From contig CAJXZZ010000007.1 of NCBI GenBank assembly GCA_913065105.1, positions 1 to 55,985 on the forward strand: 55,985 nt of DNA, in the 5' to 3' direction. Positions 1 to 55,985 of the stretch are shown here, piece after piece (the stretch's first letter is position 1; each line of letters begins with the position of its first letter). The notes beneath the pieces are model-generated. The model was not told the DNA's origin, searched no databases, and saw only the letters and a list, made by a program, of their open reading frames with translations. The position numbers and the translations under genes were made by a program. The stretch is from an uncultured Gammaproteobacteria bacterium (GTDB lineage: Bacteria; Pseudomonadota; Gammaproteobacteria; SZUA-229).

Positions 1-554
1 GGCCCGGGTTCGATCAGGCTGACATAAATATTGGTGTTTTTAAGCTCTAGTCGCAAGGTATCGCTTAAGCCTTCGATGGCATATTTGCTGGCGTTATACG
101 CACCGCGAAATGGCATGGCGACAAAACCCAGTACTGAACTATTCTGGATAATACGTCCAAACCTCTGTTTTCGCATCACCGGTATCACCAGATTGGTGAG
201 TTCTAACCAGCCGAATACATTGGTTTCAAACTGGTACTTCAGGTTATCCCTCGTCAGATCTTCAACCGCACCAGGCAGGCCGAATGCGCCGTTATTAAAC
301 AGGGCGTATAATTTGCCATCGGTTAGCTGCATTACCTGCTTGAATGCATGCTGGATAGATTTACTATCAGATAGATCCAGTTGCAGGCTGTCAAAACCTT
401 CGTCGCTGAGCAGTTTTACACTGTCTTCCCGTCTGGCGGTAGCAATCACGTGGTAACCGCGTTGTTTTAAGCCTTTGGCAACACAATATCCAATGCCAGT
501 AGAGCAGCCGGTAATCAGGACTGTTTTTTGTTGATTTGTTACTGAAGAAGTCAT
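1..554 (-). CDS. short-chain dehydrogenase/reductase, C-terminus cut off by the window edge
   Basis: The frame is open from an ATG at 554 down to base 1, giving 184 residues with no stop. The classical SDR signatures are all present: the nucleotide-binding TGCSTGIG at residues 15-22, NNGA at 87-90, the structural Asn112, the catalytic Ser140 and the YNASK motif (Tyr153, Lys157). The protein is therefore a probable NAD(P)-dependent oxidoreductase, expected in the cytoplasm. The substrate cannot be told from these motifs. The sequence after YNASK (EGLSDTLRLEL) resembles SDRs annotated as retinol- or steroid-dehydrogenase-like, but that label carries little functional weight. It is divergently transcribed from fmdB-aspS, sharing the 555-675 intergenic region. 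Confidence 0.9.
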   Translation of the reverse strand, partial: MTSSVTNQQKTVLITGCSTGIGYCVAKGLKQRGYHVIATARREDSVKLLSDEGFDSLQLDLSDSKSIQHAFKQVMQLTDGKLYALFNNGAFGLPGAVEDLTRDNLKYQFETNVFGWLELTNLVIPVMRKQRFGRIIQNSSVLGFVAMPFRGAYNASKYAIEGLSDTLRLELKNTNIYVSLIEPG

Positions 555-609
555 GGCGCAAGTTTAATCCACCCGCTTTAATCTTTGTGTTTTTATTATT
601 GATTGGGTG

Positions 610-639
610 TTGATGCGCTCATGCGTCGACATATATAAT
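610..639 (+). promoter_or_regulatory. candidate sigma70 promoter for fmdB-aspS-nadA
   Basis: A -35-like TTGATG (610-615) and a perfect TATAAT (634-639) are separated by 18 bp, 36 bp upstream of the fmdB start. Spacing and position fit a housekeeping promoter. Not tested against a promoter model. Confidence 0.5.
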
Positions 640-675
640 CGACTGCTTATTTATAGTGTTTAGTAGAGATTACTT

Positions 676-978
676 ATGCCGTTTTATGAATACCAGTGCA
701 CAAAGTGCGGGCATGAAGAAGAAGTTTTGCAGAAAGTTAGTGATGAACCGCTAACAAAATGTCCCGAGTGTGGAAAATCTACCATGAAAAAAATGGTCTC
801 GGCAGCGGCTTTTCGCTTAAAAGGCGGTGGCTGGTACGAAACGGATTTTAAGTCGGGCAATAAAAAGAATGTTGCAGGCGATGAGAAGACCAAAGTTAAG
901 AGTGAAGACAATAAAAAAGCAGCGTCAACCAAGAAGCCATCAGGTGACTCAACTAAGAGCAAAAAAGTAAAAACCTAA
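676..978 (+). CDS. FmdB-family zinc-ribbon protein
   Basis: A 100-residue protein with an N-terminal zinc ribbon: MPFYEYQC opening, CxxC at residues 8-11 and CPEC at 29-32. A short conserved stretch ending in GGGWYETDF follows, then a Lys/Ser-rich disordered tail from about residue 60. This is the FmdB/CxxC_CxxC_SSSS small protein family. It commonly sits directly upstream of aspS in gammaproteobacteria, as here. The family is named after a proposed regulator of formamidase, but its role is not established; a nucleic-acid or protein-binding role is only inference from the zinc ribbon and basic tail. About 110 bp separate it from aspS, so co-transcription is plausible. Confidence 0.88.
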   Translation: MPFYEYQCTKCGHEEEVLQKVSDEPLTKCPECGKSTMKKMVSAAAFRLKGGGWYETDFKSGNKKNVAGDEKTKVKSEDNKKAASTKKPSGDSTKSKKVKT

Positions 979-1086
979 GCCAGAATGCGGTAGAATCGTC
1001 TCTTTTTAACCACCTGAAAACTATCTGCGGGTCTGTACGGCACAGGCAGGTCACTTATATTTTCACCTAACACACTGGATTAACAC

Positions 1087-2871
1087 ATGCGCAGCCATTA
1101 TTGCGGAGCAGTAACCGAAGAATTACTTGATCAAGAAGTCACCTTGTGTGGCTGGGTCAACAAACGTCGTGATCACGGCGGTGTTATTTTTATCGATTTA
1201 CGTGATCGTGAAGGATTAGTGCAGGTGGTATTTGACCCGGACCGTGCCGAGATATTTGAGATTGCTGAAAGCGTGCGTAACGAATATGTTCTTCGTATGA
1301 CCGGCCGTGTGCGTCTGCGTCCTGAAGGGTCGGCTAACCCTGATCTTACCTCCGGTAAGATCGAGATCCTGGGTCTGCAGCTAGAAGTATTAAACGCTTC
1401 TGAAACGCCACCGTTTCAGTTAGATGATACTGGCGTACATGATGACCTGCGTCTGCAATATCGCTATATCGATCTGCGTCGTGATGAGATGCAAAAACGC
1501 ATGCGTATGCGCAGCCAGGTGACACGTTATATTCGTAACCATCTGGAAGAAGAGGGTTACTGGGATATCGAAACGCCGATGCTGACCAAGGCAACACCGG
1601 AAGGTGCACGTGACTATCTGGTGCCATCGCGTACCCATCAGGGCAGTTTTTTTGCCTTGCCGCAGTCACCGCAGCTGTTTAAGCAATTATTGATGATGTC
1701 CGGCATGGACCGTTATTACCAGATCGTACGCTGTTTCCGGGATGAAGATCTACGTGCTGACCGTCAGCCAGAATTTACCCAGATAGATATCGAAACCACC
1801 TTCATGGATGAAAATGCGGTGATGGAATCGATGGAAGAGATGATCCGTGGCCTGTTCAAATCGGTCCTCGACGTCGAACTGCCAAACCCGTTCCCACGTA
1901 TGGATCATAGTGAAGCCATGCTGCGATATGGTTCAGACAAACCTGATTTACGCATTCCACTTGAATTAGTGGATCTTGCCGATGTTATGAAAGACGTCGA
2001 GTTTAAAGTCTTCTCCGGTCCGGCGAATGATCCAGACGGTCGCATCGTCGTGCTACGCGCACCTGGCGGTGCTGAACTGTCGCGCAAACAGATCGATCAA
2101 TACACAGATTATGTCGGTCGTTATGGCGCTAAGGGCTTGGCATGGATCAAAATAAACGATGTTGCTGCGGGTCGTGACGGTTTGCAGTCTCCCATCGTGA
2201 AGTTCTTACCCGATGATGTGCTCACTGCCATCATAGAAAAAACCGGCTCCCAGTCGGGCGATATCTTATTCTTTGGCGCTGGTGATACCAATACTGTCAA
2301 TGAATCCATCGGTGCCTTACGTGTCAAACTGGGGCATGATTTAGGCATGGTTGAGGATTCGTGGCAGCCATTGTTTGTTGTTAACTTCCCGATGTTTGAG
2401 AAAAACAGCCAGGGTGACTGGACGGCTTTGCATCACCCGTTTACTGCGCCTTCGTTTGATTCAGCCGAAGCATTAAAGGCAAACCCCGGCGAAGCGCTTT
2501 CACGTGCATACGACATGGTGCTTAATGGTACCGAGTTAGGCGGCGGCTCTGAGCGTATCTACAAGATGGATATGCAGAAAGCGGTGTTTGAGATCCTGGG
2601 CATTTCAGCAGAAGAAGCGGAAGAAAAATTTGGCTTCCTGTTAACCGCGCTTAAATACGGTTGCCCACCGCATGCAGGTCTGGCTTTTGGCTTAGACCGT
2701 TTAGTCATGCTGATGACTGGCGCAAGTTCTATTCGTGATGTCATGGCATTCCCTAAAACGCAGTCGGCAGCATGTTTGTTAACCTCTGCACCAGCGCCGG
2801 TTTCAACAAAACAGTTACGTGAATTAAATCTTAAGCTGCGTAAAGTTGAGACGACGGAACCTGCGGCCTGA
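1087..2871 (+). CDS. aspS: aspartyl-tRNA synthetase, probably non-discriminating
   Basis: The 594-residue length matches bacterial class IIb AspRS (E. coli 590). Order: N-terminal OB-fold anticodon domain (residues 1-105), catalytic core with [10 protein letters not shown] and the motif 2 segment [18 protein letters not shown], the bacterial GAD insertion, and motif 3 ([12 protein letters not shown]) near the C-terminus. It charges tRNA with aspartate. In the anticodon domain the residues at the discriminating positions are His30 (in RRDHGG) and Gly81 (in RPEGS). This is the Pseudomonas-type pattern linked to charging both tRNA-Asp and tRNA-Asn, whereas E. coli has Leu and Lys there. nadA follows three bases after the stop, so the two are co-transcribed. 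Confidence 0.97.
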
Positions 2872-2873
2872 TT

Positions 2874-3965
2874 ATGAGTGCGGCCATACAGCCATACACT
2901 TTACTGGATGACGACGATTGCGAAGTCCGTATTTTGCGCGCACGTGAAACCCTGGGTGAGCGTCTAGTTATATTGGGCCACCATTATCAGCGTGATGAAG
3001 TATTTCGTCACGCCAATTTCACCGGTGATTCACTGAAACTGTCGCGGCAGGCGGCGGCATCAAAAGCCGACTACATCGTTTTTTGTGGCGTGCATTTCAT
3101 GGCAGAAGTGGCTGATATTCTATCGCGCCCGGAACAGATTTCCATCTTGCCGGATCTATCGGCTGGCTGTTCGATGGCGGACATGGCCAATCTGCAGAAT
3201 GTTGAGCGTGCCTGGCAGGAACTGTCAGAAATTTTAGATCCAGAAGTTAGTATTACGCCTGTAACCTACATTAATTCTGCAGCAGATCTAAAAGGTTTCT
3301 GCGGCGAGCACGGCGGCATCGTTTGTACTTCGACTAATGCACGCCACGTGCTTGAGTGGAGTTTTAAACAGAAAGAAAAAGTGCTATTTTTCCCCGATCA
3401 GCACCTGGGGAGAAATACCGGTCACACCATGGGTATCCCACTCGATGAGATGGTGGTATGGGATTATGATAAACCGCTAGGTGGTCTGACGGCAGAAGAG
3501 ATTCAGAACGCAAAAATCATCCTGTGGAAGGGCTTCTGTTCCGTGCACCAGATGTTCCAGCCGGAGCAGATTGATAACTTTAAGCAGAAATACCCGGAAA
3601 CCCTGATTATCTCTCATCCGGAAAGCCCATTTGAAGTCTGTCAGAAATCCGATTATATTGGTTCCACAGAATATATAATCAATACCATCGCTAACGCCGA
3701 AGCCAATACACGCTGGCTGGTGGCGACAGAATTAAACCTGGTGAATCGATTACATGAACAGTATAAACATGAAGGTAAAAATGTACATTTCATGTCACCA
3801 AACGTGTGCATGTGTTCCACCATGTTTCGTATCGATCCGCAACACATGGCCTGGGTACTGGAAAACCTGGTCGATGGTCATGTGGTTAATCAGGTCAGCG
3901 TGCCCGCCGATGTTGCCGACAATGCAAGGTTGGCACTCAACCGCATGCTCGACGTCTCACCTTAG
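2874..3965 (+). CDS. nadA: quinolinate synthase A
   Basis: A 363-residue NadA. It condenses iminoaspartate with dihydroxyacetone phosphate to quinolinate, the first committed part of de novo NAD synthesis, in the cytoplasm and using a [4Fe-4S] cluster. Visible family features are GHHYQRDEV near residue 35, TGDSLKLS, cysteines in AGCSMADM and KGFCSVHQMF, and a CMCS segment near residue 312 that matches the third cluster-ligand region. The start ATG lies three bases after the aspS stop, so translation is probably coupled. The nadB and nadC partners are not in this window. Confidence 0.97.
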   Translation: MSAAIQPYTLLDDDDCEVRILRARETLGERLVILGHHYQRDEVFRHANFTGDSLKLSRQAAASKADYIVFCGVHFMAEVADILSRPEQISILPDLSAGCSMADMANLQNVERAWQELSEILDPEVSITPVTYINSAADLKGFCGEHGGIVCTSTNARHVLEWSFKQKEKVLFFPDQHLGRNTGHTMGIPLDEMVVWDYDKPLGGLTAEEIQNAKIILWKGFCSVHQMFQPEQIDNFKQKYPETLIISHPESPFEVCQKSDYIGSTEYIINTIANAEANTRWLVATELNLVNRLHEQYKHEGKNVHFMSPNVCMCSTMFRIDPQHMAWVLENLVDGHVVNQVSVPADVADNARLALNRMLDVSP

Positions 3966-3985
3966 ACGCTCAACGACCATCTACT

Positions 3986-4648
3986 ATGCGTGAAGCAGTA
4001 GTCTTAGTACATGGTTTGTGGAGTGTGGCAGGTGTTGACCTGTTAAGACTCAAAAATCGTCTAAGCAATGCCGGTTATGAATGCCACATGTTCAACTATC
4101 ATGTCTGGGGCAAGCCGCCTGCAGATATCGCCGTCAAGCTCAACAAATTTATCGAAAAAATTGATGCTCCCACAGTACACATCGTGGCACACAGCTTTGG
4201 CGGTATCATCACCATGCATCTGTTTGATCAGTTCCCGTTTAATAAAAAGGGTCGAGTAGTATTGCTGGCATCACCAGTGAATGGTAGTGCGGTCGGCAGA
4301 CGGATTAATGCCAACCCGGTGACACGCTGGATGCTCGGGCAAAGCCATGTCAATGGCCTGTCGGGCGATGTTCCAGAGTGGAAGGGCTGGCAGGATATTG
4401 GCGTGATTGCAGGTAACATACCTATCGGTATGGGACTGGTTACCGGCGGGCCAAAATTGCCTCATGACGGTACGGTCTCTGTCGAAGAAGCGCAACTAAA
4501 AGGTGCAGCAGATTCAATTGTTGTACGTGAGAGTCATCTGAGTATGTTGATGTCGGCTGGTGTAGCTAAGCAGGTTATTGTTTTTTTGCAGACCGGCAAG
4601 TTTGATCAGGAGACGACTACGCCATTGTTTGATGCTGAGCTGGCTTGA
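3986..4648 (+). CDS. alpha/beta-hydrolase, lipase-like
   Basis: A 220-residue cytoplasmic protein with a compact alpha/beta-hydrolase core. The oxyanion-side motif is LVHGLW (residues 7-12). The nucleophile elbow is A-H-S-F-G-G with Ser70. A late Asp in HDGTVSVEEA and a His in ESHLSML are the likely other two members of the triad. It resembles the PGAP1/triacylglycerol-lipase type of hydrolase rather than a haloalkane dehalogenase. There is no signal peptide or lipobox. It starts 20 bp after nadA and may be the last gene of the fmdB-aspS-nadA unit. The substrate is unknown. Confidence 0.8.
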   Translation: MREAVVLVHGLWSVAGVDLLRLKNRLSNAGYECHMFNYHVWGKPPADIAVKLNKFIEKIDAPTVHIVAHSFGGIITMHLFDQFPFNKKGRVVLLASPVNGSAVGRRINANPVTRWMLGQSHVNGLSGDVPEWKGWQDIGVIAGNIPIGMGLVTGGPKLPHDGTVSVEEAQLKGAADSIVVRESHLSMLMSAGVAKQVIVFLQTGKFDQETTTPLFDAELA

Positions 4649-4681
4649 TCTCTCGTTTTTATGCGGCATTGTCTCTTATTC

Positions 4682-4705
4682 CCACGCGCCTGCGTGGAAA
4701 TGCAT
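4682..4705 (+). repeat. short palindromic intergenic repeat
   Basis: CCACGC (4682-4687) and GCGTGG (4692-4697) form a six-base-pair hairpin with a GCCT loop, followed by AAATGCAT. A diverged copy is at 31006-31028 (CCACGCTCCTTGTGGAAATACAT). The rest of the 4649-4849 gap upstream of yebC shows nothing recognisable. Confidence 0.5.
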
Positions 4706-4855
4706 GAACAAAAGTAAACTGTACATATCAGACAACGAATCACTACAAAATCATACCGCGTTACACCCAAAACCCTTAGCCGGCAGCACCTCACAGTGAT
4801 AGACTCCCCGCAATCAAAATAATAATAAACCCACCAAAAAAAGCGGGAGATGGTT

Positions 4856-5608
4856 ATGGCTGGACACAGTAAATTTGCGAATATCAAACATCGCAAAGCT
4901 GCCCAGGATAAAAAAAGAGGCAAGATTTTCACCAAGTTGATCCGGGAGATCACTGTGGCTGCCCGCGGTGGTGGCGGTGGTGATGTTGCGGCGAACCCTC
5001 GCCTGCGTCTTGTGGTCGATAAAGCGCTGGCGGCTAACATGACCCGCGATACTATTGAGCGTGCGATCAAACGCGGCACTGGTGAAGGCGATGATACCAA
5101 TTATGATGAAATTCGCTACGAAGGTTATGGGCCTGCCGGTACCGCGGTTATGGTTGATTGCCTGACGGACAACCGTAATCGCACCGTGTCAGAAGTACGC
5201 CATGCCTTCACTAAAGCCGGCGGTAATTTAGGCACTGATGGTTCTGTCGCTTATATGTTTAACCGCACTGGAGTTTTGGTGTATCCGCAAGGCAGTGATG
5301 AGGATGCCATTATGGAGGCGGCGCTGGAAGCCGGTGCAGAAGATGTGGCGACTAATGACGATGGCAGTATCGAGGTGTTGACTGCATTTGAAGATTTTAT
5401 CTTGGTGAAAGATGCCATGACAGCGGCAAGTTTTGCACCAGAAGAGGCGGAAGTTATTGAAAGGGCAGCTAATTTAGTTGACGTAACTTTTGATGATGCG
5501 GAAAAAATCATGCGACTGATTGACACCCTGGAAGATCTGGATGATGTTCAGGATGTGCATACCAATGCTGATTTTTCTGATGAAGTGATGCAGCAGTTAT
5601 CGGCTTAA
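4856..5608 (+). CDS. yebC: YebC/PmpR-family regulatory or translation-associated protein
   Basis: The opening [23 protein letters not shown] is the invariant YebC start. I chose the ATG at 4856 over the one at 4850 because GGGAG (4845-4849) then has a six-base spacing and the family begins with MAGHS. The product is 250 residues. Members have been described as DNA-binding transcriptional regulators and, more recently, as ribosome-associated factors; the sequence alone does not decide. It heads the block with ruvCAB, the usual gammaproteobacterial order. Confidence 0.96.
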
Positions 5609-5638
5609 TGATGAAGTGCTACGACCATAAGAGCTCAG

Positions 5639-6166
5639 GTGTCAGTTAAAAAAACACGCATTATAGGCATTGACCCCGGATCACGATGTACCGGTTATGG
5701 CGTGATAGACAGTGATGGCTTTCGCCACGAATATATCACCAGCGGTTTTGTGAAAATCACCGGCGATGAGTTGCCTGAACGTTTAGGTATGATTTTTAGT
5801 GAAATCAGTGACATTATAGAAAAATGGCAGCCGCAGACCATGGGTATCGAACAGGTGTTTGTAAATAAAAATGTGGATTCTGCTCTGAAGCTTGGTCAGG
5901 CACGGGGCGCGGCTATCTGTGCGGGCACTAATGCAAATCTGGATGTCGGAGAATACACTCCGCGTGCGATCAAAAAAGCGGTGGTTGGTATCGGTTCGGC
6001 GGATAAAGAGCAGGTTCAACAGATGATGAAGCTATTGTTAAAACTTGATTTTGTACCACAAAATGATGAGGCGGATGGCCTGGCTATAGCCGTTTGCCAC
6101 GCCAATCATATGCATGTGAAAAGCTTAGGTATTGTAACCAAGGTTCGAGGTGGCAGATGGAGGTAA
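5639..6166 (+). CDS. ruvC: Holliday junction endodeoxyribonuclease RuvC
   Basis: A 175-residue resolvase that cuts Holliday junctions in the RuvABC complex. The RNase H-like fold is marked by GIDPGSRCTGYG with the catalytic Asp12, the acidic MGIEQVF segment, and the C-terminal NDEADGLAIAVCH segment that carries the last acidic residues. The start is GTG at 5639, 30 bp after yebC; no upstream ATG keeps the family N-terminus. The stop lies just upstream of the ruvA start, so the ruvA ribosome binding site overlaps the end of ruvC. Confidence 0.97.
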   Translation: MSVKKTRIIGIDPGSRCTGYGVIDSDGFRHEYITSGFVKITGDELPERLGMIFSEISDIIEKWQPQTMGIEQVFVNKNVDSALKLGQARGAAICAGTNANLDVGEYTPRAIKKAVVGIGSADKEQVQQMMKLLLKLDFVPQNDEADGLAIAVCHANHMHVKSLGIVTKVRGGRWR

Positions 6167-6173
6167 CAGGTCA

Positions 6174-6767
6174 ATGATCGGACGTTTAAAAGGTGTTTTG
6201 CTGGAGAAACAACCACCAGCAATATTGATCGATGTACAGGGTGTGGGTTATGAGCTCGAAGCATCGATGTCTACGTTTTATAATTTACCGGAATGTGGTG
6301 AAACTATCACGTTGCACACACACATGGTTGTGCGTGAAGATGCACAATTGCTGTACGGGTTTTTCTCGCCGTCTGAACGCCTGATGTTTCGCACCTTAAT
6401 AAAAATTAGCGGGGTTGGGCCAAAGCTTGCGTTGACGATTCTTTCTGGCATGAGCGCTGAAGATTTCTCGCGCTGTATTCTGGAAGGTGACAGCAAAGCC
6501 TTAACGCAGCTCCCTGGCGTGGGTAAAAAGACGGCTGAGCGTTTAGTCGTTGAGCTGAAAGACCGTATCGATAAAAATGATGCGATTAGTTTACCCGGCT
6601 CTGCGACAAAAATAGAAAAACAGGCTAATCCAGTAAATGATGCAGTAAGTGCATTGATTTCATTAGGTTATAAAGCGCAACAGGCAAGTCAGATGATTCG
6701 CAGCATGGACGTGGATGGCAAATCAACCGAAGAAATTATTCGAGCGGCTTTGCAGGGGAGTGCATAA
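6174..6767 (+). CDS. ruvA: Holliday junction branch-migration protein RuvA
   Basis: A 197-residue RuvA that binds the four-way junction and loads RuvB. The family start is MIGRLKG, at the ATG at 6174 with GGAGG at 6159-6163; an upstream in-frame GTG at 6150 would only add residues unlike the family. Helix-hairpin-helix segments ISGVGPKLAL and LPGVGKKTAERLVVEL are clear, followed by a linker and the RuvB-binding domain III (AVSALISLGYKAQQA). ruvB starts at the next base after the stop. Confidence 0.97.
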   Translation: MIGRLKGVLLEKQPPAILIDVQGVGYELEASMSTFYNLPECGETITLHTHMVVREDAQLLYGFFSPSERLMFRTLIKISGVGPKLALTILSGMSAEDFSRCILEGDSKALTQLPGVGKKTAERLVVELKDRIDKNDAISLPGSATKIEKQANPVNDAVSALISLGYKAQQASQMIRSMDVDGKSTEEIIRAALQGSA

Positions 6768-7823
6768 ATGAGCGATAACCCGGTATTGTCAGCAGAAAGT
6801 GTCGAAGGCGAGGTGGCTATCGATCGCGCTATCCGTCCACAGTATTTAAAAGATTATCGCGGGCAGCCAGCTGTTACCGAGCAACTGGATATATTTATTC
6901 CTGCCGCTAAAGCCAGAAATGAAGCCTTAGACCATGTTTTATTCTTTGGACCGCCGGGATTGGGTAAGACCACATTGGCACATATCGTTGCCAATGAGAT
7001 GGGCGCAAAACTACATTCGACGTCTGGACCAGTTTTGGAAAAACAGGGTGACCTTGCCGCGCTATTGACCAACCTTGAGCCGCATGATGTGTTATTCATC
7101 GATGAGATTCATCGTCTGAGCCCGGTGGTAGAAGAAGTATTGTACCCGGCAATGGAAGATCATCAATTAGATATCATGATCGGCGAAGGCCCTGCTGCGC
7201 GCTCCATCAAACTTGATCTGCCACCATTTACTCTAGTCGGTGCTACCACGCGAGCGGGGTCGTTAACGTCACCCCTGCGAGACCGTTTCGGAATCGTCTT
7301 GCGCCTGGATTTTTACGCGATGAATGATTTAAATCACATCGTCAAACGCTCTGCTGACATTTTAAACGTACGTATCGATGATGCTGGCGCAGGTGAGATT
7401 GCCAGACGCGCCAGGGGTACACCGCGCATCGTTAATCGCCTGTTACGACGGGTGCGCGATTATGCGGAAGTCAAAGGTAATGGTTATGTGGATGAAGATA
7501 TTGCAGCAAAAGCACTGGAATTATTAAAAGTTGATCCGCTTGGGTTTGATATAATGGACCGGCGTTTACTGTTAGCTATCATCGAAAAATTCAATGGTGG
7601 TCCGGTGGGCGTGGAAAATCTGGCTGCTGCGATCGGTGAAGAACGCGACACCATAGAAGATGTTATCGAACCCTATCTAATTCAACAGGGATATCTGATG
7701 CGCACTCCCAGGGGGCGTATTGCTACTGCGAATGTTTATCAGCATTTTGGTCTGCATGCGCCGGATAGTCTCACTAAGGAAACAGCGAAAGAACTTGCAC
7801 CAGAAGCAGACATGTTTAAATAA
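6768..7823 (+). CDS. ruvB: Holliday junction branch-migration ATPase RuvB
   Basis: A 351-residue AAA+ motor of the RuvABC complex. Walker A is GPPGLGKTT at about residue 63, Walker B is LFIDEIHRL near 111, sensor 1 sits in [19 protein letters not shown], and the C-terminal winged helix includes [16 protein letters not shown]. The start codon directly follows the ruvA stop. A 51-bp AT-rich gap separates it from ybgC; no clear terminator was seen there, so read-through into the tol cluster is likely. Confidence 0.98.
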
Positions 7824-7874
7824 AAGGATTTTTTTACAGTTTTAAAACTGTTCTAATAATAATTATAATAAGTA

Positions 7875-8354
7875 ATGAATTCCAATAATAATCCAAGTAC
7901 GAAGGAATTTTCCTGGCCGGTTCGTGTCTACTACGAGGATACCGATTCAGGTGGTGTGGTTTATTACGCTAATTACCTGAAATTTATGGAGCGTGCACGT
8001 ACCGAATTACTACGCAGTATCGGTTACGAGCAGGATCAATTACAACAAGAGCTGGGTATTATCTTTGCGGTGCATAGCGCCAATATTCAATATAAGAAAC
8101 CAGCCAGATTTAATAACGAGTTAAACGTGCTTACATCGGTTACCTCGCTGGGTAAAGCCAGCATACATTTTAAACAGTCTATTTATCTTGAGCCGTCTCA
8201 TGATGTAGCTGTTGCCACTGGCTCCGCGCCTACTGTATTGTTAGCAGAAGCGGAAATCATAATTGCCTGTCTAAATGCGAACAAATTCTTACCGCAGAGT
8301 ATCCCTGCATCAATAATCGAAAAAATGAATAAGGAGTTTTATTGTGGAAGCTGA
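7875..8354 (+). CDS. ybgC: Tol-Pal system-associated acyl-CoA thioesterase
   Basis: A 159-residue hotdog-fold thioesterase. The motif VYYEDTDSGGVVYYANYLKF near the N-terminus contains the catalytic Asp (EDTDSGG) and is diagnostic of YbgC. The family acts on acyl-CoA thioesters and has been linked to phospholipid metabolism at the inner membrane. It is the usual first gene of the tol-pal cluster. Its last 11 bases overlap the start of tolQ, which implies translational coupling. Confidence 0.95.
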   Translation: MNSNNNPSTKEFSWPVRVYYEDTDSGGVVYYANYLKFMERARTELLRSIGYEQDQLQQELGIIFAVHSANIQYKKPARFNNELNVLTSVTSLGKASIHFKQSIYLEPSHDVAVATGSAPTVLLAEAEIIIACLNANKFLPQSIPASIIEKMNKEFYCGS

Positions 8355-9030
8355 TATGTCGCTATTGTCACTGGTAACACGCGCCAGTTTTTTAGTGCAG
8401 ATAGTGATGATGATTTTGTTAGGTGCATCGGTGCTTTCATGGATTATTATCGTACTCAAATTTAAAATATTGAAACTGGCGAAGGAAGAAGCCATACGCT
8501 TCGAAGATCAATTCTGGTCAGGAATCAATTTATCCGATCTTTATCAGCAGGTTAAACGCAAGGCCGAAACACGTCGTGGTGTCGCCCGAATTTTTGAAGT
8601 CGGTTTTGCAGAATACCTTCGCACCCATAAAAACAAAACAAACACGGCAATGATGTTGGCCAGTGTGCAGCGCAGTATGAAAGTTGCGGTTACTCGTGAA
8701 GAAGATTCTTTAGATTCTCATCTGTCTATGTTGGCGACCATTGGTTCTATTAGTCCTTATATTGGCCTGTTCGGAACAGTATGGGGCATTATGCGGTCGT
8801 TTATTGCTCTGGGTGCAGTCGAGCATGCCAGTCTTGCGATGGTTGCTCCAGGCATTGCTGAAGCGCTAATCGCAACGGCGATGGGTTTGTTTGCCGCCAT
8901 TCCCGCAGTTATTGCATATAACCGATATGCTGAAAAAGTTGATCGTTTATCCAGTACCTATGAGAATTTTGCTGAAGAGTTTGCGACAATTTTGCAGCGA
9001 CAGAGTCATGCTACGGGTGAAGTCGCGTAA
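8344..9030 (+). CDS. tolQ: Tol-Pal motor subunit TolQ
   Basis: A 228-residue inner-membrane protein of the MotA/TolQ/ExbB family that works with TolR as a proton-driven motor during cell division and outer-membrane constriction. One membrane segment lies near residues 15-38 and two in the C-terminal half (IGSISPYIGLFGTVWGIM, and the stretch around IAEALIATAMGLFAAIPAV). I took the GTG at 8344, with AAGGAG at 8331-8336 seven bases upstream. An ATG at 8356 is possible but is 19 bases from that site. The stop overlaps the tolR start. Confidence 0.97.
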   Translation: MEADMSLLSLVTRASFLVQIVMMILLGASVLSWIIIVLKFKILKLAKEEAIRFEDQFWSGINLSDLYQQVKRKAETRRGVARIFEVGFAEYLRTHKNKTNTAMMLASVQRSMKVAVTREEDSLDSHLSMLATIGSISPYIGLFGTVWGIMRSFIALGAVEHASLAMVAPGIAEALIATAMGLFAAIPAVIAYNRYAEKVDRLSSTYENFAEEFATILQRQSHATGEVA

Positions 9031-9440
9031 TGAGTAAAAAACGTCGCGCAATTGCCGAGATTAACGTGGTTCCGTATATCGACGTCATGTTAGTGTTATT
9101 GATCATTTTCATGATAACTGCGCCGATTGTTCAGCAAGGTGTCGAAGTTGAATTGCCGAAGTTGGCTGCTAACTCATTACCTCCTGAACAACAGGAACCA
9201 GTGATATTGACCGTGAGTAAAACCGGCGAATATTATTTGAATGTTGGTGATGATTTAAAGAAACCGGTGAGCGATGATATTGTCAGCCAGCGTGTCGCTT
9301 TAATACTCAAGCTTAAGCCACAAACGCCAGTACTGGTTCGTGGTGATAAAGACGTTAATTATGGATCGGTGACAACGGCGATGGTGCTTCTGCAATCAGC
9401 TGGTGTGGAAAAAGTAGGTTTAATGACTGAACAACCCTGA
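9030..9440 (+). CDS. tolR: Tol-Pal motor subunit TolR
   Basis: A 136-residue ExbD/TolR protein with one transmembrane helix near residues 15-35. The segment INVVPYIDVMLVLLIIFMIT carries the membrane-embedded Asp expected to take part in proton flow. The rest is periplasmic. Its ATG overlaps the tolQ stop by one base. Confidence 0.97.
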   Translation: MSKKRRAIAEINVVPYIDVMLVLLIIFMITAPIVQQGVEVELPKLAANSLPPEQQEPVILTVSKTGEYYLNVGDDLKKPVSDDIVSQRVALILKLKPQTPVLVRGDKDVNYGSVTTAMVLLQSAGVEKVGLMTEQP

Positions 9441-9472
9441 AATGGTTGGTATTAGTCAACAGGATCACATCA

Positions 9473-10342
9473 ATGAATTCGTCTGGTTTATTTTCTGAAT
9501 TAAAAAAACACCCATGGATTATGGTGTTGGTTATATTGTTTCACGCTGGCCTGGTGGTGCTGTTAAGTATCAACCTGTCTAATGATGAAAAACCGCCAGT
9601 ACCGATGTCGCAAAAGCACAAGATTATAGATGCAGTTGTGGTCGATGCAAAAAAATATGATGACCGTGTAAAGCAGAAAAATATTGCTGCTGAGAAAAAA
9701 ATCAAAGATAAAAAAGAGGCTGAGAAAAAACGTTTAGCAGAAAAAAACAAAGCGGCAGAGAAAAAACGTCAGCAAAAAGCAGATAAAAAGCGCAAGCAAG
9801 AAGCAGACAAAAAATTAGCCATAGCGAAAAAGAAAGAAGCAGAACAAAAAGCTAAAGCGAAAAAAGAAAAAGAACAAATAGCACTAAAGAAAAAAGAGCA
9901 GCAACGTAAAGAGCAGACAAGACTGGATGCTGAGAAAAAACGCAAAGTAGAAGAAGAGCGCAAGCGGCGAGAAGATGAAAAAGCGGAATTCAAACGTGCC
10001 CTGCTGGAAGAGGAAAGACGTGAAGAAGAAGCTAAAAAGCTGGCTGAGCGTACGGCTAGATTGCAGACGCAACGCCAACAATATATTGTGCTGATTGCGC
10101 AAAAAGTTGAAAATAACTGGTTGCGTCCAGTAACGAATACTGAAGGTCAAAGTTGTGACGTGATAGTGACGCAAACGATGATGGGAGATGTGATAGATGT
10201 ACGATTGCAGTCGTGTACCAGTGATAATGCCTTTCAGCGTTCTGTAGAACGTGCGGTTCGTAAAGCATCACCATTGCCGTTACCGCCTAACCCTGACGTG
10301 TTCGACCGGGAGATTTATTTTACCTTTAAACCTCGTTTGTAA
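9473..10342 (+). CDS. tolA: Tol-Pal energy-transducing protein TolA
   Basis: A 289-residue TolA linking the TolQR motor to TolB/Pal at the outer membrane. It has an N-terminal transmembrane anchor (IMVLVILFHAGLVVLL, about residues 15-30, with the conserved His), then a long Lys/Glu/Ala-rich helix from about 55 to 205, and a globular C-terminal domain (QKVENNWLRP to YFTFKPRL) with two cysteines. I chose the ATG at 9473 (AGGA at 9461-9464) over an upstream TTG at 9446. Strong purine bias in the helix explains spurious frames on the other strand. Confidence 0.95.
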   Translation: MNSSGLFSELKKHPWIMVLVILFHAGLVVLLSINLSNDEKPPVPMSQKHKIIDAVVVDAKKYDDRVKQKNIAAEKKIKDKKEAEKKRLAEKNKAAEKKRQQKADKKRKQEADKKLAIAKKKEAEQKAKAKKEKEQIALKKKEQQRKEQTRLDAEKKRKVEEERKRREDEKAEFKRALLEEERREEEAKKLAERTARLQTQRQQYIVLIAQKVENNWLRPVTNTEGQSCDVIVTQTMMGDVIDVRLQSCTSDNAFQRSVERAVRKASPLPLPPNPDVFDREIYFTFKPRL

Positions 10343-10370
10343 ATTTTAAGTTTTGGATCAAATAATCACT

Positions 10371-11666
10371 ATGATAAAAAATATAATAATCGGTCTGTTT
10401 TGTCTGGGTTTTTCTTCGATGGCACAGGCAGTGTTAAAAATTGATATTACTGAGGGTTTTGAAGGTGCTTTACCCATAGCGGTGATTCCGTTTCAATGGC
10501 ATGGCAGCGAAAAAGTAGTTAATGGTGATGTCTCGGCAATAGTCGTTTCTGATTTAGCACGCAGTGGTAAATTTTCACCGGTAGCAGAAAAAGATCTGAT
10601 TGCCCGGCCACAAAAACTGGAGGATGTTCATTATAAAACCTGGCGTATCGCGGGGATGGATCACATCGTTATCGGTGATGTAACCAAACAGCCTGATGGT
10701 ACATATCAGGTACAGTTTCGACTGATCGATATTTTAAAAGCCAAACAGGTTCTGGGTTATAGTTTTTCTGCAACAGATAAAACCCTTCGCGCAGTCGCAC
10801 ATCAGATGAGTGATTACATATTTACTCATATAACAGGGTTACCTGGTGCGTTTAGTACGCGTATAGCGTATGTGACAGTGCAGCGGGACAAAAAGGGAAG
10901 CGCTTCTCGTTTGCAGGTTTCCGATACCGATGGATATAATCCGCAAACATTGTTGACTTCTGATGAGCCGATCATGTCGCCAGCCTGGTCACCGGATGGG
11001 GCCGAATTGGCCTATGTTTCTTTTGAGAGCGGCCAGGCAGAAATTTTTACCCATAATGTGCTTTCCGGCATAAGAAAAAGTCGTGCTAAGTTTAAAGGTT
11101 TAAATGGCGCGCCCGCCTGGTCACCAGATGGTAAAAAACTTGCGATTACCTTATCGAAAGATGGTAACCCTGATATTTATACTCTGAATTTGGCGGATAA
11201 TAAAACACAACGTATTACTAACCACTGGTCGATCGATACTGAAGCTGCGTGGTTAGCTGATGGGAAATCAATTATTTATACATCGAGTCGTAGCGGTAAA
11301 CCACAGCTATATTTACAGTCTGTGTCTGCAGGCTCCAAACCAGAGCGATTGACTTTTGAAGGCGGTTATAATGCCAGCGCGAGTGTCTCTGCCGATGGTA
11401 AATATGTTGCTTATGTTCACGGTGAAGGTAATATTTATCGTATTGCGGTTTTAGAACTTAAAACAAAATCATCAAGAATTTTAACTGATGGCCCGCTTGA
11501 TGAATCACCGGAATATGCGCCTAATAACAGTATGATCTTATTTGCCTCTCAGGAAAAGAATCAGGCAGTATTGGCAGCGGTATCAGTCGATGGTCGCCAG
11601 AAACAACGTTTAGCATTTACTGATGGTGAAGTAAGAGAGCCATCCTGGGCAGCGAAAAGACACTAG
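10371..11666 (+). CDS. tolB: Tol-Pal periplasmic protein TolB
   Basis: A 431-residue periplasmic protein with a signal peptide (MIKNIIIGLFCLGFSSMAQA, cleavage after AQA) that justifies the ATG at 10371 rather than an upstream TTG. An N-terminal TolB domain is followed by six-bladed beta-propeller repeats, visible as SPAWSPDGAELAYVS, GAPAWSPDGKKLAIT and similar units. TolB shuttles between Pal and TolA. It is 28 bp from tolA and is followed by pal. Confidence 0.96.
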   Translation: MIKNIIIGLFCLGFSSMAQAVLKIDITEGFEGALPIAVIPFQWHGSEKVVNGDVSAIVVSDLARSGKFSPVAEKDLIARPQKLEDVHYKTWRIAGMDHIVIGDVTKQPDGTYQVQFRLIDILKAKQVLGYSFSATDKTLRAVAHQMSDYIFTHITGLPGAFSTRIAYVTVQRDKKGSASRLQVSDTDGYNPQTLLTSDEPIMSPAWSPDGAELAYVSFESGQAEIFTHNVLSGIRKSRAKFKGLNGAPAWSPDGKKLAITLSKDGNPDIYTLNLADNKTQRITNHWSIDTEAAWLADGKSIIYTSSRSGKPQLYLQSVSAGSKPERLTFEGGYNASASVSADGKYVAYVHGEGNIYRIAVLELKTKSSRILTDGPLDESPEYAPNNSMILFASQEKNQAVLAAVSVDGRQKQRLAFTDGEVREPSWAAKRH

Positions 11667-11712
11667 TGTTTATTTATTAAGTTTTTTGGATTGTAACAAT
11701 GAGGATTTTCAG

Positions 11713-12267
11713 ATGAAAAGAATATTTTTTGTAGTCGTACTAGCACTCTCAATCACAGCATGTGGTGAGAGAATAAAACCTGATGATGAAACTACAGGTG
11801 ATAACAGTAACGTTTCAGCTTCCGACGGTGCAACTTCGGGCGGTATAAATGGTGGTGCTGGTATTGGTGGCACAGCGCTTGAGGGTGGCATGTTGGTATC
11901 CTATGAAAAGAACGCAATAAATGACCCGAACAATGTGCTTTCTGGAAAAATAGTATATTTTGACTTTGATAGTAATACGGTCGGTGATGATTATGTTGAG
12001 CTGGTGAAACATCACGGCAAGTATCTTTCGTTTAATGCCGGTGCCAGTGTTCGACTCGAAGGACATGCGGATGAGCGCGGTACGCGTGAATATAATGTCG
12101 CGCTGGCTGAAAAACGTGCACAGGCAGTCAAACAACTGATGTTATATGAAGGTGCGGGTAATGATCAGATTTCTATTGTAAGCTATGGCGAGGAAAAACC
12201 TGTTGCTTTTGGTCATGATGACGAGTCAATGAGCCTGAACCGTCGAGTAGAGGTTGTTTACCAATAA
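11713..12267 (+). CDS. pal: peptidoglycan-associated lipoprotein Pal
   Basis: A 184-residue outer-membrane lipoprotein. The ATG at 11713 (GAGGA at 11701-11705) gives the signal KRIFFVVVLALSITAC, with lipobox ITAC and acylated Cys17. A Gly/Ser-rich linker precedes the OmpA-like peptidoglycan-binding domain: VYFDFDSNTV, RLEGHADERGTREYN, LAEKRAQAVK and LNRRVEVVY. Pal links the outer membrane to peptidoglycan and binds TolB/TolA. Confidence 0.97.
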   Translation: MKRIFFVVVLALSITACGERIKPDDETTGDNSNVSASDGATSGGINGGAGIGGTALEGGMLVSYEKNAINDPNNVLSGKIVYFDFDSNTVGDDYVELVKHHGKYLSFNAGASVRLEGHADERGTREYNVALAEKRAQAVKQLMLYEGAGNDQISIVSYGEEKPVAFGHDDESMSLNRRVEVVYQ

Positions 12268-12304
12268 GTGATTTTGATACAACATAAACAGTGAACATTA
12301 AAAA

Positions 12305-13084
12305 ATGAAATACGATATAAAAATATACAGTCTTGCCGCCTGTGGGTTGCTCCTAACGAGCAATGTGTTGGCTGCAGATGAAAGCCTTGAAAAGTTGGAT
12401 GACAAACAACGCATTCAACGACTTGAACGCATGATGGACTCCGATGTCCTGCGTGAGCAGAGACAGACCATGATGTCTTTACGCGAAGAAACTTCGGCAT
12501 TGCGTGAGCAGATTGAACAGCAGGAATATGAACTAGAAAGCATGAAACAGCGTCAGCGTAACTTATATCTCGACATGGATCGACGTATAAATAATGTTGA
12601 AGCTGGAAGTCTACGTGGTGCAAAAGTAGTTGCACCTGTGCCACCGCCTAATATGTCATCAGGCAAGGCCGCAGTGCCTGTTGTCGTAGCGGGTGATACC
12701 GATGGCCAGGAGGCTTATTCAAAAGCATTTGCACTGCTGAAAGAAGGCCAGTACGAACAATCCATCAAGTTATTTGAAGCTTTTAAAACCAATTATCCAA
12801 ACAGTAAGTATGCTGATAATGCGCAATATTGGCTGGGTGAAGCAAATTATGTTTCGCGTGACTATAAAAAGGCATTAACAGAATTTCAACAGTTAATCGC
12901 TCAATATCCTGATAGTTCTAAAAATGCAGGCGCACGCTTAAAGATTGGTTACGTTTATTTTGAATTAAAAAACTGGTCAGCCGCTAGTGAAGCGCTACAG
13001 CAGGTTATTAGCTTATATCCTGATAGCACGGTAGCCAAAAAAGCAAATGAACGTCTACAGCGCATGAAACGAGAAGGGCATTAG
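12305..13084 (+). CDS. cpoB: cell-division coordinator CpoB (YbgF)
   Basis: A 259-residue periplasmic protein with a signal peptide ending near VLAADE. Residues about 30-95 form a trimerising coiled coil (REQRQTMMSLREETSALREQ). A Pro-rich linker follows, then three TPR-like units (EAYSKAFALLKEGQYEQSI, ADNAQYWLGEANYVSRDY, and the last around NAGARLKIGYVYFELKNW). CpoB coordinates peptidoglycan synthesis with Tol-driven constriction. It closes the tol-pal cluster in its usual place. Confidence 0.94.
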   Translation: MKYDIKIYSLAACGLLLTSNVLAADESLEKLDDKQRIQRLERMMDSDVLREQRQTMMSLREETSALREQIEQQEYELESMKQRQRNLYLDMDRRINNVEAGSLRGAKVVAPVPPPNMSSGKAAVPVVVAGDTDGQEAYSKAFALLKEGQYEQSIKLFEAFKTNYPNSKYADNAQYWLGEANYVSRDYKKALTEFQQLIAQYPDSSKNAGARLKIGYVYFELKNWSAASEALQQVISLYPDSTVAKKANERLQRMKREGH

Positions 13085-13102
13085 TTGTAATATCGAGAAG
13101 CA

Positions 13103-13753
13103 ATGTCTGATCATCCGCGCCTGAAAATTACTGAGATATTTTATTCGTTACAGGGCGAAGCTCTCAATGTGGGATTGCCAACCGTCTTTGTACGTTTAAC
13201 CGGCTGTCCCTTGCGTTGTAATTATTGTGACACTGCTTATGCTTTTACCGGCGGTGAGTGGATGGATGTCGAAGCCGTTGTCGATGAGCTCAAGCGATAC
13301 AAAACCAGTCATATAACCGTTACCGGAGGCGAGCCTTTAGCGCAGAAGAACTGCATAGGGCTTCTTAAGCAGCTATGTGATCTGGGTTATGACGTATCTT
13401 TGGAAACCAGCGGTGCCATTTTAGTCGATCAGGTCGACGAACGTGTGGTAAAAATACTCGATGTTAAAACACCAGCGTCAAATGAGAACAGTAAAAATAA
13501 GTTAGAAAATTTTGCATTGTTACATGCAGACGATCAAATAAAATTTGTTATATGTAATGAAGATGATTATATCTGGAGTAAGCAGTTTATCGAGCAGCAT
13601 CAACTAGACGGCAAGTGTGAGATTCTGTTCTCACCGAGCCATGAGCAGTTAGATGCAACAATGCTGGCAAACTGGGTGTTACGAGATCAACTTAACGTTA
13701 GATTTCAAGTCCAGTTACACAAGTACCTATGGGGTGATATGCCCGGTGTTTGA
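13103..13753 (+). CDS. queE: 7-carboxy-7-deazaguanine synthase
   Basis: A 216-residue radical SAM enzyme that contracts 6-carboxytetrahydropterin to 7-carboxy-7-deazaguanine in queuosine/preQ0 synthesis. The QueE opening is [20 protein letters not shown]. The cluster motif is CxxxCxxC in [14 protein letters not shown], and TVTGGEPL is the SAM-binding GGE segment. It lies 18 bp after cpoB; queC follows, so two consecutive steps of the pathway are encoded together. Confidence 0.95.
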
Positions 13754-13785
13754 TTTTTACCCGATTTTTGATGACGAGAATACAT

Positions 13786-14478
13786 ATGTCTGCTGATAAA
13801 AAATCAGCTAAAGCCATAGTGCTGTTATCAGGCGGCCTGGATTCAGCCACTGTGCTGGCGATTGCAAGTCAGAAATTTAAGTGTCATGCCTTAAGTTTTA
13901 ATTATGCACAGCGCGGTCTGTCTGAAATTATTGCTGCAAAAAAGTTAGCTGAGCGTTACGCTGCAAGTCACCAGGTAATTCATATCGATGACGGCGTGAT
14001 GCCGGGCTCTGCATTAACAGATGAAACGATTGCAGTACCTGATGCGGTCTCTGGGCTGCATGCAGAAGGCATTCCAGTGACCTATGTACCGGCACGAAAT
14101 ACGCTGTTTTTATCTCATGCTCTAGCAGTGGCTGAAGTGCTTTCATCTCAGGATATATTTATCGGTGTCAATGCGGTGGATTATTCTGGTTATCCAGATT
14201 GTCGCCCAGAATTTATACGCGCTTACGAATTGATGGCAAATCTGGCAACAAAAGCAGGGGTTGAGGGAAATCGGCTGACTATTCACGCGCCGCTAATCGA
14301 TAAAAGCAAAGCCGATATTATCCGTATAGGTAACGACCTGGGGGTTGATTACGCAGCTACGGTCTCCTGTTATCAGGCAAATGAGCAGGGCGAAGCCTGC
14401 GGTAATTGTGATTCCTGCCAGTTGCGTCGTAAGGGCTTTGAGGATATCGGTATCACAGATCCAACGCGATATTTTTAG
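13786..14478 (+). CDS. queC: 7-cyano-7-deazaguanine synthase
   Basis: A 230-residue ATP-dependent enzyme converting the QueE product to preQ0. The N-terminal PP-loop is [13 protein letters not shown]. The C-terminal zinc site is made by four cysteines in [17 protein letters not shown]. The ATG at 13786 fits the family length (220-231). Upstream in-frame starts (TTG 13750, ATG 13771) add residues without family support. No terminator is evident between it and the tRNA unit. Confidence 0.95.
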
Positions 14479-14499
14479 GCTTAATATTACCGGATAATA

Positions 14500-14528
14500 T
14501 TGTTTTTCGGCGCAACTCCATGTATGAT
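14500..14528 (+). promoter_or_regulatory. candidate tRNA-Lys promoter with GC-rich discriminator
   Basis: TTGTTT (14500-14505) and TATGAT (14523-14528) are separated by 17 bp and followed by TCGCGCC, a GC-rich discriminator of the kind seen at stringently controlled stable-RNA promoters. Transcription from here would place about 195 nt of leader before the tRNA. Confidence 0.45.
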
Positions 14529-14603
14529 TCGCGCCTTCCTATTGTGTTGCTATTTATGGGAATAGATTTTCATGGAATCGAAGATTTTGTAAAGAAAATA
14601 TGG

Positions 14604-14670
14604 ATTGTTAGCTCAGTTGGGTTAATCGCGGGTTAAGGAGCGATTAACGCTCGACCAGGGAAGGTCGAGC
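14604..14670 (+). other. tRNA-like D-arm fragment followed by two abutting perfect hairpins
   Basis: TTAGCTCAGTTGG (14608-14620) is identical to the D-arm region of the downstream tRNA-Lys (14736-14748). Instead of the rest of a tRNA it runs into GTTAATCGC (14621-14629) paired with GCGATTAAC (14640-14648), directly followed by GCTCGACC (14649-14656) paired with GGTCGAGC (14663-14670). The last eight bases also occur in the variable/T-arm region of the tRNA. There is no acceptor stem or anticodon arm, so this is not a working tRNA. It may be a decayed tandem tRNA copy rebuilt by repeat hairpins, or a structured leader. Confidence 0.6.
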
Positions 14671-14729
14671 AGGTGCTTGATATTATCGCGCCGTGTTGCC
14701 ATGGATGGCTTGCATGAAACTTTTTATAT

Positions 14730-14805
14730 GGGCCGTTAGCTCAGTTGGTAGAGCACCGGACTTTTAATCCGATGGTCGAGCGTTCAAGTCGCTCACGGCC
14801 CACCA
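14730..14805 (+). tRNA. tRNA-Lys (anticodon UUU)
   Basis: A complete 76-base cloverleaf with encoded CCA. The acceptor stem is GGGCCGT/ACGGCCC, the D stem GCTC/GAGC, the anticodon loop CTTTTAA (anticodon TTT), and the T stem GAGCG/CGCTC with loop TTCAAGT. The first anticodon-stem pair is a C-A mismatch. A strong terminator follows 28 bp downstream. Confidence 0.97.
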
Positions 14806-14833
14806 TATAAATCGCTATTGTATCAATAGCAAA

Positions 14834-14864
14834 AAAAAGCCCTGAACGTTGTTCAGGGCTTTTT
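14834..14864 (+). terminator. bidirectional Rho-independent terminator
   Basis: AAAAAGCCCTGAAC (14834-14847), loop GTT, and GTTCAGGGCTTTTT (14851-14864) form a perfect stem with A and T tracts on both sides. It can end the tRNA-Lys transcript on the + strand and the soxXYZA transcript on the - strand. Confidence 0.93.
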
Positions 14865-14902
14865 TATTTTAAGAAGTAAAACTTAGGAATTGTTTCTAAG
14901 GT

Positions 14903-15736
14903 TTATTTCCTTTGGCTTGGACCATTAAGTTCCAGACCATTACTCATGTAGGTGTGGAAGTACTCAAGTGCAGTGTATTCATCACTTTGAGCTTTAAATG
15001 GTTTAGCGCGTACCTGCTTGTTACAACCGCCATAACGACGATGTAAGGTACCCATACCTGCCCATTTATTACGATAAACAGGGAAACCCGTTGTATGACC
15101 TAAAGCGGGGCTTAGGATGTCAGCACGGATTTTGCTGCCAGAGTAGTAATAATGGCAATCGGCACATGACATATTTAACTGGCCACGTTTAGCGTAAAAG
15201 TGTTTTTTACCGCGATTATAAATAGCGATAGCTTTTGCATCGTTAGGTACTTTTACGTTAGTTTTGTGACCGCGTGACAGTGATGCCAGGTAAGCACTGA
15301 TTTCTGTGATAGCACCTTTTTTCCATTTCAGTTTCTTTTCACCGTTGTCAGTGCGACATTTGTTGATTGCACTTTCCATAGTCACAACTTTGCCGCTGTC
15401 AGTGTCAAAATAGGGATAATTTTGTTTTATGCCTTTTTTGTAGTTTGGAAAGCAATCTGCATAACCTTTACCGTTAGCAAATTTTTTGTTGAATTTACCT
15501 TCACCGTTATCAACGGCGATTTCGTACGAAGGAAATTCTTCAAAAGCTTCCCACTGTTCACGTGAAGCTGAGTCTACGGCGTATACGCCATTTACAAAGT
15601 CATTTACCGGTACATTAGGAAATTTCTTCGTAAAGTACGAGCGGAATGCTTTTAAGTCATCATCTGGTGTTGCCTGTGCTGCAAATGGTGTTGCAGCAAT
15701 CAGCATAACAGATAATGCGGTAGCAATTTTTATCAT
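14903..15736 (-). CDS. soxA: sulfur-oxidation cytochrome c subunit SoxA, mono-heme type
   Basis: A 277-residue periplasmic protein with a signal peptide (cleavage about residue 22, AAQA). SoxAX joins thiosulfate sulfur to the SoxY swinging-arm cysteine. One heme motif is present, CADCH at residues 191-195. Cys238 in RYGGCNKQVRAKPF is the family's modified active-site cysteine. The N-terminal half has no CxxCH; Cys95 and Cys127 are placed where mono-heme SoxA proteins form a disulfide instead of a heme site. It is the last gene of soxX-soxY-soxZ-soxA and is followed by a strong terminator. Confidence 0.93.
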   Translation of the reverse strand: MIKIATALSVMLIAATPFAAQATPDDDLKAFRSYFTKKFPNVPVNDFVNGVYAVDSASREQWEAFEEFPSYEIAVDNGEGKFNKKFANGKGYADCFPNYKKGIKQNYPYFDTDSGKVVTMESAINKCRTDNGEKKLKWKKGAITEISAYLASLSRGHKTNVKVPNDAKAIAIYNRGKKHFYAKRGQLNMSCADCHYYYSGSKIRADILSPALGHTTGFPVYRNKWAGMGTLHRRYGGCNKQVRAKPFKAQSDEYTALEYFHTYMSNGLELNGPSQRK

Positions 15737-15795
15737 GGTTCACCTTTTTTTGTTATACCAAGTTTAATAATGAGAAAATTTAACAAATCTCTCAA

Positions 15796-16113
15796 TTATT
15801 TCATTTTGGCTTCGGTTGAGTCACTCTTGCCGGTATTATCTACCCAGCTAATCTTAATCTTGTCACCGGCTTTTGCGCCAGAGAATGAAAAAGATAGGAA
15901 TGGGTTTTTAGATATTGTACCGCTCCACTGAGCATTCATTACAGTTTTGCCGCTGTATTCACAAACGACTTCCTGGATGAAATGAGCAGGAATTAACTTG
16001 CCTGATTTTTTGTTTTTACGTAGGCCTGTTTCCATTGGGTGGCTGATTAAGCATTTTATTTTTGCTTCGCCTTCTTTGACCTTAGCGCGTACTTTAATTG
16101 ATGATTTAGCCAT
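15796..16113 (-). CDS. soxZ: sulfur-carrier complex subunit SoxZ
   Basis: A 105-residue periplasmic immunoglobulin-like subunit that pairs with SoxY. Family landmarks are KIKCLISHPMETG (residues 18-30), IPAHFIQEV, and the C-terminal AKAGDKIKISWVDNTG. It has no signal peptide of its own, as expected, since it is exported with SoxY. It lies between soxY (24 bp upstream) and soxA. Confidence 0.96.
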   Translation of the reverse strand: MAKSSIKVRAKVKEGEAKIKCLISHPMETGLRKNKKSGKLIPAHFIQEVVCEYSGKTVMNAQWSGTISKNPFLSFSFSGAKAGDKIKISWVDNTGKSDSTEAKMK

Positions 16114-16137
16114 CTTATTTAACCTCTTTATCTATGC

Positions 16138-16608
16138 TTAACCGCCGCAACCACCGATGGTGACTTTGACGTTTTTGGAAGTGGTGTACAGTTTGCCACC
16201 GGCTTTTACAACAGCGGTAACATCGGATGTTTTACCCATTTTAATACGGGTAGAAACAAAACCTTTTGTGGTTGCACCAAGGTTAAATGTTGCGGTTAAA
16301 GGGGTACCATTTTTTGCAACAATTATGCTGATAGCTTCGGTGTTAGCAATACTGCTGGTAATGGTAACAGGTACAACTGCACCGTTCTCTGCAATATCTG
16401 GAGCTTTCAGTTTAATGTCGCTGCTTTCTGTAGTGCTGGAGCTTCCAAGTGAAGCTTGCAACGCCGCGTTAGTATCTTTTGCTTCAAAAGCGGCTTTAGG
16501 CCATGCGGCTAAAACTGCTTTTGGTGTCAACAAGCCTGCACTGATCGCAATGCCAGTTGCACCTGCCGCAAAAGTACCTTTTAGTAATACTCTTCGATTC
16601 TGATTCAT
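16138..16608 (-). CDS. soxY: sulfur-carrier protein SoxY
   Basis: A 156-residue carrier of the sulfur intermediate. The N-terminus NQNRRVLLKGTFAAGA is a Tat-type signal with twin arginines. The C-terminus ends in GGCGG, with Cys154 as the swinging-arm thiol to which thiosulfate is attached. The SoxYZ complex presents this cysteine to SoxAX and SoxB. soxX is upstream and soxZ directly downstream. Confidence 0.97.
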   Translation of the reverse strand: MNQNRRVLLKGTFAAGATGIAISAGLLTPKAVLAAWPKAAFEAKDTNAALQASLGSSSTTESSDIKLKAPDIAENGAVVPVTITSSIANTEAISIIVAKNGTPLTATFNLGATTKGFVSTRIKMGKTSDVTAVVKAGGKLYTTSKNVKVTIGGCGG

Positions 16609-16627
16609 CTAGTCTTACCTTCTGACT

Positions 16628-16996
16628 TTATAATGTGTAAATAAATGTGGATACCAAGTCGATTTCTTTAGAGGACATCACTGCGTGAGGACCAAAAGGA
16701 ATCATGATGGTATTTGGGTTGTTTGTGCGAGCATCGCTAATTTGAGCACGAAGTTTTTCGTAGTCAGGGAAACGAGCTTTCATCGCAACAAGCGGTGGCC
16801 CAATATTACCTGCTAATGATCCACCTGCTATCTCGTGGCAAGCCAGGCAATTACCTTTTTTTCTGTCAAACGATAACTTTTTACCTGCTGCGAGGTCAGC
16901 TGCTTCATCGGCACTAGCAATGCTTGGTGCGAACCCAAGGCAGCCTATTAAGGCAACGATCGACGTGGTTGTGGTTATATGTGCGGTTATCCGCAT
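16628..16996 (-). CDS. soxX: sulfur-oxidation cytochrome c subunit SoxX
   Basis: A 122-residue periplasmic mono-heme cytochrome with a signal peptide (cleavage near IASAD, about residue 29). The heme motif is CLACH (residues 50-54). The conserved GNIGPPL and a late Met in IMIPFGPH (likely axial ligand) follow. It is the electron-accepting partner of SoxA. A strong AGGAGGAG ribosome binding site precedes the ATG. First gene of the operon; soxB and soxCD are not in the window. Confidence 0.95.
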   Translation of the reverse strand: MRITAHITTTTSIVALIGCLGFAPSIASADEAADLAAGKKLSFDRKKGNCLACHEIAGGSLAGNIGPPLVAMKARFPDYEKLRAQISDARTNNPNTIMIPFGPHAVMSSKEIDLVSTFIYTL

Positions 16997-17121
16997 TCTT
17001 ATCTCCTCCTAATTTAATGTTGTATTGTTTTACAGGACGAAATACAGAAGTAATTATTCAAAATTGAGACATGAGTAATTAGTTTTTGTATCTAGCCATG
17101 TGCATTTCTAATTGTAGGATA

Positions 17122-17137
17122 TATTCATAATTGAATA
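17122..17137. promoter_or_regulatory. candidate operator dyad upstream of soxX
   Basis: TATTCA-TAAT-TGAATA is a perfect six-base-pair dyad, 125 bp upstream of the soxX start. AT-rich dyads of this kind are bound by ArsR-type sulfur-responsive repressors in other sox systems. No regulator gene is adjacent, so the assignment is speculative. Otherwise 16997-17230 shows nothing clear. Confidence 0.25.
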
Positions 17138-17230
17138 GGGGATATAGCATACTCCCTAAAAGGGATAAGGCAAGGGGTTTGTGGAAAAAAAACAAACGCT
17201 TATAAATAGCGGTATGTAGCTTGCTGACCA

Positions 17231-18661
17231 CTAAAGCTGGTCTTTATATTCCTGTATTACTTTCTTGAGTTCGAGTTTTGCAGCTTCAAGTCTTTGTTTT
17301 GTAGATGGACTAATGTTTTCCTGCCTTAGCGCGTTGTCATATTGTTGTATTGCAAGTTCAATGTATCCCTCACGCGCATACTGGTCACCTGTGGACTCTA
17401 ATGCAGCGCTGATTTGACCATTGGAGTAATAAGCATTAGCGAGTGCTTTATAGATTATTGCGTAATCATCTGATTGCAGTTGTTTTTTTAGTAAAGGGAT
17501 GCTTTTATCAGGCATCTTATTGTCATTTAATGCGCTGACGTAGGCCATGGTAACGGGTAAGTAGCCAGGATATAGCTTTGCCAGCGAGCTCAGCACTTTT
17601 AATGCATTTTTATCGTCCTGCTTGCTGCTGTATGCTTCAGCCAGCGCAAGTCGCAGCCAGGGGTGTTTATGTTTTTCCCTGCTTTTTTTCAATATTTGTA
17701 TCGCGAGGTCGGCATTTTGTGTGCGAATAGCGGCCAGTGCTTTTTGGTACTGGCCGATGAGCCCGTCACCAACAACTTTATTATCAAGATAATACTCAGG
17801 TTGTTTGCTGATCAGGACAGCCAGACGGGCTTTGGTAAATTGAAAATCAACGGTGTCACTAGGTAACGACTCATTTTTTTCGTTTAATCTGTTTTTTGCT
17901 TCAGAAACACGGTTGCTGCTTAACGGGTGAGTGCGCAGATATTCCATGCCGCCATCTGGGCTTTTGTCCAGAAGAATTTCAAAAAATTCAACCATACCCT
18001 GAGGATTAATGCCGGTATCAGCCAATATGCCAATACCAACACGGTCAGCCTCGTACTCGTTACTGCGGGTGAAGTTGATAGAAGATTGCTGGCTGCCGGC
18101 GAGGCCCGACATGAAAACAGCCTGTCCGGCCTGTGTATCCTGTGAGCCTACCAAGATAGCCGCCAGTAAGGTGGCAATGGTCAATGCTGTTGAATTACCG
18201 GAATTATCAAAAGCACGCGCTAAATGACGTTGTGAGACGTGGGCGATCTCATGCGCCAGCACACTGGCGAGCTGACTTTCATTTTCTGCTTCAAGAATAA
18301 GCTGAGTATGAATACCTATATAAGCAGCAGGTCCGGCAAAAGCATTGATCGATGGTGCTTTAATGATGAAAAAGTGAAATTCATCTCCAGCTGCGTCAGA
18401 GCGTGAGGCCAGGCGCTTGCCGATACTGTTGAGGTAATAGTTTATCTGCAGGTCATCAACGAAGGGCAGGTTTGCCCGCAATGACCGGTAAAAACCCAGA
18501 CCAAGCTGCCGCTCTTCTTTGCTGCTAAAGCTCTCCAGCGTTGGATCGCCCAGGTCAGGCAGGTTGGCATGAGCAATCGTAGTAATAGCCAATGAAAGGC
18601 CGACGCTTAATGCTATACATCTAAATAATGATTTTTTGATTTCAGATGTAGATGTTTTCAT
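17231..18661 (-). CDS. bepA: periplasmic M48 metalloprotease/chaperone BepA-like
   Basis: A 476-residue protein, close to E. coli BepA (487). A signal peptide precedes the M48 domain with the zinc motif in VLAHEIAHVSQRHLA (HExxH about residue 140) and a later glutamate in NEYEADRVGIGIL. The C-terminal half (about 290-470) is made of TPR-like helices. BepA degrades or assists assembly of outer-membrane proteins such as LptD. The gene is 235 bp from soxX on the same strand and is probably a separate unit. Confidence 0.92.
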   Translation of the reverse strand: MKTSTSEIKKSLFRCIALSVGLSLAITTIAHANLPDLGDPTLESFSSKEERQLGLGFYRSLRANLPFVDDLQINYYLNSIGKRLASRSDAAGDEFHFFIIKAPSINAFAGPAAYIGIHTQLILEAENESQLASVLAHEIAHVSQRHLARAFDNSGNSTALTIATLLAAILVGSQDTQAGQAVFMSGLAGSQQSSINFTRSNEYEADRVGIGILADTGINPQGMVEFFEILLDKSPDGGMEYLRTHPLSSNRVSEAKNRLNEKNESLPSDTVDFQFTKARLAVLISKQPEYYLDNKVVGDGLIGQYQKALAAIRTQNADLAIQILKKSREKHKHPWLRLALAEAYSSKQDDKNALKVLSSLAKLYPGYLPVTMAYVSALNDNKMPDKSIPLLKKQLQSDDYAIIYKALANAYYSNGQISAALESTGDQYAREGYIELAIQQYDNALRQENISPSTKQRLEAAKLELKKVIQEYKDQL

Positions 18662-19045
18662 GTGTGAGATTCATAGAGAAACGTAGTTACCAGTTAAGGG
18701 TAGTCATAGTGTTCTTATTTCAGCCGTCCTTAGCTTAATGTGTGGCCAGTTTATCAAATTCAAATAATTTAACAGGTGATCTTTAAGACTATGTGCACAC
18801 GGCAAAGTTGCTTAATTTGGAAATAAATGTATTCATATATAATAATACTCTTATCTTATAATATTAGCGCTTTATTATTTATCTGCAGATTATACGTGTT
18901 TTTTTAGCGTTTTAGCTATAAACCCCAGAGTTTATGGGGCCTGGTTAAAATAGATATTTATGTGATATGCTCAGAACATTGAGGCGTGGGAAAGAAATAA
19001 CAAAATAAAAGGGAATAAAAGTAGCGAAATATCGTCGCAACCTGA

Positions 19046-19074
19046 TTGACACTCAGTCTTTTCTACATTATCGT
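19046..19074 (+). promoter_or_regulatory. candidate promoter for the FadL-type gene
   Basis: A perfect -35 TTGACA (19046-19051) is followed after 17 bp by TATCGT (19069-19074, four of six -10 matches), about 105 bp upstream of the start at 19182. The rest of the 18662-19181 gap is AT-rich with no coding frame, tRNA or clear repeat. Confidence 0.4.
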
Positions 19075-19181
19075 GACAACCACTGAAGGAAACAGTTCAT
19101 TTTTATATTAAATTTATAAAATTCATAACAAGTTTTAAGTCTTTTGGCTTCACACACACCTGCCGTTGGAGGTAGAAAATA

Positions 19182-20558
19182 ATGAGAACAATAGTGAAAA
19201 AATCACTTTTGGCAATTGCAGTTTCAGGCGTAATAATATCGCCTGCCGTTAACGCGACAAACGGTTATTTTGGTCACGGATACAGTACAAAAGAAAAAGG
19301 TCTGGCTGGAGCTGGCACCGCCTATTCTCAGGATGCAATGGCAGCAGCGACCAATCCGGCCGGTATGGCATTTGTAGGTGGCCGTATGGATATCGGTTTA
19401 GCATTATTTAGCCCATCACCACGTAGTTATACAGTAACTGGTACTCCACATGCTCCTGAGGGTCCAGGTGGGACTTATCCTTTTGGCAGTATGATTAATG
19501 CTCAACCTGGTGTTGAAGTTGAAAGTGATAATGATCTTTTCATGATTCCTCACTTTGCTTATAACTGGCAAGCAGACGATGTCAGCACGATAGGTGTTAG
19601 TGTTTATGGTAACGGTGGCATGAATACAGAATATCCTGCAGCATCGACGCCATTTGAAGCGGGTACCTTTGGAGCTGGCACCACTGGTATTAATCTGTCA
19701 CAGTTATTTGTTAACGTTAGTTTTGCGAAAAAAATGAATGCTAATAATGCATTTGGCGCGAGTATTATCGTGGTCGGTCAGCAGTTTTCAGCGCAAGGTC
19801 TAGAGAATTTTACTCCATTTTCTAGCGATCCAAGTAGCCTGTCAGGCAATAAAAAATCAACTTCTTATGGTGCCGGTTTTAAATTCGGTTATCAGGGTGA
19901 AGTCTATAAAGGTATTCGTTTAGGTGCGGCTTATCAGTCAAAAATGTCGATGTCATCATTTGATGAATATGCCGGTTTGTTTGCTGAAGGTGGAGATTTT
20001 GATATTCCATCAACCTATAACATAGGTGCTTCATTCGATGTGGGCAAAAGCGGTGTAATCGTGGCTGACGTTCAGCAGATTAATTACAGTGAAATTGCTT
20101 CTATCGCTAACCCTATCAATAATCTGTTCACCGGTTGTTTGCCTGGTGGTTTCCCCGGTAATCCAGGGCCTGGCGGCATGGGTGCGGGTTGTTTAGGTGG
20201 CGCTGATGGCGGTGGTTTCGGCTGGGAAGATATGACTATTTTCAAAATAGGCTATCAAATGGATATCGGTAAGAAAAATACTATCCGCGTAGGTTACAGC
20301 CATGCTGAGCAACCGATTCCAGAATCTGAGACCCTGTTTAATACATTAGCACCAGCTGTAATTGAAGATCACATTACTGCAGGCTGGACGCTGAAAGTGG
20401 GAACTGATATGGAATTTAATCTTGCTGGTATGTATGCACCAAGTAATTCTGTAAAAGGTCCTAATCCAGCTGATGGTGGTGAGGCAAATGGTGGTACAGA
20501 CATAGCAATTGAGATGTCTCAGTATGAAGTTCAGGCAGGATGGGCCTGGAAATACTGA
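19182..20558 (+). CDS. FadL/OmpP1/TodX-family outer-membrane transport protein
   Basis: A 458-residue outer-membrane beta-barrel. The signal peptide ends near VNA, and the mature N-terminus TNGYFGHGYSTKEKGLAGAG is the conserved FadL family opening that forms the hatch. The DAMAAATNPAGMA motif follows. The C-terminus ends in an aromatic-rich strand (QYEVQAGWAWKY). Members pass long-chain fatty acids or other hydrophobic molecules; the substrate here is unknown. A Gly/Pro-rich loop around residues 320-347 is an unusual low-complexity insertion. GGAGG lies about 10 bases before the ATG, and a terminator follows 29 bp after the stop. Confidence 0.92.
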   Translation: MRTIVKKSLLAIAVSGVIISPAVNATNGYFGHGYSTKEKGLAGAGTAYSQDAMAAATNPAGMAFVGGRMDIGLALFSPSPRSYTVTGTPHAPEGPGGTYPFGSMINAQPGVEVESDNDLFMIPHFAYNWQADDVSTIGVSVYGNGGMNTEYPAASTPFEAGTFGAGTTGINLSQLFVNVSFAKKMNANNAFGASIIVVGQQFSAQGLENFTPFSSDPSSLSGNKKSTSYGAGFKFGYQGEVYKGIRLGAAYQSKMSMSSFDEYAGLFAEGGDFDIPSTYNIGASFDVGKSGVIVADVQQINYSEIASIANPINNLFTGCLPGGFPGNPGPGGMGAGCLGGADGGGFGWEDMTIFKIGYQMDIGKKNTIRVGYSHAEQPIPESETLFNTLAPAVIEDHITAGWTLKVGTDMEFNLAGMYAPSNSVKGPNPADGGEANGGTDIAIEMSQYEVQAGWAWKY

Positions 20559-20586
20559 GTTAGTCTTTTCAAAGCATGATAAAAGG

Positions 20587-20610
20587 AGGCCCCGGACGGG
20601 GTCTTTTTTT
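20587..20610 (+). terminator. Rho-independent terminator after the FadL-type gene
   Basis: AGGCCCC (20587-20593) pairs with GGGGTCT (20598-20604) around a GGAC loop, and a run of T follows. Confidence 0.88.
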
Positions 20611-20696
20611 ATTAATTTATATTCGACTTTATGCTTAATGAATGAGACATGAGGCTAAAAGAAGATAATTTAGAAAAATTTTGGAGTGAAAATAAC

Positions 20697-21626
20697 ATGA
20701 TAAAATTTAGTGGAAAGATACTTGTGGTTGTAGCAGTCGCTATGATGAGTTTGACATCAATGGTGGCAAATGCTGCCACTGAGATGAAACCCTTTGTTTT
20801 AGCTTCAACGAGTACCGGCGCGGTTGCCGATAAAGTGGCTGGCGTTAAAAAGTCTTTAACAGATAATGGTTTTGAGGTGGTAGGTGAATACTCACCCTAT
20901 GAAACTGCACACATTATAATCGTTACCAACAATACTTTGAAAAAAGCGGCTGGTTCTCATGAGCGCGCCGGTTATGTTGCGGGTCAACGTGTTGCGATTA
21001 CAAAAGTGGGTGATCAGCTTCAAATCACATATACAAACCCGGTTTACATGGCTGCTGCTTACCACGTAAAAGTGGATGTCTCTTCTGTTTCTGATGCATT
21101 AAAAACTGCCTTAGGCGCAATTAAAGAGTACGGTCCGGCAGTAGGTCTGGATGCTGATGAGCTTGAGAGTTATCACTATACCTTTGGTATGGAGTATTTT
21201 GACGAGCCCTACGACCTGGTTGAATATGACAGCTATGAACAAGCGGTTGCTGCTGTGGAAAAAGGACTGGCTGCTAAAGTTGGCGGTGCAACGAAGGTTT
21301 ACCGTATTGATATTCCCGGTAAAAAACAAACTTTGTTTGGCGTTGCTTTATCATCTGAAAGCACAGGTAACAAATATATGGATGATTCGTTCATCATGAA
21401 TGAGATCGATTTTAAAGAGACGCGTTCTACAGCACATCTTCCATATGATCTTTTGGTAACTGGCGAAGAGGTTGAGGCGTTACATGCCCGTTTCCGTATT
21501 GCGGTTAACTTCCCTGATCTCAGTATGATGGGTTCTAACAGCTTTATGAATATTATGCCTTCACCTGATGCGATTAAAGCTGCATTAACAAAAGCTACAG
21601 GTGGTAAAATAGAAGAAGAATTCTAA
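20697..21626 (+). CDS. exported DUF302-like protein of unknown function
   Basis: The ATG at 20697 (GGAG at 20682-20685) gives 309 residues with a signal peptide ending near VANAAT; an earlier in-frame ATG at 20649 would bury that signal. After it, residues about 30-130 resemble a DUF302 fold (AGVKKSLTDNGFEVVGEYS, AHIIIVTNNTLKKAA, RVAITKVGDQLQITYTNP). A second, related-looking half follows (ALGAIKEYGPAVG; LPYDLLVTGEEVEALHARFRI). No heme, metal or catalytic motif is obvious. It lies between terminators at 20587 and 21647 and is therefore probably its own transcript. Function unknown. Confidence 0.75.
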   Translation: MIKFSGKILVVVAVAMMSLTSMVANAATEMKPFVLASTSTGAVADKVAGVKKSLTDNGFEVVGEYSPYETAHIIIVTNNTLKKAAGSHERAGYVAGQRVAITKVGDQLQITYTNPVYMAAAYHVKVDVSSVSDALKTALGAIKEYGPAVGLDADELESYHYTFGMEYFDEPYDLVEYDSYEQAVAAVEKGLAAKVGGATKVYRIDIPGKKQTLFGVALSSESTGNKYMDDSFIMNEIDFKETRSTAHLPYDLLVTGEEVEALHARFRIAVNFPDLSMMGSNSFMNIMPSPDAIKAALTKATGGKIEEEF

Positions 21627-21646
21627 TTTAATTTTAGAAAATGTTG

Positions 21647-21676
21647 AAAAACCCGGTTATTGCCGGGTTTTTTTTG
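21647..21676 (+). terminator. Rho-independent terminator
   Basis: CCCGG (21652-21656) and CCGGG (21663-21667) form a short GC stem flanked by an A run and a long T run, 25 bp after the DUF302-like stop. Confidence 0.88.
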
Positions 21677-21734
21677 CCCCAATATTTTTGTGAAGTAATA
21701 ACTGGAGGTGCTCTAAAATATAATCCAGAAAGTT

Positions 21735-21776
21735 ATGACTAACATTGTAGGTATTGTTACTTGCAGCGAATACTAA
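21735..21776 (+). CDS. candidate ilvI leader peptide (13 residues, Ile/Val-rich)
   Basis: ATG at 21735 opens MTNIVGIVTCSEY then TAA. Four of thirteen codons are Ile or Val, in the run I-V-G-I-V, which are products of this pathway. A TATAAT at 21719-21724 lies 10 bases before the ATG, so a transcript starting from it would be almost leaderless; no Shine-Dalgarno is seen at a normal distance. A six-base-pair hairpin (AACCGT 21803-21808 with ACGGTT 21818-21823) and a terminator (21853-21881) follow before ilvI. Together these fit transcription attenuation, but a 13-codon frame can occur by chance. Confidence 0.5.
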   Translation: MTNIVGIVTCSEY

Positions 21777-21852
21777 TAAATTGTTCGTGAAATTTGCTGG
21801 ATAACCGTTTAGAATGCACGGTTCGCCTAGCAGGTAGAGAATTTTAGAACAT

Positions 21853-21881
21853 AAAAAGCCCGTTTTTTGTAAGGCTTTTTT
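21853..21881 (+). terminator. terminator/attenuator just upstream of ilvI
   Basis: AAAAAGCC (21853-21860) pairs with GGCTTTTT (21873-21880), with a T run at the end, only 27 bases before the ilvI start. No gene ends here, so its position favours an attenuator over an ordinary terminator. Confidence 0.65.
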
Positions 21882-21908
21882 GCAAATTAAAGAGAGATTG
21901 GTATAACC

Positions 21909-23603
21909 GTGGAATTAACTGGCGCAGAGATTATCATTGAATGCCTGAAAGCCGAGGGTGTTGATTATGTATTTGGTTACCCGGGTGGTGCCGTATTGCA
22001 TATTTATGATGCTTTTTATAAGCAGGATGATGTGCAGCACATACTTGTTCGTCATGAACAGGGTGCAACGCATGCGGCTGATGGTTATGCCAGAGCAACC
22101 GGTAAACCTGGCATAGTGCTTGTTACCTCGGGTCCAGGAGCAACCAATGCGGTAACCGGTATTGCTACTGCATATATGGATTCAATTCCAATGATTGTTA
22201 TCACCGGTCAGGTTCCTAAGCATCTGATAGGTAATGATGCTTTTCAGGAAGTTGATTCTGTAGGTATTACTCGTCCGATTGTTAAACACAACTTTTTGAT
22301 CAACGACGTTAATGACATCGCTGAGACATTTAAAAAAGCATTTTATGTTGCAACGACGGGTCGTCCCGGCCCTGTGGTTATTGATATACCAAAAGATATT
22401 ACGGCTGAAAAAATTGCGTTTGAATATCCTGCTGAAATCAAAATGCGTTCATATAATCCAACGGTTATAGGTGATGATGAACAAATAAGACGTGCCGTGG
22501 ATCTTATGCTAAAAGCCGAGCGACCAATGATCTATACCGGCGGCGGTGTGATAATAGGCAATGGCTCGGAGCAGTTAAGAACATTCACGCGCTCATTAGG
22601 TTACCCCATTACGCAGACATTAATGGGTTTGGGCGCATTTCCTGCGAGTGACCCATTGTCGCTTGGCATGTTAGGCATGCACGGAACCTATGAAGCCAAT
22701 ATGGGTATGCACCACAGTGATTTGTTAATTGCGATAGGTGCGCGTTTTGATGATCGCGTGACAGGTGCACTGGAAAAATTCTGTCCGGATGCAAAAATTA
22801 TTCATATCGATGTTGATCCGGCCTCTATCTCGAAAAATGTAAAAGTTGATGTGCCTATCGTAGGTGAAGTTGCGCCGGTACTGGATACTATTAATGCACT
22901 ATTGAGTAAATCAGCTGAGCAGACAAATAAAGCGGCGCTTGAAAAATGGTGGGCGCAAATTAATGAGTGGCGTGCGCAGGATTGTCTTAAATACGATCGC
23001 GATAGTGAAATCATCAAACCGCAATATGTTGTTGAAGAGTTGCACAAGATAACCAATGGCGACGCATTTATTACTTCTGACGTTGGTCAACACCAGATGT
23101 TTGCTGCGCAATATTACGGTTTTGATAAACCGCGACGATGGATTAATTCTGGCGGCCTGGGGACCATGGGTTTCGGTCTGCCTGCTGCGATGGGTGTGCA
23201 ACTGGCGTATCCCGATGAAACTGTCGCCTGTATTACGGGTGAATCGAGTATTCAAATGTGTATACAGGAATTATCGACCTGTAAGCAGTATGGATTGCCA
23301 GTAAAAATTATTAACCTGAATAACGGTTATATGGGGATGGTGAGACAGTGGCAGGAGTTCTTTTATGAGAAACGTTATGCCATGTCTTATTTTGACGCAT
23401 TACCCGACTTTGTAGCATTGGCTGAAAGTTATGGTCACGTCGGTATCAAGGTAGAAAAGACTGCAGACGTACGTCCAGCACTAGAAGAAGCATTCAAACA
23501 AAAAGATCGCCTGGTATTTCTTGATTTTATTACCGATCGAGAAGAAAACGTTTATCCGATGATTCCGACCGGCGCCGGTTTGAATGAAATGATTTTGGTG
23601 TAG
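21909..23603 (+). CDS. ilvI: acetolactate synthase large (catalytic) subunit
   Basis: A 564-residue ThDP-dependent enzyme that makes acetolactate or acetohydroxybutyrate, the first common step to valine, leucine and isoleucine. Landmarks: GYPGGAVLHIYD (residue 24 on), the activating Glu in VRHEQGATHAADGYARATG, the central FAD-type domain (IYTGGGVIIGNG), and the ThDP-binding segment near GESSIQ...LNNGYMGMVRQWQ. The start is GTG at 21909. The small subunit gene follows directly and the pair forms the holoenzyme. Confidence 0.97.
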   Translation: MELTGAEIIIECLKAEGVDYVFGYPGGAVLHIYDAFYKQDDVQHILVRHEQGATHAADGYARATGKPGIVLVTSGPGATNAVTGIATAYMDSIPMIVITGQVPKHLIGNDAFQEVDSVGITRPIVKHNFLINDVNDIAETFKKAFYVATTGRPGPVVIDIPKDITAEKIAFEYPAEIKMRSYNPTVIGDDEQIRRAVDLMLKAERPMIYTGGGVIIGNGSEQLRTFTRSLGYPITQTLMGLGAFPASDPLSLGMLGMHGTYEANMGMHHSDLLIAIGARFDDRVTGALEKFCPDAKIIHIDVDPASISKNVKVDVPIVGEVAPVLDTINALLSKSAEQTNKAALEKWWAQINEWRAQDCLKYDRDSEIIKPQYVVEELHKITNGDAFITSDVGQHQMFAAQYYGFDKPRRWINSGGLGTMGFGLPAAMGVQLAYPDETVACITGESSIQMCIQELSTCKQYGLPVKIINLNNGYMGMVRQWQEFFYEKRYAMSYFDALPDFVALAESYGHVGIKVEKTADVRPALEEAFKQKDRLVFLDFITDREENVYPMIPTGAGLNEMILV

Positions 23604-23644
23604 CTATCATGGTATACGAACTAGACAATAGTGAAGCGGTAGAG

Positions 23645-24133
23645 ATGAAACATATTATCTCTATATTGTTAGAAAATGAAGCAGGCGCGCTGTCACGTGT
23701 CGCCGGTTTATTTTCTGCTCGTGCCTATAACATTGAATCATTAACGGTGGCGCCAACTGATGACCCATCTTTGTCGCGAATGACATTAGTGACAACGGGT
23801 ACTGATGAAATTGTTGAACAGGTGTGTAAGCAGCTTAATAAACTGGTCGATGTCGTAAGACTGGTTAATCTGACTGACGATGTTCATGTCGAACGTGAAC
23901 TGATTCTGATTAAAGTCAAAGCAGAAAACGAGCAGCGTGATGAAGTTAAACGCATAGTGGATATTTTTCATGGTCATGTTATCGACAGCTCAGATACTAC
24001 CTATACATTGGAAGTGACGGGTGATAGTGAAAAAATCGATGCAGTATTAAAAGCGTTAGAGGGAATGACTATTATAGAGGTAGTTCGTTCCGGCCAGCTG
24101 GGCATGGGCCGCGGTGCCAAAGGTATTATGTAG
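23645..24133 (+). CDS. ilvH: acetolactate synthase small (regulatory) subunit
   Basis: A 162-residue regulatory subunit with an N-terminal ACT domain (ISILLENEAGALSRVAGLFS, then NIESLTVAPTDDPSLSRMT) that confers valine feedback inhibition, and the ALS_ss C-terminal domain ending RSGQLGMGRG. I chose the ATG at 23645 because IlvH/IlvN proteins begin with M-(R/K)-H-I-I-S; the upstream in-frame ATG at 23609 would add 12 residues. Neither has a strong ribosome binding site. Confidence 0.93.
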   Translation: MKHIISILLENEAGALSRVAGLFSARAYNIESLTVAPTDDPSLSRMTLVTTGTDEIVEQVCKQLNKLVDVVRLVNLTDDVHVERELILIKVKAENEQRDEVKRIVDIFHGHVIDSSDTTYTLEVTGDSEKIDAVLKALEGMTIIEVVRSGQLGMGRGAKGIM

Positions 24134-24213
24134 GCCAAGATAAACGAAAACCGTCCTGCCGTACCATACAGGCAATAACAACAGACATTTAAATTAAAAC
24201 ATTTACGGGTTAA

Positions 24214-25236
<1,023 letters not shown>

Positions 25237-25256
25237 TATCGGCATATCTGTTGAAT

Positions 25257-25286
25257 AAAAAAAGGGCTGTATAGCCCTTTTTTTTT
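25257..25286 (+). terminator. Rho-independent terminator after ilvC
   Basis: AAAGGGCT (25261-25268), loop GTAT, AGCCCTTT (25273-25280), with flanking A and T runs. Confidence 0.93.
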
Positions 25287-25324
25287 GTTAGACGATACAG
25301 CAAGACTAGGCTATCCTTAACACT

Positions 25325-26092
25325 ATGGAAACTCCTGAAGAACAACCAACTAAAAAACGCAGTCGTGGCATCTATCTGCTGCCTAACCTGATCACAACCG
25401 CAGGATTATTTGCCGGTTTCTATGGCATCGTCGCGGCGACCCAGGGTAAGTTTGAGCAGGCTGCGGTGGCCATTTTTATCGCTATGATCCTGGACGCGCT
25501 CGATGGCCGGGTAGCTCGCATGACTAATACACAGACCGAGTTTGGCGCAGAATACGATAGTCTCGCCGATATGGGTTCATTTGGTCTGGCGCCTGCGCTG
25601 GTGATGTATGAATGGTCCTTGTCTTCACTGGTTAATGTGAGTTTTACTTTCGGCAAACTAGGCTGGCTGGCGGCTTTTTTATATGTGGCCTCAGCTGCAT
25701 TACGGCTTGCACGTTTTAATACCAGGGCAAGCAATACTGATAAACGTTATTTTCAGGGGCTGCCCAGTCCAGCGGCTGCAGCCGTGGTGGTGGGTTTTGT
25801 CTGGGCCTGTTTTGATAATGGCATTGCCGGTGATGCAGTAGCGATGATCTCTTTACCTATTATCGTATTTTCTGGCGTGATGATGGTGAGCAACGTTTCT
25901 TATTACAGTTTTAAGGATGTTGATTTTCATAATAAAGTACCCTTTATGGCGATGTTAGCAGTAGTGATGATTTTTGTGTTTGCCTCGATTGATCCGCCTA
26001 TTGCTCTATTTGGCTGTTTTATGCTTTATGCCTTATCTGGACCAGTGTTAAGTATTTTGCGACGGTTTAGAAAACGCGGAAAGGCAGAATAA
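25325..26092 (+). CDS. pssA: CDP-diacylglycerol--serine O-phosphatidyltransferase
   Basis: A 255-residue multi-spanning inner-membrane enzyme making phosphatidylserine, the precursor of phosphatidylethanolamine. The CDP-alcohol phosphotransferase signature D-G-x2-A-R-x8-G-x3-D-x3-D is complete in DALDGRVARM followed by EFGAEYDSLADM. The N-terminus RGIYLLPNLITTAGLFAGF is the usual first helix. pssA beside ilvC and leuA is a common arrangement in this class. It has its own position after the ilvC terminator. Confidence 0.96.
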   Translation: METPEEQPTKKRSRGIYLLPNLITTAGLFAGFYGIVAATQGKFEQAAVAIFIAMILDALDGRVARMTNTQTEFGAEYDSLADMGSFGLAPALVMYEWSLSSLVNVSFTFGKLGWLAAFLYVASAALRLARFNTRASNTDKRYFQGLPSPAAAAVVVGFVWACFDNGIAGDAVAMISLPIIVFSGVMMVSNVSYYSFKDVDFHNKVPFMAMLAVVMIFVFASIDPPIALFGCFMLYALSGPVLSILRRFRKRGKAE

Positions 26093-26146
26093 AGAAAATT
26101 TTTTTTACCGCGCATCTATAGTAAGCGTTTTTTAGTTTTTCAGAGC

Positions 26147-26175
26147 TTGAATAATTATCATCAACTCGTTATAGT
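26147..26175 (+). promoter_or_regulatory. candidate leuA promoter
   Basis: TTGAAT (26147-26152), 17 bp, then TATAGT (26170-26175). The predicted start of transcription falls at about 26181-26183, only a few bases before the leader-peptide ATG at 26186. Confidence 0.55.
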
Positions 26176-26185
26176 ATTCCCAGTC

Positions 26186-26293
26186 ATGAAATATTTAGCA
26201 CCACAGAGCATTACAAACGAGCACACTTCTAATGTGCCTGCTCTGGCTGTGGTCTTGCCATTCCTGTTAGACTCTCTGCTCCTCCTGCCCTAG
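26186..26293 (+). CDS. leuA leader peptide (35 residues, leucine-rich)
   Basis: ATG at 26186 opens a 35-codon frame ending at TAG 26293. The C-terminal half reads ALAVVLPFLLDSLLLLP: nine of the 35 codons are Leu, including four in a row (CTG CTC CTC CTG) just before the final Pro and stop. This is what a leucine-sensing leader peptide looks like, placed between a promoter and leuA. CTCCTC in the Leu-codon run can pair with GAGGAG in GGCGAGGAG downstream (with an additional GCC/GGC pairing), so ribosome position could change the fold. No run of T follows any hairpin before leuA, so the output may be translational or a different form of attenuation. Confidence 0.75.
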   Translation: MKYLAPQSITNEHTSNVPALAVVLPFLLDSLLLLP

Positions 26294-26374
26294 GGCGGAT
26301 AAATGATTCCTGGCGAGGAGAATACGCACTCAAAAGATGTACCCCTATTGAAATTTTGATTTGAAGGTCAAGTC

Positions 26375-27937
26375 ATGAGTAATGAATCTACAGTAAAAGA
26401 TAAATTAATAATATTTGATACCACGTTGCGTGATGGCGAGCAAAGCCCTGGTGCGTCCATGACCAGGGATGAAAAAGTACGTATCGCCAAAGCGCTGGAA
26501 AAGATGCATGTTGATATTATCGAAGCGGGTTTTCCTATCGCCAGTCCTGGCGATTTTGAGTCGGTGAAAGCGGTTGCCTCGGTGATTAAAGACAGCACCG
26601 TATGTGGTTTGGCACGAGCCCTGGAAAAAGACATCTTGCGTGCGGGTGAAGCACTAAAACCAGCGGTTTCATCACGTATCCATACTTTTATTGCAACCTC
26701 GCCCATTCATATGAAAATGAAATTGCGCATGCAGCCGGACGATGTACTGGCGCAGGCGGTTAACTCAGTAAAGATGGCGAGACAATTTACCGATAATGTT
26801 GAATTCTCTCCAGAAGACGCGGGCCGCTCTGAGACCGATTTTTTATGTCGCATTATCGAAGCGGTGATCGATGCCGGTGCAACCACCATTAATATCCCTG
26901 ATACGGTCGGTTACAATATTCCGCATCAATTTGGTGAATTGATTGCTACCCTGATAGAGCGTATCCCAAATTCTGATAAAGCCATTTTTTCTGTGCATTG
27001 TCATAATGATCTGGGTCTTGCAGTAGGTAATTCACTGGCTGCAGTATTGAATGGCGCTCGCCAGGTCGAATGCACTATCAATGGCCTGGGTGAACGCGCA
27101 GGTAACGCCTCGTTAGAAGAAATCGTGATGGCAGTGCGTACCCGTCAGGATGTTTTTGGCTGTGATACCACACTTGATACCACGCAGATCGTACCGTGTT
27201 CAAAACTTGTTTCTGGCATTACCGGTTTTCCTGTGCAGCCTAACAAAGCGATCGTTGGCGCAAATGCATTTGCGCACGAATCGGGTATTCATCAGGACGG
27301 CATTTTGAAGAGTCGTGAAACCTACGAGATCATGCGCGCGCAGGATGTCGGCTGGTCTGATAATCGTATGGTGCTGGGAAAACATTCTGGTCGCAATGCA
27401 TTTAAGAGTCGCTTAAATGAATTAAATATCGAGTTTGCTTCTGAGCAGGAATTAAATGAGGCGTTCTCACGGTTTAAAGATCTGGCCGATAAAAAACACG
27501 AAATATTTGATGAAGATTTACGTGCACTGGTCGCGGACACCAATTGGGCGATACAGAATGATCGTTACAAACTAATCAGTCTGCGCGTGTGTTCAGAAAC
27601 CGGTGAAACTCCAACGGCATCGATGGTACTGGAAATTGGCGGCAATGAAGTGTCTGCTAGCGCCACTGGTGGTGGCCCGGTTGATGCTTCGTTCAGGGCT
27701 ATTGAGAGCGTGGTAAATAGTGAGACCCAGTTACAGCTATATTCGGTCAATAATATTACTAGTGGTACTGACGCACAGGGTGAGGTGACAGTACGATTAG
27801 AAAAGGCTGGTCGTATCATTAGTGGTCAGGGCGCGGATACCGATATTGTAATCGCTTCTGCTAACGCCTATATCAATGCGCTGAATAAACTGGACGAAGC
27901 CAATGATCGCGAGCACCCGCAGCTTGGTGACGTTTAG
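26375..27937 (+). CDS. leuA: 2-isopropylmalate synthase
   Basis: A 520-residue enzyme that condenses acetyl-CoA with 2-oxoisovalerate, the first committed step to leucine. The catalytic TIM barrel starts with [18 protein letters not shown] (residues about 13-30) and has the metal-binding [15 protein letters not shown] and [14 protein letters not shown]. The C-terminal regulatory domain (from about residue 390) is the leucine feedback-inhibition site. AAGG at 26364-26367 gives a seven-base spacing. leuB, leuC and leuD are not in the window. Confidence 0.97.
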
Positions 27938-27965
27938 GCGTAGCGTTTATGAAGACGAGAGATTC

Positions 27966-28736
27966 ATGACTAAAGACGCTACACCACCGCTTACAGTTCT
28001 AGATGAAAATCAGCGTCGTTATTATCTCGACGTAATGGGTGTGCAGTGCTGGCAGTTGCTTGATACTGGAAACCAGCAAGCCATTGATCAAGATACTGGG
28101 CAGGCGATAGATGAGATTAAAGTCGACACGGATGTCGCTTCTGATCAGCTGGCGAGTAATAACATCAACTGGCCACAACTTGATAATGCCATTCAGCAAT
28201 GCACTAAATGCCAGCTGCACAAAACGCGTAAGCAGGCAGTTTCAGGTAAGGGCAGCCAGTCTGCTGAACTCATGTTTGTTCTGTTATCACCCGGCATGGA
28301 CGAGGCGTCAGGCTTGTTGACTGCTGAAGCGAACGCGCTTTTTTCTAAAATGCTATCGGCAATCAATGTATCCATCGATGATGTATACATCACCTCGTTA
28401 TTGAAGTGTGCGGTGCCAGCTCAGCACACCGTATCGCCGCATGAAATTCAACAATGTAATGATTATTTAAGGCAGCAAGTTCGATTGATTCAACCTAAAC
28501 GACTAATCGTATTAGGCGAAACTGCCATCCGCTGTATGTTGCAGAAAAATTCTACGTTAGATGATTTTCGTGAACTGATTAACTCGGATACTCATGCTGA
28601 GGCACTCTCTGTTAATACGTTTGAGTCGCTACCGCTGTTTGTCAGTTATTCGCCGCAAGAACTTTTACAGCAGCCAGAAAATAAACGCAAAGCCTGGTCG
28701 GATCTGCAACAGCTGCAAAAAATAATCCAGATATAA
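27966..28736 (+). CDS. predicted DNA polymerase III psi-like protein with an inactive family-4 UDG-like domain
   Basis: A 256-residue protein (ATG at 27966). Residues 17-32, RRYYLDVMGVQCWQLL, match the start of E. coli HolD (RRDWQLQQLGITQWSLR), the part that binds chi. Residues about 77-256 resemble family 4 uracil-DNA glycosylases: all four iron-sulfur-type cysteines are present (Cys79, Cys82, Cys148, Cys164). The usual GEAPG motif reads LSPGMDE, and the C-terminal catalytic HP is SP in SYSPQELLQQPENKRKAW. It precedes rimI exactly as holD does in E. coli. I infer a psi (clamp-loader) role rather than repair; a degenerate repair enzyme is the alternative. Confidence 0.7.
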   Translation: MTKDATPPLTVLDENQRRYYLDVMGVQCWQLLDTGNQQAIDQDTGQAIDEIKVDTDVASDQLASNNINWPQLDNAIQQCTKCQLHKTRKQAVSGKGSQSAELMFVLLSPGMDEASGLLTAEANALFSKMLSAINVSIDDVYITSLLKCAVPAQHTVSPHEIQQCNDYLRQQVRLIQPKRLIVLGETAIRCMLQKNSTLDDFRELINSDTHAEALSVNTFESLPLFVSYSPQELLQQPENKRKAWSDLQQLQKIIQI

Positions 28737-28758
28737 TTATCCAGACTACAGAGACGAT

Positions 28759-29253
28759 ATGGCAGTAAATTTTCAAGATATGAATGATGAACTGGGTGCA
28801 CTGATAGAGATACGCACGATGACTGCTTCTGATCTGAAGCAGGTTATTACTGTAGAAAAAAAAGCGTATCCCTATCCCTGGACACTGGGTATATTTCGCG
28901 ACTGTTTACGTGTGGGTTATAACGCATGGGTGATGACACTCGAAAATAATGTTATCGGTTACGGCATCGTAATGCTGGCTCCAGGTGAAGCGCATATTCT
29001 CAATATTTGCATCGATCCAGAATACCAGGGCAAGTCACTGGGTCGTTACATGCTGAATCATATAGTCGAAAAATCACATCAGACGGATATCGATATGGTG
29101 TTGCTTGAAGTGCGTCGTTCAAATATACACGCGCAGCAGTTGTATATTTCTGAAGGTTTTCATGAGCTAGGTGTGCGCAAGGCATATTACCCAGCTGATA
29201 ATGGACGTGAAGATGCGATTATTCTGGCAAAATATTTAGTACCAAAATCCTGA
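28759..29253 (+). CDS. rimI: ribosomal protein S18-alanine N-acetyltransferase
   Basis: A 164-residue GNAT acetyltransferase that acetylates the N-terminal Ala of ribosomal protein S18. Features: a substrate-side YPYPWTLGIFRDCL segment, acetyl-CoA pyrophosphate loop PEYQGKSLGRYML (Q/R-x-x-G-x-G/A type), and the late RRSNIHAQQLYISEGFHELGVRKAYY typical of RimI. It lies 22 bp after the psi-like gene, matching the holD-rimI pairing of enterobacteria. Confidence 0.94.
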   Translation: MAVNFQDMNDELGALIEIRTMTASDLKQVITVEKKAYPYPWTLGIFRDCLRVGYNAWVMTLENNVIGYGIVMLAPGEAHILNICIDPEYQGKSLGRYMLNHIVEKSHQTDIDMVLLEVRRSNIHAQQLYISEGFHELGVRKAYYPADNGREDAIILAKYLVPKS

Positions 29254-29363
29254 CAGTAAAAAAACACTCCTCATTATTAACCATATGCTACTGGCGAATG
29301 ACTGTATAACGCTGTTTCGTTATTCTATTCTGTTGCCTCAGAAGCCTGTATAATTGCGCCGCT

Positions 29364-30953
29364 ATGGCATATCTAGAAGAAGTAAAACGTCGGCGAACAT
29401 TCGCCATCATCTCTCACCCGGACGCGGGTAAAACCACGCTGACAGAAAAACTGCTGCTCTTCAGTGGTGCTATTCAGATGGCCGGCACCGTTAAGGGCAG
29501 GAAAGCCGCACGCCATGCAACATCAGACTGGATGGAGCTGGAAAAACAGCGTGGTATCTCGGTAACGTCATCGGTTATGCAGTTCCCGCATAAAGGTTGC
29601 ATCATCAATCTACTCGATACCCCGGGGCATGCCGATTTCTCCGAGGATACCTACCGCACATTAACCGCAGTTGATTCTGCGTTGATGGTGATCGATGCGG
29701 CCAAAGGGGTAGAGGAACGCACCATCAAATTGATGGATGTGTGTCGTCTGCGCACCACACCCATTATTACCTTTGTTAATAAGATGGACCGCGAAGCGCG
29801 CGAGCCAATCGATATCCTCGATGAGATCGAAGATATCCTGAATATCAAATGCGCACCGATTACCTGGCCGATCGGCATGGGTAAAAACTTTAAGGGCGTG
29901 TTTAACCTGGCGACGAACACCGTGCATTTTTTCAGTGCCACTCACGGTGGCAAGATACAGCAGGGTGATGTCATCGAAGGTCTGGATAATCCACAGCTTG
30001 ATGAGGTCTTAGGTTACATGGCCGCCGAACTGCGCGAAGAGATCGAACTGGTGAAAGGTGCCAGTCACGAGTTCGAGTTAGAGGCTTATCAGAAAGGTGA
30101 ACTGACACCAGTATTTTTTGGCTCGGGTATCAACAACTTTGGTATCGCAGAATTGCTCGATGCACTCAATGATTTTGCGCCATCTCCCAGGGCACGTGAG
30201 ACACAGACCCGCATAGTAGAACCGGAAGAAGATAAATTCACCGGCTTCGTCTTTAAAATACAGGCGAACATGGATCCCGGGCATCGCGACCGTATCGCTT
30301 TTGTACGCATATGTTCAGGTATGTATAAAAAAGGCATGAAAGTAAAACACGTGCGTTTGGGTAAAGATATAAAACTTGCCGATGCGGTCACCTTCATGGC
30401 GGCAGATCGCGAACAGGTCGAAGAAGCTTATACCGGTGATATCATCGGTTTGCATAATCACGGCACCATGCGTATCGGTGATACCTTTACCATGGGTGAA
30501 GATCTGGCGTTTACCGGTATCCCTAACTTTGCACCGGAACTATTTCGCCGCGCCCAGTTAAAAGATCCGTTAAAGATGAAAGCGCTGCAAAAAGGTCTCA
30601 TGCAATTATGTGAAGAGGGCGCTACCCAGCTGTATCGTCCACTACACAATAATGATTTAATCCTGGGTGCAGTCGGTGTGCTGCAGTTTGAAGTAGTCCA
30701 ACATCGTCTGATGGCTGAGTATAGCGTTGACTGCAATTTTGAAGCGGTAAATGTGACTACTGCACGCTGGATCGAATGTGACGATGAAAAAGAACTGACC
30801 AAATTCAAGAATCGTCAGACGACTAATCTGGCGTTAGATCATGCGGGTGATCTGGCGTATATCGCGCCGACACGGGTTAATCTTGATATGACGATTGAGA
30901 AGTGGCCGAAGATTAAGTTTCTTTCTACTCGTGAGCATGGGATTTATAACTAA
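29364..30953 (+). CDS. prfC: peptide chain release factor 3
   Basis: A 529-residue GTPase that recycles RF1/RF2 from terminated ribosomes. G1 is [11 protein letters not shown], switch II region [15 protein letters not shown]4 [10 protein letters not shown]. Domain II and the RF3-specific domain III ([20 protein letters not shown]) follow. The length matches E. coli RF3 (529). It is a separate transcription unit with a 110-bp upstream gap. No terminator hairpin is evident after the stop; the gene-free 30954-32732 region begins there. Confidence 0.98.
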
Positions 30954-30960
30954 AAAAGTT

Positions 30961-31028
30961 ATTCACCGCAGAGACGCTGAGTCGCAGAGAAAAACTTTTT
31001 TGTTACCACGCTCCTTGTGGAAATACAT
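30961..31028 (+). repeat. short intergenic repeats after prfC
   Basis: CACCGCAGAGACGCTGAG followed by TCGCAGAG (about 30964-30989) is an irregular CAGAG-type repeat. CCACGCTCCTTGTGG with AAATACAT (31006-31028) is a diverged copy of the palindrome at 4682-4705. Confidence 0.5.
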
Positions 31029-31117
31029 AATGAAGGACTGATCTTTTTTTGTTTTTTAAAATAGATCTATCCCTTAGCTTTAAAGTTCTCAACATTTACA
31101 CCTTACTATTATTAGAC

Positions 31118-31338
31118 ATTGCGAGTCTCGCCTCGCGGGCGACTCACTCTTTTGCTACAGCCCAAAAGAGTAAGCAGAAAAGGCCGCCCCAACTCGTTTG
31201 CCCTTCGGGTTCCTGAAACCTCAGTCACTGCCAACGAGCCCGCCTTGACGCGCTGTCCTGCGCGCAAGGCTAAATTCGCCGTCCATGGCGAATTTACTCT
31301 ACCAGTGCCTGAGCTTTCAGCAAACGAAAAGGGGAAGG
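31118..31338 (+). repeat. long intergenic repeat, copy A
   Basis: About 220 bp. It begins with a GTCTCGCC/GGGCGAC inverted repeat, then ACTCTTTTG and CAAAAGAGT (nine-base-pair palindrome), a conserved GGCCGCCC, and the hairpin AAATTCGCC (31271-31279)-GTCCAT-GGCGAATTT (31286-31294). An inverted, diverged copy B is at 32210-32439, and partial copies are at 32567, 52903, 52998 and 53500. A frame running through 31119-31469 is produced by the repeat and is not a gene. Confidence 0.85.
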
Positions 31339-31576
31339 TAAAACAAGCGTTGCAAGGATGGTTATTTCTCTGTAAAACTTCTGGTTATGTTTTGGCATAT
31401 TTGTATATTGGTGATAAGCCGACGTCTATCTATCACAATATTCCTGCCATCCACCTAATACACTGTTAGGGCATTAGTAGGTGTTTGCATTTATTTAGGG
31501 CGAGCGAAAGTATCAATGGACAGTGGAGTTTTAATTTATGCCGCTAAGAGATTAGCGATTACGATTTGATGCATTT

Positions 31577-31763
31577 GGCGAGGATAATAAACATTACTAT
31601 GATGTAATCAGATACACCAACGTTTATTACTATCTCGCCTATTTCAAATATAGGCATTTATTTTCACCATAAAAAAAGCCTGCTGAAGGCAGGCTTGGGG
31701 TTGAATACCGCTTATGCGGGTATTAATTTCAGGCACAAAAAAGCCCGCATAAACGGGCTTTTT
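31577..31763 (+). ncRNA. candidate structured non-coding RNA ending in a terminator
   Basis: GGCGAG (31577-31582) pairs with CTCGCC (31634-31639). Inside, TAATAAAC (31585-31592) pairs with GTTTATTA (31622-31629), and ATTAC (31593-31597) with GTAAT (31604-31608). The base GCC also fits an alternative helix GCCTAT (31637-31642) with ATAGGC (31650-31655). Then come AAGCCTGC/GCAGGCTT (31676-31696), AATACCGC/GCGGGTATT (31704-31724, one bulge) and a Rho-independent terminator. No + strand gene ends just upstream, so the terminator implies a separate transcript. A non-coding RNA is inferred; a chance or mobile inverted repeat is possible. I do not recognise the family. Confidence 0.45.
31737..31763 (+). 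terminator. Rho-independent terminator of an orphan transcript
   Basis: AAAAAGCCCG (31738-31747), loop CATAAA, CGGGCTTTTT (31754-31763): perfect ten-base-pair stem with T run. Confidence 0.88.
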
Positions 31764-31980
31764 ATACTCTAGACGCAACAACGCGTGAGGAGGAGAATAA
31801 CGCTAAATAATAATTTACACAAGCAGGTTATGTTTCACATATCAATCAATAACTTACAATGTTTTTGGGTTGCAGGTATAGGTAGATATGTATAGTGATC
31901 ATGTACAGGTCTATTTCAGTAGTAAATATTGCCTTTTTTTAACCGCAATAATCTGTTCTAACAACTCAATCAAGCGCGGT

Positions 31981-32162
31981 ACGTCCGATTAGCGTAGCGT
32001 AATCGGACGTATGTGTATTCTTACGCATTAAAATCTTTTCGCTAGAATAAATAAGAGACAAAATTAAAGGGATTGGTGACAAACTGTAATCATTATTTGT
32101 CACTACTAAATCGAGATAAGGGGATTGCTTAGCATTCGTCCGATTACGCTACGCTAATCGGA
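31981..32162. repeat. pair of inverted REP-like palindromes
   Basis: ACGTCCGATTA (31981-31991)-GCGTAGCG-TAATCGGACGT (32000-32010) is an 11-base-pair palindrome. TCCGATTA (32139-32146)-CGCTACGC-TAATCGGA (32155-32162) is the same unit in the other orientation. About 130 bp of AT-rich sequence lies between them with no coding frame. The layout resembles paired REP elements, but no transposase is near. Confidence 0.75.
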
Positions 32163-32209
32163 TCTACACACTGAAAACTATGTTGTTTTTTAGTTGTTGT
32201 TTTTAACTC

Positions 32210-32439
32210 CCTCTTTCATTTGCTGAATTCTTTGGTGTTGGTAGAACAAATTTGCCAGGGAAGGCGAATTTAGCCTTGCGCGCAGGGATAGCGCGTCAAG
32301 GCGGGTTCGTAGGCAACATCAAATAATTCAGGCACCCCGAGTGTTCTTCTCGGGGCAAATAGATAAGGGCGGCCTTTTCTGCTTACTCTTTTGGGCTGTA
32401 GCAAAAGAGTGAGTCGCCCGCGAGGCGAGACTCGCAATC
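32210..32439 (-). repeat. long intergenic repeat, copy B (inverted relative to copy A)
   Basis: Shares with copy A the GGCGGCCTTTT box, the ACTCTTTTG/CAAAAGAGT palindrome and the GTCGCC/GGCGAGAC end, read on the opposite strand. Its hairpin at the corresponding place is AAATTTGCC (32248-32256)-AGGGAA-GGCGAATTT (32263-32271). Confidence 0.85.
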
Positions 32440-32486
32440 TATAAGAATAAATACAACCTTAGATAGTTAGTAATGGCGGCATGTTA

Positions 32487-32558
32487 CAAAACACGTCCTG
32501 TGTTTTGCCCTGCGGGCCAGCTATAAAACAGATGTTCAATTTTGCTCCTGGCAAAATT
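32487..32558. repeat. two perfect hairpins with a shared loop type
   Basis: CAAAACAC (32487-32494)-GTCCT-GTGTTTTG (32500-32507) and AATTTTGC (32538-32545)-TCCTG-GCAAAATT (32551-32558). The arms are unrelated in sequence, but both loops contain TCCT, as do hairpins in the copy A repeat. Confidence 0.65.
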
Positions 32559-32566
32559 AGTCTGGT

Positions 32567-32621
32567 TACTCTTTTGGGCTGTAGCAAAAGAGTGACTCGC
32601 CAGCGGGGCGAGACCCGCAAT
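32567..32621 (-). repeat. long intergenic repeat, partial copy C
   Basis: Contains only the ACTCTTTTG-GGCTGTAG-CAAAAGAGT palindrome and the CTCGCCAGCGGGGCGAG end seen in copies B, D and E. Confidence 0.8.
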
Positions 32622-32732
32622 GCATTTATGGAGACAGAGGAATTATTTTTTAACCAAATGCCATAATTGATTAATATTTAATCCCCGAGTACTCTTTGAT
32701 TCTATTATTTACATAAATCAAGGGAGAGTGTC

Positions 32733-33734
32733 ATGAATCAAAGAACGCATACCTGGCTTGCAATACGAGCTATTGCTTTATTGGAGGATTCTAATGGCCC
32801 GAAGGGTCTCATTAAAATCCTGAAAGATAATGTGAAAGGCGCCGCTATTGGGAGCTGGATACCTGATTTACAAGATTCAAAAAAAGGCAGTGGTGATATA
32901 GATAACCATGTTTTTAAGATGAAGCCTTATGAAGGAAGTAATAAGTTTAGGTTCATTAAAAAAAGAAAGGCTTTATTTGATGAATTAGGTCAGGAGCGTA
33001 AGGTGTGTGAATTTCTGGATGATTGGGATTCTGTATTGGGTGCCGCATGGTGGAATAAAGCTTATAAGGCTTATCCAAATCCAGGGCAGCATCTTGCGAA
33101 TCGCTCAATGGCTTTAACAACAACTTTAATCGATCAGTTAATTCTTGGTGATAAAAAAGTTGCTGCTCTCGTACCTGGCACGGTCAGGTTTTCGGGCAAT
33201 CTTGATGATAATGCTCGATCACGCGCGGAGGAAGTTGCTACCTATTGTTTTATGCTTAGCCATTTTGTCGCGGACTCTAATCAACCTTGTCACTGTGATG
33301 CACGACTATTGTCAGGTTATAGCAATGGTCTACATAAAGAGATGGAAGCCGACTGGTCCAGGACTGTCGGTACGTACTTTGATAAGAGAAAGTATCTGAA
33401 AAATAATGAAACCCCAAATAAGATATTAGATGAAGCGCGAGCGATTGATGCTAAGTTCGATATCCAGTTTTCTAATCACGTACCAGACCTGCAGGCTAAA
33501 GATCCCTGGTTGGAGATTGTTAATATTTGCAGGGCATCTTTTGCCGTAGCCTCAGTTTTAGTGCCACCTGGTTCTATCTCGTATAAATCAAAAAAGAAAA
33601 CAAGTTTTGAAAAAATATTTGAAAGTGCTGATAGTGATCCTGAATTGTTGATAGACCTTAATCGCATGGTGATGCATGATGCCGTTTTAAATATTGCTAT
33701 CCTCTGGAAGAATCTCTGGAGTAAATTTTCTTAG
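32733..33734 (+). CDS. zinc-dependent phospholipase C / S1-P1 nuclease superfamily protein
   Basis: A 333-residue protein without signal peptide or lipobox. Its candidate metal ligands have the spacing of Bacillus cereus phospholipase C: Asp45, His59, His177, Asp181, His187, His201 and Glu205, against Asp55, His69, His118, Asp122, His128, His142 and Glu146. The two blocks SHFVADSNQPCHCD and HKEMEADW are the clearest. An insert of about 70 residues lies between His59 and His177. His6 (RTHTW) may stand for the N-terminal His. The family cleaves phosphodiesters with three zinc ions. Lack of an export signal is odd, since relatives are secreted and use the mature N-terminus as a ligand. The gene stands alone beside a repeat nest; substrate unknown. 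Confidence 0.7.
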   Translation: MNQRTHTWLAIRAIALLEDSNGPKGLIKILKDNVKGAAIGSWIPDLQDSKKGSGDIDNHVFKMKPYEGSNKFRFIKKRKALFDELGQERKVCEFLDDWDSVLGAAWWNKAYKAYPNPGQHLANRSMALTTTLIDQLILGDKKVAALVPGTVRFSGNLDDNARSRAEEVATYCFMLSHFVADSNQPCHCDARLLSGYSNGLHKEMEADWSRTVGTYFDKRKYLKNNETPNKILDEARAIDAKFDIQFSNHVPDLQAKDPWLEIVNICRASFAVASVLVPPGSISYKSKKKTSFEKIFESADSDPELLIDLNRMVMHDAVLNIAILWKNLWSKFS

Positions 33735-33866
33735 CTGGATAAGATAGTTAAAAATAAAAGGGGCGATACCCGCAAAGCCTAAATTAAAGTAAGTTGTGAC
33801 TACAATAACACCAACTCCGGCACATTTAATTAACGGGGTTAGATTCCATTAAATTCTAGACGTTAA

Positions 33867-34259
33867 CTAGTGAACAATCTCGATTTCAATTTTACCGCCT
33901 TCGATGCCTTCAGGGTTCAGATAATCGGTTTCATTTTCATCAAAGTAAACCCCGAAGGATGTATTAACTTTATCTTTTTTCTTAACAGACCTGGTATCAA
34001 ATAATCCAGGTTTTTCGCTCACCTGTTTTGATGTGTCTTCATCTGTGTCAATGACTGTTTCTATCATGTCTGGCGTAATTTCGAGATTGAGTGGTCGTGT
34101 GCTTATATCTGTTTCAGCCTGGGTGGAGGCTTTGTCTTTTGTCAGCGGAGGTTTAGTTACTGATGATTCAACAGATTTATCTGATTCACTATCGCAACCA
34201 ATAAAGCTCAACAGCAAGCCAAGTATAATCAAGCCAAGTATAATAAAGTGTTTCAACAT
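33867..34259 (-). CDS. small putative lipoprotein of unknown function
   Basis: A 130-residue protein with a lipoprotein signal (LIILGLLLSFIGC, Cys22). The remainder is polar and Thr/Ser/Asp-rich with no recognised domain (for instance TKPPLTKDKASTQAETD), likely disordered and anchored in an envelope membrane. It is 51 bp downstream of the MBL-fold lipoprotein start region but on the same strand as that gene and is read after it is passed; no operon can be assigned. I do not recognise it. Confidence 0.55.
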   Translation of the reverse strand: MLKHFIILGLIILGLLLSFIGCDSESDKSVESSVTKPPLTKDKASTQAETDISTRPLNLEITPDMIETVIDTDEDTSKQVSEKPGLFDTRSVKKKDKVNTSFGVYFDENETDYLNPEGIEGGKIEIEIVH

Positions 34260-34309
34260 AATAAATTAGAGGGGAGAACCCCCTCATAATTCAGTTTTTA
34301 TTTTTAAAT

Positions 34310-35299
34310 TTAAAACTCAGCTGCCTCTACTTCACCATAAGCCTGCGCACCTTGCGGCCCAAGCAGCTCATCATAACCAAACCAGTCTTTATATGCAGCG
34401 GTTGTTTCTTGTGAAATAGTAATCACATCACTACTATCAAGGTCATCCTCAAAAGCTTTTTTCGCTGCCCCATACACCTGAACTAAATAGTTAAGATATG
34501 TTTCTACCATGGCCTTGTCACCGGTTGGTCCGTGCCCCGGCACATAGGTTTTTATATCGCTTTCAAGTATCGTGTTGATGGTTGCTATGTTGCCCTGAAA
34601 CTGACCGTCTGATGTTCTGGGTATGCGTAGTGATAAAACATTGTCACCAAGAAATATCACCGAGCTTTCGACTACCTCGATCATGATATCGCTTGTAGTA
34701 TGGGCTATGCCGTAGTGGTGTATTTTAAATTCTGTGTCGCCGACTTTGATCACATCCGAATTATCAGTCGTAAGATTGGGTGCGACCACTTCTGTGCCCA
34801 GGCTGGCACCTTCGGTGAGGGTGTTCATGGTGTTGACCCAGTTTTCACCTTCGCCATTCTCTATCTCGACCAGCATCTCTGGGTGGCCATAAATTTTTAC
34901 GTCGGGATAGGCCGCTTTGATTGCCTGATTAGCTAACCAGTGATCACCGTGGATGTGGGTGTTAAATACTGCAACGACAGGTGTGTCGCTTATCTTTTTA
35001 ACTTCTTTAAGTACGTGTTCTCCAACCTGCACGGTGGAGCCAGGGTCAATGATAACCAGGCCAGATGAGGTTTTTACGACACCTGGATTATTCATGAAAC
35101 CTTTGTTTTGCGGAGTCGGTAATTCACGCGGCCCGTGCATTACCCAGGTATTGCTGGTTACCTGTTCAAATGTATAAGGAAAGTCAGCACTAGCGGTGGC
35201 TTCAGTTTTCTTGTTAGCACTCTGCTCGCTGGGCGGTGAACATGCGCTTAGCAAAACGACAAATAATAGTGAGCTTAGGGATTTGATCAGAATATTCAT
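34310..35299 (-). CDS. MBL-fold metallo-hydrolase lipoprotein
   Basis: A 329-residue lipoprotein (LFVVLLSAC, acylated Cys20). The metallo-beta-lactamase HxHxDH motif is NTHIHGDHW at about residues 111-119; further ligands are the His in IHHYGIAHT, the Asp in VIFLGDNVLS and the His in VPGHGPTGD. It resembles envelope MBL proteins annotated as SoxH-like or quinoprotein-relay hydrolases; the substrate is unknown, and true beta-lactamase activity should not be assumed. It is 22 bp from the DUF1304 gene on the same strand, so they may be co-transcribed. Confidence 0.85.
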   Translation of the reverse strand: MNILIKSLSSLLFVVLLSACSPPSEQSANKKTEATASADFPYTFEQVTSNTWVMHGPRELPTPQNKGFMNNPGVVKTSSGLVIIDPGSTVQVGEHVLKEVKKISDTPVVAVFNTHIHGDHWLANQAIKAAYPDVKIYGHPEMLVEIENGEGENWVNTMNTLTEGASLGTEVVAPNLTTDNSDVIKVGDTEFKIHHYGIAHTTSDIMIEVVESSVIFLGDNVLSLRIPRTSDGQFQGNIATINTILESDIKTYVPGHGPTGDKAMVETYLNYLVQVYGAAKKAFEDDLDSSDVITISQETTAAYKDWFGYDELLGPQGAQAYGEVEAAEF

Positions 35300-35321
35300 T
35301 ATTAAATACCAGTAGGTTTTA

Positions 35322-35675
35322 TTAATTAAAAATAAGTAAAAACATCGCTATCGCGGCAGGCAATGCCTGTAACCACAATATTGATCGTTTGGCCGTTATC
35401 GCTCCATAGATGCCAGCGATAATGACACAACTGAGGAAAAATACCAGTGCATCAAAACCGCCGGTACTGACCAGGCCCCATAAAAGACCGGCTGCAAGAA
35501 AACCATTATATAAACCCTGATTCGCTGCCAGCGGCGCTGATTGTTTTGCGTAATCTTCTTTTAGGCCAAACGTTTTTCGACCAAAAGGGGTGTTCCACAT
35601 AAACATTTCAAGCACCATAAATAGAATATGTAAAACGATGACGAGGCTTATAGCAGCAGTGGTTAGTATATGCAT
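35322..35675 (-). CDS. DUF1304 integral membrane protein
   Basis: A 117-residue hydrophobic protein with about four transmembrane helices. Family landmarks are the first-helix HILFMVLEMFMWNTPFGRK and ANQGLYNGFLAAGLLWG. DUF1304 proteins have no established function. It is followed closely by the MBL-fold lipoprotein gene. Confidence 0.88.
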   Translation of the reverse strand: MHILTTAAISLVIVLHILFMVLEMFMWNTPFGRKTFGLKEDYAKQSAPLAANQGLYNGFLAAGLLWGLVSTGGFDALVFFLSCVIIAGIYGAITAKRSILWLQALPAAIAMFLLIFN

Positions 35676-35726
35676 TGATTTCTACTCCTGTTATTTTGAG
35701 GTGTGCTTATTTAAATTTAGAAGCGC

Positions 35727-36287
35727 TTAATTTAGAAACTTTTTAAATCTATTCTGCATTTCTTCAAAGCCGATTTCCTGCAGTTTTTTTATATTATTTT
35801 CTGGAATTGCTTCAACATCAGGATAATTGGCGATGGCTTTTTCGAGGTCGATCTCTCTGATTATGTGCAACATTGGATAAGGTGAGCGATTGGTGAAATT
35901 ACTGGCGTCATCTTCCGCGGTATCGTCGAACAGGTATTCTGGATGAAAGCTGGCAAGTTGATAGATGCCTGAGTAATGTAAATCGTCTAATAATAAATTA
36001 GAAAGATCTAATAGTTCGAGATAGTCATCAAATTGATCATATGTTTCGGGGAAAATTAACAGGCAGGTATCAATCTCTGCGCTGTTATCAAGTTTGCTGA
36101 AGCAGTCAGCTAACTGATGTAGATGCTGCTCAATCGCTGATTTTTCGTCCTGTGTGCTGGCAACGATGTAGTCGATAGTATTATCGTCAAATGGCCTGGC
36201 TGCAAAAGGGCAGAGATTTAAACCGATAACAATTTCTTTAACCCAGTTTTTTGTTTGCTGAATGACGTGTTGTGTTGATGTGTCCAC
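35727..36287 (-). CDS. DUF1415 family protein
   Basis: A 186-residue cytoplasmic protein. The DUF1415 signature GLNLCPFAARPF is at residues about 22-33, and the Pro/Tyr-rich YQLASFHPEYLFDD with NRSPYPMLHIIRE is in the second half. No function is established for the family. It is read after the 183-residue gene at 36304-36855, 16 bp away, and the two are probably co-transcribed. Confidence 0.9.
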   Translation of the reverse strand: MDTSTQHVIQQTKNWVKEIVIGLNLCPFAARPFDDNTIDYIVASTQDEKSAIEQHLHQLADCFSKLDNSAEIDTCLLIFPETYDQFDDYLELLDLSNLLLDDLHYSGIYQLASFHPEYLFDDTAEDDASNFTNRSPYPMLHIIREIDLEKAIANYPDVEAIPENNIKKLQEIGFEEMQNRFKKFLN

Positions 36288-36303
36288 AGTAGGCTGGTCT
36301 TAT

Positions 36304-36855
36304 CTAGTGAGTGTCGAGTTTAGCCAGTTCACTTAATATCTGTGTGATCAGTGATTCGCCCTGTGCGCCCATGCGGGTACAGAGTTTGTCGACATCACGC
36401 TCACCGTCGATCATGTCTTTGATGACGGCGCTAAGACTGGCCAAGTCACCACCCGCACTGGACATCTGTTCTGCCATGTTACCCAACATTGAAAGCGCGT
36501 TATGGTCACCGCGACGCGCTTCGTTGATGAGTTGTGCAAACATTGGCGCTGCTTTTGAAGCGTCTCCTGTTTGTTCAACTTTAGGCAGGGTAGCTGGATC
36601 TTGCAGGCCACGTAAAATACTATCAACGATAACTGCGTCGTCTTCATCGAGGCCGTTGATCAGTGCCTGATCTCGATTACCGGCAAGAATTTTATTAATG
36701 GCATTAACTAGATCTAACCAGCCATTTTGTGCAGATTGTTGCAACACCATGTCTAATTGTGGTTTGAGCTCTGGTGTATGAATAGTCTGTACCACCGCTA
36801 ATATTAGGCTGGCATGGATCTGGAGGATCTGTTCTACTTTTTCTGGAGTGGCCAT
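36304..36855 (-). CDS. conserved-looking helical protein of unknown function
   Basis: A 183-residue soluble protein predicted to be mostly helical, without signal peptide or metal motif. Short segments such as LINGLDEDDAVIVDSILRGLQDP and NEARRGDHNALSMLGNMAEQM look like a helical-repeat or tetratricopeptide-like arrangement, but I cannot place it in a family. Normal codon use and its position 16 bp before the DUF1415 gene support it being real. Confidence 0.7.
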   Translation of the reverse strand: MATPEKVEQILQIHASLILAVVQTIHTPELKPQLDMVLQQSAQNGWLDLVNAINKILAGNRDQALINGLDEDDAVIVDSILRGLQDPATLPKVEQTGDASKAAPMFAQLINEARRGDHNALSMLGNMAEQMSSAGGDLASLSAVIKDMIDGERDVDKLCTRMGAQGESLITQILSELAKLDTH

Positions 36856-36903
36856 AGTCTTTTAAAAGTGAAGAATTATTGAATTGAGGTTACCTTAAAA
36901 CAG

Positions 36904-36938
36904 GTTGGCAGTCATCAGTTGGCAGTTATCAGTTAAAA
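36904..36938 (+). repeat. degenerate heptamer array (GTTGGCA type)
   Basis: Five consecutive seven-base units: GTTGGCA, GTCATCA, GTTGGCA, GTTATCA, GTTAAAA. The GTTGGCA unit is the reverse complement of the TGCCAAC phase of the tandem array at 36986-37058. Confidence 0.8.
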
Positions 36939-36985
36939 ACAAAAAAAGATTTCTTGACGGGCATTTATATTTTTTTAAGCTCTTT

Positions 36986-37058
36986 ACTGCCAACTGCCAA
37001 CTGCCAACTGCCAACTGCCAACTGCCAACTGCCAACTGCCAACTGCCAACTGCCAACT
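36986..37058 (+). repeat. perfect heptamer tandem array, 10.4 copies of ACTGCCA
   Basis: Ten exact ACTGCCA units followed by ACT, ending 9 bases from the valS stop. Together with the inverted-sense heptamers at 36904-36938 it could form a hairpin in the valS 3' region. No spacers, so not a CRISPR array. Confidence 0.95.
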
Positions 37059-37067
37059 TTAAAAAAT

Positions 37068-39926
37068 CTATAGTTTTTTGATCTTCTCTGCCTGCTCTTT
37101 GAACTGCTCTATCGCTTTTGTCATTTCCGCTAAACGCTCACGTTCTTTTTCGACCACAGCCGCAGGGGCTTTATCGACAAAGCTTTTATTGATCAGCTTG
37201 GCCGTGGTCTTATCAACATTTACCTGTAACTTGCCAATTTCTTTTTCCAGTCTGGCGAGTTCGGCGTCTTTATCGATAAGCCCTGCCAGTGGGATCAGGA
37301 TTTTCAACTCGCCGACCAGAGCGGTAGCCGATTCGGGTGTCTCGTCGTTATCAGTTAACCATGTGCTCTGTTGTATTTTAGCCAGTGTCTCAATGAATGA
37401 CTGGTTGTCTGTATAGAGTGCTTTATCGTTATCGGAGGCATTCTGTAATAACAATGATAATGGTTTGCCCGGTGGGATATCCATTTCGGAGCGGATGCGA
37501 CGTACGCCACTGACAAACGTTTTAACCCATTCAAGATCTGCTTCTGCCTGCTCATCGATCTTGCTGCTGTCAGATTCAGGATAAGGCTGAATCATGATGC
37601 TATCGCCAGACTTACCCGCTAGCGGTGCTACATATTGCCAGCACTCTTCGGTGATGAATGGAATGATAGGGTGGTTTAAGCGCAGTATCGTTTCTAATAC
37701 GCGGACTAAAGTGCGACGTGTACCACGTTGTTCGTTTTCCGGTGTTTGCTCATTGAACAAAACCGGTTTTGATAATTCGAGATACCAGTCACAGTAATCT
37801 TCCCAGACGAAGGCGTACAGATCCTGTGCTATCAGGTCCAGGCGTGAATTAATGCTGTGCTGTTCGATACGCGCTTCGACACGTTGTAAGCGGGAGATGA
37901 TCCATTTGTCGGCCAGCGATAAAACAACATCGGGGTTATCAGAGCCATCAGCTAATAAACCGGTATCTTTATCTTCGGCCTGCATCAGTACATAGCGGGT
38001 GGCGTTCCATAATTTGTTACAGAAATTACGATAACCTTCGATGCGCCCGGGTGCAAAAACAACATCACGTCCAGTAGTGGCTAATGAAGCGAAGGTAAAG
38101 CGTAATGCATCGGTACCTAACGCTGGAATACCGTCAGGAAAATTCTTACGCGTGAGTTTTTCGATGCGCTCGATCTGGTGAGTCTGCATCACTGCAGTGG
38201 TGCGTTTTTCGACCAGTGCCTCCAGATCGATACCGTCGATGACATCTAGCGGATCCAGCACATTACCTTTGGATTTTGACATCTTCTGGCCTTCGCCGTC
38301 ACGTACCAGACCATGTACATAAACTTCACGGAAGGGCACATCATCCATGAATTTAAGGCCGAACATAATCATGCGTGCAACCCAGAAGAAAATAATATCG
38401 AAACCGGTAACCAGTACATTGGTGGGATAATATTTATCAAGCTCAGGGGTTTTTTCTGGCCAGCCTAACGTTGAAAATGGCCACAGTGCTGAGGAGAACC
38501 AGGTGTCTAAAACGTCTTCATCCTGCGTCAGTTTAAAATCATCCGGCAGTTTGTTTTTACGGCGGATGTCATCGATATCATAACCGACATACACATTACC
38601 GAGATCGTCGTACCAGGCAGGGATGCGGTGTCCCCACCAGATCTGACGTGAGATACACCAGTCTTCGATGTTGTTCATCCATTCAAAATAGGTGTTTTTC
38701 CAGTTATCAGGCACAAACTTGATGTCGCCGTTTTCTACCGCTTCGATCGCTGGTTTTGCCAGCGGTGCAACTTTGACGTACCACTGGTCGGTTAAATAAG
38801 GTTCGATCACCGCATTAGATCGATCACCGCGTGGCACCATTAATTTATGGTCGTCCACTTTTTCCAGAAAGCCTGCGGCATCAAGGTCTGCAACGATCTG
38901 TTTTCGCGCCGCATAACGGTCCAGACCGATATAGGCTTCGGGGATAACATTGTTGATGTCATCTTCATTGTCACGGATGGCTGCATCGTTAGTGAAGATG
39001 TTGATCAGGCCGCCATTGGGCAGATTACGCACTTCTGTTTTATCTTTATGGCGGGTCCAGACTTCATAGTCATTAAAGTCGTGTGCCGGTGTGATCTTTA
39101 CGCAGCCGGTACCAAATTCTGCGTCGACGTGTTCGTCAGCCAGGACGGGAATTTTCCGGCCGGTAAGCGGCAGTTCGAGGAATTCGCCCAGCAGGTAAGA
39201 ATAACGTTCATCGCCTGGGTTAACGGCAACAGCGAAATCGCCCAACAGGGTTTCAGGGCGGGTAGTGGCGACCACAACATGACCGGCGCCATTACTGCGC
39301 GGATAACGGATGTGCCACATGTGGCCGGATTCTTCTTTGGATAATACTTCCAGATCAGAAACGGCGGTGTGTAAAACCGGGTCCCAGTTGACCAGGCGTT
39401 TACCGCGATAGATCAAACCTTCTTCATACAGACGCACAAAAACTTCGGTCACAGCAGTGGATAAACCTTCATCCATAGTAAAACGTTCACGCGACCAGTC
39501 GAGCGATGCGCCCATACGGCGTAACTGCTGGGTGATGGTGTTACCGGACTGTTCTTTCCATTGCCAGATTTTTTCGGTAAATTTTTCACGGCCATAATCG
39601 TGACGGGTTTTACCTTCGGCGTTGATCAGGCGTTCGACCACCATCTGGGTGGCGATGCCGGCATGGTCGGTACCGACCTGCCATAAGGTGTCGTCACCTT
39701 TCATGCGGTGATAACGGATCATGGCATCCATGATGGTATCTTGAAAGGCATGTCCCATATGCAGGCGGCCGGTGACATTCGGCGGCGGTATCATGATGCA
39801 AAATTTTTCGCGTTCAGCGTCAGCGTCCTTACCTTCTATGGGTTGCTCGGCGTTAAAATAACCGTTGTCTTCCCAGATTTTGTACCACTTGCTTTCGATG
39901 GCCTGTGGGTTGTAGGTTTTTTCCAT
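37068..39926 (-). CDS. valS: valyl-tRNA synthetase
   Basis: A 952-residue class I synthetase (E. coli 951). The HIGH-type motif lies in [15 protein letters not shown] (about residues 42-56), the editing CP1 domain includes [13 protein letters not shown] and [18 protein letters not shown], and KMSKS is in [18 protein letters not shown]-terminal coiled-coil arm ([18 protein letters not shown]) ends the protein. It charges tRNA-Val and edits threonine. pepA and an acidic-protein gene lie upstream on the same strand. Confidence 0.98.
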
Positions 39927-40073
39927 GATGGACTCAGTTGAACAGATTTAAAGCGCAGAATTATACAACATGCCGCTATCAGGCTGAAATTAAAAAAGCA
40001 GAATTTGTGCCTGGTGCTGAGATACTAAATTTATTACAGCTTAATTGAGTATCGATATAAAGACTTATTGTTA

Positions 40074-40727
40074 TTAGGATTTGTCGTTTTTGCGGGTTAA
40101 TTTGTTTATCACATCGTCGGGTAGTCTGTCTTCCAGCGCCTGTTGGATCAGGAAGCGTAACTGCATTTCCAGATCTGGCATCAGTTGTCTGGCGATACCC
40201 TCTACCACCGATTCTAACGAGACGGTCTGTTCTGCCATCTGCGGCTCATCTTCGACTGGCTGAGTTTCATCTACAGCATCGTTTTCTTCTGCATCGGCAT
40301 CGTAATCGATCAGTGCCGATTCAATATCATCCGTTTCCGGCTCTGAATCATCCGTCGATATATTAACGCTGTCTTCATAAGCAGTATCTTCAGTCTCAAT
40401 TATTCCAGCAACTTTATCTGTTTCGATATTACCGGTGTGAATATCATCGATATCTTCATCAATAATATCGTCGATAATGCCTATTTGAGGTTCATTTTCT
40501 TCAGCAGAGGAATCATTAGTCAATACGTCTCCACTCGTCTGGTCTTCTTCGAGTGAGTCAGCTGTAAAGTCTGTTGATTCATCGGCAAATAAATCAAGAT
40601 TGTTCTCTGCTTGAACTGGTTCGGTTTCAAGCAGGGAGGACGTTACCTCATCATCAGTGTTCTCAGTTTCTTCAATCTCGACGACATCATCAAGAATGGG
40701 GATACTTGTTGGATCATAATCAGGCAT
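40074..40727 (-). CDS. acidic, probably disordered protein between pepA and valS
   Basis: A 217-residue protein. After MPDYDPTSIPILDDVVEIEE the central region (about 20-160) is rich in Asp, Glu, Ser and Thr and likely unstructured. A short conserved-looking helical tail follows (SVVEGIARQLMPDLEMQLRF, then a basic DDVINKLTRKNDKS end). Similar acidic proteins occur at this spot in some gammaproteobacteria, normally alongside holC; here holC is absent and only 14 bp separate this gene from pepA. Function unknown. Confidence 0.7.
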   Translation of the reverse strand: MPDYDPTSIPILDDVVEIEETENTDDEVTSSLLETEPVQAENNLDLFADESTDFTADSLEEDQTSGDVLTNDSSAEENEPQIGIIDDIIDEDIDDIHTGNIETDKVAGIIETEDTAYEDSVNISTDDSEPETDDIESALIDYDADAEENDAVDETQPVEDEPQMAEQTVSLESVVEGIARQLMPDLEMQLRFLIQQALEDRLPDDVINKLTRKNDKS

Positions 40728-40741
40728 AAGAAAGAGCAGGG

Positions 40742-42241
40742 TTACTTAGCTGCCTCTAATCGATCGAGTACATACTGTGTGAGCAGTCCAACTGGACGCC
40801 CGGTTGAGCCTTTGTCCGAACCACTCTTCCATGCGACACCAGCAATATCGAGGTGTGCCCAGTGATATTTTTTGGTAAAGCGTGACAGGAAACATGCGGC
40901 TGTAATCGTGCCAGCACCTTTGCCGCCTATGTTGGCGATATCAGCAAAATTACTGTCCAGCTGTTCCTGATAGTCATCCCACAGCGGGAGTTGCCAGCAA
41001 CGATCACCACTGGTTTGGCCGGCAGACAATAAGTCGTTGGCCAGCGGGTTATGATTGCTGAGCAAGCCGGCAGGGTGAGCGCCTAAAGCGACGATGCAGG
41101 CGCCGGTGAGTGTGGCTATATCGATAACCACATCCGGGTTGAACTTTTCGGCATAGGTTAGCGCATCACATAAGATGAGGCGGCCTTCAGCATCGGTATT
41201 AAGGACTTCGATGGTCTGACCAGACATACTGGTAACGATATCACCGGGCCTTGTCGCAAGGCCATCCGGCATGTTTTCGACAGTGGGCACTATGCCGATG
41301 ACATTGATGGCTAACTGTAGCTCTGCGATGGTATTCATCACACCGATAACACTGGCAGCACCGCACATGTCATATTTCATCTCATCCATTGCTGCACCCG
41401 GTTTAAGGCTGACACCACCGGAATCAAAGGTTACCCCTTTACCGACAAAAATGATCGGGGCCTGCTGTTTATCTCCTGCCATATATTCCATGGTAATTAA
41501 CTTAGCGGGTTCACGACTGCCTTTAGATACGGACAATAGTGATCCCATACCGAGTTTTTCCATGTCCTTTTCTTCTAATACAGAGGTCTTTATTTTGCTG
41601 TGTTGTTTGGATAATGTGAGCGCCTGATTTGCCAGGTAACTCGGTGTGCATATATTGGGGGGCATATTACCCAGATCTTTAGCCATATGTATGCCGGCAG
41701 AAATCGCCATGCCTTGACGAACGGCCTGCTCACCCTGCATCAGTTGGCCACGACCATTAACACTAAAGATAAACTTTCTTAATGGCCGGCGGGCTTCTTT
41801 TTTCTCGGTTTTGAGCTGATCGAACTGGTATAAAGTTTCATCGATTGCTTCTATAGAGTGCTGAATTTTCCAGTTAATATCTTTGTGTTTCACCTGTATT
41901 TCGGTGAGATAGGACGCGGTTTCAGTCGCGCCACTAGACTGTAGCGTCTTAACCATTATCTGGTTTATTTTGTAGAAAGTTTTGACGTCGATATCTTTTT
42001 CTTTGCCACAACCAATAAGTAACACTCGATCACATAAGGTGTTCTCAACATTATGTAACAACAGTGTGTTGCCTAGATCACCTTCAATTTCACCGCGACG
42101 CACTAGATTAGAGATAAAACCGTCACTGGCTTTATCGATAATCTTTGCAGAAAGTGAAAGTTTTCTTGATGCGTATACGGGGATGACAACACAAGCTATA
42201 CGTTGTTTTTCGGGGTTGCCACTTTTGACTGTGTATTCCAT
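40742..42241 (-). CDS. pepA: leucyl aminopeptidase (cytosol aminopeptidase, M17)
   Basis: A 499-residue di-metal aminopeptidase. The metal and catalytic segments are VGKGVTFDSGGVSLKPG (Lys and Asp), YDMCGAASV, and the diagnostic NTDAEGRLILCDAL. PepA removes N-terminal residues and, in E. coli, also binds DNA at cer sites and the carAB promoter. It heads a - strand group with the acidic-protein gene (14 bp away) and valS, and is divergent from lptF across a 222-bp gap. Confidence 0.97.
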   Translation of the reverse strand: MEYTVKSGNPEKQRIACVVIPVYASRKLSLSAKIIDKASDGFISNLVRRGEIEGDLGNTLLLHNVENTLCDRVLLIGCGKEKDIDVKTFYKINQIMVKTLQSSGATETASYLTEIQVKHKDINWKIQHSIEAIDETLYQFDQLKTEKKEARRPLRKFIFSVNGRGQLMQGEQAVRQGMAISAGIHMAKDLGNMPPNICTPSYLANQALTLSKQHSKIKTSVLEEKDMEKLGMGSLLSVSKGSREPAKLITMEYMAGDKQQAPIIFVGKGVTFDSGGVSLKPGAAMDEMKYDMCGAASVIGVMNTIAELQLAINVIGIVPTVENMPDGLATRPGDIVTSMSGQTIEVLNTDAEGRLILCDALTYAEKFNPDVVIDIATLTGACIVALGAHPAGLLSNHNPLANDLLSAGQTSGDRCWQLPLWDDYQEQLDSNFADIANIGGKGAGTITAACFLSRFTKKYHWAHLDIAGVAWKSGSDKGSTGRPVGLLTQYVLDRLEAAK

Positions 42242-42463
42242 GAGTTCTCCGTATATAGATAGCTGGTTGTTGTATAAATATTTATAGTATGTAGATGAGG
42301 TGGGATTGTATGCAATTTAACGCAGGCTGGGTAGTGTGATTGTTCGTTTTTCAAGCCAGTGATGAGTTATGCCACTAAATGTTGCCGTTTACATAACTTT
42401 TCAGGGTAAACTTCAGCTACTACCGGGCTCATACATCAGTGACACTCACTGATCAGCATACCA

Positions 42464-43564
42464 ATGAAGCTGACAATAATTGATAAATATATAGCAAAAG
42501 AGTTACTGACAACATTTTTGTCGGTTATCTTTGTTTTATTGATTATTGTGCTGAGTACCGAGGTGGTGCATCTATTAAGCTGGATATCACAGGGGTTGAT
42601 TCCTATCGCTGCCTTTCTTTCTTACCTGCTTAATAGTCTTTTTGAATTTAGTATTGTTTTGATACCGCTGAGTTTGTTGATGGCTATCCTGCTGGTTTTT
42701 GGTCGACTTTATCGTGATAGTGAGATGGCCGCCATTATGTCAGCGGGTATCGGTCCGCTCCAGTGGTATCGACCATTGATGTTAATTGCAGTACCGACAA
42801 CACTGATATTACTTATATTGATGTTGTATGCTAGGCCGTTAATCACGCTTCAGCGTGCGCAACTTGCCGCAGAGGTACAGAGTCAGGCAGAAGTAGACAC
42901 TTTACTTATCGGGCAATTTAATCGTGCTGGCAAAGGGGGTGGTGTATTGTTTCTGGAATCAGAGAAGGGCAAAAGCCATCAGATTAATAATGTGTTCTTT
43001 CAGCAGCATCGTAATGCTGTCAGTCATGTCGACTTAGCTGCAAGTACCAGCAGTTATTATAATGACGATGGTCGACGCTATATGATGATGCGGGGTGGTA
43101 CGCATTATGTAGGCAATGCCGGTGATGCCGATTTTAAAATAATAAAATATAAAGACTATGGCATTCACATAGACAAAAAACGGGTAGAAGCGCACCTATC
43201 TGAAGAATCAAAAACGGTAGCTGAACTCTGGTCCTCAGCAAGACTGGTAGATCAGGCCGAATTACAATGGCGATTCACCTTGCCTCTGGCAACCATTATT
43301 GTCGCCGTTATGGCATTGCCGCTAAGCCGCACAGATCCACGCAGTGGCCGCTACGCTAAACTTGCGGTGGCATTAATTATGTACCTGGTATATGCCAATT
43401 TACTCGGTGTAGGTACGACCTGGATCGTGCAGGAAAGAGTCCCAGTCTGGGTTGGTACCTGGTGGGTGCATGTCATCGCCATCATCATTACTTTCTACAT
43501 GTTAAAACGTAGTGGTTATTTAATCGGTCTGAGTTTTAAAAAAGGAGATCAAAGTGGTTCTTGA
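42464..43564 (+). CDS. lptF: LPS export ABC transporter permease LptF
   Basis: A 366-residue YjgP/YjgQ-family permease with six predicted transmembrane helices (three before and three after a periplasmic jellyroll region, about residues 135-265). The opening IIDKYIAKELLTTFL and the late LPLSRTDPRSGRYAKL are family features. With LptG and the LptB ATPase it extracts lipopolysaccharide from the inner membrane. It overlaps lptG by 11 bases. Confidence 0.95.
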   Translation: MKLTIIDKYIAKELLTTFLSVIFVLLIIVLSTEVVHLLSWISQGLIPIAAFLSYLLNSLFEFSIVLIPLSLLMAILLVFGRLYRDSEMAAIMSAGIGPLQWYRPLMLIAVPTTLILLILMLYARPLITLQRAQLAAEVQSQAEVDTLLIGQFNRAGKGGGVLFLESEKGKSHQINNVFFQQHRNAVSHVDLAASTSSYYNDDGRRYMMMRGGTHYVGNAGDADFKIIKYKDYGIHIDKKRVEAHLSEESKTVAELWSSARLVDQAELQWRFTLPLATIIVAVMALPLSRTDPRSGRYAKLAVALIMYLVYANLLGVGTTWIVQERVPVWVGTWWVHVIAIIITFYMLKRSGYLIGLSFKKGDQSGS

Positions 43565-44618
43565 TCGATATATTGCAAAAGCGGTTATTGCTGGTTGTTG
43601 GCTTGCCTGTTTTGTCATGTTGTCGATATTTGCTTTTGTTGATTTCATTTCACAGTTAGATTCAGTTGGTACTGGCGATTATGGTGCTTTACAAGCTGTT
43701 GTTTTTGTTTTGCTTCGATTGCCACAACGTTTATATGAACTCTCACCATCGGTTTTATTACTGGGCGGGATATTATCTTTAGGCGCGCTAGCGGTTAATT
43801 CTGAATTAATCGTGATGCGCGCATCTGGTATCACGACGCTGCGTATTACTCGTTCCGTACTGCAGATCGGATTATTTATAGCTATTTTAGTCGCGTTACT
43901 TGGTGAGTATGTCGTGCCGTTCGCAACGAAAAGCGCAAAAACATATCGCGCCGAAGCGATGGAAAAAAAATTGATCGTTGGCGGAAGTAATGATCTCTGG
44001 GCGCGTGACGGTAATCGATACGTCAATGTAAAACAGATACTGCCCAATCATGAACTGGGTCAGATATATGTGTATGAACTTGATGACAATCGCCAGCTAA
44101 ATTCGATGATTTATGCAGAAAAAGCCCAGTATAGAAATGATGAATGGCTATTAGAAGACATAAAACGTTCAGATATTACGCTAGACGGTGTAAAAACGTC
44201 ATTTGAAAAGCAGGTGATATTAAAGCGGCTTATTTTATTAGAATTGTTCTCTGTGCTTGAACTTGAGTCAAAAGACATGTCAGCCAGGGAGTTATTGACC
44301 TACAGTCGATACCTGCAGACTAATAATCTTGATAGTGATGAATTTTTGCTGGAATTCTGGATAAAGATTTTTACCCCACTGACCTGTTTAGCAATGTTGA
44401 TGATAGCGATGCCTATTGTTTTTGCCACCACGCCACGCAGTGGCGGTGCCGGTCAACGAGTTATGTTGGCAATAGTTATTGGTATTGTTTATTTTGTTGT
44501 TAATCGATCATTTAATCATCTGGGGCTGACATTAGGTATTGCGCCAGTGCTGAGTGCATCACTACCTTTAATACTGGTAGTGATTGTGGCTACGTATTTC
44601 TTAAGACGGGTTAATTAA
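43554..44618 (+). CDS. lptG: LPS export ABC transporter permease LptG
   Basis: A 354-residue partner of LptF with the same layout (opening VLDRYIAKAVIAGCWL; late VFATTPRSGGAGQRV). It starts with GTG at 43554 preceded by AAGGAG (43542-43547) inside lptF, so translation is coupled. It is convergent with the RDD-protein gene across 24 bp, with no obvious terminator between them. Confidence 0.96.
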   Translation: MVLDRYIAKAVIAGCWLACFVMLSIFAFVDFISQLDSVGTGDYGALQAVVFVLLRLPQRLYELSPSVLLLGGILSLGALAVNSELIVMRASGITTLRITRSVLQIGLFIAILVALLGEYVVPFATKSAKTYRAEAMEKKLIVGGSNDLWARDGNRYVNVKQILPNHELGQIYVYELDDNRQLNSMIYAEKAQYRNDEWLLEDIKRSDITLDGVKTSFEKQVILKRLILLELFSVLELESKDMSARELLTYSRYLQTNNLDSDEFLLEFWIKIFTPLTCLAMLMIAMPIVFATTPRSGGAGQRVMLAIVIGIVYFVVNRSFNHLGLTLGIAPVLSASLPLILVVIVATYFLRRVN

Positions 44619-44642
44619 ACATATTTATAGTCTGTTGGACTG

Positions 44643-45101
44643 TCAGTTGGATCGTAAATCGATAATAACGGTGTTACTCGCCAGATCATGCCAGCAACGA
44701 TTTTTTTTATCGAACAAAGCCCATAAAAACCCTACGCCAAAAACCCCCCAGGAAAATAGCGCGCTAACGAATCGTATAGCCGTTGTTTTCCAGCTAATTT
44801 TGCAGTGATCGCTGCTCTGTAACTGAATCCGCCATGTTTTCATGCCCAGTGACTGACCACCATGAATCCAGAACCACGCAAAATACAGATAACTCAGAAA
44901 GAAAATAGCTAAGACATAAAGCAGGTAGAGGCTGTCACCGGGTTCGATTGCTTCACCATGGTTCAAGGCGTTTGCTACGGCGGTAACAATAAACAGTATG
45001 GCTAGTAGCAGAAAACTATCATAAAAAATTGCGAATAGTCGGCGAAATAGTCCTGCGTAGGCTGGTGCTGAGGTTTGAGTTTTGGTCATTGAGTCAATCA
45101 T
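44643..45101 (-). CDS. RDD-family membrane protein
   Basis: A 152-residue protein with an RDD domain: GLFRRLFAIFYDSFLLLAIL carries the Arg-Asp pair, and GQSLGMKTWRIQLQS is the characteristic second motif. Three to four transmembrane helices are predicted. The family has no single function; some members act as transporters. Start ATG at 45101, or possibly an internal Met four codons later. Confidence 0.88.
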   Translation of the reverse strand: MIDSMTKTQTSAPAYAGLFRRLFAIFYDSFLLLAILFIVTAVANALNHGEAIEPGDSLYLLYVLAIFFLSYLYFAWFWIHGGQSLGMKTWRIQLQSSDHCKISWKTTAIRFVSALFSWGVFGVGFLWALFDKKNRCWHDLASNTVIIDLRSN

Positions 45102-45281
45102 TAATATTATTGATTCAGGTAAATTTTATTACGTGAACCAGGCAGTAAGCCAGGCTTTTAAAGAGTGTTCATGTTAACAGGAAAGCTTGTATTTGGTTAA
45201 CTATGGGATATGCTCATGTAAGGACAAATAGATCAATATGCTTCAATGATTCTATAGGACAGGAATATTAGCGAGATAGTT

Positions 45282-46469
45282 ATGAAATTTATTAAAAATA
45301 TTAATTACAAAATTTTTTCGGTACTAGCGCTTTCTGCACTTTCTCAAACTGTGCACGCAATACCATTTACGTTTGAAGGTCGCTCACTGGGTATGGGGGG
45401 AGTTTCAGTAGCTACTGCCGATTTGGCCACAGCAGCATGGGCGAACCCTGCGATGTTGACCAACCAAAGACCTGGTGATGATTTTTCATTATTGATCGGT
45501 GCTGGTGCTTTCGCCCGAGATGACGATGATCTGAAAACCGACATCGATAATTTTCAGGCCGCAGATGATCGTTATCAAGCAGCTGTAGATGCCGGTGACG
45601 TAGCTGGCGCAATACAGGCAACAAGCGACATGGCAAACATTATTGCTGGCATCGACGGTAAAACGGCGGCAGCTGATGTAACGGGTGTGGCGGCTATGGG
45701 GATAGCATTTGACTCGTTTGCTATGGCTCTTAGTATACGAGCTGATGCAATCGGAGCTAGTACAGTTACTAATCTCTCGCAAACGCCTGTAGAAGTATTA
45801 GATCCTACTAAAAACATCGTCAATATAGAAGGTGTGATCGCAACCGAATTTGGCCTGTCAATTGCCAAGAACTTCCAGCTGTTTGGTAAAAAAACATCTT
45901 TAGGTATAAAGCCAAAAGTTGTCGATCTGCAAGGATTTGTCTACCAGGAGAGTATTAGTACCATAGATAGTTTAGATAATGTCTTTGATGATGGAAAAAA
46001 ATATGACCTGGGTACATTTACTTCTTTTGATATAGGTGCATCAATGGAACTGTCTGATTCTTTTCGCCTGGGTTTAAATATTCGTAATGTAATTACTGAT
46101 GAATTTGATCTGGACGGGCAAACGTTAAGTTTTGATACAAATTCGCGTATTGGCGCTGCTTATTACAACAGGTTTCTTACAGTGGCTGTTGATTATGACC
46201 TGACAGAGAATAAACCATTATTGGCTAACCCGCTTTATGGTGGTTTATCTACACAATATTTAGCAGTGGGTGCTGAATTTAATGCTTTTGATTTTGCACA
46301 ATTGCGTATCGGTGCAAGGAAAAACCTGGCAGATGATATTTCTGATGCTGCGAAAGATACAGCATTAACTGCAGGTGTCGGATTCTGGTTAGGATTTAAT
46401 CTGGATATAGCTGCAACGTTCACAGATAATTCAGTTGGCGCTTTTCTGCAAACTGGTTTTAGGTTTTAA
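45282..46469 (+). CDS. TraF-like outer-membrane beta-barrel protein (TraF_2 type)
   Basis: A 395-residue exported protein with a signal peptide (cleavage near VHA). The mature N-terminus IPFTFEGRSLGMGGVSVATA and TAAWANPAMLT resemble the PF13729-type family, often labelled conjugal transfer protein TraF, and the FadL-like barrels more broadly. The protein ends in alternating strands and a terminal Phe (AFLQTGFRF), the usual outer-membrane signature. Residues about 65-110 form an Asp/Ala-rich helical insert. No other transfer genes are nearby, so a role in conjugation is not supported; function unknown. Confidence 0.75.
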   Translation: MKFIKNINYKIFSVLALSALSQTVHAIPFTFEGRSLGMGGVSVATADLATAAWANPAMLTNQRPGDDFSLLIGAGAFARDDDDLKTDIDNFQAADDRYQAAVDAGDVAGAIQATSDMANIIAGIDGKTAAADVTGVAAMGIAFDSFAMALSIRADAIGASTVTNLSQTPVEVLDPTKNIVNIEGVIATEFGLSIAKNFQLFGKKTSLGIKPKVVDLQGFVYQESISTIDSLDNVFDDGKKYDLGTFTSFDIGASMELSDSFRLGLNIRNVITDEFDLDGQTLSFDTNSRIGAAYYNRFLTVAVDYDLTENKPLLANPLYGGLSTQYLAVGAEFNAFDFAQLRIGARKNLADDISDAAKDTALTAGVGFWLGFNLDIAATFTDNSVGAFLQTGFRF

Positions 46470-46586
46470 CTGTAACTTTAGAGATAAGAATGTTTGAAAG
46501 TTAAAATTTTTGCGTGATTAAGAATAAATTCATCATTAAGTGATTTATTTTATTAATAAAAAAAGTTTGTAAATTGTAAGAAAAGT

Positions 46587-46614
46587 TTGCTAAATTAGAA
46601 TTTCGTTTTATACT
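46587..46614 (+). promoter_or_regulatory. candidate promoter of the H1-like gene
   Basis: TTGCTA (46587-46592), 16 bp, TATACT (46609-46614), and a strong AAGGGGA ribosome binding site at 46633-46639, seven bases before the ATG. Confidence 0.5.
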
Positions 46615-46646
46615 TTTGAACGTAACTCACAAAAGGGGACTTCAAG

Positions 46647-47242
46647 ATGGCTCGTACAACAAAAAAAACTGCTAAGAAAAAAACGGCAGCAAAGAAAAAA
46701 ACACCAGCAAAACGTGCTGTAAAGAAAAAAGTAGCTAAGGCTAAAGTTGTAAAGAAAAAAGCACCGGCTAAGAAGAAAGTAGCTAAGAAAAAAGTCGTTA
46801 AGAAAAAAGCACCGGCTAAGAAGAAAGTAGCTAAGAAGAAAGTCGTTAAGAAAAAAGCACCGGCTAAGAAGAAAGTAGCTAAGAAAAAGGTAGTTAAGAA
46901 GAAAGTAGCTAAGAAAAAGACTGCTGTAAAAAAAAAGCGGTAGCCACTAAGCGTAAAGCTGACGCGGCTAAGAAAAAAGCGGCTACAGAACGTAGAATGA
47001 AAGCTAAAGAGAATGCAGCGACAGCTAAGCAGAAACTGCAAGATCGTATCGCAGCAGCTTCATCTGCTTTAGCTACAGCTAAAGCAGAAGTTGCCTCAAC
47101 CAGAAAGCGTCAGGATCTCCTGATCAAGATGGCTGAAAAGAAAGAAGCTGCTGTTGCTAAGTTCGTTGAAAGCTGGTCTAAGAAAGAAATGGCTAAGATT
47201 GATAAAGCTCTTAAACCAAAAGGCCGTAAACGTAGTAAATAG
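46647..47242 (+). CDS. lysine-rich histone H1-like protein joined by a -1 frameshift
   Basis: Frame 0 encodes MARTTKKTAKKK and a Lys/Ala/Val repeat domain including three 48-bp units (KAPAKKKVAKKKV type) and stops at TAG 46941-46943 after 98 residues. A -1 slip on A-AAA-AAG (46931-46937) continues through GCG at 46937 into a 101-residue tail (KRKADAAKKKAATERR, coiled-coil-like KQKLQDRIAAASSALA, basic end KPKGRKRSK), for 198 residues in total. H1-like and AlgP-like bacterial proteins bind DNA through such tails. A strong terminator follows. Programmed frameshifting, transcript slippage on the A9 run, a phase-variable tract or a sequencing error could all produce this; the sequence alone does not decide. 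Confidence 0.75.
46931..46970 (+). promoter_or_regulatory. -1 slippery heptamer with downstream stem-loop
   Basis: A-AAA-AAG (46931-46937) is in the correct phase for the X-XXY-YYZ slippery rule and is the dnaX-type heptamer. Three bases later TAGCC (46941-46945) and GCGT (46951-46954) pair with ACGC (46962-46965) and GGCTA (46966-46970), giving nine pairs with a five-base bulge and a seven-base loop. The three-base spacer is shorter than usual. The A run is nine bases long. Confidence 0.6.
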
Positions 47243-47260
47243 TTTTCTACTATTGATATT

Positions 47261-47294
47261 AAAAAGCCACTCATTTGTGTGAGTGGCTTTTTTT
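47261..47294 (+). terminator. Rho-independent terminator after the H1-like gene
   Basis: AAGCCACTCA (47264-47273) pairs with TGAGTGGCTT (47280-47289), flanked by an A run and a T run. It lies just upstream of the xerD start. Confidence 0.94.
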
Positions 47295-47311
47295 CGCCTA
47301 TAATTTTCAAT

Positions 47312-48253
47312 ATGTCCAAGTTTGATCAAATATCACTGCCTGAACAACAAATAATCGAAAATTTTATCGATCATTTATGGATGGAAAATGGTTTAAGTGA
47401 AAATACATTATCAGCTTACAGAAATGATCTTGCCAGTTTTTCGCTCTGGTTAAACGAAAAACATCAATTGTTAACCAGCGTTGATACTGAGGTAGTCCAG
47501 GCTTTCCTCGCATTTAACTACAGTATTCAGCAAAAACGCCGATCTGTTGCGCGTTTATTGTCAACCTTGCGCCGCTTCTACCTTTATTTACTACGTGAAA
47601 ATAAAGTTAGTGAAGACCCTACACGTTTACTCGAATCGCCCAAAGGTGAACATTCGCTACCGCTATCTTTAAATGAACAACAGATTGATGATTTATTAGC
47701 CGCACCCGATATATCAGATGACTTAGGTTTACGGGACAGGGCGATGCTGGAAGTTCTGTATGCGACTGGATTACGCGTCAGTGAATTAATAAATCTGCAA
47801 ACTTCGCAAATATCATTGCAGCAGGGTGTAATCCGTGTGGTTGGTAAAGGTAATAAGGAGCGATTAGTGCCTGTGGGTGAGATCGCACTTGACTGGTTAA
47901 TGCGTTATTACCAGCAGTCACGGCCACAATTGTTGTTCAAAACGCAGTCTAAGCAAAAGCAGCTGAGTCAATGTAGTGAGGTTTTTGTCACCAAACGTGG
48001 GAAATCCATGACGCGCCAGGCATTCTGGTATCTGGTGAAGCGTTATGCCCTGATTGCCGGTATAGCGTCAGATCATTTATCGCCGCATACATTGCGGCAT
48101 GCATTCGCCACGCATCTATTGAATCATGGTGCAGATCTTCGTGTCGTGCAGATGTTATTAGGGCACAGTGATATCTCTACTACACAAATTTACACCCACG
48201 TTGCAGACCAGCGTCTGCGCGATATGTATAAAAATCACCATCCACGTGCCTAG
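47312..48253 (+). CDS. xerD: site-specific tyrosine recombinase XerD
   Basis: A 313-residue recombinase (ATG at 47312; an upstream in-frame start would overlap the terminator). The N-terminal SAM-like domain includes MENGLSENTLSAYRNDL. Catalytic residues are in ATGLRVSEL (Arg), LSPHTLRHAFATHLL (His-x-x-Arg), LGHSDIST and TTQIYTHV (Tyr). Together with XerC it resolves chromosome dimers at dif. XerD followed by dsbC is a conserved gammaproteobacterial order, which argues against a phage integrase. Confidence 0.93.
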   Translation: MSKFDQISLPEQQIIENFIDHLWMENGLSENTLSAYRNDLASFSLWLNEKHQLLTSVDTEVVQAFLAFNYSIQQKRRSVARLLSTLRRFYLYLLRENKVSEDPTRLLESPKGEHSLPLSLNEQQIDDLLAAPDISDDLGLRDRAMLEVLYATGLRVSELINLQTSQISLQQGVIRVVGKGNKERLVPVGEIALDWLMRYYQQSRPQLLFKTQSKQKQLSQCSEVFVTKRGKSMTRQAFWYLVKRYALIAGIASDHLSPHTLRHAFATHLLNHGADLRVVQMLLGHSDISTTQIYTHVADQRLRDMYKNHHPRA

Positions 48254-48423
48254 CCGTGTCATACGTTTATAACTCACTGAATTAAATAGGAATGCTCAAA
48301 GTTATAATCTTTGATCATCTTAATGCCAGGAGTAACATTATTTATTGTATAAACTTTTTGTGGAATTAACTATAATTCGCGCTGTCTTGATATTTAGCTT
48401 TTAATTATTCTTCTGTGAGTCCT

Positions 48424-49164
48424 ATGAAATTTTTCTCTTTATTTTTATTAATTACCACTTTATTAACAACCTTTATGGTTTCAGCCGACGCAAAGGACGA
48501 CGATGGCGCTGCTAAGTTAAAACAGGCATTGGCTTTAAGCATGCCTGGCATAGAAGCTAGCAAGATTACTGCAACACCGATTACCGGTTTGTATGAAGTG
48601 ATTATTGGCTCTCAGGTGGTATATATGAGTGTTGATGCACGCTACATGATCCAGGGTGATCTAATCGACTGGAAAACGAGAACAAATCTCAGTGAGCAGG
48701 CTAAGGCTGTGATTGAGGAAGCTCAACCCGCTATTCGTCTGGCAGCGTTAGAACAACTGGGTTCTGACCAGATGCTGGTGTATAAACCGAAAAAAACTAA
48801 AGATATCATAACGGTTATTACTGACATCAATTGTGGTTATTGTCGAAAGTTGCACAGTGAGATCCCTGTCTATCTGAAAAATAATATCGAGGTAAGGTAT
48901 ATCTTCAATTCAGAAAGGGGCAGTGCTGATGGTATGAAGAAGACGGTTAGTGTGTGGTGCTCTGATGACAGGCTGTCGGCACTGGATATCGCAAAAGCTG
49001 GCGGTAAAGTCGAAGAGAAAACCTGTGATAATCCAATCAAACAGCATGTAGCACTGGCGCGTGGCTTTGGTATTGAAGGCACTCCGGCCATTATTTTAGA
49101 AAATGGCCAGTTACTACCGGGTTATGTGCCAGTGGATAAATTGATTGCTGAGATTCGTAAGTAA
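48424..49164 (+). CDS. dsbC: periplasmic disulfide isomerase DsbC
   Basis: A 246-residue protein with signal peptide (MKFFSLFLLITTLLTTFM, cleavage near VSADA). The N-terminal dimerisation domain is followed by a thioredoxin fold with CGYC in DINCGYCRKLH, the DsbC active site, and the cis-Pro in GIEGTPAIIL. A second cysteine pair (VWCSDD and EKTCDN) matches the structural disulfide of DsbC. I chose the ATG at 48424 over GTG 48415 because it starts the signal peptide. Convergent with addA. Confidence 0.95.
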   Translation: MKFFSLFLLITTLLTTFMVSADAKDDDGAAKLKQALALSMPGIEASKITATPITGLYEVIIGSQVVYMSVDARYMIQGDLIDWKTRTNLSEQAKAVIEEAQPAIRLAALEQLGSDQMLVYKPKKTKDIITVITDINCGYCRKLHSEIPVYLKNNIEVRYIFNSERGSADGMKKTVSVWCSDDRLSALDIAKAGGKVEEKTCDNPIKQHVALARGFGIEGTPAIILENGQLLPGYVPVDKLIAEIRK

Positions 49165-49210
49165 GTAAAAGAAATTTTTCTTTTGCCGGTGGATCAGTCT
49201 TTTTGAGGAA

Positions 49211-52200
49211 TCACTCAAGCCAGACTATCTCTTTGTGGTGGGTGAATAAAATACCTGTTTTTATCTCGTGCCCAGGCCATAGTTTTTTAATGCCATTGCG
49301 ATAATAAGTCAGTTGTGTTGAAAATTTTTGTGCTGCATCTTGTGGTGTTTCAGTTTCGTCTAGTTGATGTGATTTGTAATCTATAATTAAAACAGTGTTT
49401 TCAGATTTGATCACTCTATCAACAATACCGTAAATGTCCCGTCGTGCGGCCGTGTACATCAGCGGCATTTCATTGTATGTCTGCATATCCGTTGTCGGCT
49501 TGAAAATAACTTCACAATCTGGATGGTTGAACGTGGTGACGGCTTCCTCTAAACAACTGTCCAGATATTCAATATATGCCGGTTTTTGTAGTGTTACTTC
49601 CACTTTTAGCCGTTGTTCTATGGCGCTAATTGTCTGTTCTGTAGCAGGGTGGTTTTCGGTATTACATAGCAGCTCTATTATGCGGTGGATGATGGTGCCA
49701 CGCCATATGGCTATATCTCTGCTTATGTTTTTACCTGTAAATTCTGCTTTAGTATCATCGCTAGCAGCTAAAGCGTTTTCTTCTGTATGCCAACTAGGTG
49801 TGATTAACTCATTTATAGATGCAAGTTCAATGGGTCTTAGCAGACGATCATCGATATCCAGAGGATTATTAGCTGCTGCGTCACTGTGTTTTGGTATCGC
49901 AATTGCAGGGTGATCATAGGTCAGATGTTTGTATAACTTACCGTTTATTCCATCGATACCAGTTTCAGATTTGCTGAGGTCTTTCAGGCCGCTAGCTATG
50001 ATTTGATACCAGCTGTTCTGCTGGCGTCTGTTACTGGCTATGCCGCTTATATAAAGTCGCTCGCGAGCGCGGGTAATAGCGACATAAAGTAGATTTAATT
50101 CTTCTCGCGATTGTTCCTTTAGCTTTTCCTGTTGCAGCTTTTCGGTAATCTGGTCGGTATTGTCTTTGCTTAGTTGCAGCTGGAAATTTGTCGGCTGAGA
50201 TTTATTTGCAGGCCAGCGAATCAGGCTGGCATAGGCGTTTTTATTGCTTGGTATGCTGTTGCAATCAGCCAGAAATATCACCGGTGCTTCCAGTCCCTTG
50301 CTGCCATGAATGGTCATTAGCCTGACACGGGATTCATTGCTTTGTGACAACGGTTCTTCAGGTGGAGTTGAAGAATAATTTTTCAGGTGATGTAGGTTTT
50401 GTAAAAACCGCGTAATACTTGGGTAGCGGCCACTATCGGTTTCAAGTGAGAGTTCTAAAAAACGCTGGCAGTTAGATGCGACTTTTTGTTTGTTTTCTTG
50501 CCGATTGGCAGCAACGTATCGGTTGATGATATTACCTTGTGAAAAAATTTTATCCAGGCAGTCATGTACGGGCAGTTGCTCAGCCATTTTTTGCCAACGC
50601 GGTAATAACATGGCTGCCCGCTGTAATGCTTTGCTTAGTTGATGTGTGTCTGTTGTTTCATCGGGCTCGGCTACCAGTGACAACAGGCGTTCGTACCAAT
50701 GTGCTGCATTTTTCTGTTGCGCTGGCCGGTATCGTGCCAGTTGTATTAGGTCTTCGTCGCTAGCGTTAAAAATCGGTGATTTTAAAACCTGGGCAAAAGC
50801 GAGATTGTTATACGGCGTAACGAGCGTATCAAGCAAACAACTGAGATCCTGTATTTCTATATTATCCAGCAGGCCACCTTTTTTATTGCCGATAAAAGCA
50901 ATGCCATGTTGTTTTAATGTCTGTTCATAAATATCAACATGTGTGCGGTTGCGCATCAATATAATAATGTCGCCAAACTCGACAGGGCGAACCACACCGT
51001 TATCTGTGATCAGTTCAGGCGTATTGGTAAGTTGTAAGATCTGCTGGGCTATATATTCCGCTTCTGCGTGCCTCAATGTTTTACCAGGGACTTCTCGCGG
51101 CTGTTTCAGCGGGTTACGGAAATAAACAGGTTCAACGTTGTCTGATTCTTCATCCTCGTCTGCTTCAAATAAATCACAGAGCAGCACCTGGCCTGGTAGT
51201 GTATTTAGATGGGTACCATGCGTCGTGTATCCTGTCATGATGGCTTTAATTTCTTTCTGCTCAAATATCTGGTTAACGCAATGAATGATGGCGGATGAAG
51301 AACGCCTGGAAAAATCCAGTGGTGTTGCTCTGGCATTGAGATTATCGGCTAACCATGAACTGGCCTGTGCCTGCAGTGCAGGGTTGGCACGTCTGAAACT
51401 GTATATTGACTGTTTTTCATCGCCCACCAGAAAAACACTGCGAGGGCGTTGTTCTGGGTTAGCGGCAATTTCTTCCAGTATGGGTGAGAGCAGGTGCCAC
51501 TGTGTCGGATTCGTGTCCTGAAACTCGTCAATTAGCAGGTGATCGATGCGCTGGTCAATTTTATACTGTACCCAGTGAGCGTTATCGGCATGCTGTAATA
51601 ACTCATAACACTTCCATTCCAGATCGGTGAAATCCAGCTGCCGTGTTTCTCTTTTGAGTTGCTGAAAAATCTCGACATACTGGTTACCGGCAAAATACCA
51701 GGCCTGGTTTATTTTTAGCGTGAGTAAACGTTTTAATTGTTCATTCACGCGCTGAATGCGGTCCGCGATGTCGAGATGCAGCTCGATGAAAGACTCGGCA
51801 TTTTCAACGCCCAGTTTCTTTTCCAGTGCAGCCGAGTGTTTACGACCCTGTACCAGGATGTCGCCATCTTTTTTAATAAAGGCCGACTTTATTAAGTTGA
51901 ATGTTGCGTTGCGCTCAGCTTCATCAGTGCAGGTTTCGTTTTTTAACGCCAGATCAATACTGTCGGCGTGATTTTCGCTAGTCTTGTTTTTAATTTCTCG
52001 TAGCAGGTTAGCGAATATTTTTAACTTTTGTGTACTGACGCCATTTAAAAACTGTTCTACAGGTGATCCTGTATCAATCTGTAGTGACTGGGTTAGCTCA
52101 TTACAGGCAAATGCGACAGCATTTCGTGTGTGCGAGGTATATGCCCACCAGTCGCTGCGGTGTGATAAAAAGTTATGCAAAGCCGTTTGCGTATTGTCGG

Positions 52201-52765
52201 GTCCGTTGCAGGCCTGCATGATGATATCCAGTTCATCTGTTAGCCGGCTGCTGGCATTTTGTTTTGATTGCAGCCCTGCGCTATCAAATAATGTTTGTAA
52301 TGCCTGTCGTTCGAGCAGGCTGGTATCTTCAAGTAGATCAAATCCTGGCGGGACATCCGCTTCTAATGGAAAACGTGACAAAATATCCTGGCAGAAGGAG
52401 TGAAAGGTCTGAATGCGAACTGGATGCAGGCTGTGCATCAGTTTCTCATAAAGACCAGTGGCGATGGCTCTATTGTTTTTATCTATGTCACAGTCGATCA
52501 ACTTTAATAGTTGCTCTAACTCGCTATCATCGGCCGTCGCCATCTCGAATAAACGTTCATTGAGCCGGATCTGCATTTCACCTGCCGCTTTGCGGGTAAA
52601 GGTGAGTGCGATGATGTTACCCGGCTCTGCGCCATTGATAAGCAGGCGCACGATACGGGTGATTAATAACCAGGTTTTACCGCTACCTGCTGAGGCAGAC
52701 ACTGTTGCATTTAACTCTGGTTTACAGGCATCAAGACTATTTAGCTGATTGTTTTGTGGTGGCAT
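49211..52765 (-). CDS. addA: UvrD-type helicase-nuclease, AddA-like
   Basis: A 1184-residue SF1 helicase with a C-terminal nuclease. Walker A is SASAGSGKT (residues 23-31), motif Ia ALTFTRKAA, motif II LIDEFQDTNP (about 410), motif III GDEKQSIYSFRRANP, motif V IHGSKGLEAPVIFLAD and motif VI LLYVAITRARERLY. The PD-(D/E)xK nuclease near the end shows GIVDRV and LIIDYKSHQ. This fits AddA, which with AddB unwinds double-strand breaks for RecA loading. An AddB gene normally lies directly upstream; here 52766-53731 is a repeat zone and no addB is present. Confidence 0.88.
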   Translation of the reverse strand: MPPQNNQLNSLDACKPELNATVSASAGSGKTWLLITRIVRLLINGAEPGNIIALTFTRKAAGEMQIRLNERLFEMATADDSELEQLLKLIDCDIDKNNRAIATGLYEKLMHSLHPVRIQTFHSFCQDILSRFPLEADVPPGFDLLEDTSLLERQALQTLFDSAGLQSKQNASSRLTDELDIIMQACNGPDNTQTALHNFLSHRSDWWAYTSHTRNAVAFACNELTQSLQIDTGSPVEQFLNGVSTQKLKIFANLLREIKNKTSENHADSIDLALKNETCTDEAERNATFNLIKSAFIKKDGDILVQGRKHSAALEKKLGVENAESFIELHLDIADRIQRVNEQLKRLLTLKINQAWYFAGNQYVEIFQQLKRETRQLDFTDLEWKCYELLQHADNAHWVQYKIDQRIDHLLIDEFQDTNPTQWHLLSPILEEIAANPEQRPRSVFLVGDEKQSIYSFRRANPALQAQASSWLADNLNARATPLDFSRRSSSAIIHCVNQIFEQKEIKAIMTGYTTHGTHLNTLPGQVLLCDLFEADEDEESDNVEPVYFRNPLKQPREVPGKTLRHAEAEYIAQQILQLTNTPELITDNGVVRPVEFGDIIILMRNRTHVDIYEQTLKQHGIAFIGNKKGGLLDNIEIQDLSCLLDTLVTPYNNLAFAQVLKSPIFNASDEDLIQLARYRPAQQKNAAHWYERLLSLVAEPDETTDTHQLSKALQRAAMLLPRWQKMAEQLPVHDCLDKIFSQGNIINRYVAANRQENKQKVASNCQRFLELSLETDSGRYPSITRFLQNLHHLKNYSSTPPEEPLSQSNESRVRLMTIHGSKGLEAPVIFLADCNSIPSNKNAYASLIRWPANKSQPTNFQLQLSKDNTDQITEKLQQEKLKEQSREELNLLYVAITRARERLYISGIASNRRQQNSWYQIIASGLKDLSKSETGIDGINGKLYKHLTYDHPAIAIPKHSDAAANNPLDIDDRLLRPIELASINELITPSWHTEENALAASDDTKAEFTGKNISRDIAIWRGTIIHRIIELLCNTENHPATEQTISAIEQRLKVEVTLQKPAYIEYLDSCLEEAVTTFNHPDCEVIFKPTTDMQTYNEMPLMYTAARRDIYGIVDRVIKSENTVLIIDYKSHQLDETETPQDAAQKFSTQLTYYRNGIKKLWPGHEIKTGILFTHHKEIVWLE

Positions 52766-52816
52766 CGGGTGAGTTTATAGTGACTTGTTAGTATAGGCTA
52801 TAGAGGTTTTGGTCGC

Positions 52817-52854
52817 ATGTTATGTGTTATGTGTTATGTGTTATGTGTTATGTG
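52817..52854 (+). repeat. heptamer tandem array, five copies of GTTATGT
   Basis: Consecutive seven-base units (GTTATGT phase) about 50 bp upstream of the addA start. Single orientation only. Same unit length as the arrays at 36904, 36986 and 55622. Confidence 0.92.
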
Positions 52855-52902
52855 GGGATGCATGGTTTTGTGGTTTGGTATTTACTGGGTCTTTTTTATT
52901 AG

Positions 52903-52931
52903 GCATTGTGGGTCTCGCCCCGCTGGCGAGT
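52903..52931 (+). repeat. long intergenic repeat, short fragment D1
   Basis: GTCTCGCCCCGCTGGCGAG with flanks matches, on the opposite strand, the end of partial copies C and E. Confidence 0.75.
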
Positions 52932-52997
52932 TACGGTTATTCTGGTTTTATCAGGTCCCCTTGTCTACATGACCGACTATTTTGAATTTGTCTCGTG

Positions 52998-53225
52998 AGT
53001 TTCGCCTTTTACGGCGAGTCACTTTTCTTTCTGTAGCAAAAGAAAAGTAACCAAAAGAATGCTATCCCGCTCCGTTTGCCCCGAGAAAAGCGCTCGGGGT
53101 GCCTGACTGCCCAGGTGTTGCCTACGAGCCCGCCTTGACGCGCTGTCCGTGCGCGCAAGGCTAACAGGCCACGCTTGATAATTTTTACTCTACCAACACC
53201 TGAGCATTCAGCAAACGAAAGGGGA
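52998..53225 (+). repeat. long intergenic repeat, diverged copy D2
   Basis: Same order as copy A: CGCC/GGCG inverted repeat, ACTTTTCTTT with CAAAAGAAAAGT palindrome, GAGCCCGCCTTGACGCGCTG, GCGCGCAAGGCTAA, and a final CAGCAAACGAAAGGGGAA. It also contains a CCCCGAG/CTCGGGG hairpin (around 53080-53100) not seen in copy A but seen in copy B. No gene is supported in it. Confidence 0.8.
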
Positions 53226-53499
53226 ATCCAAAAACTAACAAACACAAACAAGAGTCGTCGCTGAAGTACACATTATAAATTAACGCTGTTTTATTCTTTA
53301 TCTCGTCCTTCCACTTTTAAGCAAGCCATTGAGGCGGTGCGGGTGTCATGGGTTTTCTGTGAAAACTGTCTGAGCGTCTTCTGCGAGTTGACGTGCATGG
53401 ACGCACTAATGTCGTGGGCGCAGGAAGCGCAAGAGCGACGCTTTCACAGCATGATAGCTGTGCTGACTCAGTGGGAACCCCTGTGTCTTTTACAGGGGC

Positions 53500-53585
53500 G
53501 TAGCTGTAGTGGCGGCCTTTTCTGGCTACTCTTTTGGGCTGCAGCAAAAGAGTGGCTCGCCAGCGGGGCGAGACCCGCAAAGCCC
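53500..53585 (-). repeat. long intergenic repeat, partial copy E
   Basis: GGCGGCCTTTTCTGGCTACT, the ACTCTTTTG/CAAAAGAGT palindrome and CTCGCCAGCGGGGCGAG are shared with copies B and C. It is inverted relative to D2. The 53226-53499 stretch between them holds no recognisable gene; 53586-53731 is the parE upstream region with no clear promoter. Confidence 0.8.
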
Positions 53586-53731
53586 AATCAAAAGCAACCA
53601 AGTAAATGCCAGAAATATAAATGCGCAAATACAAAGCCCCACTAGCATTGCTGGCAAAATATTCAGGTGGTAAAGTGTCCTCATTAATTTTAATCCAACC
53701 CATACAATTCTAATAACAGGGTATAACGCAA

Positions 53732-55615
53732 ATGAGTAAATATGATGCCTCGTCCATCGAGGTATTAACAGGTCTTGAACCGGTGCAGAAAAGACCGGGC
53801 ATGTACACTGACACCACCCGCCCTAATCACCTGGCACAGGAAGTTATCGATAATAGCGTGGATGAAGCTATTGCCGGTCATGCCAGTAAAATTGATGTCA
53901 CCCTGTTTAAAGACGGTTCCATCAGCGTTACCGACGATGGTCGCGGCATGCCGGTTGATATCCACCCTGAAGAAGGTATTCCCGGTGTCGAGGTTATCCT
54001 TACACGGTTGCATGCCGGTGGTAAATTCTCCAATAAAAATTATGAGTTCTCTGGTGGCCTGCATGGCGTCGGGGTGTCGGTGGTCAATGCGTTATCATCG
54101 AAAGTGACCGTCGAGGTGCGTCGTGATGGCACTGTGTATGAAATGGAATTTAAACATGGCGCAAAAACCAGCAAGCTGAAAAAAACCGGCACAGTAGGTA
54201 AACGCAATACCGGTACAAAGATTCATTTCTGGCCTGAAAAAAAATATTTTGATTCAGCGGTTTTTTCTATCTCTAAATTAAAACATGTTCTGCGTGCCAA
54301 AGCGGTTTTGTGCTCGGGTTTAGAGGTGAGTTTTACGGAAGAAAAATCAGGCGAGAAGCAAAGTTGGCTGTATGAAGGTGGTTTGGCGGATTATTTAGGC
54401 GAAAGTCTATTTGACAAAGACTGCCTGCCAGCGGAACCATTTATTGGCAGCATGGCAAGCACCACTGAAGCCGTAGACTGGGCATTAACCTGGCAGATTG
54501 ACGCGGGTGAATTAATGACAGAGTCTTATGTGAATCTGATTCCAACCGCGCAGGGTGGCACCCATGTTAATGGTCTGCGTACCGGTTTGGCTGAAGCATT
54601 ACGAGAGTTTTGTGAGCTTCGCAGTCTGTTACCGCGCGGTGTCAAACTCAGTCCTGAAGATGTCTGGGATAAAGTTTGTTACGTGCTCTCGGTTAAACTT
54701 GCCGATCCACAGTTTTCCGGTCAGACCAAAGAACGTTTATCATCGCGCGAATGTGCCGCATTTGTTTCCGGCGTGGTGAAAGACGCGTTTAGTCTGTGGC
54801 TGAATCAGCACACAGATGCCGGTGAATCCATCGCCATGCTGGCGATTGAGAATGCGCAGAAACGTCTGCGTGCCGGTAAAAAAGTTATCCGTAAAAAAGT
54901 CACTAGCGGACCGGCGTTGCCGGGTAAGTTATCGGACTGTTCTTCACAGGATATAACCAGGTCAGAACTGTTCCTAGTGGAAGGTGACTCTGCGGGTGGC
55001 AGTGCTAAACAGGCGCGTGATAGGCAGTTTCAGGCCATCATGCCCTTACGTGGAAAAATTCTTAATACCTGGGAAGTCGAATCTGATCAGGTTTTAGCTT
55101 CACAGGAGGTGCATGATATTTCCATCGCCGTCGGGGTCGAACCCGGCTCGTCGGATTTAAAGGATCTACGCTACGGAAAGATCTGTATCCTGGCGGATGC
55201 GGATTCTGACGGATACCATATCGCTACCTTGTTATGCGCGTTGTTCCTGCGGCATTTCAGGCCGTTGGTTGAGACCGGGCACATCTTTGTGGCGATGCCG
55301 CCGTTGTTTCGTATCGATGTGGCTAAAGAAGTCTTTTACGCACTCGACGAAGCGGAAAAGCAAGGCATATTAGATCGCATAGAAGCTGAAAAGAAACGCG
55401 GCAAAGTCAGTGTGACACGTTTCAAAGGTCTGGGTGAAATGAACCCGATGCAGCTGCGGGTCACTACGTTAGCGCCAGATACACGCCGACTGGTGCAGTT
55501 AACCTTAGGCGAAGGTAATGCCAGCCATAGTATGCTGGACATGTTGCTGGCGAAAAAGCGTGCCGGTGATCGTAAAGCCTGGCTTGAAAGCAAAGGCGCA
55601 CTAGCTGCAGTATAG
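53732..55615 (+). CDS. parE: DNA topoisomerase IV subunit B
   Basis: A 627-residue GHKL ATPase subunit; with ParC it decatenates daughter chromosomes. Opening KYDASSIEVLTGLEPVQKRP, ATP-site segments VIDNSVDEAIAGH, DDGRGMPVD and GGLHGVGVSVVNALS, transducer with GGTHVNGLRTGL, and TOPRIM motifs LVEGDSAGGSAKQARDRQF and DADSDGYHIATLL. The length matches ParE (630) rather than GyrB (about 800), and the adjacent parC settles the assignment. Confidence 0.97.
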   Translation: MSKYDASSIEVLTGLEPVQKRPGMYTDTTRPNHLAQEVIDNSVDEAIAGHASKIDVTLFKDGSISVTDDGRGMPVDIHPEEGIPGVEVILTRLHAGGKFSNKNYEFSGGLHGVGVSVVNALSSKVTVEVRRDGTVYEMEFKHGAKTSKLKKTGTVGKRNTGTKIHFWPEKKYFDSAVFSISKLKHVLRAKAVLCSGLEVSFTEEKSGEKQSWLYEGGLADYLGESLFDKDCLPAEPFIGSMASTTEAVDWALTWQIDAGELMTESYVNLIPTAQGGTHVNGLRTGLAEALREFCELRSLLPRGVKLSPEDVWDKVCYVLSVKLADPQFSGQTKERLSSRECAAFVSGVVKDAFSLWLNQHTDAGESIAMLAIENAQKRLRAGKKVIRKKVTSGPALPGKLSDCSSQDITRSELFLVEGDSAGGSAKQARDRQFQAIMPLRGKILNTWEVESDQVLASQEVHDISIAVGVEPGSSDLKDLRYGKICILADADSDGYHIATLLCALFLRHFRPLVETGHIFVAMPPLFRIDVAKEVFYALDEAEKQGILDRIEAEKKRGKVSVTRFKGLGEMNPMQLRVTTLAPDTRRLVQLTLGEGNASHSMLDMLLAKKRAGDRKAWLESKGALAAV

Positions 55616-55621
55616 ATACAG

Positions 55622-55718
55622 CAGTGAATAGTTAATAGTGAACAGTGAATAGTAAAAAATAAAAACTATTTTCTTGTTCTCTAGGCGTTATTCACTGTTC
55701 ACTATTAACTATTCACTG
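55622..55718. repeat. 30-bp perfect inverted repeat built from heptamers between parE and parC
   Basis: Left arm 55622-55651 and right arm 55689-55718 are exact reverse complements, with a 37-base loop. The left arm reads as degenerate heptamers AGTGAAT, AGTTAAT, AGTGAAC, AGTGAAT from 55623. The structure lies in the parE-parC intergenic region, ending 10 bp before the parC start, and would form a strong hairpin in a joint mRNA. Confidence 0.95.
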
Positions 55719-55728
55719 AATATAAATT

Positions 55729-55985
55729 ATGACTTCACAATCTGAATTAGAGTTTGAAGGTATAGAGAAGCTTCCCCTCTCTGAGTTTACCGAAAAAGCG
55801 TATCTCGATTATTCCATGTACGTCATCATGGATCGCGCCTTGCCGTATATCGGTGATGGTCTAAAACCGGTACAGCGTCGCATCGTTTTTGCCATGTCTG
55901 AATTAGGTTTGAGCGCTTCGTCCAAGCATAAAAAATCTGCCCGTACCGTGGGTGATGTTTTAGGTAAATATCATCCGCATGGCGA
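55729..55985 (+). CDS. parC: DNA topoisomerase IV subunit A, N-terminal part only
   Basis: ATG at 55729 opens a frame that runs off the window end after about 85 residues. [36 protein letters not shown] and [20 protein letters not shown] are the ParC/GyrA N-terminal segments; the catalytic tyrosine lies beyond the window. The order parE-parC supports ParC over GyrA. Confidence 0.93.

Follow-up and report, generated by a model that had tools for sequence, protein, structure and literature searches.

A putative integron cassette without an open reading frame, behind an attI-like site between inverted repeat blocks downstream of prfC

What does a series of hairpins closed by a strong terminator represent when no gene adjoins it? 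Positions 31577-31763 of the window, that is, of the whole 55,985-nt stretch of DNA analysed here, raise this question, since no plus-strand gene adjoins them, as the first-pass annotation had remarked: prfC ends at 30953, and the next accepted plus-strand gene starts only at 32733. That annotation had proposed an orphan regulatory RNA, with a miniature inverted-repeat element as the alternative. We consider it fairly probable that 31577-31763 is instead the inner part of an ORF-less, terminator-bearing cassette lying behind attI in a repeat-bounded element with no adjacent integrase, an element which, as we read it, has inserted itself behind prfC, with a metallo-hydrolase gene on its other side. 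This explanation draws on attI homology, on the differing ORFs behind other attI copies, on the inverted blocks and on the missing integrase, all taken from the sequence, and on half an attC recognized by eye at the far end of the cassette. Our confidence is slightly reduced because the attI matches of the window copy are weak and several cores depart from GTTRRRY. The features are collected in Table 1; below, G denotes a genome (G000 being that of the window), C a contig, and L a locus.

Table 1. Coordinates of the features at and around the putative cassette
Feature	Position	Strand	Remark
prfC (peptide chain release factor 3), left neighbour	29364-30953	+	ORF
Left repeat block	31084-31346		inverted-repeat arm 31107-31203; TwoAYGGAY match on minus strand, 31194-31340
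attI-like site	31347-31469	+	core ACCTAAT 31453-31459 and GTTAG 31465-31469
Putative ORF-less integron cassette	31466-31979	+	no ORF of at least 60 aa
Imperfect hairpin	31577-31639	+	three stacked helices (7, 8, and 5 pairs)
Helix 1	31577-31583 with 31633-31639	+	6 Watson-Crick pairs and one G-U
Helix 2	31585-31592 with 31622-31629	+	8 pairs
Helix 3	31593-31597 with 31604-31608	+	5 pairs
Competing hairpin	31637-31655	+	6 pairs, weak T-run after; reuses GCC 31637-31639
Predicted intrinsic terminator	31676-31696	-	T-run on minus strand only; terminator scan
Hairpin between the two terminators	31704-31724		strand unassigned
Predicted terminator hairpin	31738-31763		10 pairs, T-run on both strands; similar stretches in relatives
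Putative attC 5' half, cut off by palindrome	31956-31979	+	by eye
REP-like palindrome	31979-32013		second copy 32133-32167
Right repeat block, inverted relative to left	32138-32478		TwoAYGGAY match on plus strand, 32216-32338
Additional partial repeat block	32561-32623
Metallo-beta-lactamase-fold protein gene	34310-35299	-

An attI-like segment and the cassette behind it

The last ~125 nt up to 31469 are present at eight sites, spread over five of the 54 family genomes. Blastn similarity stops at the GTTA(G) core in five of the seven other copies (C10, C64, C44, G047, and G008); in the G001 copy it stops earlier, yet the same core follows, and the G004 copy has a degenerate end. In six of these seven copies, an ORF of 95 to 341 aa begins between 1 nt before the core and 46 nt behind it, and a 78-aa ORF stands at 90 nt from it in G004; no ORF of at least 60 aa was found within 260 nt of the core in the window copy. 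In G008, G017, G023, G039, and G030, the motif also stands upstream of N-extended IntI frames (462 to 496 aa, stop to stop), in divergent orientation to them; in G023 it reads CCTAATACACTGTTATG. An inverted pair of cores is taken to mark attI, and we take these sites beside intI to be attI from their position. Across 35 loci, the best matches between the copies and the integrase side (E 1.5e-9 and 6e-7) come from the G001 and G008 copies, and the window copy matches integrase-side attI weakly, at E 0.001 over 21 nt in G023 and 0.048 in G030. GTTAG ends the attI-homologous segment, the window 7-mer GTTAGGG departing from GTTRRRY in its last base, and cores off this consensus also occur in C10 and C64 (GTTAGCA) and in G047 (ATTAG). 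Scanning the species collection with a core-region query composed from six copies returned two contigs only, which we take as those of G008 and G047. The consensus fold of the eight attI copies is empty, a result that counts against the cassette explanation and for which a conserved structure in the attI segment was rejected.

From this core onward, 31466-31979 reads as an ORF-less first-position cassette ending in half an attC. Its far end carries TTCTAAC and AACTCAATCAAG, which by eye resemble the attC-like halves near the C59 integrase; the attC-half motif was found once against 0.06 expected, for a motif composed after the sequence had been viewed. The half is interrupted by the REP-like palindrome, and C10 looks alike, with GCCCAACAAAAAGCACGG cut at a similar place; neither the window half nor that of C10 was confirmed by the attC scanners. 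No complete attC was found at the 3' end of the cassette, and none in the scanned window stretches, by scanners that also miss sites plain elsewhere: an early, loose one made many calls and was of no use, its successor came up empty even in L178, a locus of a relative, and the last found one site in L178 (others there being read by eye) and a doubtful one in L124, missed those beside the C59 integrase, and gave 2 background calls in 31 kb. An integron integrase would have placed the cassette at attI, and its mobility would have been lost once the attC was cut and the cognate integrase had decayed.

Integrases of TIGR02249 score over the cut-off in 29 of the 54 family genomes. A complete integron was not found at the window locus, no intI being adjacent to the attI-like site. 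The two intI genes of the genome that score over the cut-off lie elsewhere (C59:1599-2540 and C10:454-1398, the latter ~12 kb from the C10 element); their open frames measure 343 and 335 aa, which makes both the shorter type. On C59 (L176, 1-1600), the DNA adjoining the shorter-type integrase shows attC-like sites by eye. C44 may be the old chromosomal integron, because ORFs of 299 and 109 aa stand behind its attI, and decayed remnants of an N-extended-type integrase (31 and 37 residues, at 55% and 35% identity, E 7.7e-6) stand before it.

Could the cassette be what remains of one or two small genes, frame-shifted or shrunken, with their terminators left over? We regard this as unlikely. Plus-strand frames from 31516 (17 codons) and at 31556-31669 (38 codons) do end just before terminators, but their per-codon score is about -0.05, compared with 0.338 for prfC. 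The best open frame lies on the minus strand (31647-31802, 52 codons); its score of 7.18, reached by 11 of 500 shuffles, amounts to ~0.14 per codon, much as in the gene accepted at 32733 (0.124), and we discount it solely because it runs through both terminators. Moreover, the three short peptides searched have no Pfam match at E<=10, the 38-aa frame matches no plasmid and reaches only E 6 with two records of one archaeal virus, and for the joined 52-aa peptide none of 223 pattern matches in the species collection was confirmed.

Folding, terminators and the RNA reading

The structures that the first-pass annotation had described are there: its three stacked helices lie where it had placed them, with helix 1 gaining a G-U pair, and its competing helix, its two further hairpins (31676-31696 and 31704-31724), and its terminator are all present. 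When 31560-31672 is folded as an ensemble, base helix and competing helix form at ~0.83 and ~0.17, respectively. The annotation had overlooked the minus-strand T-run of 31676-31696 and the two-strand T-run of 31738-31763, which we read from the sequence, the consensus terminator scan not having listed this hairpin. A plus-strand transcript ending near 31763 is plausible because of the terminator there. This hairpin would halt read-through from the attI side and, together with 31676-31696, would halt minus-strand transcription. In the likeliest account, the 31466-31979 unit is a probably decaying cassette, and two-way transcription termination would be its clearest activity.

As a whole, the stretch folds with marked stability, at z -4.72 for 31500-31770 and z -4.62 for 31470-31764, none of 200 shuffles being as stable in either case. 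On the strand of the original reading, this excess lies mainly in the terminators, because the plus strand of 31473-31670, which leaves them out, is near its shuffles (z -1.42; 20 of 200 as good). The minus strand of this segment exceeds it (z -3.07; 0 of 200), an excess for which the cassette explanation does not account. The hand-picked region 31560-31660 gives z -2.78 (1 of 200) as RNA and z -2.43 (2 of 200) as DNA.

The proposal of an orphan regulatory RNA finds no support in these folds or in the searches. No Rfam family reaches its gathering score for 31473-31770, which sets aside a known RNA family, and in three sets of genomes that each include the own one (145 relatives, 54 of the family, and 369 of the class) the searches met only terminator stretches and a few short matches that we take as chance, among them 27 nt in a long malic-enzyme-like gene of G007 (E 0.004), 18 nt in G048 (E 0.03), and 35 nt inside a long permease-like gene on C101 of the own genome (E 0.04). 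The searched genomes yield no relatives of the structure in which compensatory changes could be sought. A riboswitch or attenuator was rejected, the next accepted plus-strand gene lying almost 1 kb past the terminator; a type I toxin, which the minus-strand ORF 31559-31657 (32 aa, hydrophobic) might suggest, was set aside because a minus-strand terminator stands directly upstream. An attC was likewise rejected for the hairpin, its arms lacking core sites by eye and the attC scanner being empty there.

A functional small RNA encoded by the cassette, transcribed from the attI side or from a promoter of its own through the stacked hairpin to 31763, or else from the minus strand, seems to us more doubtful still than a gene remnant. 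Its terminator is strong and rightly placed, a promoter-like site (9/12) lies at 31575-31603, and the folds of 31560-31660 and of the minus strand given above speak for it, as does the precedent of sRNA-Xcc1 in an integron cassette (PMC6557892, PMC12444791). However, promoter-like sites are not in excess in 30900-32800 (2 against a shuffle mean of 4.3) and the one in question sits within the hairpin, the plus-strand fold of the cassette body is ordinary, relatives for covariation are lacking in the searched genomes, and a minus-strand RNA would have to begin left of the minus-strand terminator. Under the cassette explanation, the stacked hairpin is probably without an evolved function of its own.

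That the hairpin itself is a MITE or a REP-type repeat is highly improbable: it has an inverted-repeat shape and repeats lie all round it, but it is single-copy in the assembly, its other matches being either short or the terminator. The mobile-element alternative thus fails for the hairpin and holds for its surroundings, which consist of multi-copy inverted repeats flanking an apparent integron cassette.

Repeat blocks and insertion sites

A copy of prfC, at 87 to 100% identity, occurs in 17 of the 18 genomes of the genus, the own genome included, three copies being partial. Among 16 loci of other genomes, the metallo-hydrolase gene lies 33 to 364 nt behind prfC in six (L034, L035, L036, L040, L046, and L049) and follows after 0.8 to 1.3 kb of other DNA in three (L041, L044, and L048), the remaining seven being uninformative through a contig end or the lack of a match (L037-L039, L042, L043, L045, and L047). 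In the window this gap measures 3.36 kb. The intergenic stretch is accessory DNA, and the site that it occupies is variable. Parts of it recur widely: at E<=0.001 the genome gives 77 matches, a count that covers self-matches and small palindromes; blastn of 31100-32650 against 72,556 plasmid and 50,697 phage records was empty, and a phage or plasmid origin was rejected. Right behind prfC, at 30952-31001, lies a REP-like palindrome with similar copies elsewhere in the genome.

The blocks on either side of the cassette have terminal inverted repeats and occur in multiple copies, as MITEs do: 31107-31203 and 32353-32449 are inverted copies over 97 nt at 91%, with more inverted similarity inward. 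Their outer ends differ between copies, and reading fixed no target-site duplication. Both window blocks score over the gathering threshold for TwoAYGGAY, a family with 15 hits in the own genome (14 over the cut-off) and hits in 0 of 14 control genomes; the family may be partly a DNA repeat. C10 and C64 share the layout of the window element, with attI and cassette between inverted blocks and no adjacent integrase.

The dsbD-tlpA site was compared across genomes. Of 12 tlpA loci in other genomes, the dsbD end is visible in five, and in four of these (L195, L198, L199, and L200) the two genes are direct neighbours, 67 to 180 nt apart; in the fifth, L196, they stand ~804 nt apart, and the DNA between them holds inverted blocks without an attI match. 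Block sequence also lies upstream of tlpA in L192 and L194, where dsbD is out of view, and other DNA or contig ends are found there in L193, L201, L202, and L203. In G001 (L197; L178 for the longer locus), dsbD, inverted blocks, an attI match, and tlpA follow one another, with cassettes between the blocks by reading and no integrase listed on the contig; G000 itself (C64) has blocks, attI, and cassette DNA at this site. The site is hence empty, block-only, or cassette-filled, a series that fits either a block pair that inserted first and later took up attI with cassettes, or a whole unit that inserted at once.

We entertain, as a tentative extension, that the inverted TwoAYGGAY-bearing blocks bound a mobile, non-autonomous element as its ends, an element carrying an integrase-less attI platform, which would be served by integrase in trans and would spread docking sites and cassettes chromosome-wide, the product of the window cassette being a terminator-ended RNA and not a protein. 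Should the element prove mobile, docking sites of integrons can move independently of the integrase, a possible reason for scattered cassettes without intI, and the Rfam "RNA" would, in this instance at least, be recast as a portion of a DNA repeat. The structured RNA of the original reading would itself be of modest interest, as a cassette with terminators and no gene.

Relation to known systems and other block-bounded cassettes

Gillings (2009) reportedly described class 1 integrons flanked by MITEs, to go by the title. The window element is like these in holding integron DNA between two copies of a short repeat element and unlike them in lacking an integrase, in its inverted TwoAYGGAY-type blocks, and in occupying at least three loci in one genome; for MITE-bounded class 1 integrons, mobilization has been proposed (PMC3934969). 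ORF-less cassettes are reported from Vibrio superintegrons and oral metagenomes (PMC11014356, PMC6557892), and the window holds a comparable cassette-sized unit without a recognizable ORF, in first position behind attI as in TMB4 (PMC6557892). Most of the tested Vibrio cassettes are reported to show promoter activity (PMC11014356), whereas that of the window is marked by predicted terminators on both strands. With sRNA-Xcc1, from a Xanthomonas integron cassette (PMC6557892, PMC12444791; Rfam RF02221, PMC11701678), it shares a non-coding candidate within a cassette, here a predicted one; unlike sRNA-Xcc1, the window sequence has neither an Rfam match nor relatives in the searched genomes.

CALIN, described as attC clusters without integrase (PMC9024848, PMC8618304), likewise consist of cassette DNA with no neighbouring integrase. 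They call for at least two complete attC sites and no intI, and no attC was found in the scanned window stretches; the window element, in contrast, retains an attI-like site and is bounded by repeat blocks. Sites of attI outside class 1 are reported to be poorly described and not detected (PMC9024848), and integrase-less docking sites would elude common software. Among the literature matches listed, as titles and opening lines of abstracts, none sets out a unit of attI and cassette that lacks an integrase and lies between inverted repeats, which does not establish its absence from print. TwoAYGGAY is known as an RNA (RF01731; PMC2864571, PMC11701678); the window blocks match it at gathering score, differing in that it is here part of a dispersed repeat.

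Further block-bounded DNA was seen in the own genome and in a relative. On C10, a left and a right block surround a methyladenine glycosylase and a 95-aa ORF that matches no Pfam family. The blocks of C64 enclose a Tae4-type amidase, an unmatched ORF, and another ORF whose MreB-like match stays below the cut-off; in this cassette DNA (L109, 2526-3969), the small ORF beside the amidase effector is perhaps a candidate immunity protein. Repeat blocks of this kind form one more set at 52903-53588 of the window, with no TwoAYGGAY match at gathering score. In L178 (3850-4700, on C207 of G001), opposite-strand cassette genes resemble, by eye, a VapBC-type toxin-antitoxin pair.
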